The translations under genes were made by a program, and so were the position numbers. Of a stretch of DNA of 27,084 nucleotides, positions 1 to 27,084 are shown piece by piece. Origin of the DNA: a virus; the IMG/VR virus record IMGVR_UViG_3300021092_000165, positions 1 to 27,084 of that record; one strand, written 5' to 3'. Below the pieces are notes generated by a model. The model had not been told where the DNA came from. It searched no databases and saw only the letters and a program-made list of their open reading frames with translations. Each line of letters begins with the position of its first letter. The first letter of the stretch is position 1.

Positions 1-570
1 GCTGGCGAGGAGCCAAACAAAGTTGTTATCGAAGAACTGCCGCGCTGGAACAAGGCTGGCAGCAAAGTGCTTGAAGGGCTTGTTAATCGGCGAAAGGATG
101 AGGTTGCGCTATTCACTGGCGGTGCGCTGCCAAAGCAGCAGGGGCCAGTTAGGTTGCGTTCTACATCACCGTTTAGTGCCAAACTGACGCCGCACATTGC
201 CATAGGCGAGTTTGCCCTTAATCAAGAAGAGCGGCGGTTTGCTACCGATTATCAAATCAAGACTGCTACAGAACTGGCTGAATTTTTAGAAAAAGTGCGA
301 GCGCACTTTGGCGGCAAACCGCTGATCATTACGAGCGGCTATCGTCCGGCATCCATCAATCGTATGGTTGGCGGTGCTAGCAGTTCAGAGCATTTGTATG
401 ATGCGCCTGATGTAGGAGCTGTTGATTTTTATATTGAGGGCGTTGATATCTATAAGGTGCAAGAGTATTGCGACAAACATTGGCCGTACAGCGTAGGCTA
501 TGGCGCACCTAAGGGATTTGTGCATCTTGGTTGTCGGCAAGGACGACCAAGAGTGCGTTGGGTTTATTGA
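1..570 (+). CDS. Peptidase M15-type endolysin, 5' partial
   Basis: The reading frame is open from base 1, so the gene probably begins outside the window; a GTG at 67 is the first internal start. The C-terminal part is a zinc-dependent M15 (D-Ala-D-Ala carboxypeptidase-like) domain that would cut peptidoglycan cross-links for lysis. Counting from the GTG, the pattern ITSGYR near residue 88, SSSEH with His109, Asp120 in GAVDF and His153 in FVHLG fit the three zinc ligands of the family. The upstream part is not recognisable and may be a linker or a second lytic domain. It is the only rightward gene at this end and converges with the small leftward gene that overlaps its stop by 7 bp. The M15 call is fairly firm; the lysis role is inferred from phage context. 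Confidence 0.82.
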   Translation, partial: AGEEPNKVVIEELPRWNKAGSKVLEGLVNRRKDEVALFTGGALPKQQGPVRLRSTSPFSAKLTPHIAIGEFALNQEERRFATDYQIKTATELAEFLEKVRAHFGGKPLIITSGYRPASINRMVGGASSSEHLYDAPDVGAVDFYIEGVDIYKVQEYCDKHWPYSVGYGAPKGFVHLGCRQGRPRVRWVY

Positions 571-731
571 TGCTTGCGTTGCGCTAACTGCAGCACGTAG
601 CACTCGCATGAATGATAGTAAAACGCAGTCGCTTCATAATCACGCTTAAACTGTCGCGTCATGCCTGCATAGGTAATTTCCCAGACAAGTCCGTTCGCTG
701 TAACCATCGTTTCCAGTTTTGGTGGTTTCAT
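564..731 (-). CDS. Small hypothetical protein, 55 aa
   Basis: A complete leftward ORF starts with ATG at 731 and stops at 564, overlapping the endolysin stop convergently by 7 bp. The product begins MKPPKLETMV and is rich in aromatic residues and tyrosine (FYYH near residue 37). It has no membrane segment and no motif I recognise. It fills a stretch otherwise empty on either strand and reads like the small basic proteins found in phage genomes. The upstream bases show no clear Shine-Dalgarno. It may be the last gene of the leftward operon. No function is assigned. Confidence 0.5.
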   Translation of the reverse strand: MKPPKLETMVTANGLVWEITYAGMTRQFKRDYEATAFYYHSCECYVLQLAQRKHQ

Positions 732-781
732 CGGGCTACCCTGCAGGAATATGCGCTACAGCTATGTCTTGGGGCGACTGG

Positions 782-1159
782 ATGGTTGTAAAGTTCTCCA
801 TCGAGGAAGAACTACAAATTGAAAGCCAAGCTAGAACTGTGCTTCATTGTGGCGACACAACAGAAGTTGCTAGGTTATGCTTCTCGTTAGTCAAACAGAA
901 CGCGTATTACACCAAACTGCTACGGCAGGCGACAGGTCATATTGCTCAGCTAGAGATGGAAGCCTTTTTAGGAGAGAAAGCTAAATCACAGTCCGTGTCT
1001 GATGGTTCGGATCAGTTTCATCAAGATGACACTCAGGACCGAAACCCGTTTCTAGAACCTCTGAAGACAATCCTATCGTTTGTTGTGTCTTGCGGCTTTG
1101 CCGTTCATCGTCTATGGCAGCGAGTGAAACCAGCCAAGACTCCAAAGCATCACGACTAG
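782..1159 (+). CDS. Small protein with NblA-like N-terminal half
   Basis: The ATG at 782 is preferred over an upstream TTG because the sequence from MVVKFSIEEELQIE onward looks like protein. Length is 125 aa. The first 55 residues recall NblA/Ycf18, the roughly 60-aa cyanobacterial adaptor that triggers phycobilisome degradation and is carried by some freshwater cyanophages. NblA shows a [LF]S-x-E-x-E-[LF] start, an amphipathic helix and a closing N-x-Y-x-x-L-L; here these are FSIEEEL and NAYYTKLL. The spacing is shorter than in NblA. A roughly 65-residue polar extension follows, with one hydrophobic patch (TILSFVVSCGFAV), which NblA lacks. The gene lies against the direction of its neighbours, and its 3' half overlaps a leftward ORF. 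The NblA relation is a hypothesis. Confidence 0.55.
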   Translation: MVVKFSIEEELQIESQARTVLHCGDTTEVARLCFSLVKQNAYYTKLLRQATGHIAQLEMEAFLGEKAKSQSVSDGSDQFHQDDTQDRNPFLEPLKTILSFVVSCGFAVHRLWQRVKPAKTPKHHD

Positions 1160-1316
1160 GTGTTTTCGGCGCTAAACCTAAAAACTTGCGCAACTCTTTA
1201 ATGTCACGCGTAATAATAGTTACCCCAGACGAGTATGGAATAAAAACACGCCCTGACCAGTCAACATAGGTTTCCACAGACTGAAACCTGCTGATTGCTA
1301 AACGATCACGCTTCAT
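981..1316 (-). CDS. Hypothetical protein, 111 aa
   Basis: This leftward ORF begins with ATG at 1316 inside the end of the zinc-ribbon gene (11-bp overlap), which suggests translational coupling. The N-terminal 55 residues are compact and protein-like (VETYVDWSGRVFIPYSSG, then a basic KELRKFLGL). The C-terminal half is polar and lies antiparallel to the 3' end of the rightward NblA-like gene for 179 bp. No family is recognised. The N-terminal half is likely real because of its operon position; the C-terminal part may be unconstrained tail. It would be among the last genes of the sigma-factor operon. Confidence 0.5.
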   Translation of the reverse strand: MKRDRLAISRFQSVETYVDWSGRVFIPYSSGVTIITRDIKELRKFLGLAPKTPSRDALESWLVSLAAIDDERQSRKTQQTIGLSSEVLETGFGPECHLDETDPNHQTRTVI

Positions 1317-1572
1317 TGGTGCTTTTGTGAAAGTGATTCAACATAGGCTTTTTGACGGTCAACCAGTTGATTGATGCGTGCGAGCCTTCCCATTGCACGT
1401 CGTACCGCGTAATTGACAGTTCAGCTAGTTGAGCAGAGTAGAAACGATGTGAACAGGAGATGCAACTGCGCCGTCTGACTAGGTTATTGTGCTCGTCTCT
1501 GTATGTCTTAATCACTTTCGTGATTAAACAGTTGCAGTTAGGACATGGTGGTCCGATCTGATTGACCGGCAT
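1306..1572 (-). CDS. NrdR-type zinc-ribbon protein, 88 aa
   Basis: A four-cysteine zinc ribbon is visible: Cys10 and Cys13 in CPNC, and Cys37 and Cys40 in CISC, followed by HRF. The block RRRSCISCSHRF matches the ribbon that opens NrdR, the repressor of ribonucleotide reductase genes. NrdR itself is about 150 aa with an ATP-cone domain; here the ATP-cone is absent and only a 45-residue tail follows. Such stand-alone ribbons occur in phages and may bind DNA or RNA. The gene sits 3 bp after the sigma-factor stop, so the two are very likely co-transcribed. It may be an accessory transcription factor; a role in dNTP control is possible but not shown. Confidence 0.7.
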   Translation of the reverse strand: MPVNQIGPPCPNCNCLITKVIKTYRDEHNNLVRRRSCISCSHRFYSAQLAELSITRYDVQWEGSHASINWLTVKKPMLNHFHKSTNEA

Positions 1573-1575
1573 GGT

Positions 1576-2496
1576 TTAACCCCAGCCCCAGATCAAGCTG
1601 GAGCTGTTGCTCTGTGTTGAATGCTTTTTTGGCGGTCCCTTCCTTAGGATCAGCTTCATTTCGTTTTCAGCGATGTGAACTTTACGTTTCGTGGTATCTT
1701 GCGCGATGCCTAGGATCTTGGCGATGTCTCGCATGGATCGAGGGTTGTTGTCTTTTAACCCGTGTCGTAACTCAATGATCTGTCTGCTTAGATCGCTCAT
1801 GTGATCTAACGCCTGGTGAACCGCCTCGATCTTTGTATCCTGTTCTAGGTCTTCGCCTACAGGATCATCGTGTGCTGCGATCAGCTCGATGTAGGTGCTG
1901 GCTTCACCGGAACTGTTGACTTGAGCATCTAAGCTGCCAGCGTCGATAGAAGCTGCAAGGTAATCCTTCATTGCCCGTGGCGTTACATTGGCAAATTCAG
2001 CGCACTGTTCAATACTGGGATTGACTCCGTGTAAGCGGTTGTATTCAAGAGTGAAGGCGCGCACTTTACGCAACGCATCGCTTGCGCCGGAAGGCAGTTT
2101 GATCATGCGATCCTGCACTTGGATCGAGCGCATAATGCCTTGTCTGATCCACCAGTAGGCGTAGGTGCTGAATTTATAACCTCGTTCAGGATCAAACAGT
2201 TCTACGGCACGGATCAAGCCAATGTTGCCTTCCTGCACAAGATCTGGCATGGTAAGGCGATTAGTCAAGTGTTTGTATTTCTTGGCGACACCTACTACAA
2301 GACGTAGGTTGCCTTGGATCATTCTTTGCTTGGCGCGTTTGCCAATTTTGATAATACGCTGCTCAGCTTTGGTTGGATGATCGCTGCAGATCTCATCCAT
2401 CCGTTTAATGGCGTGACCCAACTCAATCTCCTCTGCGGCGGTTAGCAAAGGGATTTTGCCGATCTGATTGAGATAATCGCGCAGCGTGTCAGACAT
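1576..2496 (-). CDS. RpoD-family (group 2-like) sigma factor
   Basis: The 306-aa product directs RNA polymerase to promoters. Region 1.2 is at 2-33 (DTLRDYLNQIGKIPLL), region 2 at about 57-135 (GNLRLVV, DLVQEGNIGLIRAVELFD, FSTYAYWWIRQ), region 3 at about 136-200 and region 4 at about 225-285. The opening and the YAYWW motif resemble cyanobacterial group 2 sigma factors. Two specificity segments depart from the housekeeping consensus. The residue matching E. coli Thr440 is Met122. The recognition helix of region 4.2, usually near RERVRQIE, reads QDTTKRKVHI. Promoter choice may therefore differ from the host primary sigma. A tail of about 20 serine-rich residues follows. The ATG lacks a clear Shine-Dalgarno, and an intrinsic terminator ends just upstream. 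Confidence 0.93.
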   Translation of the reverse strand: MSDTLRDYLNQIGKIPLLTAAEEIELGHAIKRMDEICSDHPTKAEQRIIKIGKRAKQRMIQGNLRLVVGVAKKYKHLTNRLTMPDLVQEGNIGLIRAVELFDPERGYKFSTYAYWWIRQGIMRSIQVQDRMIKLPSGASDALRKVRAFTLEYNRLHGVNPSIEQCAEFANVTPRAMKDYLAASIDAGSLDAQVNSSGEASTYIELIAAHDDPVGEDLEQDTKIEAVHQALDHMSDLSRQIIELRHGLKDNNPRSMRDIAKILGIAQDTTKRKVHIAENEMKLILRKGPPKKHSTQSNSSSLIWGWG

Positions 2497-2500
2497 CAGG

Positions 2501-2527
2501 ACAAAAGAAAGGGGGCGGTTAGCCCCC
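2501..2527 (-). terminator. Intrinsic terminator between ssb and sigma gene
   Basis: On the leftward strand, GGGGGC and GCCCCC form a 6-bp all-GC stem with a 5-nt loop, followed by the T-rich run TTTCTTTTGT. The T-run ends 4 bp before the sigma-factor ATG. Sigma expression would need readthrough, antitermination or a promoter within the hairpin. Confidence 0.72.
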
Positions 2528-2573
2528 GAGTAGGGTAGTGCAGAATGAGCCAGTCTGCAAAGGCTGTTACAGC

Positions 2574-2915
2574 TCAGAACGGCATTGAATCGTCGTCGGC
2601 TGCAGGCTTAGGTCTTGCAGGCAACGTGAACTCGTTGACATTGACGTTTAGGCAAGCTGCTTTGTCTCCATTTTTGCGGTCATACATTTCGATGTATGCC
2701 TGTCCTGTGACCGTAATTTGCGAGCCAACTTTTAAATAGTCAACAGCAACTTTTGCACGAGCGCCCCATACGGAACACTTGATTTCGTTCACAATGTCAC
2801 CGTCTTGGACTTTCTTGTTTACAAGCAGCCTAAAGTTTGCGACTTCTCTGCCTGAACCTGTTTCGCGGAAATCAGGATCAGCGGCGAGATGACCTACTGC
2901 GGTAATTTGGAGCAT
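2574..2915 (-). CDS. ssb: Single-stranded DNA-binding protein (SSB)
   Basis: The 113-aa product has the OB-fold pattern of bacterial and phage SSB: MLQITAVGHLAADPDFR at the start, VANFRLLVN near 25, KCSVWGARAK near 46, and LKVGSQITVTGQAYIE near 60. It ends with the acidic tip DDDSMPF, the tail that recruits partner proteins. It is shorter than E. coli SSB (178 aa) because the flexible linker is nearly absent. It coats single-stranded DNA during replication and recombination. The neighbouring annealing protein and RusA resolvase place it in a recombination cassette. Its start overlaps the preceding 71-aa gene by 22 bp, so translation is likely coupled. Confidence 0.93.
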   Translation of the reverse strand: MLQITAVGHLAADPDFRETGSGREVANFRLLVNKKVQDGDIVNEIKCSVWGARAKVAVDYLKVGSQITVTGQAYIEMYDRKNGDKAACLNVNVNEFTLPARPKPAADDDSMPF

Positions 2916-3109
2916 GAGCCGAAGAACTTCGAGAGGATAATTGAAAGAGCTTGTTGCGGTGTGTACTGACGTGCCTGCATAAAGTGTTCTAACTGCGAGC
3001 GCAGATGCGGTGGCAGTAGTTCAAGATCAGCAGGGAGATGAGGCTTTATCGTCGTGCGTTGTGCGGCGTAAGCTGCTGCCATCTGAGCGTGCATCATCTC
3101 ATCCGTCAT
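2894..3109 (-). CDS. Hypothetical protein, 71 aa
   Basis: This small leftward gene lies between the annealing-protein gene (15 bp away) and ssb (22-bp overlap). The product starts MTDEMMHAQMAAAYAAQ, has a proline-bounded middle and an amphipathic helix around HLRSQLEHFMQARQ. No domain is recognised. Gene order and tight packing support it being real. It may assist the SSB/annealing system, but that rests only on position. Confidence 0.6.
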   Translation of the reverse strand: MTDEMMHAQMAAAYAAQRTTIKPHLPADLELLPPHLRSQLEHFMQARQYTPQQALSIILSKFFGSCSKLPQ

Positions 3110-3124
3110 GGTGCTGCCGTGGTT

Positions 3125-3823
3125 TTAGGTGGACAGTCGCTCCTGGATAAACAGCAGGTGTTTAGGGAGCGTGATGTGAGCAGTCATTAGCTCACCTTCT
3201 GGCACCGCAAACTCTTTGTTGAACTCCTTGATGATCTTGTTGCGTTTAACAACAGGTTCAGCAGCTAACAGATCACGGATTGACTTGAGATCTTTGTCCG
3301 TGATTGGGAGTTCTTCGGGGTCAAGCTCTGGTGCCGGTTCTTCCTTTGTAGCAGCAGCAACAGGCTTTGCTTTGGCAGGAGCTGGCGGCGCAACAGTTGT
3401 TGATGCTGGTTCACCTTTTGCTTCTTCTACTTCCTCTCGTGCCCATAGCTCGTAGCCAAGGCTAAAGAAGTATGCTGCTGCAGCGCATAACCCACGGCGA
3501 TGCGTGTCAGTTAAAACGCGGCAGGATACCTTTTCAAAAGCCACAGGTTGATTCCTGTGATCTTGACAGGGGTACGGGAAGCAGACGGTTGATTCGCCGT
3601 CAGGACCACGGAAGTAGCCCATGATGTAGCCGCTGCCGTCTGGTGCCTTCCAAACGTGGTTACCAGAGTCGTCCTGCATGAGGGCGAACTGCCAGCCTGG
3701 TGCATTGGCGTGCAGATGATTCGCGATCCGTGCCCACGAAACGTAATCGGCGGCGTAGGATCCTGTACCTTTGCGGAATACATCATCTTTGGTGATGACA
3801 CCCGCGAGGTTTGGGTAAGTCAT
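3125..3823 (-). CDS. Sak3-like (DUF1071) single-strand annealing protein
   Basis: The 232-aa product resembles the DUF1071/Sak3 group of Rad52-like phage annealing proteins. Key points are YVSWARIANHL at 27-37, an aromatic and glycine-rich beta region at 45-85, and a helix at about 105-130 (TDTHRRGLCAAAAYFFSLGY) matching the family's R-x-L-x-x-A-x-A-x-F-x-L-G block. An alanine/proline linker (about 135-170) leads to a C-terminal helical region that could bind SSB. The protein would pair complementary single strands during recombination-dependent replication. It overlaps the RusA gene by 4 bp and is followed by ssb. I recognised the family from motif layout, not from a search. Confidence 0.72.
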   Translation of the reverse strand: MTYPNLAGVITKDDVFRKGTGSYAADYVSWARIANHLHANAPGWQFALMQDDSGNHVWKAPDGSGYIMGYFRGPDGESTVCFPYPCQDHRNQPVAFEKVSCRVLTDTHRRGLCAAAAYFFSLGYELWAREEVEEAKGEPASTTVAPPAPAKAKPVAAATKEEPAPELDPEELPITDKDLKSIRDLLAAEPVVKRNKIIKEFNKEFAVPEGELMTAHITLPKHLLFIQERLST

Positions 3824-4266
3824 GAGGCGTTAGGTGTTAGCGCAGTGAGCGTGATAACAGCGCCAGGTTGTTCAGATTCTGTGCAGTAACGCTTGGTAGC
3901 GGTGACAGATACAACTTGACGGTCGTCATCAAAAAGGACACCAGTAAGGGCGTCGTTAGTAGAGCGGATCAGCTTTTCAATGTCGCCATTTCGAGCTGAA
4001 GTGCAGTGCTGGGGGGCGGACGGGAGAACGGTATTCTTTTTCCCATAGTGGGATGATGGTCGAAGAAAGCGGAAGACTACTGAAAGGGACATAGCTGGCG
4101 CGGTGTCCCACTTGGCAGGTTTGACGGCTAGGGCTGTGAACTTAACGTCCTGCCGCCATGGTTTGACATTCTTGCTGGATTCCACCATGACACCGTTGCC
4201 CATGTGCCGCTTTGATCCTTGGGGTGCTGGCAGCCCATGGACGGTGAAGGTGATGGAATCGTTCAA
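3820..4266 (-). CDS. rusA: RusA-family Holliday junction resolvase
   Basis: The 148-aa product fits RusA, a dimeric endonuclease that cuts four-way DNA junctions. The N-terminal GLPAPQGSKRH matches the family's G-x-P-x-P-x-[GS]-[RK] start. Acidic catalytic positions are present: Asp95 in NGDIEKLIR, Asp105 in NDALTGV and the cluster 113-115 in FDDDRQVV. A lysine follows at TKRY. The length is near the usual 120-140 aa. It overlaps the genes on both sides by 4 bp, so it is part of one translational unit with the annealing protein. Its task is probably resolving recombination intermediates and branches before packaging. Confidence 0.92.
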   Translation of the reverse strand: MNDSITFTVHGLPAPQGSKRHMGNGVMVESSKNVKPWRQDVKFTALAVKPAKWDTAPAMSLSVVFRFLRPSSHYGKKNTVLPSAPQHCTSARNGDIEKLIRSTNDALTGVLFDDDRQVVSVTATKRYCTESEQPGAVITLTALTPNAS

Positions 4267-4574
4267 GATGTCATACGAAGCTGGTAGTAGATTGTCACGT
4301 TTCGCTGGGCAAGTCCAGCATCAATGTCTTGTTCTTTAATAGTGCGAATAGCCTTTTCAGCTTCCTTGCTGTGCTTGTAGCTATTGCGTGTGCAGCGGAT
4401 GTATCTGGCGTTGTCGAACTCGTAGATACCGTCGTCAGTTTCGTGTGCGTCTAGCTCGCCTAGTGCGATGGCACCTTGCAGTTGATCTTTCAGGAATGCT
4501 TCGCGGGCGTCTAGCTCCTCGCGTTCTGCACGCAAGTCGATGAGCTGATTGATCAGATCTTTGGCGGTGGTCAT
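4263..4574 (-). CDS. Hypothetical coiled-coil protein, 103 aa
   Basis: Residues 5-40 form a strongly charged heptad-like helix (LINQLIDLRAEREELDAREAFLKDQ is the core), followed by a short beta-like part and a second basic helix (SKEAEKAIRTIKEQD). It has no recognised enzymatic motif. It overlaps rusA and the small membrane-protein gene by 4 bp each, so it belongs to the same operon. The shape recalls small phage proteins near recombination genes, such as Gam-like host-nuclease inhibitors, but the similarity is too weak to name it. Confidence 0.65.
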   Translation of the reverse strand: MTTAKDLINQLIDLRAEREELDAREAFLKDQLQGAIALGELDAHETDDGIYEFDNARYIRCTRNSYKHSKEAEKAIRTIKEQDIDAGLAQRNVTIYYQLRMTS

Positions 4575-4753
4575 TGTGCACGTTGTGCGGTAGGACAGAG
4601 TTGTTGCTGTTGTTCGACGTACTGCAGGGTGATTCCTGCGGTGATGACTGCTGCTAGGCAGAAAACAAAAGGCAGGCTGAGGCGTAGTGATGGGCGAGAG
4701 TAGGAATCCATCAGGACGTACAGCCCGCGCTGTAGGCGGACGGTGTGCTTCAT
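4571..4753 (-). CDS. Small single-span membrane protein, 60 aa
   Basis: The product has a basic N-terminus (MKHTVRLQRG) and one hydrophobic segment at about residues 27-46 (LPFVFCLAAVITAGITL), followed by a glutamine-rich tail (EQQQQ). It is too long inside for a cleaved signal peptide with a mature domain, so a one-pass membrane protein is most likely. It overlaps both neighbours by 4 bp. A holin- or superinfection-type role would be a guess; nothing in the context supports lysis here. Confidence 0.55.
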   Translation of the reverse strand: MKHTVRLQRGLYVLMDSYSRPSLRLSLPFVFCLAAVITAGITLQYVEQQQQLCPTAQRAQ

Positions 4754-4959
4754 ACGGCGGTAATCCTGATGCGGTTGGTCAGATCTTGGATCAGGTCGCG
4801 CCCGTAGTCACTGCCGGGGTCGCTGCCGTAACGGCGGAGGATATCAGCAGCTAGTTCTACCAGCGTGTCGCCTAGTTCGTTGGTGATGTAATCGTCAAGA
4901 TCGCTGGCAAGATCGCGTGCTAGCTGGGTCTCTTCTGCAGCGGTAAGGTCGTAGGTCAT
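4750..4959 (-). CDS. Acidic hypothetical protein, 69 aa
   Basis: The frame is open further upstream, but the ATG at 4959 is chosen for two reasons. The protein-like sequence begins there (MTYDLTAAEETQLARDL), and the same leader sequence precedes the start of the next gene upstream. The product is acidic and helical with many aspartates and leucines. No domain is recognised. It is separated from the HTH gene by a short gap holding a strong hairpin, and overlaps the membrane-protein gene by 4 bp. Confidence 0.6.
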   Translation of the reverse strand: MTYDLTAAEETQLARDLASDLDDYITNELGDTLVELAADILRRYGSDPGSDYGRDLIQDLTNRIRITAV

Positions 4960-5003
4960 GAGACTGAATACGCAGTGGGTAGGGTGCCCCCGTTGCCGGG
5001 GGC
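4957..5003 (-). promoter_or_regulatory. GNRA-loop hairpin plus repeated leader before the 69-aa gene
   Basis: Read leftward, GCCCCCG and CGGGGGC (5003-4997 and 4992-4986) make a perfect 7-bp stem closed by a GCAA tetraloop. It is followed by a leader containing GCGTATTCAGTC directly before the ATG. No T-run follows the stem, so it does not look like a terminator. The same leader occurs at 5196-5217 before the HTH gene. A role in mRNA stability or translation is possible. Confidence 0.5.
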
Positions 5004-5012
5004 TTGAGGACA

Positions 5013-5198
5013 TTAGGCGATAGCCCAGCGGCGGGCAGTGGATGGTGAGCAGTGCCAGTATTCGGCTATCTGCTTCCATGTCCAGCCGCGCTGGCGTTGT
5101 TCGTTGATGCGTTGCGCCTTGGATTTACTGAAGTGCCAGATCAGGAGCAGTGGCAGCAGCAGTAGGGCAAGGAGCCATACGGCGGTGGTGGTAATCAT
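5013..5198 (-). CDS. Membrane-anchored helix-turn-helix peptide, 61 aa
   Basis: Residues 5-23 are a continuous hydrophobic helix (AVWLLALLLLPLLLIWHF), followed by a basic stretch SKSKAQRINEQRQR. The C-terminal 22 residues look like a helix-turn-helix (GWTWKQIAEYWHCSPSTARRW), with the alanine and the serine-x-x-threonine pattern of resolvase/psq-type HTHs. The layout suggests a DNA-binding unit tethered to the inner face of the membrane. It could tie phage DNA to the membrane or act as a tiny regulator; both are inference. It has its own promoter candidate and leader just upstream. Confidence 0.62.
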   Translation of the reverse strand: MITTTAVWLLALLLLPLLLIWHFSKSKAQRINEQRQRGWTWKQIAEYWHCSPSTARRWAIA

Positions 5199-5273
5199 GG
5201 GACTGAATACGCGTTGGGCGTGAGGCGCTGTGCCTCATGGGTCCATTATGGCACCAAAACGGGTGGAAAGCAA
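5196..5273 (-). promoter_or_regulatory. Sigma70-like promoter with 5'-terminal hairpin leader
   Basis: On the leftward strand a -35 TTGCTT (5273-5268), a 17-bp spacer and a -10 CATAAT (5250-5245) form a good promoter. Transcription would start near 5238, so the RNA would open with a TGAGGC/GCCTCA stem-loop (5237-5221). After it comes the leader GCGTATTCAGTC and then the ATG at 5198. The same order, hairpin then leader then ATG, recurs at 5003-4957. Confidence 0.6.
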
Positions 5274-5310
5274 GGGCGATCCACCCCTGAAACAAATTGA
5301 AAAGGACTGG

Positions 5311-5841
5311 TCAGCCCTGCTGATCCAGCTGCTTCGAGCCGGTGGTGTTCAGATCTTTGTTGTAGTGCCCAACCTGCGCGTAGCTCAGTACAGGCTTCTG
5401 GCTCATGCGGAAAAACACCATTTGACCGATCTTCATGCCGGAATACAGCGGCAGCGGCAGTAGCTGACGGCTGTTCTTCAGCTCTAGCGTCAACACGCTG
5501 CCATGCCAGCCTGGATCTGCGTAACCAGCGTGCAGGTTTTCGTAGCCTTCACGGGCGCGGCTGGACTTTAAGAAGAACAAGCCGGCGATGTTTTCTGGCA
5601 TGTTGAACACTTCAATGGTTTGAGCAAGGATGAATTGTCCAGGGCGCAGCAGGTAAGGGTCGTCCGCCGTTGCATTTGCAATGCTTAGCGGACGCATGTT
5701 TAAGTTTTCGACAGATTCAACCATGATCGTGTCGCCTAGCCGCAGGTCAAGACTGGCTGGATTGACTAACGCTTCGTCATAGTTGGGCACCATGCCGTCT
5801 GTGCAGAGTGCTTTGATCTCGTAGTCACAGAGGATGGTCAT
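5311..5841 (-). CDS. dcd: dCTP deaminase / dUTPase-family protein
   Basis: The 176-aa product has the trimeric dUTPase-like fold signature of dCTP deaminase. NPASLDLRLG is at 27-36, LRPGQFILAQT at 65-75, SSRAREG at 93-99 and DPGWHGSVLTLELKN at 109-123, with Glu120 at the catalytic glutamate position. The enzyme would convert dCTP to dUTP, feeding dTTP synthesis; some relatives also hydrolyse dUTP. The SSRAR motif fits dCTP deaminases better than plain dUTPases. It is the only nucleotide-metabolism enzyme in the window. It stands alone, with a 469-bp gap-rich stretch upstream, and an inverted repeat lies 58 bp before its start. Confidence 0.85.
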   Translation of the reverse strand: MTILCDYEIKALCTDGMVPNYDEALVNPASLDLRLGDTIMVESVENLNMRPLSIANATADDPYLLRPGQFILAQTIEVFNMPENIAGLFFLKSSRAREGYENLHAGYADPGWHGSVLTLELKNSRQLLPLPLYSGMKIGQMVFFRMSQKPVLSYAQVGHYNKDLNTTGSKQLDQQG

Positions 5842-5898
5842 CGCCTAATTAAGCAGCAATTTGAAGTTGGTTAGTAGTTTATGCCAGTGCAGGCTAAG

Positions 5899-5925
5899 CT
5901 TTAATAAGGGTTTGGCTTATTAAAG
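5899..5925. repeat. 10-bp perfect inverted repeat upstream of dcd
   Basis: CTTTAATAAG (5899-5908) and CTTATTAAAG (5916-5925) are perfect inverted copies separated by 7 bp. The repeat lies 58-84 bp upstream of the dcd start and may overlap a weak -35 (TTAAAG, then a 16-bp spacer and ATAAAC). It could be an operator for dcd or an RNA hairpin. Confidence 0.5.
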
Positions 5926-6130
5926 GTTGAGGACTTACAAAAGGAAGGCTTGCTTGCACGGTGCCTCTAAAAGGGAGAACGCACCCTTTGGAACTACACC
6001 GCGTCCTCGCTGGGAACCTGTAGCTTCATGCGCTTGGGAGTACGAATCCACCAGTTAGCCCGACCAGTGGCATCCCCTACGCAGGCAGCAAGCTAAACAA
6101 CGGGAGCTGTTGCTCCTTTATGCCTCATAA
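5926..6130. other. Gap without a recognised gene, possibly a structured RNA
   Basis: With the inverted repeat just before it, this makes a gap of 289 bp (5842-6130). No tRNA T-loop or CCA end is found. The ends can pair: GCTTGC near 5948 with GCAAGC near 6087. Inside are AAAGGG/CCCTTT and CTACA/TGTAG pairs. Several short frames are open on both strands (up to 43 codons from a TTG at 5927), but none has a convincing start or product. It may be a non-coding RNA or a decayed gene. Confidence 0.3.
6102..6120. terminator. Terminator-like hairpin after the 61-aa gene
   Basis: GGAGC (6103-6107) and GCTCC (6112-6116) form a 5-bp stem with a TGTT loop, followed rightward by TTTAT. Leftward the tail is CGTTGTTT. 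It could end the leftward transcript leaving 6131, or a rightward RNA from the gap. Confidence 0.4.
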
Positions 6131-6316
6131 TCACTGCTCGTGATAGTGCCTTGTGGGATCTAGTTGCCAGCAATACTCCAAGTAAGCAACCTGCCACTCA
6201 GCTTCACTGTCTAGCATGTACTGCTGCATCGGTGTAATCGTAATGCAGTCTTCTTTAAGAAGACGACCAAACAAAGCAAGAATGCGTTTAAACAGACGCC
6301 ACAAAGCACGCAGCAT
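6131..6316 (-). CDS. Small protein with amphipathic N-terminal helix, 61 aa
   Basis: The ATG at 6316 overlaps the stop codon of the preceding gene. The first 21 residues (MLRALWRLFKRILALFGRLL) alternate basic and bulky hydrophobic residues, as in a membrane-surface helix. The rest is acidic and aromatic (EAEWQVAYLEYCWQLDP). No family is recognised. Membrane association is inferred from composition. Confidence 0.6.
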   Translation of the reverse strand: MLRALWRLFKRILALFGRLLKEDCITITPMQQYMLDSEAEWQVAYLEYCWQLDPTRHYHEQ

Positions 6317-6993
6317 TACTCTTTGTCCTTGTTAAAGTTGACAACCTCAGTTACAGCGCCTTTGAAGCCGTGGTAGTACAACACGCCTTTGCGCTGCTCA
6401 TCTGGGCAGAAGCATTCATAGCGAAGATCACGCACGATGTCGGTCAAAAGCGACAAAGCGTCATTCATTGCAAAAATAGCATCCTGGTGACATGTCTCAG
6501 TGTCGTCGTCGTACCAGTCACCCATTGCGTTGACGACTGCGCTTTGAATTACCTTGAGTTGAGCTTCATACCTTTCTAGCCATTCACCTTTTAGCACCAA
6601 GCGTTGCAGCTTGTCCTGGTGCATTTCTTTTTGCCGCTTCTCGGCATCGCTCTTGTTTTGATCCATGATTGGCGTTGTCAAAGTGCGCTCCTTGATAGCA
6701 GCTTGAGTTTCAGACGGTTGATTTGCCAAAGGCAAAGCCCACGCGATCAGATCATTGCCATTCTGTGCTGGACCACGGATGGCAGCACGGATCTGGACAG
6801 TAGAAGGCACGATTGCCCACCAATCTTCATTGTCTGGTTCGTAAACCAGTACGTCAACAAAGTCTTTGCACTCGCTGTGCATGACAGCAACTTTGCCGCC
6901 GTGCTTTTTGCCGTTGCTGTCAGTTTGTTTGCTTTGAAACCAGCGATACGGAACAGCTTCAATGTTCTTTGGAACTGTCGTCGTTTCAGTCAT
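6316..6993 (-). CDS. Conserved-looking hypothetical protein, 225 aa
   Basis: The N-terminal 85 residues look like a folded beta-rich domain (PYRWFQSK, KVAVMHSECKDFVDVLVYEP, DWWAIVPSTVQIRAAI). A proline/serine linker follows. A helical C-terminal half (about 115-210) has repeated lysine, glutamate and glutamine, a conserved-looking DWYDDDTETCHQDA, and two cysteines in YECFCPDEQ. No enzyme family is recognised. It is the largest unknown in the leftward block and overlaps neighbours on both sides, so it is co-translated with two small proteins. Confidence 0.7.
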   Translation of the reverse strand: MTETTTVPKNIEAVPYRWFQSKQTDSNGKKHGGKVAVMHSECKDFVDVLVYEPDNEDWWAIVPSTVQIRAAIRGPAQNGNDLIAWALPLANQPSETQAAIKERTLTTPIMDQNKSDAEKRQKEMHQDKLQRLVLKGEWLERYEAQLKVIQSAVVNAMGDWYDDDTETCHQDAIFAMNDALSLLTDIVRDLRYECFCPDEQRKGVLYYHGFKGAVTEVVNFNKDKE

Positions 6994-7193
6994 TGGAATC
7001 CCTCTTCAAGGTCAACGGATATGCCGCCATCAGTCCAGATTCGTGCAGCATAGAGTTTGCGTAGCTCACGCACTTCACTTGCTTTTTGCCAGTTGGCATG
7101 GCGCAGGAAGTAGTGTTCACGCGTAGTTTCCCATGCGTAGCCAGTGAAAATCAGCTCACTGGGAACAGATTTGACTGCAGTGCGGTAGTTCAT
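6990..7193 (-). CDS. Hypothetical protein, 67 aa
   Basis: The ATG at 7193 overlaps the stop of the 47-aa gene upstream in an ATGA arrangement, and its own stop overlaps the next start. The product contains GYAWETTREHYFLRHANWQ followed by a basic helix (VRELRKLYAAR). No domain is recognised. Coupling on both sides supports it as a real gene. Confidence 0.62.
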   Translation of the reverse strand: MNYRTAVKSVPSELIFTGYAWETTREHYFLRHANWQKASEVRELRKLYAARIWTDGGISVDLEEGFQ

Positions 7194-7333
7194 AAGCGGT
7201 GTTTTGCTGTGTGCAATAAACAGCGCTCAAGGTGTGTAGTTGGGGTAGACAGATTGATTGCGTCCACATCTGGACGTTTTGATAACAGCCAAAACAATAA
7301 ACGTGTTTGCCAGCTCAGGTTATAAGGATTCAT
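7190..7333 (-). CDS. Small hypothetical protein, 47 aa
   Basis: The ATG at 7333 is preceded at 7 nt by a perfect AGGAGG Shine-Dalgarno, one of the clearest in the window, and the stop forms ATGA with the next start. The product begins MNPYNLSWQTRLLFWLLSK and has one short hydrophobic stretch. The Shine-Dalgarno and coupling make it very likely to be translated; its function is unknown. Confidence 0.65.
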   Translation of the reverse strand: MNPYNLSWQTRLLFWLLSKRPDVDAINLSTPTTHLERCLLHTAKHRL

Positions 7334-7452
7334 CGCTGAACCTCCTGAGTGCCGCTATGCGTTGAACCATGATGCCCGCTGGCTTCAATGCCGATCATGG
7401 CAAAGACGGTCGCAGCAAAAAGAAAACAGATGAAGTTGTTAACGACGTTCAG
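7330..7452 (-). CDS. Possible small membrane protein, about 40 aa, start uncertain
   Basis: The frame ends in an ATGA overlap with the 47-aa gene and carries that gene's Shine-Dalgarno within its last codons. It contains a hydrophobic run FICFLFAATVFAMIGI. No ATG precedes that run close by. A CTG at 7452 would give 40 aa; an internal ATG leaves only 22 aa without most of the membrane span. The longer upward extension of this frame lies antisense-like within the 61-aa gene and looks random. Confidence 0.35.
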   Translation of the reverse strand: MNVVNNFICFLFAATVFAMIGIEASGHHGSTHSGTQEVQR

Positions 7453-7456
7453 CGTT

Positions 7457-7642
7457 TTAGTAGTTGTTCCACGCGTCCGCTTGCGGGACGTATTCGACGT
7501 GGAACGTCGCACCCTCGATGCGACAGGAACGTCTGAGAATGTCGAGCTTGTCATAGGCGACAGCTTCGAGAAACGCGGCAGAGCCGGTTGGGACGGTGCG
7601 TGTTCCAAGGTCATCGGTAATAGTGCAGAAGATTTCAAACAT
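7457..7642 (-). CDS. Hypothetical protein, 61 aa
   Basis: This leftward gene begins 4 bp after the stop of the 52-aa gene. The product starts MFEIFCTITDDLGTRTVPTG, has an alanine-rich helix and a beta-like end (GATFHVEYVP). This frame is chosen over the overlapping longer frame because it has a good ATG and a balanced composition. No family is recognised. Confidence 0.6.
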   Translation of the reverse strand: MFEIFCTITDDLGTRTVPTGSAAFLEAVAYDKLDILRRSCRIEGATFHVEYVPQADAWNNY

Positions 7643-7645
7643 TGA

Positions 7646-7804
7646 TCAGGCTTCGTTGTAACCGTCAAACCATTCGCCATCTTTGCGGGTTTTAGGATCC
7701 CGGCACCATGCTTGTGCCTGCTCCAGTGTCAAACCACGCTGGATGATGCGGTTCGGCTTGTCGATGTTTGGGTGATAAAAGCGGATGATGTTGTAGGTGG
7801 TCAT
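7646..7804 (-). CDS. Small phage protein, 52 aa (RGLTLEQAQ type)
   Basis: The ORF runs from ATG at 7804 to TGA at 7646. The product, opening [13 protein letters not shown], contains [15 protein letters not shown] and ends [10 protein letters not shown]. This pattern (RFY, then GLTLEEAQ-like, then WFDGY) occurs in a family of tiny phage proteins of unknown function. Its ATG overlaps the stop of the gene before it (ATGA). The strong motif conservation makes the gene call firm despite its size. Confidence 0.8.
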
Positions 7805-7959
7805 AGATCTAAATCCTCCAAGCTAGTGATAAGTCCGTCAAAATCTTCTGAGGCAGGCAAAATGCTAATAAGAGCATCAACGGCTGTACCGTATTCGTCT
7901 CTTAAACAGTTGAGGTAATCATCTCTGTCAGCAAAACCGTTTTCTGTGTAAATGCTCAT
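7801..7959 (-). CDS. Small phage protein, 52 aa (EDFDGLI type)
   Basis: The ORF runs from ATG at 7959 to TGA at 7801. The product starts [19 protein letters not shown], continues RDEYG and ends with [12 protein letters not shown]. The layout (YTENG..R.DYL..L..EYG, then EDFDGL) matches a family of about 50-aa phage proteins of unknown function. It is acidic, probably a small helical protein. Its ATGA overlap with the next 52-aa gene points to coupled translation. Confidence 0.8.
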
Positions 7960-7961
7960 GG

Positions 7962-8141
7962 TCAGCGCAGTGCAAGTTTTTGAGCAACCAGGAACTGAAC
8001 CTGTTTCATATGCTTAGCAACCTTGCGCTTTGCCTTGCTGCACTCGGTCCAGTCAGCCCGTGCAAAGCAATGCTGGTATTCAGTTTGAGCTTCTGCGAGC
8101 AGTTGCTTGACTGCTGCGAGTTCGGATTCGATAGAGGTCAT
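7962..8141 (-). CDS. Small helical protein, 59 aa
   Basis: The frame opens upstream at 8180, but the ATG at 8141 fits the helical sequence that follows (MTSIESELAAVKQLLAEA). The whole product looks like one or two long helices, the second strongly basic (SKAKRKVAKHMKQ). It stops 2 bp before the next ATG. It could be a coiled-coil or nucleic-acid-binding peptide; no family is recognised. Confidence 0.55.
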   Translation of the reverse strand: MTSIESELAAVKQLLAEAQTEYQHCFARADWTECSKAKRKVAKHMKQVQFLVAQKLALR

Positions 8142-8190
8142 TGGTGAGATGTTGGTGGTGGGCTTGTGCCCATGAATCAACTATAACCCA

Positions 8191-8216
8191 TAAAAGGTCC
8201 AAACTGGTTCCTTTTA
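8191..8216. repeat. Inverted repeat between small leftward genes
   Basis: TAAAAGG (8191-8197) and CCTTTTA (8210-8216) are inverted copies, with a partial inner CCA/TGG pair. It lies in the only real gap of this gene cluster. The stem could act as a weak terminator, with T's in its 3' arm. A TATAGT lies just downstream on the leftward strand and might be a -10. Confidence 0.4.
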
Positions 8217-8230
8217 GGAATGTTTACAAG

Positions 8231-8461
8231 TCAGTCCTGCTGCCCGTGCTTCATTAACGGGAACTTGCTCCTCCTCGCATCAGCAGCCTGTCGACTTTCA
8301 GTCAGCGGTTTGCTTGAGTTACTTCCCTTCGCTCGCTTTCGACCGTGGATCTCGTATCGCTTTGCGCTGATCGCTTGTGCATCAGCTACAGCTTCGTAGT
8401 AACCAGGCGGTGCCAAGTCAGGACGCTTGGCAAAAATCGCTGTCCAGTCAAGCTCGCTCAA
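8231..8461 (-). CDS. Hypothetical protein, 76 aa
   Basis: The gene overlaps the exonuclease stop by 4 bp. Residues 1-30 are well ordered (SELDWTAIFAKRPDLAPPGYYEAV), while the rest is basic and serine-rich (GRKRAKGSNSSKPL). The DLAPPGYYE segment recalls short phage proteins next to exonuclease genes, but I cannot name a family. Coupling suggests a partner role with the nuclease. Confidence 0.6.
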   Translation of the reverse strand: MSELDWTAIFAKRPDLAPPGYYEAVADAQAISAKRYEIHGRKRAKGSNSSKPLTESRQAADARRSKFPLMKHGQQD

Positions 8462-9069
8462 AACGGCAGCTCCGTCATCTTGAACGCATCCCAGGCATCA
8501 ATCCAAGACATCAAGCACTCGTTAGGCTCGTTTTGAATCAGCCTGCAGCGTCCTGGTCCGACAACCACTGTGTAGCAGCCATCCACCGTCAGCTTGGGAT
8601 GGTGGTCAATCAGCATGGCAAGGTAACCACCAAGCTGAGCTTTAGCAGGTTGTCTGCGATCTACAGCGGTTTCGTTACCAACTGTTTTCAGATCACCCAA
8701 GATCACTTTGCCGTGTGGACTGCGAAGTAAAAAATCGAAGCTGCCACCAACACCTTTTCGCGCATCACAAAGCCGATATTCAACAGCTAGAGGTTCGGAG
8801 TCACGCAGCAGCCAGCACTCTTGCATTGCTTTTGTCCACTCCTGGTATTCGGTTTCTGGCAGTTCCTGCCCAAGAAGCATGGATTCGCAGAAGGCATGAA
8901 CGGTATTGCCGCGTGGTGCCCAGATGTGCTTTGTCCGCTCAAATTGAGCAGCTTGCTCAAGGCTGGTCTTGTTGGTGACACGCGAGACACTGAACGGCAA
9001 CCACCTGCCCTTGAAGCGGTAGCGGTGCAGCCCGGCATGAAACTCCAGGTCCGGTATTGGGTCCAACAT
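8458..9069 (-). CDS. PD-(D/E)XK exonuclease
   Basis: The 203-aa product shows the motifs of RecB/lambda-exo-like nucleases. RGNTVHAF has His58 in the motif I helix, GGSFDFLL has Asp112, GDLKT has Asp126 and Lys128, and KAQLGGYLAML has Gln145. The enzyme probably resects double-stranded ends so that the annealing protein can load. It is the first gene of the leftward block, its ATG lying next to a divergent promoter region, while the annealing protein and SSB lie about 5 kb downstream in the same direction. The fold is convincing; strand polarity and partner are inferred. Confidence 0.83.
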   Translation of the reverse strand: MLDPIPDLEFHAGLHRYRFKGRWLPFSVSRVTNKTSLEQAAQFERTKHIWAPRGNTVHAFCESMLLGQELPETEYQEWTKAMQECWLLRDSEPLAVEYRLCDARKGVGGSFDFLLRSPHGKVILGDLKTVGNETAVDRRQPAKAQLGGYLAMLIDHHPKLTVDGCYTVVVGPGRCRLIQNEPNECLMSWIDAWDAFKMTELPF

Positions 9070-9113
9070 GGGTTAGGTTATGATCCGGGCAGGGCACCAC
9101 ACCCTACCACAAA
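9057..9113 (+). promoter_or_regulatory. Divergent promoter/operator region, exonuclease versus RHH gene
   Basis: Rightward -35 TTGGGT (9057-9062), a 16-bp spacer and -10 TATGAT (9079-9084) would drive the RHH gene at 9133. On the other strand CATAAC (9083-9078) sits just before the exonuclease ATG. Downstream, TACCACAAA (9105-9113) recurs at 15421-15429, beside the second RHH gene, and may be an operator half-site. Confidence 0.5.
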
Positions 9114-9132
9114 AGTTCCTCTTGTACAGCAA

Positions 9133-9297
9133 ATGATCAGCGAAAGCACCAAGATTGCAGTAGACAAAACACTGCTTGATCGCATCGAGCTAATCCGTCC
9201 TTCATATCAGACGAAAAAAAGCTATATCAATATGCTTCTAGATCAAGCGATTACAAAGATAGAAAACGAAACCAGAAGCAAAACAGAAGCCTGGTAA
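9133..9297 (+). CDS. Ribbon-helix-helix DNA-binding protein, 54 aa
   Basis: The frame is open far upstream, but the ATG at 9133 is chosen because it follows the promoter candidate and starts the recognisable domain. The product has the Arc/CopG layout: a basic beta strand (STKIAVDKTLLDRI), a helix, a turn (RPSYQTKKSYIN) and a second helix ending in a charged tail. Such dimers bind short inverted repeats and often repress their own promoter. It is the first rightward gene after the divergent region, a natural place for a switch regulator. Confidence 0.62.
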   Translation: MISESTKIAVDKTLLDRIELIRPSYQTKKSYINMLLDQAITKIENETRSKTEAW

Positions 9298-9330
9298 CAC
9301 TAGGGTTTACAACTGGGTTTCTCTAGGTAA

Positions 9331-9369
9331 AATAAAAAGCCGCCCACCCAGGCTCGGGAAGGCGGCTTT
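9331..9369. terminator. Bidirectional intrinsic terminator
   Basis: AAAGCCGCC (9336-9344) and GGCGGCTTT (9361-9369) form a 9-bp stem with a 16-nt loop. Leftward it is followed by TTTTATTTT-like sequence, making a strong terminator in that direction. Rightward only TTTGATC follows. It separates the RHH gene from the replication gene. Confidence 0.68.
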
Positions 9370-9394
9370 GATCAAAAGCACTTACAAAGTCTAC

Positions 9395-10186
9395 ATGAAG
9401 GCTGCTGTCAAGTCAACTGCATTTGCAGTTGCACCATACGATCTGCTCGATTCAGGGTTAGATCCACGTGCAATCGTTGTTTACCTGTGGCTACATCGTT
9501 TTGGCTGGAACTCTCCTAAGGGTTGCTATGCCTCATTGCAGACGATCTCAGAGCGTTCCGGTGTTACCAGAAAGATGGTACAACGCTCGCTTAGCACCCT
9601 AGTTGAAACGGGCTGGATTCAGGTTGAAAAACGCCCTGGCTTTACCGCCGTTTACCACGTCACCATCGACCACCCAGGTCAAAAACGACCTAGGTCAAAA
9701 CCAACCCAGGTCGAAATCGACCCAGGTCAAAATCGACCTAGGGGTCAGGTCAAAAATGACCTAGGGGGTCAGGTCGAAAACGACCTACAAACAAAAACCC
9801 ATTACCAAGAACCCATAACAAAAACCCTTTTAAAGCTGGAAAGCGAGTTTCCAGCAGTGTCAGAACGGACTAAGCAGCGGGCCAGGACAAAGGGCTCAGA
9901 AGCCTTTGAGCAGTTTTGGAAGCTGTACCTGTCAGCACCGGTCAGAGCAGCCAGTCAGTCGAAGCCAAAAGCCCTTGCGCAATGGAATAAAATCCTGCGT
10001 ACCGAATCAGCTGACACCTTGACCAAGGCGCTTGAAACGGAAATCCAGTTTCAGCAGCAAGCCGGTGACGCCTTCGTCAGCCCATTGCCCGACTGCTTCC
10101 GCTGGCTGCGTGACGAACGGTATGCAACGGTGAGCGAGCGTCCTGCTGGTGCTCAACACATCAACCACGAACATTACGTTTTCTGA
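9395..10186 (+). CDS. Replication initiator with winged-helix domain and internal iterons
   Basis: A TTG at 9368 is possible, but it lies in the terminator stem, so the ATG at 9395 (263 aa) is preferred. Residues 13-90 form an HTH_36-type winged helix: AIVVYLWLHRFGW, then YASLQTISERSGVTRKMVQRS, then LVETGWIQV. Residues 94-131 are a low-complexity linker encoded by six iterons. The C-terminal part holds FEQFWKLYL and a final LPDCFRWLRDERY, as in phage replisome-organiser proteins. The protein probably binds the iterons within its own gene and recruits the host helicase or loader, as lambda O does. The next gene shares one base with its stop. Confidence 0.8.
   Translation: MKAAVKSTAFAVAPYDLLDSGLDPRAIVVYLWLHRFGWNSPKGCYASLQTISERSGVTRKMVQRSLSTLVETGWIQVEKRPGFTAVYHVTIDHPGQKRPRSKPTQVEIDPGQNRPRGQVKNDLGGQVENDLQTKTHYQEPITKTLLKLESEFPAVSERTKQRARTKGSEAFEQFWKLYLSAPVRAASQSKPKALAQWNKILRTESADTLTKALETEIQFQQQAGDAFVSPLPDCFRWLRDERYATVSERPAGAQHINHEHYVF
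9676..9786 (+). repeat. Six 16-bp iterons inside the initiator gene
   Basis: Units begin at 9676, 9692, 9708, 9724, 9747 and 9771. The first four are head-to-tail at exactly 16 bp; the last two are set off by AGGGGTC and AGGGGGTC spacers. The consensus is AGGTCRAAAWCGACCT, itself a palindrome (AGGTC/GACCT). Unit 2 is degenerate on its right side. The 16-bp period shifts the reading frame each time, so the repeat is kept at DNA level. Confidence 0.85.
9787..9840 (+). other. A/T-rich stretch next to iterons, possible DNA-unwinding element
   Basis: Directly after the last iteron the sequence becomes rich in A with C on this strand, and poor in G. It carries two copies of ACAAAAACCC (9791-9800 and 9818-9827), then CCCTTTTAAAG. 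Placement beside an iteron array matches the unwinding region of iteron origins. Confidence 0.5.
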
Positions 10187-10503
10187 TGGCGCTCAAACTT
10201 TTCGACTACGACAACCGGAACAAGTACGTCCACCAGGTCTTTGACAACAAGGAGCGGATTTCGCCAAAGACCGTTTACCGCCTTGCTGGTTCGCAGCATT
10301 TCGCTGAAACCGAGCTAGGCGATCCACGCTTTCACTACAGCCCGGTCAGCAGCGAGAACGCCATCGGCATGTACGACAGCGAGGGCTACTACTGCACCTA
10401 CTGCCCGCCCGTTCAAACTCCTGGCGTCAAAAATCCCATCGGGCGCTTCGTGCGTCATCCATGGGCACACGAGGAACGCCAACGGCAGGAGGCATTCTCC
10501 TAA
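10186..10503 (+). CDS. Hypothetical protein, 105 aa
   Basis: Its ATG shares one base with the initiator stop (TGATG), and its stop shares a base with the next ATG. The product is basic and aromatic (LKLFDYDNRNKYVHQVF, then YYCTYCPPVQ with a C-x-x-C) with HPWAHEERQ near the end. The single C-x-x-C is not enough for a zinc call. No family is recognised. It belongs to the replication operon by coupling. Confidence 0.65.
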   Translation: MALKLFDYDNRNKYVHQVFDNKERISPKTVYRLAGSQHFAETELGDPRFHYSPVSSENAIGMYDSEGYYCTYCPPVQTPGVKNPIGRFVRHPWAHEERQRQEAFS

Positions 10504-10745
10504 TGGCGATAAAACGCCTAGAACGCCTGTCCACTGAGCACGGCGCCCGTCAGCTCCTAGAACGCCTCATCGCTGCAGGCCGCTGCACGCTGAAAGATCT
10601 CGATACCCCTTCACCGGGTCACCTCAACCCAAGCAGCTACCGCAACCTGTTACGCGACCCTGAGCACTACGCCAGCCCGCACGTCCAAGTCACTGATCCA
10701 AGGGATTTCCAGCCTGACACCACCGAAACCCCGCTTCCCTACTGA
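10503..10745 (+). CDS. Hypothetical protein, 80 aa
   Basis: The ATG at 10503 overlaps the preceding stop (TAATG) and is chosen over an upstream in-frame start. The product begins MAIKRLERLSTEHGARQLLE, with a charged helix, then a proline-rich region (SPGHLNPSSYRNLLRDPEHY). No domain is recognised. Length and coupling suggest a small accessory protein of the replication cluster. Confidence 0.6.
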   Translation: MAIKRLERLSTEHGARQLLERLIAAGRCTLKDLDTPSPGHLNPSSYRNLLRDPEHYASPHVQVTDPRDFQPDTTETPLPY

Positions 10746-10748
10746 GAT

Positions 10749-11093
10749 ATGAGCGAAAAGCGCACCGCCGTAAAGGTCGGCTTGACACCAGACGAGAACG
10801 CTCACATCACTCGTCAAGCGCAGGCGCTAGGCATGGATCGCTCCACGCTGATGCGTCTGCGGGCGCTAGGTGACCCTGCAGTGGGCGCTAGCGGTTCTGT
10901 AGCTCCTCTCACCCTTAACGCCTATCACCGCGCCGTACAGGCCGCTCTAGCGGCTTCCTGTGGCTGTGCACCGCGTCCAATCATCGAAGCCGTTGCTGCG
11001 GCAGTGCTCAACACCATCTACAAGCCCACCACCCATGTCAAAACGCAAACGCAAACCAGCCAGCCCGCAGGAGCTGCTCACACTGATGGATGA
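10749..11093 (+). CDS. RHH/MobC-like small protein, 114 aa
   Basis: Residues 6-42 (TAVKVGLTPDENAHITRQ, then ALGMDRSTLMRLRALG) match the ribbon-helix-helix pattern seen in MobC-like and CopG-like proteins: a short strand, a helix, a turn with DRS, and a second helix. An alanine-rich helical segment and a threonine-rich tail follow. It could bind DNA near the origin. It is 3 bp after the previous gene. The tail overlaps the next small ORF. Confidence 0.6.
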   Translation: MSEKRTAVKVGLTPDENAHITRQAQALGMDRSTLMRLRALGDPAVGASGSVAPLTLNAYHRAVQAALAASCGCAPRPIIEAVAAAVLNTIYKPTTHVKTQTQTSQPAGAAHTDG

Positions 11094-11202
11094 CTACCTG
11101 ACAGCCCTTTACCGCCAGCGTCATGACCCAGAGAGACCGCCTGAACTCACTGATCGAATCTGCCGCCTCATCTGTCCAACCGACCTTGGAAAACTTGTCT
11201 GA
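11035..11202 (+). CDS. Small basic hypothetical protein, 55 aa
   Basis: The ATG at 11035 lies within the 3' end of the previous gene (59-bp overlap). The product starts MSKRKRKPASPQELLTLMDD and has one clear helix, then RQRHDPERPPELTDRI. The amino-acid pattern looks protein-like, but the overlap on both sides leaves doubt. Confidence 0.45.
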   Translation: MSKRKRKPASPQELLTLMDDYLTALYRQRHDPERPPELTDRICRLICPTDLGKLV

Positions 11203-11314
11203 TGGTTGCGTGCGTGTTTGCATTGGTGCAAACTGTGGCATAGTTTCATCACATCATCTTGTTGAACCAAAAGTCAACCAGCTTAAAGCGTTAACATTTA
11301 AAACACGCCAATGA
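11123..11314 (+). CDS. Possible small protein, 63 aa
   Basis: The ORF starts in another frame within the 55-aa gene (80-bp overlap) and fills the sequence up to 11314. The first 30 residues (MTQRDRLNSLIESAASSVQP) form a plausible helix; the rest has no clear pattern. The stretch 11203-11318 could instead be non-coding, with a TTTGC/GCAAA hairpin and a weak promoter (TTGCAT, 17 bp, TAGTTT). Confidence 0.3.
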   Translation: MTQRDRLNSLIESAASSVQPTLENLSDGCVRVCIGANCGIVSSHHLVEPKVNQLKALTFKTRQ

Positions 11315-11318
11315 TCAA

Positions 11319-11531
11319 ATGAGCCTGACTTTTTCTGTAAATGTTGACGGCAAGGAGATTGTGTTTTCTTACGACGAGACTGCACGAGCTCTTAGCGTTA
11401 CATCAATCAATGGAACAGCTAGGCATATCATTTGTGCATCTGGTCACATACAAAGTTTTGACGATGCCACAAAATACGCTAAGGTTCTTGCTGATGAGTT
11501 CAAAACTAATCCTTTCTGGCATCCTGTCTAA
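11319..11531 (+). CDS. Hypothetical protein, 70 aa
   Basis: The product is beta-rich (MSLTFSVNVDGKEIVFSYD) followed by a helix with DDATKYAKVLADEFKTNPFW. Codon use is richer in A and T than the preceding genes, and the same holds for the two genes that follow. It sits 9 bp before the ParB-like gene and probably belongs to that cassette. No domain is recognised. Confidence 0.6.
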   Translation: MSLTFSVNVDGKEIVFSYDETARALSVTSINGTARHIICASGHIQSFDDATKYAKVLADEFKTNPFWHPV

Positions 11532-11540
11532 AACTTTTGT

Positions 11541-12308
11541 ATGACCTCAATCAATAATCTCAAGCACGATCATAAAAACGCTCGTAAGCGTACTGATCGC
11601 TCTGCAATGCTTATTGCAGAATCCCTCAAGCGTTACGGTGCGGCTCGTTCTATCGTCATCGACGAAAACAACCGCATTCTTGCTGGTAACGGCACCATCG
11701 AAGGTGCTAAAGCTGCTGGCATCAAAAACGTACGCATCATCGACGCAGAAGGTGATGAGGTCATTGCCGTCAGACGATCTGGTCTTACAGAAGACGAAAA
11801 GGTAGGTCTTGCACTAGCTGACAACCGCACTAGCGATCTCAGCGAGTGGGATGGCGCCATGCTTTATCAGCTCAGCGAAGAACATGACATCTCCGCTTGG
11901 TTCGACAAGAAAGAACTAGAAGACCTCTTCGGTACTGAAGAAGCTCTCGACGAAGACAGCCCATACACAAACAAAACCAACGCACCGATCTACGAGCCCA
12001 CAGGTGAGATCCATAAACCTAAACAGCTCTACGATCCAACCAAAACAAATCAGCTAATCGCTGAAATCGAAAACGCTGACATCCCTGATGACGTAAGGGC
12101 TTTCCTCATTTCAGCAGCTCATCGCCATACAGCTTTCAACTACAGCAAGATTGCTGACTTCTACTCCACAGCACCGAAAGAAATTCAAACACTCTTTGAA
12201 GACTCTGCTCTCGTCATCATTGACTTTGAACAGGCAATCCAAAACGGATTTGTCAAACTAGATCAAAGCGTAGAAGAAGCTTTCAACCAGGATCATCCCC
12301 ATGCGTAA
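11541..12308 (+). CDS. ParB/Srx-fold protein paired with a glycosyltransferase
   Basis: Residues 1-110 form a ParB-like domain: NARKRTDRSAMLIAESLKRYG, IVIDENNRILAGNGTIEGAK, and LALADNRTSDLSEWD. In typical ParB the loop is G-H-G-R; here it is GNGT, so nuclease or nucleotide chemistry may differ. The C-terminal half (about 145-255) is a second conserved block (PIYEPTGEIHKPKQLYD, AAHRHTAFNYSKIADFYS, ALVIIDFEQAIQNGFVKL), which I associate with phage ParB proteins next to TAGT-like glycosyltransferases. It overlaps the glycosyltransferase gene by 8 bp, so the two are made together. It is not a plasmid-partition ParB: no HTH and no ParA gene are seen. A role in DNA modification is inferred. Confidence 0.78.
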   Translation: MTSINNLKHDHKNARKRTDRSAMLIAESLKRYGAARSIVIDENNRILAGNGTIEGAKAAGIKNVRIIDAEGDEVIAVRRSGLTEDEKVGLALADNRTSDLSEWDGAMLYQLSEEHDISAWFDKKELEDLFGTEEALDEDSPYTNKTNAPIYEPTGEIHKPKQLYDPTKTNQLIAEIENADIPDDVRAFLISAAHRHTAFNYSKIADFYSTAPKEIQTLFEDSALVIIDFEQAIQNGFVKLDQSVEEAFNQDHPHA

Positions 12309-13158
12309 TGACTTCTGCGTTTTTATCCTGTCAAATCGTAGACCGGATAACATTAAAACCCTAGAGACCCTACAGCGATCTGGCTACACAGGTAAGTGGT
12401 ACATCGTCATTGATGACGAAGATCCTACTGGCAATCAGTACAAAGCAACCTACGGCGATAAAGTCCTCGTATTCTCAAAAGCTAAAATCGCGCAGACAAC
12501 AGACTCCTGCGACATATCAACTGATAGACGCACTCCACTATGGGCTCGTAATGCCTGCTGGTACTTAGCCAAACAAGTAAACTGCCGGTTCTTCTGTCAA
12601 CTCGACGACGACTACAGCTGGTTCGCTTACCGCCGCATCGGTCGTAAAAATCCAGCAGAACCGCCAAAATACTCCAACTTTCGCGCTGAAAGCCTAGATC
12701 TCATCTTCGCTGGCATGGTCCAATTCCTCCAGGAAACACCATCCGTCTCCAGCATCGCCTTCTCTCAAGGCGGTGACTACAACACAGATTCACTCAAAGC
12801 AAGACGAGTCCTGCGTAAAGCAATGAACTCATTTTTCTGTGACTCTGAACGCCCTTTCAACTTCATCGGTAAATTCAACGACGACGTCAACACTTACATC
12901 TCACACGGCGCTACCGGCAAACTATTCTTCACCTACTGCCCTATCCAACTAGAACAAGCTCAAACTCAAAAAAACAAAGGCGGCATCACTGAAGCCTATA
13001 AAGAAAGTGGCACCTATGTAAAATCCTTCTACACCGTCATGATCTCTCCATCCTCAACATGGATTGAACTCATGGGGCATTCCAATCCTCGCCTTCACCA
13101 CACTCACGATTGGAATAAGGTCTGTCCTAAAATTATTCATGAAAAATATTGCCGCTAA
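12301..13158 (+). CDS. GT-A fold glycosyltransferase, TAGT-like
   Basis: The 285-aa product opens with a nucleotide-sugar-binding pattern (VFILSNRRPDNIKTL, then WYIVIDDEDPTGNQY). It carries LDDDY at 101-105, matching the metal-binding DxD motif. Later blocks are NSFFCDSERPFNFIGKFNDD at 176-195, QTQKNKGGITEAY near 221 and GTYVKSFYTVM at 237-247. I connect it with the TET/JBP-associated glycosyltransferases, predicted to glycosylate hydroxymethylated bases in phage DNA. No base hydroxylase or hydroxymethylase is in the window, so the acceptor is unknown. Position between replication and packaging genes would suit modification of new DNA. It overlaps the ParB-like gene. The GT-A call is firm; the DNA target is inference. 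Confidence 0.75.
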   Translation: MRNDFCVFILSNRRPDNIKTLETLQRSGYTGKWYIVIDDEDPTGNQYKATYGDKVLVFSKAKIAQTTDSCDISTDRRTPLWARNACWYLAKQVNCRFFCQLDDDYSWFAYRRIGRKNPAEPPKYSNFRAESLDLIFAGMVQFLQETPSVSSIAFSQGGDYNTDSLKARRVLRKAMNSFFCDSERPFNFIGKFNDDVNTYISHGATGKLFFTYCPIQLEQAQTQKNKGGITEAYKESGTYVKSFYTVMISPSSTWIELMGHSNPRLHHTHDWNKVCPKIIHEKYCR

Positions 13159-13198
13159 TATGCTATACCTACACTGCACTAGGCCATTCAACGCATAA

Positions 13199-13522
13199 AT
13201 GGCAACTCATCGCGGTACTACAGCAGAAACTGAACTACGCGCTCAACGCTTCGCTCGCATCATCGCTAACGGTGGGCGTAGGTCGGACTGTGTTCGCTTT
13301 GCAGCCGAAAACTGGGGGGTAGGAGAGCGCTCTGTTGATAAATACCTTCAGATGGCTCGTGATCAGCTACGCGCTGATTGGGACATCGAACGACCGCAAA
13401 TGATCGCTGATCTACTCTCCCAGTGCTCCACCCTGCAAATTGAAGCCCGTCGCGCTGGGCAATATCACATCGCACTTGGTGCTATCAACACCGCTGCCAG
13501 ATTGGCGCAGCTCTGCTCGTGA
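13199..13522 (+). CDS. terS: Terminase small subunit
   Basis: The 107-aa product starts MATHRGTTAETELRAQRFAR and contains an HTH-like stretch (RRSDCVRFAAENWGVGERSV) followed by a long helix, as in small terminase subunits that bind the packaging start site. It directly precedes the large subunit; the stop overlaps the next GTG (GTGA). The length is a little short for the family. Call based on HTH plus position. Confidence 0.75.
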   Translation: MATHRGTTAETELRAQRFARIIANGGRRSDCVRFAAENWGVGERSVDKYLQMARDQLRADWDIERPQMIADLLSQCSTLQIEARRAGQYHIALGAINTAARLAQLCS

Positions 13523-14868
13523 GCATTCTTTCTGCAGCGCCAGAAGGTCATATCCTCCAGCAACTCAACTATTCCGGCGAGCTAATCAATACTGATCAGC
13601 TCCTGGATCGCATCAAAGCAGATCTGCACCCTGGACAGCTTGCCTTTGTTGATGACAACACAACGCAGATCATTGGCATCAGCGCCGGCTATGGGGCCGG
13701 GAAAACCCGAGCTTTAGCGGCAAAAGCTGTCACACTCGCAGCCGCCAACCAAGGTTTCACTGGCGCTGTCATGGAGCCGACTGGTCCCCTAATCCGCGAT
13801 ATTTGGCAGACAGACTTTGAAGCCTTCCTGGAACACTACGAGATCCCCTACACCTTTCGCGCTAGCCCGCTGCCTGAGTACATGCTCCACCTGCCAGGCG
13901 GTGACACCAAGATTTTGTGCCGCAGCTTCGAGAACTGGAGCCGCATCATCGGCTTGAACCTTGCTTGGGTGCTTGCCGATGAGATCGACACTGTCAATCC
14001 AGCTATCGCCAACAAGGCATTCCCGAAGATCCTTGGTCGCCTACGCTCCGGCAACGTTCGCCAATTCGGTGCAGCATCTACGCCAGAAGGTTTCCGCTGG
14101 ATGTGGACTACCTTCGGCAGCGAGCAAGCCAAAGATCGTCAAGATCGCAAGCTCATCAAGATGCGGTCAGCAGACAACCCACACCTGCCGACAGATTTCA
14201 TTGAGCGTCTAGAAGCGAACTACGACCCCAATCTGCTCAAGGCATACCTTGACGGTGAGTTTGTAAACCTCACCACCGGCACCGTTTACGACCGCTTCGA
14301 CCGCAGCAAGCACGTCATCAGCAGCCTGCCAGACACTGACCGCGAACCGTTACGCATCGGCGTTGACTTCAACGTTGCCAACATGTCCGCCATCATCGGC
14401 GTCAAACTCGGCACCAACCTGCTCGTCATTGACGAGATCAGCGGTGCTCACGACACTGATGCCCTAGCGCAGCAGATCAAAGCACGCTACCCAGACCGTC
14501 GTATCTACATCTACCCAGACGCCTCAGGTGGTAACCGCAGCACCAACGCAACCCAAACCGACATCCAGATCCTCGAAAGCTACGGGATGTCGAACCAGTC
14601 ACCACGGGCGAACCCGCCAGTGCGTGACCGTGTATCCGCTGTCCAAGCGCTGCTAGAAAACGGCAAAGGGCAAGTGCGCCTACAAATCAGTCACACCTGC
14701 AAACGCCTGATCGAGTGCCTAGAACTCCAGTGCTACACAGAAAAGGGCGATCCTGACAAGGATGCCGGGCATGACCACATGAACGACGCGCTCGGCTACC
14801 TAATCTGGCGCGAGTTCAACCCACTTCACGCTGGCGCTGGCAGAAGTACTGGCGTCCGCCTGTACTAA
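13519..14868 (+). CDS. terL: Terminase large subunit (ATPase and nuclease)
   Basis: A GTG start at 13519 is supported by the overlap with terS. The 449-aa product has an ATPase domain with Walker A GYGAGKT at 57-63 and Walker B WVLADEID at 150-157. A coupling-type motif FGAASTPEGF lies near 185. The C-terminal RNase H-like nuclease shows its acidic residues in IGVDFNVANMSA, IYPDASGGN and HMNDALGYLIW. It pumps DNA into the prohead and cuts concatemers. All motifs are intact and the length is normal for siphophages. TATACT 5 bp after the stop may be a promoter for the next gene. Confidence 0.95.
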   Translation: MSILSAAPEGHILQQLNYSGELINTDQLLDRIKADLHPGQLAFVDDNTTQIIGISAGYGAGKTRALAAKAVTLAAANQGFTGAVMEPTGPLIRDIWQTDFEAFLEHYEIPYTFRASPLPEYMLHLPGGDTKILCRSFENWSRIIGLNLAWVLADEIDTVNPAIANKAFPKILGRLRSGNVRQFGAASTPEGFRWMWTTFGSEQAKDRQDRKLIKMRSADNPHLPTDFIERLEANYDPNLLKAYLDGEFVNLTTGTVYDRFDRSKHVISSLPDTDREPLRIGVDFNVANMSAIIGVKLGTNLLVIDEISGAHDTDALAQQIKARYPDRRIYIYPDASGGNRSTNATQTDIQILESYGMSNQSPRANPPVRDRVSAVQALLENGKGQVRLQISHTCKRLIECLELQCYTEKGDPDKDAGHDHMNDALGYLIWREFNPLHAGAGRSTGVRLY

Positions 14869-14872
14869 AGGC

Positions 14873-14878
14873 TATACT
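14873..14878 (+). promoter_or_regulatory. Weak -10 candidate before the cyAbrB gene
   Basis: TATACT lies 28 bp before the cyAbrB ATG. No good -35 is seen at 16-17 bp. A similar GCTATAC occurs at 13163, upstream of terS. Confidence 0.3.
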
Positions 14879-14905
14879 CAGCAGCGTCCCGGTTTTACCC
14901 TACTA

Positions 14906-15244
14906 ATGCTCACCGGCTCTGATCTCATCGCCAAAGTCAAAGAATGCGGCGACATGAACAAGTCTGATCTCGTCCGCGAGTGTGGTTACGTCAAAGGCGA
15001 CAAGCTCTGCTTCACCCAGTTCTACGAAGCACTCCTTGAAGCCAAGGGCTTTGACCTAAAACCCGCCGCCAAGCGTGGTCGCAGCTTGAGCTACAAAACC
15101 AAGGTGCAATTCAACGGCAAACTGTCCATCGGTGAAGGTTACGTTCAGGAAATGGGTTTCAAACCCGGCGATGAGTTTGAGATCAAAGTGCGCGGCAAGT
15201 CTGTAACCTTGTCTGCTGCTGTTAACGAGCCTGTTGCTGCTTGA
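14906..15244 (+). CDS. cyAbrB-type transcriptional regulator
   Basis: The 112-aa product matches the cyanobacterial AbrB family closely. The N-terminal half shows LTGSDLIAKVKECGDMNKSD, then LVRECGYV and FTQFYEALLEAKGFDL. A basic linker AAKRGRSLSYKTKVQFNG is followed by the beta-hairpin DNA-binding part (GYVQEMGFKPGDEFEIKV). cyAbrB proteins are global regulators of carbon and nitrogen genes in cyanobacteria, and are also linked to photosynthesis and redox genes. Here one is carried between terminase and HNH genes with no other host gene nearby, so it is a phage-borne regulator. It may tune host metabolism or late phage genes. A rho-independent terminator follows within 25 bp of its stop. Confidence 0.9.
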   Translation: MLTGSDLIAKVKECGDMNKSDLVRECGYVKGDKLCFTQFYEALLEAKGFDLKPAAKRGRSLSYKTKVQFNGKLSIGEGYVQEMGFKPGDEFEIKVRGKSVTLSAAVNEPVAA

Positions 15245-15368
15245 GCGCAGACTCAATCAAAAACGAGCCCAAGCTGGAAACGGTGCGCCCTTCCGCTTGG
15301 GCTTTTACTTTGAGCGCCTCTGCCACGCTTGGTGGCAACACCAGTTGGACACGAACACCTTGCGCCAT
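15222..15368 (-). CDS. Ribbon-helix-helix protein, 48 aa
   Basis: The leftward frame opens at 15428, but the ATG at 15368 starts the conserved part. The product reads MAQGVRVQLVLPPSVAEALK, then AEGRTVSSLGSFLIESALKQ: strand, helix, turn and helix, as in CopG/Arc repressors. It is the only leftward gene in this part and converges with cyAbrB by 23 bp. It faces an operator-like inverted repeat just upstream, so it probably represses the divergent HNH promoter and itself. It could also be an orphan antitoxin; no toxin is adjacent. Confidence 0.7.
   Translation of the reverse strand: MAQGVRVQLVLPPSVAEALKVKAQAEGRTVSSLGSFLIESALKQQQAR
15266..15306 (+). terminator. Intrinsic terminator of cyAbrB, inside the RHH gene
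   Basis: AGCCCAAGC (15266-15274) and GCTTGGGCT (15295-15303) form a perfect 9-bp stem with a 20-nt loop, followed by TTTTACTTT. Leftward it is also followed by a T-run (TTTTTGATT). It ends the cyAbrB transcript while lying in the RHH coding sequence. Confidence 0.72.
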
Positions 15369-15429
15369 GCTCTGATTGTGGTATGATCTGAACCGGATCG
15401 AACCAGGTCCGCCGACACCGTACCACAAA
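15360..15429 (+). promoter_or_regulatory. Promoter and inverted-repeat operator before HNH gene
   Basis: -35 TTGCGC (15360-15365), a 16-bp spacer and -10 TATGAT (15382-15387) face right. TTGTGGTA (15376-15383) and TACCACAA (15421-15428) are perfect inverted copies, the first overlapping the -10. The second continues into the HNH ATG. This fits control by the divergent RHH protein. Confidence 0.58.
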
Positions 15430-15890
15430 TGGAGGCTTACTACCAGTCAGCAGCTTGGCAACGCAAGCGGCAGCAACGCCTTGATCACGACCACCACACC
15501 TGCCAAGGTTGCGGCATTACCGCAGCTCAACTTGCAGAACTTGGCTGGTCAGCCTTGCAAGTGCATCACAAGAACGCTGGACCGCCGGACTTCAAGTACC
15601 CGTCATTTGGTAACGAGCAACTGTCAGATCTCCTGACGTTATGCCCAACCTGCCACGACGGCATCACCAATTCAGTCAGGCAGCAGCGTTTCAAGTTAGA
15701 TCCACGCAAGCAAGTGCAATCAACAAGCATTGCTGCACCTTCTCTTTCTGTACCGTCACAGACAAAACGTGTCCAACCTAACTACGATTCAGATCACAAT
15801 TTCGGGCGAGAGCCCATTGCTGTGCCACAACGGTCAAACAGCAGATCCGCGAAATACCTACGCCAAAGCAATGAAGGCGGTAAGCAGTAA
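15429..15890 (+). CDS. HNH endonuclease
   Basis: The 153-aa product has a zinc-stabilised HNH domain. Cys25 and Cys28 lie in CQGCG, His46-His47 in LQVHHKN is the catalytic first H, Cys72 and Cys75 lie in LCPTCH, and His76 is there too. The start MEAYYQSAAWQRKRQQRL is typical of phage HNH proteins near terminase, where the nuclease aids packaging cuts in some phages. After residue 90 the sequence is polar and unlike the family. Its last 122 bp overlap the next gene in another frame, so the tail may carry no function. Confidence 0.85.
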   Translation: MEAYYQSAAWQRKRQQRLDHDHHTCQGCGITAAQLAELGWSALQVHHKNAGPPDFKYPSFGNEQLSDLLTLCPTCHDGITNSVRQQRFKLDPRKQVQSTSIAAPSLSVPSQTKRVQPNYDSDHNFGREPIAVPQRSNSRSAKYLRQSNEGGKQ

Positions 15891-16365
15891 GCGGAAGAAA
15901 ACTGACGCTGACTACGACGAAATGGCAAGGCTTGAGTGGCTTGCTGGCTTGTACCGTTTCCGCGACGAGCTGGTCATTCCCGACTACGTGCTTGAAGCGG
16001 TGTTCATCAACGGCGCCAAGAAGTCAAAGCGTGGTCCACAAGCCAAGTGCGGCATGTTCTTTACTGAGCACGCACCGCTTGATTTCCCTGGCAAGCCGGG
16101 TGAAATCAACGACGACACCCTAAGCGAGATGTTCGCTAGCGGCGACTTTACCCATACGGTTGGCGTCAAAGTCGGCATGGCAAAGGTCATGCGCACTAGG
16201 CCGATGTTCCGCAACTGGAGCTTGGTCGCAACTGCGCAGTTTGACCCTGATGTGCTGAACCTGCGTGACATTGAAGAGATCGCCGCTGATGCCGGCAAGC
16301 TGGTCGGCCTAGGCGACTGGCGGCCTAAGCATGGGCGCTTCAGCACTGGCATCCAAGTGGTGTAA
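15769..16365 (+). CDS. Conserved phage protein of unknown function, 198 aa
   Basis: The frame opens with a TTG at 15730. The GTG at 15769 is preferred because the recognisable sequence starts soon after (IQITISGESPLLCHNGQT). The product continues AMKAVSSKRKKTDADY, LEWLAGLYRF, VFINGAKKSKRGPQAK and ends LVGLGDWRPKHGRFSTG. I recognise this as a family found in many phages, without a known function. The compact, conserved blocks point to a globular protein. The pentamer-repeat region begins 10 bp after its stop. Confidence 0.75.
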   Translation: MSNLTTIQITISGESPLLCHNGQTADPRNTYAKAMKAVSSKRKKTDADYDEMARLEWLAGLYRFRDELVIPDYVLEAVFINGAKKSKRGPQAKCGMFFTEHAPLDFPGKPGEINDDTLSEMFASGDFTHTVGVKVGMAKVMRTRPMFRNWSLVATAQFDPDVLNLRDIEEIAADAGKLVGLGDWRPKHGRFSTGIQVV

Positions 16366-16473
16366 GTCCAGACGTGGCAGGATGCGGTACGGAACGGCAG
16401 GGCTCGGCGGGGCAGGATGAGGCTCGGCGGGACGCAATAGTGTTTGCAAGGGCGTGGTAAAAGCTGATGATCT

Positions 16474-16503
16474 CAGCGCTGAGGGCTTCGGCCCTCTCCG
16501 CTG
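16474..16503 (+). other. Hairpin 1 of the pentamer region
   Basis: Outer stem CAGCG/CGCTG, a CT/TC internal loop, inner stem GAGGGC/GCCCTC and a TTCG tetraloop. GGTTCTTAGG follows. Confidence 0.75.
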
Positions 16504-16601
16504 GGTTCTTAGGAATCCAGATCAGGCGGGTTATGGCTCGGTCGTGTCGGTTCAGGTTCGGTCAGGTCGGGTTAGGTGTGCTGCGGTAAAAGCTGCAGAC
16601 G

Positions 16602-16633
16602 GCAGCACTGGGGGCTTCGGCTCCCTCTGCTGC
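16602..16633 (+). other. Hairpin 2 of the pentamer region
   Basis: Outer stem GCAGCA/TGCTGC, a CT/TC internal loop, inner stem GGGGGC/GCTCCC with one G-T wobble and a TTCG loop. TCTCTTT follows. The preceding CTGCAGACGGCAG is shared with hairpin 3. Confidence 0.75.
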
Positions 16634-16730
16634 TCTCTTTGGGGGCAGACATGGTTAAATCTGGTCGGATATGTTGCGGATCGGTGCGTTCTGTTATGGC
16701 GGGCTCAGGTAAAACATGGACTGCAGACGG

Positions 16731-16758
16731 CAGTACGGAGGGTCCGCCCTCCCTACTG
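16731..16758 (+). other. Hairpin 3 of the pentamer region
   Basis: Outer stem CAGTA/TACTG, a C/C mismatch, inner stem GGAGGG/CCCTCC and a TCCG loop. TTCTCTC follows. Confidence 0.75.
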
Positions 16759-16845
16759 TTCTCTCAAGAACAGGTATGGCAGGATTCGATTCGGCATGGC
16801 AGCGCATTGCCAGGTTGGGCGGGGTTCGGTTGGATGAGGTAACTT

Positions 16846-16880
16846 GGGGTTCGGGTAACACCGAACCCCTTAAACTTTGT
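16846..16880 (+). terminator. Terminator-like hairpin upstream of portal gene
   Basis: GGGGTTCGG (16846-16854) and CCGAACCCC (16861-16869) form a perfect 9-bp stem with a GTAACA loop, followed by TTAAACTTTGT. It closes the pentamer region 17 bp before the portal ATG. Confidence 0.7.
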
Positions 16881-16896
16881 CTATTGATGTAGTGCC

Positions 16897-18348
16897 ATGT
16901 ATTCAGGTTTCCGTGCGTATGACCGCCCTTTGGCAACTCGCACGGTTGCCAAGGTTAACGATCCAAACACTGCGTGGCACGCGCAAGAAGCACACTGGAT
17001 TTTGCTTGAAGATTTGCTAGGCGGTACTTTTACGATGCGAAAAAAGCATCGCCGCTATCTTCCACAAGAGCCGAGAGAAATTGATGAATCGTATGATAAT
17101 CGTTTAGCTAGAAGCGTTTGTCCGCCATATTACGTTCGGCTAGAACGGATGCTGGCTGGCATGTTGACGCGCAAGCCGGTCAGGTTAAACGATGTCTCTG
17201 ATCTGGTCCGCGAGCAACTATTCGATGTAGACCTGCTCGGTAACGACCTTAACGTCTGGACCTATGAAACCGCACGCAAGATGGTGCGTTACGGGCATGT
17301 TGGCGTGCTTGTGGATGCACCTGCTGCTGGTGAAAACGGAAGACCGTATTGGTGCAGTTATACGCCGCGTGACATCTTAGGCTGGCGCACTGAATTAAAA
17401 GATGGCGCACAGCAACTGAGCCAGCTTCGCCTGATGGAACGAGTGATCGTTGCTGATGGGTTGTATGGCGAAAAGGAAGTCGAACAGGTGCGTGTGCTAA
17501 CCCCTGGCGGGTTTGAGATCCACCGCCGCGATGAAAAGACCAGCGGCTTTGAAATCTTCGACAGCGGCACCACAACGCTAGACACCATCCCATTCAGCGT
17601 TGCCTACGCTAACCGTATCAACTTTATGGAATCACGTCCGCCGATGGAAGACATCGCGGAGCTAAACCTTAAGGCGTATCAAATCCAATCTGATCTAGAC
17701 AATCAACTACACATCAGCGCAGTGCCGATGCTGGCATTCTTTGGCTTCCCATCTGCTGCCGAGGAAGTAAGCGCCGGTCCCGGTGAAGCAATCGCCTTTC
17801 CATCAGAAGGACGGGCAGAATACATCGAACCAAGCGGCAACAGCTTTGAAGCGCAGTTCAAGCGCCTAGAACAGATCGCGTATCAAATCAACGAACTAGG
17901 TTTGTCCGCTGTGCTCGGTCAGAAGCTATCGGCTGAAACCGCCGAAGCCAAGCGCATCGACCGCAGCCAAGGCGACAGCACCATGATGGTCATCGCGCAG
18001 AACATGCAAGACCTGATCGATAACTGCCTGACCTATCACGCGCAATACCTAAACATCCCTGAAGCCGGTAGCAGTTATATCAACCGCGACTTCTTGGGCT
18101 CGCGCCTTGAACCGCAGGAGATCCAATCTCTGCTGCAGCTTTATACCGCTGGCACCATCACGCAGAAAACCCTCCTCGATCAGCTCAGCGAAGGTGAAAT
18201 CCTTGGCGATGACTTTGATGTAGAAGAGGAACTAGAAGCTACGCAAAATGGCGGCCTGATCGAGATGGCGCAGCCTGAGCCACGGCAAATGCAACAAATG
18301 CCTGAGGAATCGCCAGACGACGAAGACGAAGAACAAATCCCGGCATGA
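16897..18348 (+). CDS. Portal protein (DUF4055-type)
   Basis: The 483-aa product has the features of DUF4055 portal proteins. EAHWILLEDLLGGTFTMR is near the start, ESYDNRLARSVCPPYYVRLE at about 63-82, and GMLTRKPVRL marks the usual 'G-x-x-x-x-[KR]-P' site. Next is YGHVGVLVDAP, then YTPRDILGWR, a helical stretch at about 250-340 (DLDNQLHISAVPML), and a SAETAEAKRIDRSQGDS helix. An acidic tail with many E and D closes it. It forms the dodecameric ring through which DNA enters the head. Its place after terminase and before the head-morphogenesis gene is standard. Confidence 0.87.
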   Translation: MYSGFRAYDRPLATRTVAKVNDPNTAWHAQEAHWILLEDLLGGTFTMRKKHRRYLPQEPREIDESYDNRLARSVCPPYYVRLERMLAGMLTRKPVRLNDVSDLVREQLFDVDLLGNDLNVWTYETARKMVRYGHVGVLVDAPAAGENGRPYWCSYTPRDILGWRTELKDGAQQLSQLRLMERVIVADGLYGEKEVEQVRVLTPGGFEIHRRDEKTSGFEIFDSGTTTLDTIPFSVAYANRINFMESRPPMEDIAELNLKAYQIQSDLDNQLHISAVPMLAFFGFPSAAEEVSAGPGEAIAFPSEGRAEYIEPSGNSFEAQFKRLEQIAYQINELGLSAVLGQKLSAETAEAKRIDRSQGDSTMMVIAQNMQDLIDNCLTYHAQYLNIPEAGSSYINRDFLGSRLEPQEIQSLLQLYTAGTITQKTLLDQLSEGEILGDDFDVEEELEATQNGGLIEMAQPEPRQMQQMPEESPDDEDEEQIPA

Positions 18349-18355
18349 TGTAACC

Positions 18356-18631
18356 ATGCTGATGTGGCTGATGATGGGCGCTTTCAAGAAACCACGTAAG
18401 CAGCAACTGTCTTGCGTACAGGGCAAATTGCCGCCTGATCTATTCGCCATCGTCAGGGTGTCATGGTTCAAGCAGGGCAGAATCTATGCCGTAGAAGAAA
18501 TGAACATTGAAGATGCAGGAGAAGAAACAGGCGAGGCATTGGTAGGTTTATTCAAAGAAGCTCTGAAACAAGGGGCTGACGTTTACTCAATTACAGCTTG
18601 TCATCCTGCTGATATAGGGATAGATCCGTGA
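18356..18631 (+). CDS. Hypothetical protein, 91 aa, start uncertain
   Basis: Four ATG codons lie within the first 21 bases, so the exact start is unclear. The product has KPRKQQLSCVQGKLPPDLFAI, a beta-like middle and an acidic helix (EDAGEETGEALVGLFKEALK). It ends GADVYSITACHPADIG. It overlaps the next gene by 4 bp. No family is recognised. It sits between portal and morphogenesis genes, where small phage proteins are common. Confidence 0.55.
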   Translation: MLMWLMMGAFKKPRKQQLSCVQGKLPPDLFAIVRVSWFKQGRIYAVEEMNIEDAGEETGEALVGLFKEALKQGADVYSITACHPADIGIDP

Positions 18632-19815
18632 GCACACCTGCCAGCTTGTACCGTAACGCGATCGATCTAAACCGCTACAGCAATAGCGTTGCAAAACAGC
18701 TCGTCGTTTCGTATAACGACATCATCATTGATGCAGTCAATCAGCTACGCACCATTGATGACTTAGCAGCGCCGGTCAAAGCTGCCAGGCTGCGTGCAAT
18801 CTTGGCGCAGCTCAAGGATTCGCTTGGCACCTGGTCTGATGCCAGCGTCGCCACGATCAGTAGCGAACTGCAAGGCTTAGCCCTGCTGCAGTCTGAGTTT
18901 GTTACAGATCAACTACGACGTGCTTTGCCTGCCGGTGCTCGCAACGCAGTCAATACCGTAGAAATCAGTCCGCAGTTTGCACAGTCTGTGGTCACCACTG
19001 ATCCAACCCAGATCAACGTCGTCACCCTAAGCGACGACCTATACGCTGCTGTGCAAGGCGCACCGCAGACGTTCAGCCTGACTGCAGCGCAGGGTGCAAC
19101 GATCACGCTGCCAAATGGACAGGTTGTACAGAAAGCATTCCGTGGCATCGCCGCAGATCAGGCTGAGCGGTTCTCACAAGTTGTGCGGAATGGTTTACTG
19201 ACAGGCGAACCAACACCTGCCATCGCCAAACGCCTGATCGGCAACCTACAGCTAGGCGAAGCTGGCAGTGTCAGGCAGCTAGCGCAGAAAGGCGGTGAGC
19301 TAACTCAAGCAACCGACAATCAGGTGATGACGCTAGTCCGTACCAGCGTCAATCAAGTAGCCAATGCCGCCAGTCAACAGGTCTATGAGGCTAACCAAGA
19401 CATCACTCAAAAGTATCGCTATGTGGCAACACTGGACGCTCGCACCAGCAGCATTTGCCGTGCATTGGATGGTAGAGAGTTTGAATACGGCAAAGGTCCA
19501 ACACCACCGCAGCACTTCAACTGCCGCAGCACCACGGTGCCAGTGATTGACTACAAGGCATTAGGTTTTACACCGCCGCCGCTTGGCAAACGCGCCAGCA
19601 TGGACGGTCAGGTGCCTGCTGATCAAACCTACGGGCAGTGGCTAAACAAACAGGACGCTACCACCAAAGCAGAAGTACTCGGCAAGGAAAAAGTGCCCTA
19701 CTTCAACATGCTTGTAGAGAAGTATGGAGCAAAGGATGCTATGGCAAAGCTAGTGCGCGACGATGGCAGCGAACTAACCTTGGATCAACTCAGGAGACGC
19801 TATGGAGCTACCTAG
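18628..19815 (+). CDS. Head morphogenesis protein (SPP1 gp7-like)
   Basis: GTG start, overlapping the previous stop. The 395-aa product is helical and alanine/leucine-rich for about 220 residues. It then shows the gp7/Mu F-like core: LVRTSVNQVANAASQQVYE, KYRYVATLDARTSSICRALD and HFNCRSTTVPVID. These proteins bind the portal and a few copies enter the capsid. An LNKQDATTKAEVLGK block and YGAKDAMAKLV near the end fit the family's tail. Position right after portal supports the call. Confidence 0.87.
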   Translation: MSTPASLYRNAIDLNRYSNSVAKQLVVSYNDIIIDAVNQLRTIDDLAAPVKAARLRAILAQLKDSLGTWSDASVATISSELQGLALLQSEFVTDQLRRALPAGARNAVNTVEISPQFAQSVVTTDPTQINVVTLSDDLYAAVQGAPQTFSLTAAQGATITLPNGQVVQKAFRGIAADQAERFSQVVRNGLLTGEPTPAIAKRLIGNLQLGEAGSVRQLAQKGGELTQATDNQVMTLVRTSVNQVANAASQQVYEANQDITQKYRYVATLDARTSSICRALDGREFEYGKGPTPPQHFNCRSTTVPVIDYKALGFTPPPLGKRASMDGQVPADQTYGQWLNKQDATTKAEVLGKEKVPYFNMLVEKYGAKDAMAKLVRDDGSELTLDQLRRRYGAT

Positions 19816-20113
19816 CCTTAGGCATTTCAGGAATGGAAGAATCTTCCATATCAAAAGCGATGTAGTAGAAGCATTGCACGGCGAGGCGTGGGTGCCAGCC
19901 GTCTACACCGACAAGGGCTGGGCAACAGCAGACGGCTCTACATTGTTGACAGGTATTGAGGAATGGCGTCATGCCACTGAAGCCGGGGAAGTCGCAGGCT
20001 GTAGTATCAGCCAACATCAAAACCGAGATAAAAAAAGGCAAGCCGCAAAAGCAAGCGGTGGCAATCGCCTTAGCAAAAGCAGGGAAAAGCCGCAAGCGCA
20101 AGCTGAAGGCTAA
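19802..20113 (+). CDS. Hypothetical protein, 103 aa, C-terminal part doubtful
   Basis: The ATG overlaps the morphogenesis-gene stop by 14 bp. The first 60 residues look real (MELPSLRHFRNGRIFHIKSD, then WATADGSTLLTGIEEW). From about residue 62 the sequence is in a different frame over the 48-aa gene and becomes low-complexity (KASGGNRLSKSREKPQA). The N-terminal part may be the functional unit, the tail a by-product of overlap. No family is known to me. Confidence 0.5.
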   Translation: MELPSLRHFRNGRIFHIKSDVVEALHGEAWVPAVYTDKGWATADGSTLLTGIEEWRHATEAGEVAGCSISQHQNRDKKRQAAKASGGNRLSKSREKPQAQAEG

Positions 20114-20117
20114 GTAG
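19971..20117 (+). CDS. Small basic phage protein, 48 aa
   Basis: The ORF starts with ATG at 19971 and stops at TAG 20115-20117. The product (MPLKPGKSQAVVSANIKTEI, then GKPQKQAVAIALAKAGK and a lysine-rich end) fits a well-known type of short basic phage protein, DUF6496-like. It overlaps the previous gene by 143 bp in a different frame. The strong family match makes this the more credible of the two frames there. After the TAG the same frame continues to 20213. Confidence 0.72.
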   Translation: MPLKPGKSQAVVSANIKTEIKKGKPQKQAVAIALAKAGKSRKRKLKAK

Positions 20118-20144
20118 CATGGGAAATTAGCTGCCTCAAAGCAG

Positions 20145-20213
20145 ATGCCTAAGTACACCGGACCAGCCAAACCTCAAAAGCCAATGTCCAAGAAGGGAGG
20201 CAAGAAAAAGTGA
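20145..20213 (+). CDS. Tiny basic peptide, 22 aa, or readthrough extension
   Basis: An ATG at 20145 opens a 22-codon ORF with a product rich in lysine and proline (MPKYTGPAKPQKPMSKKGG). Its TGA overlaps the next GTG (GTGA), which suggests coupled translation. It is in frame with the 48-aa gene, with only a TAG and nine codons between, so stop-codon readthrough would give one basic protein of about 80 residues. Confidence 0.45.
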   Translation: MPKYTGPAKPQKPMSKKGGKKK

Positions 20214-20431
20214 AGCGCGGTGACAGAGTGAGTTGGATGTACCAAGGCTCCCGCACCTTTGGCGTGGTTACTAGCATCGGCGGCGAACGCGCCACTATTG
20301 CGACACGCAGCGGTGGCAGTGTTACTCGTGTTGGCAGTCAGGACGATCCAATCGTTCGGATCAAATCTGAATCAACTGGTAACGCTGTCATCAAAAAACG
20401 TTCGGAGCTGAAGGCGGCACCCCGCAAATGA
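20210..20431 (+). CDS. HVA1/TUDOR-like small protein, 73 aa
   Basis: A GTG start at 20210 is supported by overlap with the preceding stop. The product begins MKRGDRVSWMYQGSRTFGVV and holds ATIATRSGGSVTRVGSQDDP and IVRIKSESTGNAVIKKRSEL, the layout of HVA1 TUDOR-like (DUF2945) proteins. These small beta barrels have no firm role in phages. A decayed copy of its C-terminal part lies 360 bp downstream. It overlaps the next gene by 4 bp. Confidence 0.72.
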   Translation: MKRGDRVSWMYQGSRTFGVVTSIGGERATIATRSGGSVTRVGSQDDPIVRIKSESTGNAVIKKRSELKAAPRK

Positions 20432-20700
20432 TCACTTACCGTGGCGAGCAGTTTGACGGCTACAACAAGCCAAAACGGACGCCAAAGCATCCGAACAAAT
20501 CCCATGCGGTGCTCGCCAAGGAAGGTGACAAAGTAAAACTGATCCGCTTCGGCCAGCAAGGTGTTAGCGGCAGCCCATCGCGCGAGGGTGAATCTGCTGC
20601 AGCAAAGGCGCGGCGTGCGTCGTTCAAGGCGCGTCATGCCAGCAATATCGCTAAGGGCAAGATGTCTGCTGCTTACTGGGCTGACAAGGAGAAGTGGTAG
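20428..20700 (+). CDS. Conserved phage protein, 90 aa (DUF6321-like)
   Basis: The product has the pattern MITYRGEQFDGYNKPKRTP, KKSH-like HPNKSHAVLAKEGDK, LIRFGQQGVSGSP, then RASFKARHASNIAKGKMSA and YWADKEKW. This sequence type is frequent in siphophage head regions. It is strongly basic. The function is unknown; a link with capsid or DNA is possible. It overlaps the TUDOR-like gene by 4 bp. Confidence 0.8.
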   Translation: MITYRGEQFDGYNKPKRTPKHPNKSHAVLAKEGDKVKLIRFGQQGVSGSPSREGESAAAKARRASFKARHASNIAKGKMSAAYWADKEKW

Positions 20701-20744
20701 CTTCTTGGTAATGAATCCAGTCCTTTAGCTCTGCGACATAGCAA

Positions 20745-20825
20745 AGTGGTGGGCAGGTTGTCAGGCTCGCTCAGCTTGGTGATCTAGTGCTTGAAATCAA
20801 ATCTGAATCAACCGGCAACAAGTAA
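20745..20825 (+). pseudogene. Decayed second copy of the TUDOR-like gene end
   Basis: From 20745 a frame reads SGGQVVRLAQLGDLVLEIK then SESTGNK and a TAA, parallel to SGGSVTRVGSQDDPIVRIKSESTGN of the intact gene. Nucleotides around 20797-20820 nearly repeat 20357-20380. A TAG lies two codons upstream and no start is found, so it is a remnant. Confidence 0.6.
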
Positions 20826-20851
20826 AATCTATTTGAGTTTCCTTTGAGCAA

Positions 20852-21370
20852 ATGGCACGCACTTATAAACGTGATTCTCGTGGTCGTTTCGCCGGAGGCG
20901 GTGGCGGCGGTGGTGGCAAAAAAGGCGGTAGAGGTGGTGGCAAAAAGGGTGGATCTACTCGTTCAGCTAATACAGCCCGAGCAAAAGAATTAAAAGGCAA
21001 AGGTACAACAGCGATTGGTGGTCGCGTTAAAACTAAAGGCTTTGCTGGTGGCAAAGGCGCTCAAGAGCGTGCTGGTGGTCTTCGTTCCAGTAATGTTCAA
21101 GGATTGAAAACAAAAGGTACTGGTACAGGCGCAGGTACTCGTGCTGGCATGAAGGCCAGTGCCGTTCAAGTTGGAAAAGCACGCTCTAAAGCTGCTTCTA
21201 AAGGCACCAAGAAAATGAGCAAAGCAGCCCCTAGCGCAGCGAAAACTCGCTTCAAAGAACTAAGCAGCCAGGCTCGTAAGTCCTCGCCATTGCGTAGTGC
21301 AGCAGAAAATCGTAAAGCTGCTGGCGCGAAGCGTAGCCTTGCAACGATGATTAAAAAGCGCGGGCGCTGA
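20852..21370 (+). CDS. Highly basic glycine/lysine-rich protein, 172 aa
   Basis: The product begins MARTYKRDSRGRFAGGGGGG and goes on with repeated G, K, A, R and S, including KKGGRGGGKKGG and SKAASKGTKKMSKAAPSAA. The composition resembles histone H1-like or nucleoid proteins; the MARTYKRDSRGRFAGG start is common in phage proteins of this sort. It lies in the head-gene cluster, so it may be packaged with DNA or help condense it. No folded domain is visible. It converges with an acidic gene on the other strand. Confidence 0.72.
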   Translation: MARTYKRDSRGRFAGGGGGGGGKKGGRGGGKKGGSTRSANTARAKELKGKGTTAIGGRVKTKGFAGGKGAQERAGGLRSSNVQGLKTKGTGTGAGTRAGMKASAVQVGKARSKAASKGTKKMSKAAPSAAKTRFKELSSQARKSSPLRSAAENRKAAGAKRSLATMIKKRGR

Positions 21371-21613
21371 TTAGTCAGTAAATTCATCCCACGTGCCTAA
21401 GTCTTCCATTATGACTTGGGCTATTTCGGTGATAAGCACAAGATCGCCATCGTCATCAATGGCAACGGCGATCACTTTTGATAAATGAAGATTGCCAACG
21501 GCACTATAAACTGCCGCTTTATTTCCGTCTTCATCAATATCAATGATTCGCCTTAAAGCTTGACGGATGCCGCGTGTACCAATCCCATCGTCGTCAGCCG
21601 CAATAATTTCCAT
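21371..21613 (-). CDS. Acidic hypothetical protein, 80 aa, leftward
   Basis: The leftward ORF starts with ATG at 21613 and stops at 21371, directly adjacent to the stop of the basic gene. The product is acidic (IIAADDDGIGTRGIRQAL, IIDIDEDGNKAAV, AVAIDDDGDLVLI) with two D-x-D-G loops reminiscent of EF-hand loops, though too short for a certain match. It is the only leftward gene within the structural module. It looks like a true protein by composition, but no family is recognised. Confidence 0.55.
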   Translation of the reverse strand: MEIIAADDDGIGTRGIRQALRRIIDIDEDGNKAAVYSAVGNLHLSKVIAVAIDDDGDLVLITEIAQVIMEDLGTWDEFTD

Positions 21614-21666
21614 TGGTTTTTCTGTTGGCTCAGGTATGATACGCCAGCAATTTAACCCTGCGGGTT
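21613..21666 (+). promoter_or_regulatory. Promoter and leader hairpin before scaffold gene
   Basis: -35 TTGGTT (21613-21618), a 16-bp spacer and -10 TATGAT (21635-21640) precede the scaffold gene. The leader holds AACCC/GGGTT (21654-21658 and 21662-21666), a small hairpin ending 4 bp before the ATG, where the ribosome site should be. It could limit translation. Confidence 0.52.
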
Positions 21667-21670
21667 ATCC

Positions 21671-22348
21671 ATGTCCGAAGAAAACCAAACCGTAGAGTCT
21701 GCGGCTCCTACGGTTGATGCCGATTCGTTGCAGCGCAGCGTCGAAGCACTGGAACGTAAAAACCAAGAACTGATCGCTGAACTGCGCCAAGCCAAGTCCA
21801 AAGCACCGAAGCTGCCGGATGGGGTAAACGTCGATGAACTACTGGAGTTCAAGCGCAACTACGAACAGCAGCAGCTCGAATCACAAGGCAAGTATCAAGA
21901 GGCCCGACAGGCTCTGGAGCAGCAGTTCCGTGAGGCGACGGCGGAGAAGGACAAGCGCATCTCAGAGCTTGAAGTCCGTGTCCGTGAACTTGAACTCCTT
22001 ACACCTGCTGTCAGCGCCTTGGCTGACATCGTGCATGATCCTGACTTGGTGATGAAAACTAAGCTGTCACCGGACAAGATTGAACGCGAAGCAGACGGCA
22101 CCGTCGTGGTAGTGGACGGCTACCAACGCACACCAGTGCAGGAGTGGGCAAAGCAACTGCCAGCTTGGATGCAGAAGCAACCCAAGCCACAAGGCAGCGG
22201 AGCACCCGTTGGTCGAAGCAGCGGTGAGATCCCAGCAGGCATCAAAAACCCGTTCGCTCCTGAGTCTTTCAACCTCACCGAACAGTCACGTCTATTCCGT
22301 ACTGACCGTGATTTGTACGAAAAGTTGAAAGCATCAGCCGGGCGTTAG
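21671..22348 (+). CDS. Capsid scaffold protein
   Basis: The 225-aa product is acidic and helical with a long coiled coil at about 15-115 (LQRSVEALERKNQELIAEL, then ALEQQFREATAEKDKRISE). A short globular part (TPVQEWAKQLPAWMQ) and a C-terminal segment with NPFAPESFNLTEQSRL follow, as in phage scaffolds, where the C-terminus binds the coat. It directly precedes the major capsid gene. It should guide prohead assembly and leave or be cleaved. The call rests on shape and position. Confidence 0.8.
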   Translation: MSEENQTVESAAPTVDADSLQRSVEALERKNQELIAELRQAKSKAPKLPDGVNVDELLEFKRNYEQQQLESQGKYQEARQALEQQFREATAEKDKRISELEVRVRELELLTPAVSALADIVHDPDLVMKTKLSPDKIEREADGTVVVVDGYQRTPVQEWAKQLPAWMQKQPKPQGSGAPVGRSSGEIPAGIKNPFAPESFNLTEQSRLFRTDRDLYEKLKASAGR

Positions 22349-22430
22349 TATTTATCTGTCTGCTCGTGATGGCTGCGCCACGCTGAGCCTAGGGCTGCGC
22401 CCACCCGTAAACCAATCTTGAGGACTTGTC

Positions 22431-23459
22431 GTGGCGACTCTTCGCTCTGACATCATCATCCCCGAGGTATTTACGCCTTACGTCATTGAGCAAACCACTC
22501 AGCGTGATGCCTTCCTGGCTTCCGGTGTGGTGCAGCCTATGGCGGAGCTGAATGCCACCGAGGGCGGTGATTTTATCAACGTTCCCTTCTGGAAAGCCAA
22601 CCTTTCCGGTGATTTCGAGGTGCTGACCGATAGCTCCTCCCTGACCCCTGGCAAAATCACTGCCGACAAGCAGATCGGTGTGATCCTGCACCGTGGGCGT
22701 GCCTTTGAGGCTCGTGATCTGGCTGCTCTTGCTGCTGGTTCCGATCCCATGGCTGCCATCGGCGCCAAGATCGCTGATTACGTTGCCAACCAGCGTCAAA
22801 AGGATCTCTTCTCCTGTCTTGGCGGTGTATTCGGCGCTGTTGCTAGCACTAGTAGCTCTGCTGCTTTCTTCGACCTGACCATCGACGGCGAATCGGGTGA
22901 TACCCCGACCGCTCTGTCCCCGCGTCACGTTGCTGAAGCCCGCAGCCTGCTGGGGGATCAAGGCGACAAGCTGGCAGCCGTTGCTATGCACTCCAAGGTC
23001 TACTACGACCTGGTTGAGCGCAAGGCAATCGACTATGTGTCCACCCTTGAGGCTCGTGGCACCACCAGCACCCAATCCGGTGGTTCGATGGTTGCTGCCT
23101 ACGGCGGTGATGTGACTGTGCCAACGTATATGGGTCTGCGAGTAATCGTCAGTGACGATGTGCAAACCAGCGGCAGTGGTTCTTCCACTAAGTACGCCAC
23201 TTATTTCTTCACTGCAGGTGCAGTGGCATCGGGCGAACAGCTCGCAATGCAGACCGAAACTGACCGTGACATCCTCGCTAAGAGCGATGCCATGTCGATC
23301 GACCTGCACTACTGCTACCACCCTGTTGGTGCTAAGTGGGGTGTCACTACCGTGAACCCGACTCGCGCTCAACTGGAGACCGTGGGTAACTGGTCGAAAG
23401 TGTACGAACTCAAGAATCTTGGGATCGTGCGTGCGACGAACGCCTCCAACTTTGATTGA
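22431..23459 (+). CDS. Major capsid protein
   Basis: A GTG start follows GGAC 5-8 bp upstream. The 342-aa product begins MATLRSDIIIPEVFTPYVIE and has EGGDFINVPFWKANLSGDFE, then ADKQIGVILHRGRAFEARDL and a spine helix at about 100-130. VAMHSKVYYDLVERKAIDYV lies near 185 and MGLRVIVSDDVQ near 225. This fits the HK97 fold of siphophage coat proteins. The gene lies between the scaffold and a decoration-like gene. An 82-bp leader carries two GGCTGCGCC copies and a GGGC/GCCC hairpin. Confidence 0.9.
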   Translation: MATLRSDIIIPEVFTPYVIEQTTQRDAFLASGVVQPMAELNATEGGDFINVPFWKANLSGDFEVLTDSSSLTPGKITADKQIGVILHRGRAFEARDLAALAAGSDPMAAIGAKIADYVANQRQKDLFSCLGGVFGAVASTSSSAAFFDLTIDGESGDTPTALSPRHVAEARSLLGDQGDKLAAVAMHSKVYYDLVERKAIDYVSTLEARGTTSTQSGGSMVAAYGGDVTVPTYMGLRVIVSDDVQTSGSGSSTKYATYFFTAGAVASGEQLAMQTETDRDILAKSDAMSIDLHYCYHPVGAKWGVTTVNPTRAQLETVGNWSKVYELKNLGIVRATNASNFD

Positions 23460-23470
23460 GGTAATTAGCC

Positions 23471-23884
23471 ATGCCTTCCTCTATTTTTGAGCTGACTTCT
23501 GACCTTTCGGTTCAGGAAATCGCTGTTAGCAAGCGTCCTGTAAAGGCTGCTGCTAACGAAGCCACCACGCTGACTGCTGCTGAAGCAGTAAACGGTGTAG
23601 TGACCATGACCCCTTCTGCGGGTCGTGCGCTCACCACTCCTACCGGCGCTGAGCTGAAGACTTTCTTCGGTGGCCCGCTGGCGATCGGTACTGCTTTCGA
23701 GCTGACCGTGGTGAATGTGGCTGCCGCCACTCATGCCATCACTTTGACCGCTGCTGCTTCAGGTATCACCCTTGGCGGCGTGGCTGGTATGGCAACCGTG
23801 GCTGCTGCTACCAGTGCAACCTACGTGTTCGTCTGCACCGCAGTGGGCACCCCTGCCTTCACTGTGTATCGCAAGGGCGGCTGA
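23471..23884 (+). CDS. Probable capsid decoration / head fibre protein
   Basis: The 137-aa product is alanine- and threonine-rich with beta character (LTAAEAVNGVVTMTPSAG, LAIGTAFELTVVNVAAATH, ITLGGVAG). This composition, and its place 11 bp behind the major capsid gene, fit decoration proteins that sit on the capsid surface. Residues 60-80 contain a loop TPTGAELKTFFGG. No catalytic motif is seen. It shares one base with the next start (TGATG). Confidence 0.6.
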   Translation: MPSSIFELTSDLSVQEIAVSKRPVKAAANEATTLTAAEAVNGVVTMTPSAGRALTTPTGAELKTFFGGPLAIGTAFELTVVNVAAATHAITLTAAASGITLGGVAGMATVAAATSATYVFVCTAVGTPAFTVYRKGG

Positions 23885-24081
23885 TGGGGCTGTTCGCTTT
23901 CCGGCGACTGCGTGAACTGGAGGCTGCCTCTACGGAGGCGGCCTCTCTTTCTATTACAGAGCCTGCACCTAAACTAGACCTACAGGAGCCACCTACCGAT
24001 GGCAATCTCAATCGACGCAACGGTAGGGGGCGCAAACGCCAACAGCTACCTGACGCTGAACAACGCACAAGCGATCATTGA
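23884..24081 (+). CDS. Small phage head-region protein, 65 aa
   Basis: The ATG overlaps the stop of the decoration gene. The product starts MGLFAFRRLRELEAASTEAA and continues EPAPKLDLQEPPTDGNLNRR. That pattern (GLFAF[RK]R, a charged helix, a proline-rich middle and DGN at the end) is common in tiny phage proteins between capsid and connector genes. The last 83 bp overlap the connector gene in another frame, so the natural product may be shorter than it appears. Confidence 0.55.
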   Translation: MGLFAFRRLRELEAASTEAASLSITEPAPKLDLQEPPTDGNLNRRNGRGRKRQQLPDAEQRTSDH

Positions 24082-24562
24082 TGGCTTTGTGCAGGATGCT
24101 GATGTGACCGCATGGGCATCGGCTACGACGGATCAGAAGAACCGCGCACTGTTTACGGCAACGCAACGGCTAGATCGTGAGCGGTTCCTAGGTGCTCGCG
24201 CTACAGATACGCAAGCATTGCAGTGGCCGCGCACTGGGGTACGGAAGCCTGATACCTACATCAACACCTACGCCGTAGGTTTTCCGTTCCGCATCACCAC
24301 GGACTATTACACCGACACTGAGATCCCGCAGCAGGTGCAGTACGCGCAGGTGGTGTTGGCGGTCTATCTGCACAACAACCCAGACGGCATCGGGCTGAGT
24401 GGGCTGGAGGATTACAAGAACGTCAAGATCGGCAGTATTGACGTGACGCCTAACCTTGGCTACGGCGCTGTTGGTGTGGATAAGATTCCGCCGATCGTGG
24501 AGCGATACCTAACCGGGCTTAGAATTAGTGGACCAGGCAACTTTGCCATTAAGCGATCATGA
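23999..24562 (+). CDS. Head-tail connector, DnaT-like family
   Basis: The 187-aa product starts MAISIDATVGGANANSYLTL, then AQAIIDGFVQDADVTAW, ALFTATQRLDRERFLGAR, ALQWPRTGVRKPD and IPPIVERYLTGLR. This is the layout of the phage 'DnaT-like ssDNA-binding' connector family, which serves as head completion adaptor. Its position, after capsid and before stopper and tail genes, fits. The DnaT name does not imply a replication role. It overlaps the following gene by 4 bp. Confidence 0.8.
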   Translation: MAISIDATVGGANANSYLTLNNAQAIIDGFVQDADVTAWASATTDQKNRALFTATQRLDRERFLGARATDTQALQWPRTGVRKPDTYINTYAVGFPFRITTDYYTDTEIPQQVQYAQVVLAVYLHNNPDGIGLSGLEDYKNVKIGSIDVTPNLGYGAVGVDKIPPIVERYLTGLRISGPGNFAIKRS

Positions 24563-24786
24563 GCTACGCATATCCCGGCGCTGAGTTCATCGACGACACC
24601 GCAGCGCACACCGGACGCTTCGGCAAGATCGTCGCGCTTGAGGATTCAGTGATCGCCAGTTTGACCGCACAAGACTGGACTGGTAACACGCTGAGTGCCA
24701 TCCCGTTCAAGGCAAGCACTGAGATCTGTGGTGTGTTTACCAGCATCACGCTGACCAGCGGCACCGTCGTCGCATACAGGCTATGA
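24559..24786 (+). CDS. Small structural-region protein, 75 aa, paralogue A
   Basis: The product begins MSYAYPGAEFIDDTAAHTGR and ends VFTSITLTSGTVVAYRL. It is beta-rich with GRF, TGN and a terminal AYR motif shared with the following gene. By hand, 31 of 71 aligned positions are identical to that gene. Such short proteins occur among head and tail genes and may decorate the particle. It overlaps both neighbours by 4 bp. Confidence 0.68.
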   Translation: MSYAYPGAEFIDDTAAHTGRFGKIVALEDSVIASLTAQDWTGNTLSAIPFKASTEICGVFTSITLTSGTVVAYRL

Positions 24787-25037
24787 GCTTCAAAGGGCAT
24801 CAAGGTAACGGCATTGACTACACCCTTGGCGGTGAAGTCATTCATGACACCGCTACGCATACTGGCAGGTTCCATCACATCGACTTCTACGAAAACACGC
24901 AGATTGACACGATTGTCAGCACCAACATGACTGGCAATAGCCTCAACGGCGAGTCGTTTCCTGCTGGCTCTGAACTGCGTGGTTTGTTTACCAGCATCAA
25001 GCTTCAGAATGGCGCCTGCATCGCGTATCGAGTCTGA
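24783..25037 (+). CDS. Small structural-region protein, 84 aa, paralogue B
   Basis: The product begins MSFKGHQGNGIDYTLGGEVI and ends LFTSIKLQNGACIAYRV. It shares HTGRF, TGN-x-L, G-x-FTSI and AYR with the gene before it, in the same order, so the two are a tandem duplication. It has a longer N-terminus. The stop overlaps the next start by one base. A decoration role is possible but not shown. Confidence 0.68.
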   Translation: MSFKGHQGNGIDYTLGGEVIHDTATHTGRFHHIDFYENTQIDTIVSTNMTGNSLNGESFPAGSELRGLFTSIKLQNGACIAYRV

Positions 25038-25393
25038 TGGCATTAGCAGGACCGCTACGGAAGGTTGCCAGCAAGCTGATGGCAAAGTTTGGCGGTGAGG
25101 CAACGATCCGCCGCATCACTGTTGGCGCTTACAACACCACAACCGGCACTGCCGCTGAAACCACCAGCGACACCGTAGTGCGTGGTGTGCTGGAAGATGT
25201 CAATTTGCGAGAAGTGAATGATCTAATCCAAGCCAGCGACAAGCGGCTAGCGATTGCTGCTGCTGATGTAGCCGCTGCACCAACTACAGCAGATCGCGTA
25301 ATCATCGGCAACGTGGCGTATCAAGTGATCCGCGTCACTACGATTGAGCAAGACAATACCGCAATCACCTACGAGTTGATCCTGAGGGCATAA
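25037..25393 (+). CDS. Head-tail joining / stopper protein
   Basis: The 118-aa product contains FGGEATIRRITVGAYNTTTG, TVVRGVLEDVNLREV and ADRVIIGNVAYQVIRVTTIE, the beta-barrel pattern of head-closure (stopper) proteins such as those of HK97- and SPP1-like phages. It keeps DNA in the head and docks the tail. Position after the connector and before the gp10-like gene fits. It is coupled to both neighbours by 1-bp overlaps. Confidence 0.7.
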   Translation: MALAGPLRKVASKLMAKFGGEATIRRITVGAYNTTTGTAAETTSDTVVRGVLEDVNLREVNDLIQASDKRLAIAAADVAAAPTTADRVIIGNVAYQVIRVTTIEQDNTAITYELILRA

Positions 25394-25809
25394 TGGCACG
25401 CACCATCCGGGTTGCTGATATTGGCGACTACGCCAGCCAGCAGATGGAAAAGCTGTTGCGTGTTGCGGTGTTGGAGACTGATAGTCGTGTCAAACAGCTA
25501 AGCCCGGTCAAATCTGGACGCTTTCGCGTTAGCTGGCAAGTAGGCGAAAACAGCGCAGGCGGCGGTGTTAAGCCAGAAGGTAATTATCCAGCGATTACTC
25601 CTATTGAACGGCTTGGCTACAGTCAAGAAAAGCTAGGCAACGTTTACAGCGTACACAATAACCTGCCATATGCTGAAAAACTGGAAACAGCGCCCTTGGG
25701 TCAAGGCAGCAGCATTCAAACCGACGGGCCAGGCTGGGTGCGCGGGATTGCCAAGGACATCCAAGGCTTTGTCCGCGTCAACGCTGACCGCATCGGTAGG
25801 GAATCATGA
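25393..25809 (+). CDS. HK97 gp10-like tail component
   Basis: The 138-aa product has VKQLSPVKSGRFRVSWQV at about 33-50 (P-V-x-[ST]-G-x-[LF]-R-x-S block), then VYSVHNNLPYAEKLE, then GPGWVRG. This matches gp10-type head-tail joining/tail-completion proteins. The protein connects the head closure to the tail terminator. It overlaps the next gene by 4 bp. Call based on motif and synteny. Confidence 0.8.
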   Translation: MARTIRVADIGDYASQQMEKLLRVAVLETDSRVKQLSPVKSGRFRVSWQVGENSAGGGVKPEGNYPAITPIERLGYSQEKLGNVYSVHNNLPYAEKLETAPLGQGSSIQTDGPGWVRGIAKDIQGFVRVNADRIGRES

Positions 25810-26228
25810 GCAGCACATACAACGACGTTCGCGCTGCGATTGAAGGGCGCATTGCAACGCAGATGGCGATAGCGCCTGTGTATCCAGTCAGCTATCAAAA
25901 CGTACCGTTCACGCCACCAAACAACACGCCATGGGTGCAGGCATTCATCCGTTTTGGCGATAACAACTACGCCACGCTGCTACCGACTGGTGGGGCTGGA
26001 TTCAACCGCCAGACCGGCACGCTGGTGTTAAATGTCTTTACGCCAGTTGGCGTTGGTGCTGCCGCAAATTTCACCATTGCAGAGCGGCTCAAGGATTTGT
26101 TTGACCGCGCCAAGTTTTCTAGCATCATCTTTGACGCAGCCTCAGGACCGGCTCAAATAACGCCCGCAGCACCTGAGCCTTACTTCCAGACTCAGCTAAC
26201 TGCTACCTTTGAAGCCTACCTAGACTAG
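25806..26228 (+). CDS. Tail terminator-like protein (DUF4128 type)
   Basis: The 140-aa product begins MSSTYNDVRAAIEGRIATQ and continues PVSYQNVPFTPPNNTPWVQA, then TGTLVLNVFTPVGVGA, then AERLKDLFDRAKF. The [LV]-x-[FV]-x-x-P-x-G-x-G block and the final FQTQLTATFEAYL match DUF4128/tail-terminator proteins that cap the tail tube. Position between gp10-like and tube genes is standard. Confidence 0.78.
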   Translation: MSSTYNDVRAAIEGRIATQMAIAPVYPVSYQNVPFTPPNNTPWVQAFIRFGDNNYATLLPTGGAGFNRQTGTLVLNVFTPVGVGAAANFTIAERLKDLFDRAKFSSIIFDAASGPAQITPAAPEPYFQTQLTATFEAYLD

Positions 26229-26252
26229 TTGTAGCCAACACCGTTCACAACA

Positions 26253-27011
26253 ATGGCTGTCACTGTTCTGTCCGGTACGTCCGGCGCCCTCTACTACAAG
26301 CCCGCTGGCACCACCGGTACTTTCGGTGAGTCTGGCGTAAATACTTCCACTGAAACCATCACTGTTGAGCCTTACCTCAATTTCAAGGTTGGCGATCCAG
26401 TCAAATTCCGTCTTGTTAACAGTCAGACAGGTGAAGCCGGTACAGGCACTCTGCCCGCTGGTCTTTCTGCTGGCACCACTTACTACGTCATTGCCTATAC
26501 GGCCAGCTCTGGCGCCCTTCAGGTATCCGCTACGTCTGGTGGCGCCGCTGTCAACATCACCGACGACGGTACTGCGGTTGCACCTAACGAGTTTGAGGTG
26601 TACTACGCCGATTACGCCGCTGTCGGTCAAGTTCAATCTTGGAGCTTTGAAATCAGCCGTGCTGAAATCGACGTGACCACCATCGGTCAAACCGCTGGGC
26701 AGTACGCACCCTTCCGTGCTTACATCCCTGGTTTTGCTGATGGCAACGGCACTGCAACCATCTACGTCACCAACGAAGACAGCGCTCTGTCGAACCGCAT
26801 GGTGGAAGACGTGCTGCAGCGTCAGCAGGTTGGTTGCGGCTTCAAGCTGTATACCGACAAGCAGGGCACTGAGGCGCTGAGCCGCAGCATCGCAATGGAT
26901 GCCGTGCTGTTGACCGCTAGCCTCAACATCAATCCCGACGATGCTCAGCAGGTAGAAATCACCTTCCGTCCGGCTGGCATACCTACTTTTGACTTCAGCA
27001 CCTCTGCTTGA
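26253..27011 (+). CDS. Major tail (tube) protein
   Basis: The 252-aa product begins MAVTVLSGTSGALYYKPAG. An inserted beta domain at about 28-110 (VEPYLNFKVGDPVKFRLV, GLSAGTTYYVIAYTASSG) resembles Ig-like/fibre domains added to tube proteins. The C-terminal part carries VQSWSFEISRAEIDVTTIGQ and the beta pattern of tail tubes, ending VEITFRPAG. It makes the long tail through which DNA passes. No sheath gene is seen, as expected for a siphovirus. Confidence 0.82.
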   Translation: MAVTVLSGTSGALYYKPAGTTGTFGESGVNTSTETITVEPYLNFKVGDPVKFRLVNSQTGEAGTGTLPAGLSAGTTYYVIAYTASSGALQVSATSGGAAVNITDDGTAVAPNEFEVYYADYAAVGQVQSWSFEISRAEIDVTTIGQTAGQYAPFRAYIPGFADGNGTATIYVTNEDSALSNRMVEDVLQRQQVGCGFKLYTDKQGTEALSRSIAMDAVLLTASLNINPDDAQQVEITFRPAGIPTFDFSTSA

Positions 27012-27020
27012 TAGTTAAAC

Positions 27021-27042
27021 GGCCCTAGCCTATGCTGGGGCC
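27021..27042 (+). terminator. Hairpin after the tail tube gene
   Basis: GGCCC/GGGCC with a T/G mismatch, then AGC/GCT and a CTAT loop. The T-rich ATTTATTT follows only 7 bp later, so it may be a weak terminator that lowers expression of the next gene relative to the tube gene. Confidence 0.5.
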
Positions 27043-27057
27043 ACCTACATTTATTTC

Positions 27058-27084
27058 ATGGCATCATCTGCACTAGCACGACTC
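27058..27084 (+). CDS. Start of next gene, truncated by the window
   Basis: An ATG at 27058 opens a frame to the window end, giving MASSALARL. Its place after the tail tube suggests a tail-assembly chaperone, but only nine codons are seen. Confidence 0.4.

What the first reader, a model, noticed from the sequence alone, without database searches (positions are those of the whole stretch)
11541..13158. ParB-like / TAGT-like glycosyltransferase pair between replication and packaging genes
An atypical ParB-fold protein (GNGT in place of the usual G-H-G-R, plus a second conserved domain) overlaps by 8 bp with a GT-A protein bearing LDDDY. TET-associated glycosyltransferases are predicted to sugar-coat hydroxylated bases in phage DNA. 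No base-oxidising or hydroxymethylating enzyme is in this window, so the target and the ParB part's task are open. Codon use is richer in A/T than the surroundings, which suggests a separately acquired cassette.
Basis: partly seen in the sequence, partly recalled or inferred. Interest (0 to 1): 0.72.

Follow-up and report, generated by a model that had tools for sequence, protein, structure and literature searches.

The report
Swappable phage DNA-modification cartridge with glycosyltransferase
Next to its DNA-packaging genes this cyanobacterial virus carries a two-gene sugar-transfer cassette in a slot where its close relatives carry DNA-methylating or other DNA-altering enzymes, so it probably coats the viral DNA with sugar, apparently without any of the enzymes known to prepare DNA bases for that.

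Summary
A 255-aa ParB-like protein (11541-12308) overlaps by 8 bp a 285-aa GT-A enzyme (12301-13158) of Pfam family TAGT. The "second domain" (residues 131-255) is the key part: a helical domain with no Pfam or PDB match, found beside this GT in 73 of 74 viral loci found by the domain and 28 of 29 genome loci found by the GT, often as a stand-alone ~130-aa gene. The ParB part is an optional head. In close relatives (terminase 83-91% identical) the same head, including its GNGT motif, occupies the same slot before TerS but is joined to a DNA methyltransferase, a Mom-type enzyme or another DNA-modification set. Of 76 unique loci, 18 carry the GT cassette and 58 carry DNA modifiers. The slot is therefore a DNA-modification cartridge port and the GT very probably acts on DNA. 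In 41 records with the pair, no TET (search lacked a positive control), C5-methyltransferase or TGT was found, and thymidylate synthase in one only. Chemistry is untested. The unit also sits in Rac-type prophages of 1,572 of 5,426 E. coli genomes, so it can be tested there.

The parts
11541..11930 (+). ParB/Srx-fold head (residues 1-130) with GNGT in place of the usual GxxR box
   Evidence: fold match Z 10.9 to ParB 7bnr_A; 75-81% identical heads fused to DNA methyltransferases at the same slot in relatives
11931..12308 (+). C-terminal helical domain (residues 131-255), obligate partner of the GT; motif Y-T..K...P.YEP ... FL..A..RH..FNY..IA.YY ... E.Q.L.E.SALVIID...AI..G (coordinates include the stop codon)
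   Evidence: alignment A3; stand-alone gene in 25 of 75 adjacent loci; with GT in 73 of 74 loci found by the domain alone; no Pfam family and no PDB match
12301..13158 (+). GT-A glycosyltransferase, Pfam TAGT (PF20691), with DxD motif LDDDY
   Evidence: Pfam 104 bits; GT-A model; invariant acceptor-half residues across distant phages
13199..13522 (+). small ORF taken as TerS; downstream border of the cartridge slot
   Evidence: 107 aa, phrog_34910 of unknown function; named TerS from its place before TerL; conserved in GT-bearing and MTase-bearing relatives
13519..14868 (+). terminase large subunit
   Evidence: Pfam Terminase_6N/6C

Best explanation
The two genes are a self-contained DNA-modification cartridge in a phage slot reserved for such cartridges. 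The ParB head is a shared adaptor that brings different modifying enzymes to phage DNA before packaging. The C-terminal domain is the dedicated partner of the GT: it docks on it and presents or activates the acceptor base. The GT then transfers a sugar from a nucleotide-sugar donor to DNA, shielding it from host nucleases. Shown here: gene layout, families, obligate pairing, slot exchange with known DNA modifiers, and absence of four known handle-maker families (TET without a positive control). Inferred: DNA as the substrate, the roles of head and C-domain, and the protective purpose. Unknown: the base, the sugar and the linkage.
For: Slot exchange: among 76 unique loci with this ParB head, 43 have a fused N6/N4-MTase, 8 a Mom-type gene (Pfam Mom 6.5e-54, phrog_1384 up to 6e-61), 3 a C5-MTase (PF00145 2e-46), 4 an atypical MTase plus a PLP-enzyme gene, and 18 the C-domain + GT. 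On the TerS tree the cargo changes at least 15 times; well-supported branches force at least 5 for GT. Obligate pairing: C-domain and GT co-occur in 73/74 and 28/29 loci; genes overlap in 68 of 82; Mantel r 0.64, permutation maximum 0.21. Context: directly before terminase genes in window relatives, E. coli Rac-type phages, jlb1, c5 (between cos and terminase), NTR1 and Porphyromonas phage; next to polymerase, clamp-like or RecA-like genes in large phages. Family precedent: T6 TAGT adds a second glucose to glucosylated hmC in DNA (PMC13216743; T6 hits PF20691).
Against: No biochemical data. All evidence for DNA as substrate is by association. No free hydroxyl exists on canonical bases and no known handle-making enzyme was found, so the acceptor is unexplained. 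The T6 enzyme is distant: the window GT profile does not find it and it shares 10 of 41 near-invariant residues. C-domain function is unknown.
Confidence: 0.76

Rival explanations
1. Protein glycosylation. The GT sugars a protein such as its C-domain partner, the terminase or a virion protein, and the ParB head only brings it to packaging complexes.
For: No acceptor handle on DNA could be found. The best fold matches include protein glycosyltransferases, though these are fold-level only. The acceptor half is near-invariant across very different hosts, as expected if the acceptor is the conserved partner.
Against: All 58 other cargoes of the same head are DNA modifiers or sets led by one. Large-phage copies sit among replication genes. 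The one characterised TAGT acts on DNA (PMC13216743).
Confidence: 0.13
2. Classical two-step route: a TET-type or hydroxymethylating enzyme, from the missing part of the phage or from the host, makes hydroxylated bases that this GT sugars.
For: Family name and the Pfam match. The window is a 27-kb record and may be incomplete.
Against: Phages listed as complete that carry the pair (c5 31.8 kb, jlb1, HHTV-2, NTR1 and others) have no TET, C5-MTase or TGT hit, and only the 191-kb Vibrio phage has a thymidylate synthase. No common host supply is known to me that spans Escherichia, Lactobacillus, Nocardia, Haloarcula and cyanobacteria.
Confidence: 0.09
3. Cell-surface (seroconversion-type) glycosyltransferase carried as a moron gene.
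For: GT-A/GT2-like fold shared with cell-wall enzymes such as TarP; some carriers are prophages.
Against: Matches TAGT, with no GT2 Pfam hit at E<=1. No membrane-partner gene was noticed. Obligate C-domain context and slot shared with DNA modifiers.
Confidence: 0.02

Closest known systems
Phage T2/T6 beta-glucosyl-HMC-alpha-glucosyltransferase (TAGT, PF20691)
   Same: Same Pfam family (T6 37.2 bits) and phrog_842; GT-A fold; phage-encoded.
   Different: T6 enzyme extends a sugar already on hmC and sits next to a gene annotated thymidylate synthase. The window enzyme is distant (10 of 41 key residues), is tied to the C-domain, and comes with no hydroxymethylase or first GT.
ParB-fused phage DNA methyltransferases (phrog_498; ParB-CTPase fold fusions, PMC12704722)
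   Same: Same ParB head, same slot before TerS, 75-81% identical heads in relatives.
   Different: Cargo is C-domain + GT instead of a methyltransferase. That survey does not mention glycosyltransferases (0 occurrences).
Mu-type Mom DNA modification
   Same: Mom-family genes occupy the same slot after the same ParB head in relatives.
   Different: Unrelated enzyme and chemistry.
CmoX/CmoY cytosine hypermodification of Synechococcus phage S-B43 (PMC12783734)
   Same: Cyanophage DNA modification often found with ParBc-domain proteins of unknown role; SPPC C5-MTases also occur in this slot.
   Different: Uses a carboxymethyl handle and amide ligase, not a sugar; no C5-MTase is present in the 41 GT records.

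Membership tests
TAGT (Pfam PF20691) | Score above Pfam's curated cut-off | tested here: met
   104.4 bits against 27.5; 41 of 41 records with the pair ring
TAGT (Pfam PF20691) | GT-A fold with DxD metal/donor motif | tested here: met
   LDDDY near-invariant in 44 sequences; GT-A model and matches
TET-linked base glycosylation pathway | TET/JBP oxygenase in the same phage | tested here: inconclusive
   No hit over cut-off in 41 records, but no positive control rang
TET-linked base glycosylation pathway | C5-methyltransferase providing 5mC | tested here: not met
   0 of 41 records; controls rang in 10
T-even type hmC glucosylation | Thymidylate-synthase-family hydroxymethylase in the phage | tested here: not met
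   40 of 41 records lack PF00303; only the 191-kb Vibrio phage has one; controls rang in 9
T-even type hmC glucosylation | Sugar on DNA | not testable with these tools
   Needs nucleoside mass spectrometry
ParB/Srx superfamily | ParB/Srx fold | tested here: met
   Z 10.9 to 7bnr_A over residues 1-137; phrog_620 1.5e-33
Canonical ParB partition protein | Conserved arginine of the P motif needed for NTP binding (PMC12704722) | tested here: not met
   GNGT in window and relatives, if this box is the P motif as I align it; a nearby substitute was not excluded
Canonical ParB partition protein | HTH domain and ParA partner | tested here: inconclusive
   No Pfam HTH in the protein; no ParA seen among the ORFs, not searched by family

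The most novel reading that the evidence does not exclude
C-domain + GT forms a new two-component DNA glycosylation machine that sugars an ordinary base directly, or through a handle made by the C-domain, without prior hydroxylation. It is spread through phages of Bacteria and Archaea and through Rac-type prophages of E. coli.
Probability: 0.42. Interest if true: 0.88.

Novelty: new variant of a known kind. Interest (0 to 1): 0.74.

Why it matters
A 2026 study counted 288 phage genomes with a TAGT but no other known DNA glucosyltransferase and left their role open (PMC13216743). This work gives many such enzymes an obligate partner domain, places them in a slot used by DNA modifiers, and offers a testable system present in 29% of complete E. 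coli genomes. It also suggests a role for phage ParB domains, described as unknown in the hypermodification context (PMC12783734): a shared adaptor for swappable DNA-modifying enzymes. If sugar is found on DNA without a hydroxylated base, that is new DNA chemistry.

Tried and rejected
GNGT as a mark of GT function: rejected, since MTase-fused heads have it too. ParB as the obligate partner: rejected, since a third of adjacent loci have the C-domain alone and Vibrio phages lack the head. Fold of the C-domain: no Pfam family, no PDB sequence match (best E 0.11), no structural match above Z 2.5; it was not modelled alone, so a known fold is not excluded. Plasmids: no GT match. Foldseek matches to cell-surface GTs are fold-level only. 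The 2013 Iyer et al. paper that, from memory, named TAGT is not held, so prior mention of a ParB-TAGT link there cannot be excluded.

Full report
WHAT IS THERE. Window 11541-12308 (+) encodes a 255-aa protein and 12301-13158 (+) a 285-aa protein; they overlap by 8 bp. A small ORF taken as TerS (13199-13522) and TerL (13519-14868) follow. The phage resembles Synechococcus phage KBS-S-2A (78.8% identity over 10% of the query), and a cyanobacterial-type AbrB-like gene is present, so the host is probably Synechococcus or a relative. The annotation of KBS-S-2A shows no comparable gene pair before its terminase, and it is not among the GT hits.

THE GT. It scores 104 bits with Pfam TAGT (cut-off 27.5). 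A model from 41 related sequences has pLDDT 87.7 and a GT-A fold. Across 44 diverse relatives the donor half and the acceptor half are both near-invariant. Named phages with the pair infect Escherichia, Salmonella, Lactobacillus, Nocardia, Porphyromonas and Haloarcula; Vibrio phages have the GT with the C-domain only.

THE PARTNER. The ParB protein has two domains. Residues 1-130 have the ParB/Srx fold. Residues 131-255 form a helical domain with no Pfam, PDB or fold match so far. This second domain is the constant partner of the GT. Of 84 GT loci it was found in 82; the other two begin at or near a contig end just before the GT. Genes overlap in 68 of the 82, and in 25 of 75 adjacent cases the domain stands alone without a ParB part. 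A scan with the domain alone returned loci with GT in 73 of 74 new cases, and a scan of bacterial genomes with the GT found the domain in 28 of 29. In the phage collection all 28 records with the domain also have the GT. Domain and GT distances correlate (Mantel r 0.64, permutation maximum 0.21; ParB head with GT only 0.26, against 0.48 for the domain in the same set).

THE SLOT. Relatives of this phage were collected by terminase and by ParB head. At the same place before TerS, a ParB head 75-98% identical to the window's carries different cargoes. In 76 unique loci these are: 43 fused N6/N4 DNA methyltransferases, 18 C-domain + GT, 8 Mom-type genes, 3 C5-methyltransferases with an SPPC motif, and 4 atypical methyltransferase plus PLP-enzyme sets, one of these with an Asp_Arg_Hydrox gene as well. 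The last seven were assigned by reading them and checked by Pfam for representatives or by BLAST. On the TerS tree the cargo changes at least 15 times; the alignment is short and the tree search quick, so the exact number is uncertain. A port whose 58 other cargoes all modify DNA, or are led by a DNA modifier, makes DNA the likely substrate of the GT.

OTHER CONTEXTS. The pair lies directly before terminase genes in E. coli Rac-type phages, jlb1, c5, between the cos site and terminase, NTR1 and a Porphyromonas phage; in HHTV-2 it is about 3 kb before TerL. In large phages the C-domain and GT sit among polymerase, clamp-like and RecA-like genes (names by eye), with tandem GT copies: five, plus a cytidylyltransferase-like gene, in L050. 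The divergent copies keep the donor half but lose acceptor-half residues. This would fit a second sugar being added, as T6 TAGT does, but that is inference.

NO KNOWN HANDLE. In 41 records with the pair, TET (0, no positive control), C5-MTase (0), TGT (0) and thymidylate synthase (1) were searched, while TAGT rang in 41. Seven of these are named phages listed as complete. A canonical base offers no hydroxyl, so the acceptor is the open question.

MECHANISM. Most likely the ParB head and/or C-domain bring the GT to phage DNA, the C-domain helps present the base, and the GT attaches a sugar before packaging. Shown: layout, families, obligate pairing, slot exchange, absence of the handle-makers searched. 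Inferred: DNA substrate, domain roles, protection. Unknown: base, sugar, linkage.

E. COLI LINK. The pair is found at least in part in 1,572 of 5,426 complete E. coli genomes and in at least 80% of its length in 863. In K-12 MG1655 the gene ynaK is the first 86 residues of this ParB head; relative to a Rac-type phage an ~11.5-kb stretch between ynaK and ydaY, with the GT and terminase genes, is missing. Expression in a lab K-12 strain would therefore be a clean test.

NOVELTY. TAGT, ParB-MTase fusions and unexplained solitary TAGTs are known (PMC13216743, PMC12704722, PMC12783734). The obligate C-domain and the cargo exchange were not found in the papers read here. I rate it a new variant of a known kind, with new chemistry possible.

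Noticed in passing
L271:3121-4990: After a ParB-methyltransferase fusion in the same slot: a 384-aa protein with an Asp_Arg_Hydrox domain (GNAT-like start by eye) and a PLP-enzyme gene; a candidate unknown DNA hypermodification pathway.
   Followed up: partly
L253:2179-3237, L263:1598-2659, L273:3285-4343: C5-methyltransferases with an SPPC motif next to a ParB head ending in a zinc-ribbon-like tail; possible relatives of the CmoX carboxymethyltransferase.
   Followed up: partly
L351:4878-5141 (E. coli K-12 ynaK, b1365): ynaK is the truncated ParB head of the Rac-type cassette; an ~11.5-kb stretch with the GT and terminase genes is missing between ynaK and ydaY.
   Followed up: yes
L050:1428-6852: C-domain followed by five tandem TAGT genes and a cytidylyltransferase-like gene near clamp-like and RecA-like genes of a 115-kb phage contig.
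   Followed up: partly
L088:90-938 and L089:75-833: Lactobacillus phages LL-Ku and Ld17 lack the ParB/C-domain gene and keep GT genes that align only in part, suggesting decay after loss of the partner.
   Followed up: no
L005-L008: GT, C-domain and TerS 97-98% identical to the window but TerL only 32-33% identical where it is covered: recombination just downstream of the slot.
   Followed up: no
window 5311-5841 (-): dCTP-deaminase-like gene (PF22769 6e-29) in a phage that probably modifies its DNA; role not studied.
   Followed up: no

Follow-up and report, generated by a model that had tools for sequence, protein, structure and literature searches.

A predicted phage VIPR locus whose last guide RNA matches the portal genes of related phages

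Genes, guide tracts and hairpins of the locus

The window, which is the whole stretch of DNA that was analysed, covers positions 1 to 27,084 (27,084 nt) of IMG/VR virus record IMGVR_UViG_3300021092_000165. Between its terminase and portal genes lie an AbrB-like gene, an HNH-nuclease-like gene, a vipr gene, and four G-rich arrays, each followed by a hairpin (Table 1). The portal protein shares 79% identity with its counterpart in Cyanophage KBS-S-2A, an isolate that is a phage of Synechococcus WH7803, and for this reason the window phage is most likely a cyanophage. Searches against Rfam and for tRNA and tmRNA genes returned no match, and neither did a megablast search of the array region against a phage collection.

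Table 1. Features of the locus, in window coordinates
Feature	Position	Strand	Remarks
Terminase gene	13519-14868		
AbrB-like gene	14906-15244		
HNH-nuclease-like gene	15429..15890	+	153 aa; overlaps vipr start; PHROG HNH, E down to 3.7e-11
vipr	15769..16365	+	GTG start; predicted RAMP-family guide-RNA-binding protein; phrog_4652, E=3.6e-48
vrRNA 1 guide tract	16371..16460	+	17 GGYNN-like units + GGTAA; NN letters GT AG GC AC AC AG TC GG AG GA TC GG GC AG TT AG GT
vrRNA 1 tail	16461..16519	+	hairpin 16474-16503 (CAGCG-CT-GAGGGC-TTCG-GCCCTC-TC-CGCTG) + small 3' hairpin; fold z=-3.1; covarying stems
vrRNA 2 guide tract	16520..16589	+	13 units + GGTAA; NN letters CA GG AT TC CG CG CA TC CA CG TA GT GC
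vrRNA 2 tail	16590..16647	+	hairpin 16602-16633; fold z=-3.3; covarying stems
vrRNA 3 guide tract	16648..16712	+	12 units + GGTAA; NN letters AT TA CT CG AT GC TC GC CT AT GG CA
vrRNA 3 tail	16713..16772	+	hairpin 16731-16758; fold z=-3.4; covarying stems
vrRNA 4 (terminal) guide tract	16773..16842	+	13 units + GGTAA; NN letters AT AG TC TC AT AG AT CA TG GG TC TG GA
vrRNA 4 terminal hairpin	16843..16880	+	9-bp stem 16846-16854/16861-16869; fold z=-3.4
Portal protein gene	16897..18348	+	phrog_145 portal, E=2.4e-111; predicted target is its homologues in relatives
Own copy of vrRNA 4 target	16981..17018	-	inside portal gene; 6/26 mismatches

VIPR, described in 2026, has been proposed as a possible precursor of CRISPR (PMC13142463). 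According to that paper, a VIPR system consists of a RAMP protein and vrRNAs, in which GGY and NN units alternate ahead of a structured 3' tail. A vrRNA is defined there by 9-16 YNNGG repeats with a conserved GGY and a hypervariable NN, and its NN dinucleotides read double-stranded DNA in such a way that a single base between neighbours is skipped, as was shown for the system of Escherichia phage SUSP1 (PMC13142463). Judged from its sequence, the window locus is of this already published kind.

Evidence for the protein component comes from a phmmer match of the vipr product to the SUSP1 Vipr protein (PDB 36pp_D) with an E value of 3.9e-28 over 189 aa. The AlphaFold model of the product (pLDDT 86.5) found Csm3/Cas7-type CRISPR subunits as its best Foldseek matches, with modest TM scores of 0.4-0.5. 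The gene is thus assigned as vipr, and its product is predicted to adopt a RAMP fold; PADLOC made no Vipr call. Relatives of the protein with 70-96% identity were found at 80 loci in IMG/VR, and the GTDB genomes yielded a single distant one, in Roseomonas. The latter lies on a bacterial genome contig of Roseomonas acroporae (L163, 3700-4720), where an HNH gene and vipr are accompanied by a single vrRNA-like array.

The arrays had been described beforehand, from the letters of the window, as four stretches read in 5-bp steps and each closed by GGTAA. They do exist, at 16371-16842, the earlier coordinates being correct to a few bases, and GGTAA is the final unit of all four. Autocorrelation against 2000 dinucleotide shuffles gave GG peaks at lags 5, 10, 15 and 20, the excess being strongest when all four arrays were taken together. 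In the joined arrays, 20 GG were observed at lag 5 against 10.2 expected (p=0.002), and the z-score at lag 20 was 5.6; array 3 by itself was not significant at lag 5. When both strands were scanned for phased GGYNN, only these four segments (scores 15.6-27.2) exceeded the largest maximum of 100 block-shuffled windows (13.6; mean maximum 9.3), and the rest gave weak noise. The unit counts are 12, 13, 13 and 17, and 178 unique guides were collected across the window and its relatives, with GGY conserved and NN hypervariable. In vrRNA 1 the count of 17 is one above the published range; several of its units are far from GGY, and this vrRNA may have decayed.

The shared architecture ascribed to the first three hairpins was recovered as well, consisting of a 5-7 bp outer stem, a symmetric internal loop of 1-2 nt, a 6-bp inner stem and a UUCG or UCCG loop, and the fourth is a perfect 9-bp stem, as had been noted. 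Fold z-scores of all four fall between -3.1 and -3.4. A consensus hairpin was obtained over 154 aligned tails, in which 86-96% of cells were paired and many two-sided changes occurred (for example, A-T in 95 tails and G-C in 30; C-G in 101 and T-A in 26; G-C in 91 and C-G in 28). The terminal hairpin is either a different tail of the last vrRNA or its terminator. The last arrays of relatives likewise close with a simple hairpin and not with the standard tail.

Do relatives with the upstream gene keep the arrays? The preliminary description had named homologous phages with neither periodicity nor hairpins as the outcome that would speak against its account of the region, and the opposite was found: arrays followed by hairpins lie directly downstream of vipr in 79 of the 80 IMG/VR relatives, and the fetched contig of the sole exception (L130) stops ~200 nt after vipr. 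Across these relatives the NN letters vary freely while GGY and the tails stay, in agreement with the proposed selection on RNA architecture and not on sequence.

The second protein-coding component of the locus is the HNH-nuclease-like gene. It scores just under the cut-off of Pfam HNH; the zinc Cys pairs and both His of the motif are conserved, and the motif Asn is replaced by Asp. In all 80 loci whose upstream sequence was long enough to tell, the Roseomonas locus included, an HNH gene lies before vipr and overlaps the vipr start; it occurs in 0/78 portal relatives that have no vipr. This makes it a candidate VIPR accessory protein (vap) gene.

Targets of the terminal guides

Read with one base skipped between dinucleotides, vrRNA 4 matches the portal gene of three relatives (L013, L058 and L095) at 25 of 26 positions, on the strand opposite to the gene and 84-122 nt from its start. 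The portal gene of the isolate KBS-S-2A is matched equally well (25/26). The single mismatch obtained with the 1-nt skip compares with 9 mismatches when the skip is set to 0 or 2, and when the order of the units was shuffled 2000 times the count never fell below 5. When the inner 22 letters of vrRNA 4 were used to scan IMG/VR, at least 120 contigs were retrieved. All 73 contigs that were newly fetched and checked carried the site in a portal homologue, on the strand opposite to the gene, and 11 of the 73 matched at 25/26; an exact 26/26 target was not found in IMG/VR. More broadly, decoding of the 178 unique guides against 1.1 Mb of loci produced an excess of matches solely with the 1-nt skip.

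For vrRNAs 1-3, neither the compared loci nor the IMG/VR sub-pattern matches yielded a target. The IMG/VR sub-pattern search returned one match for vrRNA 1 and, with two different sub-patterns, 0 and then 19 matches for vrRNA 2, none of which extends beyond chance; for vrRNA 3 a single 9-unit match failed when extended.

The difference between the last guide and the others holds across VIPR loci. In 31 loci with a portal gene close downstream, which contain 18 distinct terminal and 48 non-terminal guides, a portal match was defined as at most 20% mismatch with the 1-nt skip. By this threshold, portals were matched by 17 of the 18 terminal guides, compared with 1 of the 48 non-terminal ones. 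Shuffled guides gave no match (0/360 and 0/960, or 0/1320), and skips of 0 or 2 left zero matching guides in the same loci. In all 12 portal-matching guides that were examined, representing 7 distinct sites on both strands, the skipped base is the codon wobble position. Because its skip falls there, vrRNA 4 tolerates synonymous change and covers much of the phage family.

When guides were searched against their own locus, imperfect sites were seen to gather near the cassette edges. At a threshold of 27% mismatch, 16 of 19 own-locus matches lay within about 400 nt of an edge, and the imperfect copies were positioned either 47-366 nt beyond the array or 646-688 nt ahead of vipr. The cluster takes in the region just before the HNH gene, which corresponds in targeted relatives to the 3' end of the terminase large subunit gene (a name read from the sequence). 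Terminal guides of three loci (L105, L108 and L110) match this putative terminase large subunit 3' end in L112, L129, L149 and L151, that is, on the cassette's other flank, with 3 mismatches of 22-28. The cassette site is empty in 21 relatives, in which the AbrB gene directly precedes the portal gene, and KBS-S-2A has a short gap only. In one locus (L015), a tRNA-like sequence between the AbrB-like gene and the portal gene, the latter at 5426, takes the site that the VIPR cassette occupies in other phages.

How does the phage's own portal gene compare with those of its relatives? With 6 of 26 letters of vrRNA 4 mismatched, the own gene should be spared; at the site it encodes the peptide AQEAHWILLEDLL, compared with QEPHWILIEDLI in KBS-S-2A. 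For 12 guides the own portal was the best match in 0/12, carrying 3-18 mismatches against 0-4 in the best-matching gene. For some guides the own portal does not stand out from those of relatives, which makes active self-avoidance less certain than the plainer statement that the guides are not aimed at self. Most guide sites lie within 180 nt of the start of the portal gene. There, at codon positions 1 and 2 and relative to the rest of the gene, divergence between VIPR carriers and non-carriers is higher than among non-carriers (-0.13 to -0.21 against -0.02 to -0.09; 0/500 label permutations, a procedure that ignores phylogeny). This pattern is suggestive of selection to escape guides and does not resemble recent co-conversion.

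In the final comparison, VIPR-less relatives, a set mostly recruited by similarity to the window portal and from which vrRNA 4-pattern recruits were left out, matched terminal guides slightly better on average than VIPR carriers did. Carriers are matched too: the terminal guide of another locus (L087) agrees with the window's own portal gene at 24 of 26 letters (2 mismatches). For this reason the conflict probably also sets VIPR carriers against one another, and VIPR-bearing phages may target each other.

Interference and its alternatives

It appears, with a probability of about 85%, that the locus is a phage-encoded VIPR system whose last vrRNA is aimed at the portal genes of rivals, i.e., RNA-guided interference against close competitors. 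By sequence and homology, the system comprises the HNH-like accessory gene, vipr and the four vrRNAs, each made of GGY/NN pentamers and a structured 3' tail. The code and the mode of action are borrowed from the account of SUSP1 in PMC13142463. By that analogy, the vrRNAs would be transcribed, processed and assembled with Vipr into a ribonucleoprotein, in which the GGY frame is presumably covered by Vipr and the NN dinucleotides are left exposed. These dinucleotides would then bind double-stranded DNA by pairing with it, skipping one base between them. By its sequence, vrRNA 4 is directed at the portal gene of related cyanophages, within 125 nt of the gene's start and on the opposite strand. 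What would this do to a phage that carries the matching sequence? The likely outcome is that an essential head gene is repressed in a competitor, whether co-infecting or superinfecting. As the HNH gene is present, cutting is conceivable and perhaps adds to the repression. The phage probably uses vrRNA 4 in this way to sabotage rivals, and would benefit in mixed infections.

A related but unlikely model is RNA-guided homing or marker exclusion. Here the cassette of HNH, Vipr and vrRNAs would cut, in the rival, the allele of the gene that flanks the cassette's insertion site, and repair templated by the VIPR genome would carry the cassette, together with its linked resistant portal allele, into the rival. 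HNH-partnered VIPR systems would then be homing or gene-drive-like phage elements whose last guide kills or converts the rival's flanking allele, the own linked allele being protected by divergence; we regard this, too, as improbable. Two features of homing are present, namely a target beside the own insertion site and an empty site in the targets. The constant pairing of HNH with vipr, its absence from VIPR-less relatives, the clustering of imperfect own copies at the cassette edges, and the aim of terminal guides at cassette-flanking genes all fit the model, and phages are known to injure rivals with HNH homing enzymes (PMC11620839). However, co-conversion would raise the similarity of portal 5' ends among carriers, and the opposite was seen, namely a more divergent 5' end; the model thus goes unsupported by this test. 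The Asp in place of the motif Asn and the non-terminal vrRNAs, which are not aimed at the portal, also argue against it.

The position of the last array directly before the portal gene, and the imperfect site within that gene, could also mean that the portal gene or head operon tuned by the last vrRNA is the phage's own. Such autoregulation is quite improbable, given that for none of the 12 guides was the own portal the best match. Least probable of all is the idea that the arrays are DNA elements, whether for packaging, recombination or protein binding, or degenerate microsatellites. Their low-complexity, G-rich look and their place between terminase and portal genes invite it, but it is contradicted by the Vipr homology, the covarying RNA hairpins, the hypervariable NN letters and the decoding to real targets solely with the 1-nt skip. 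Among the roles offered in the preliminary description, a series of small RNAs is the one that stands: GGY would be the protein-binding VIPR scaffold and NN the guide letters, and array 4 decodes to a real target. Quadruplexes, a platform built on DNA half-turns, and a packaging or recombination site found no support.

Relation to known systems

The published VIPR tree has seven types, and the closest known systems are the type II VIPRs of Escherichia phage SUSP1 and a Pseudomonas fulva prophage (PMC13142463). The window locus resembles these in its RAMP-like Vipr, for which the match to SUSP1 is full-length (E=3.9e-28), in having several GGY/NN vrRNAs with a structured 3' tail beside vipr, and in the 1-nt skip at the wobble base with targets in competing phages. 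It differs in the tail, which here folds into a hairpin whose internal loop is symmetric; in the target, which is the portal gene of close relatives here and satellites or lysogeny regulators there; and in the aim of the last guide at the gene adjoining the cassette. A pseudoknot in the tail is a feature of the SUSP1 clade (PMC13142463). Class 1 CRISPR-Cas, with its Cas7/Csm3 backbone and crRNA, shares the RAMP fold, the hairpin-capped guide and the periodic interruption of base pairing. Unlike it, the window locus has no CRISPR repeats or adaptation genes, and its guide consists of gapped dinucleotides in a GGY frame. A further parallel is gp210 of phage PhiPA3 (PMC11620839), a phage-borne HNH protein that acts on a co-infecting relative, as may be the case here; the gp210 site is recognised by protein, whereas specificity here would come from the vrRNA.

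HNH, portal and cyanophages are not mentioned in the main text of PMC13142463. Relative to that text, the HNH-partnered cyanophage clade, the portal target and the flanking-gene rule may be new. The locus extends VIPR to a clade of cyanophages in which the partner is nuclease-like, and it confirms the gapped 1-nt skip code independently, from sequence alone. By the flanking-gene rule, a guide adjoining a head gene targets the rivals' allele of that gene, and the own allele is mismatched. This suggests how a phage genome that recombines could keep its interference guides linked to the immunity that goes with them. KBS-S-2A on Synechococcus WH7803 offers a known isolate for a direct test.

Other VIPR loci are arranged differently. 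In the related known VIPR phages LittleE, MakoManhole, Medea1 and BPS15Q2, a phrog_5926 gene lies downstream of vipr, in contrast to the HNH gene upstream of it here. The GGYNN arrays of Mycobacterium phage LittleE (L298, 2176-3960) and Gordonia phage MakoManhole (L295, 2869-3078) have minihelix-like tails resembling a tRNA acceptor/T-arm minihelix (GGTTCGAGTC loop), possibly reflecting tRNA-like processing or mimicry. Apparently another VIPR type is present on a different phage contig (L159, 5862-7573), where a RAMP-like gene (6992-7573, - strand) is flanked by long GGCNN arrays.
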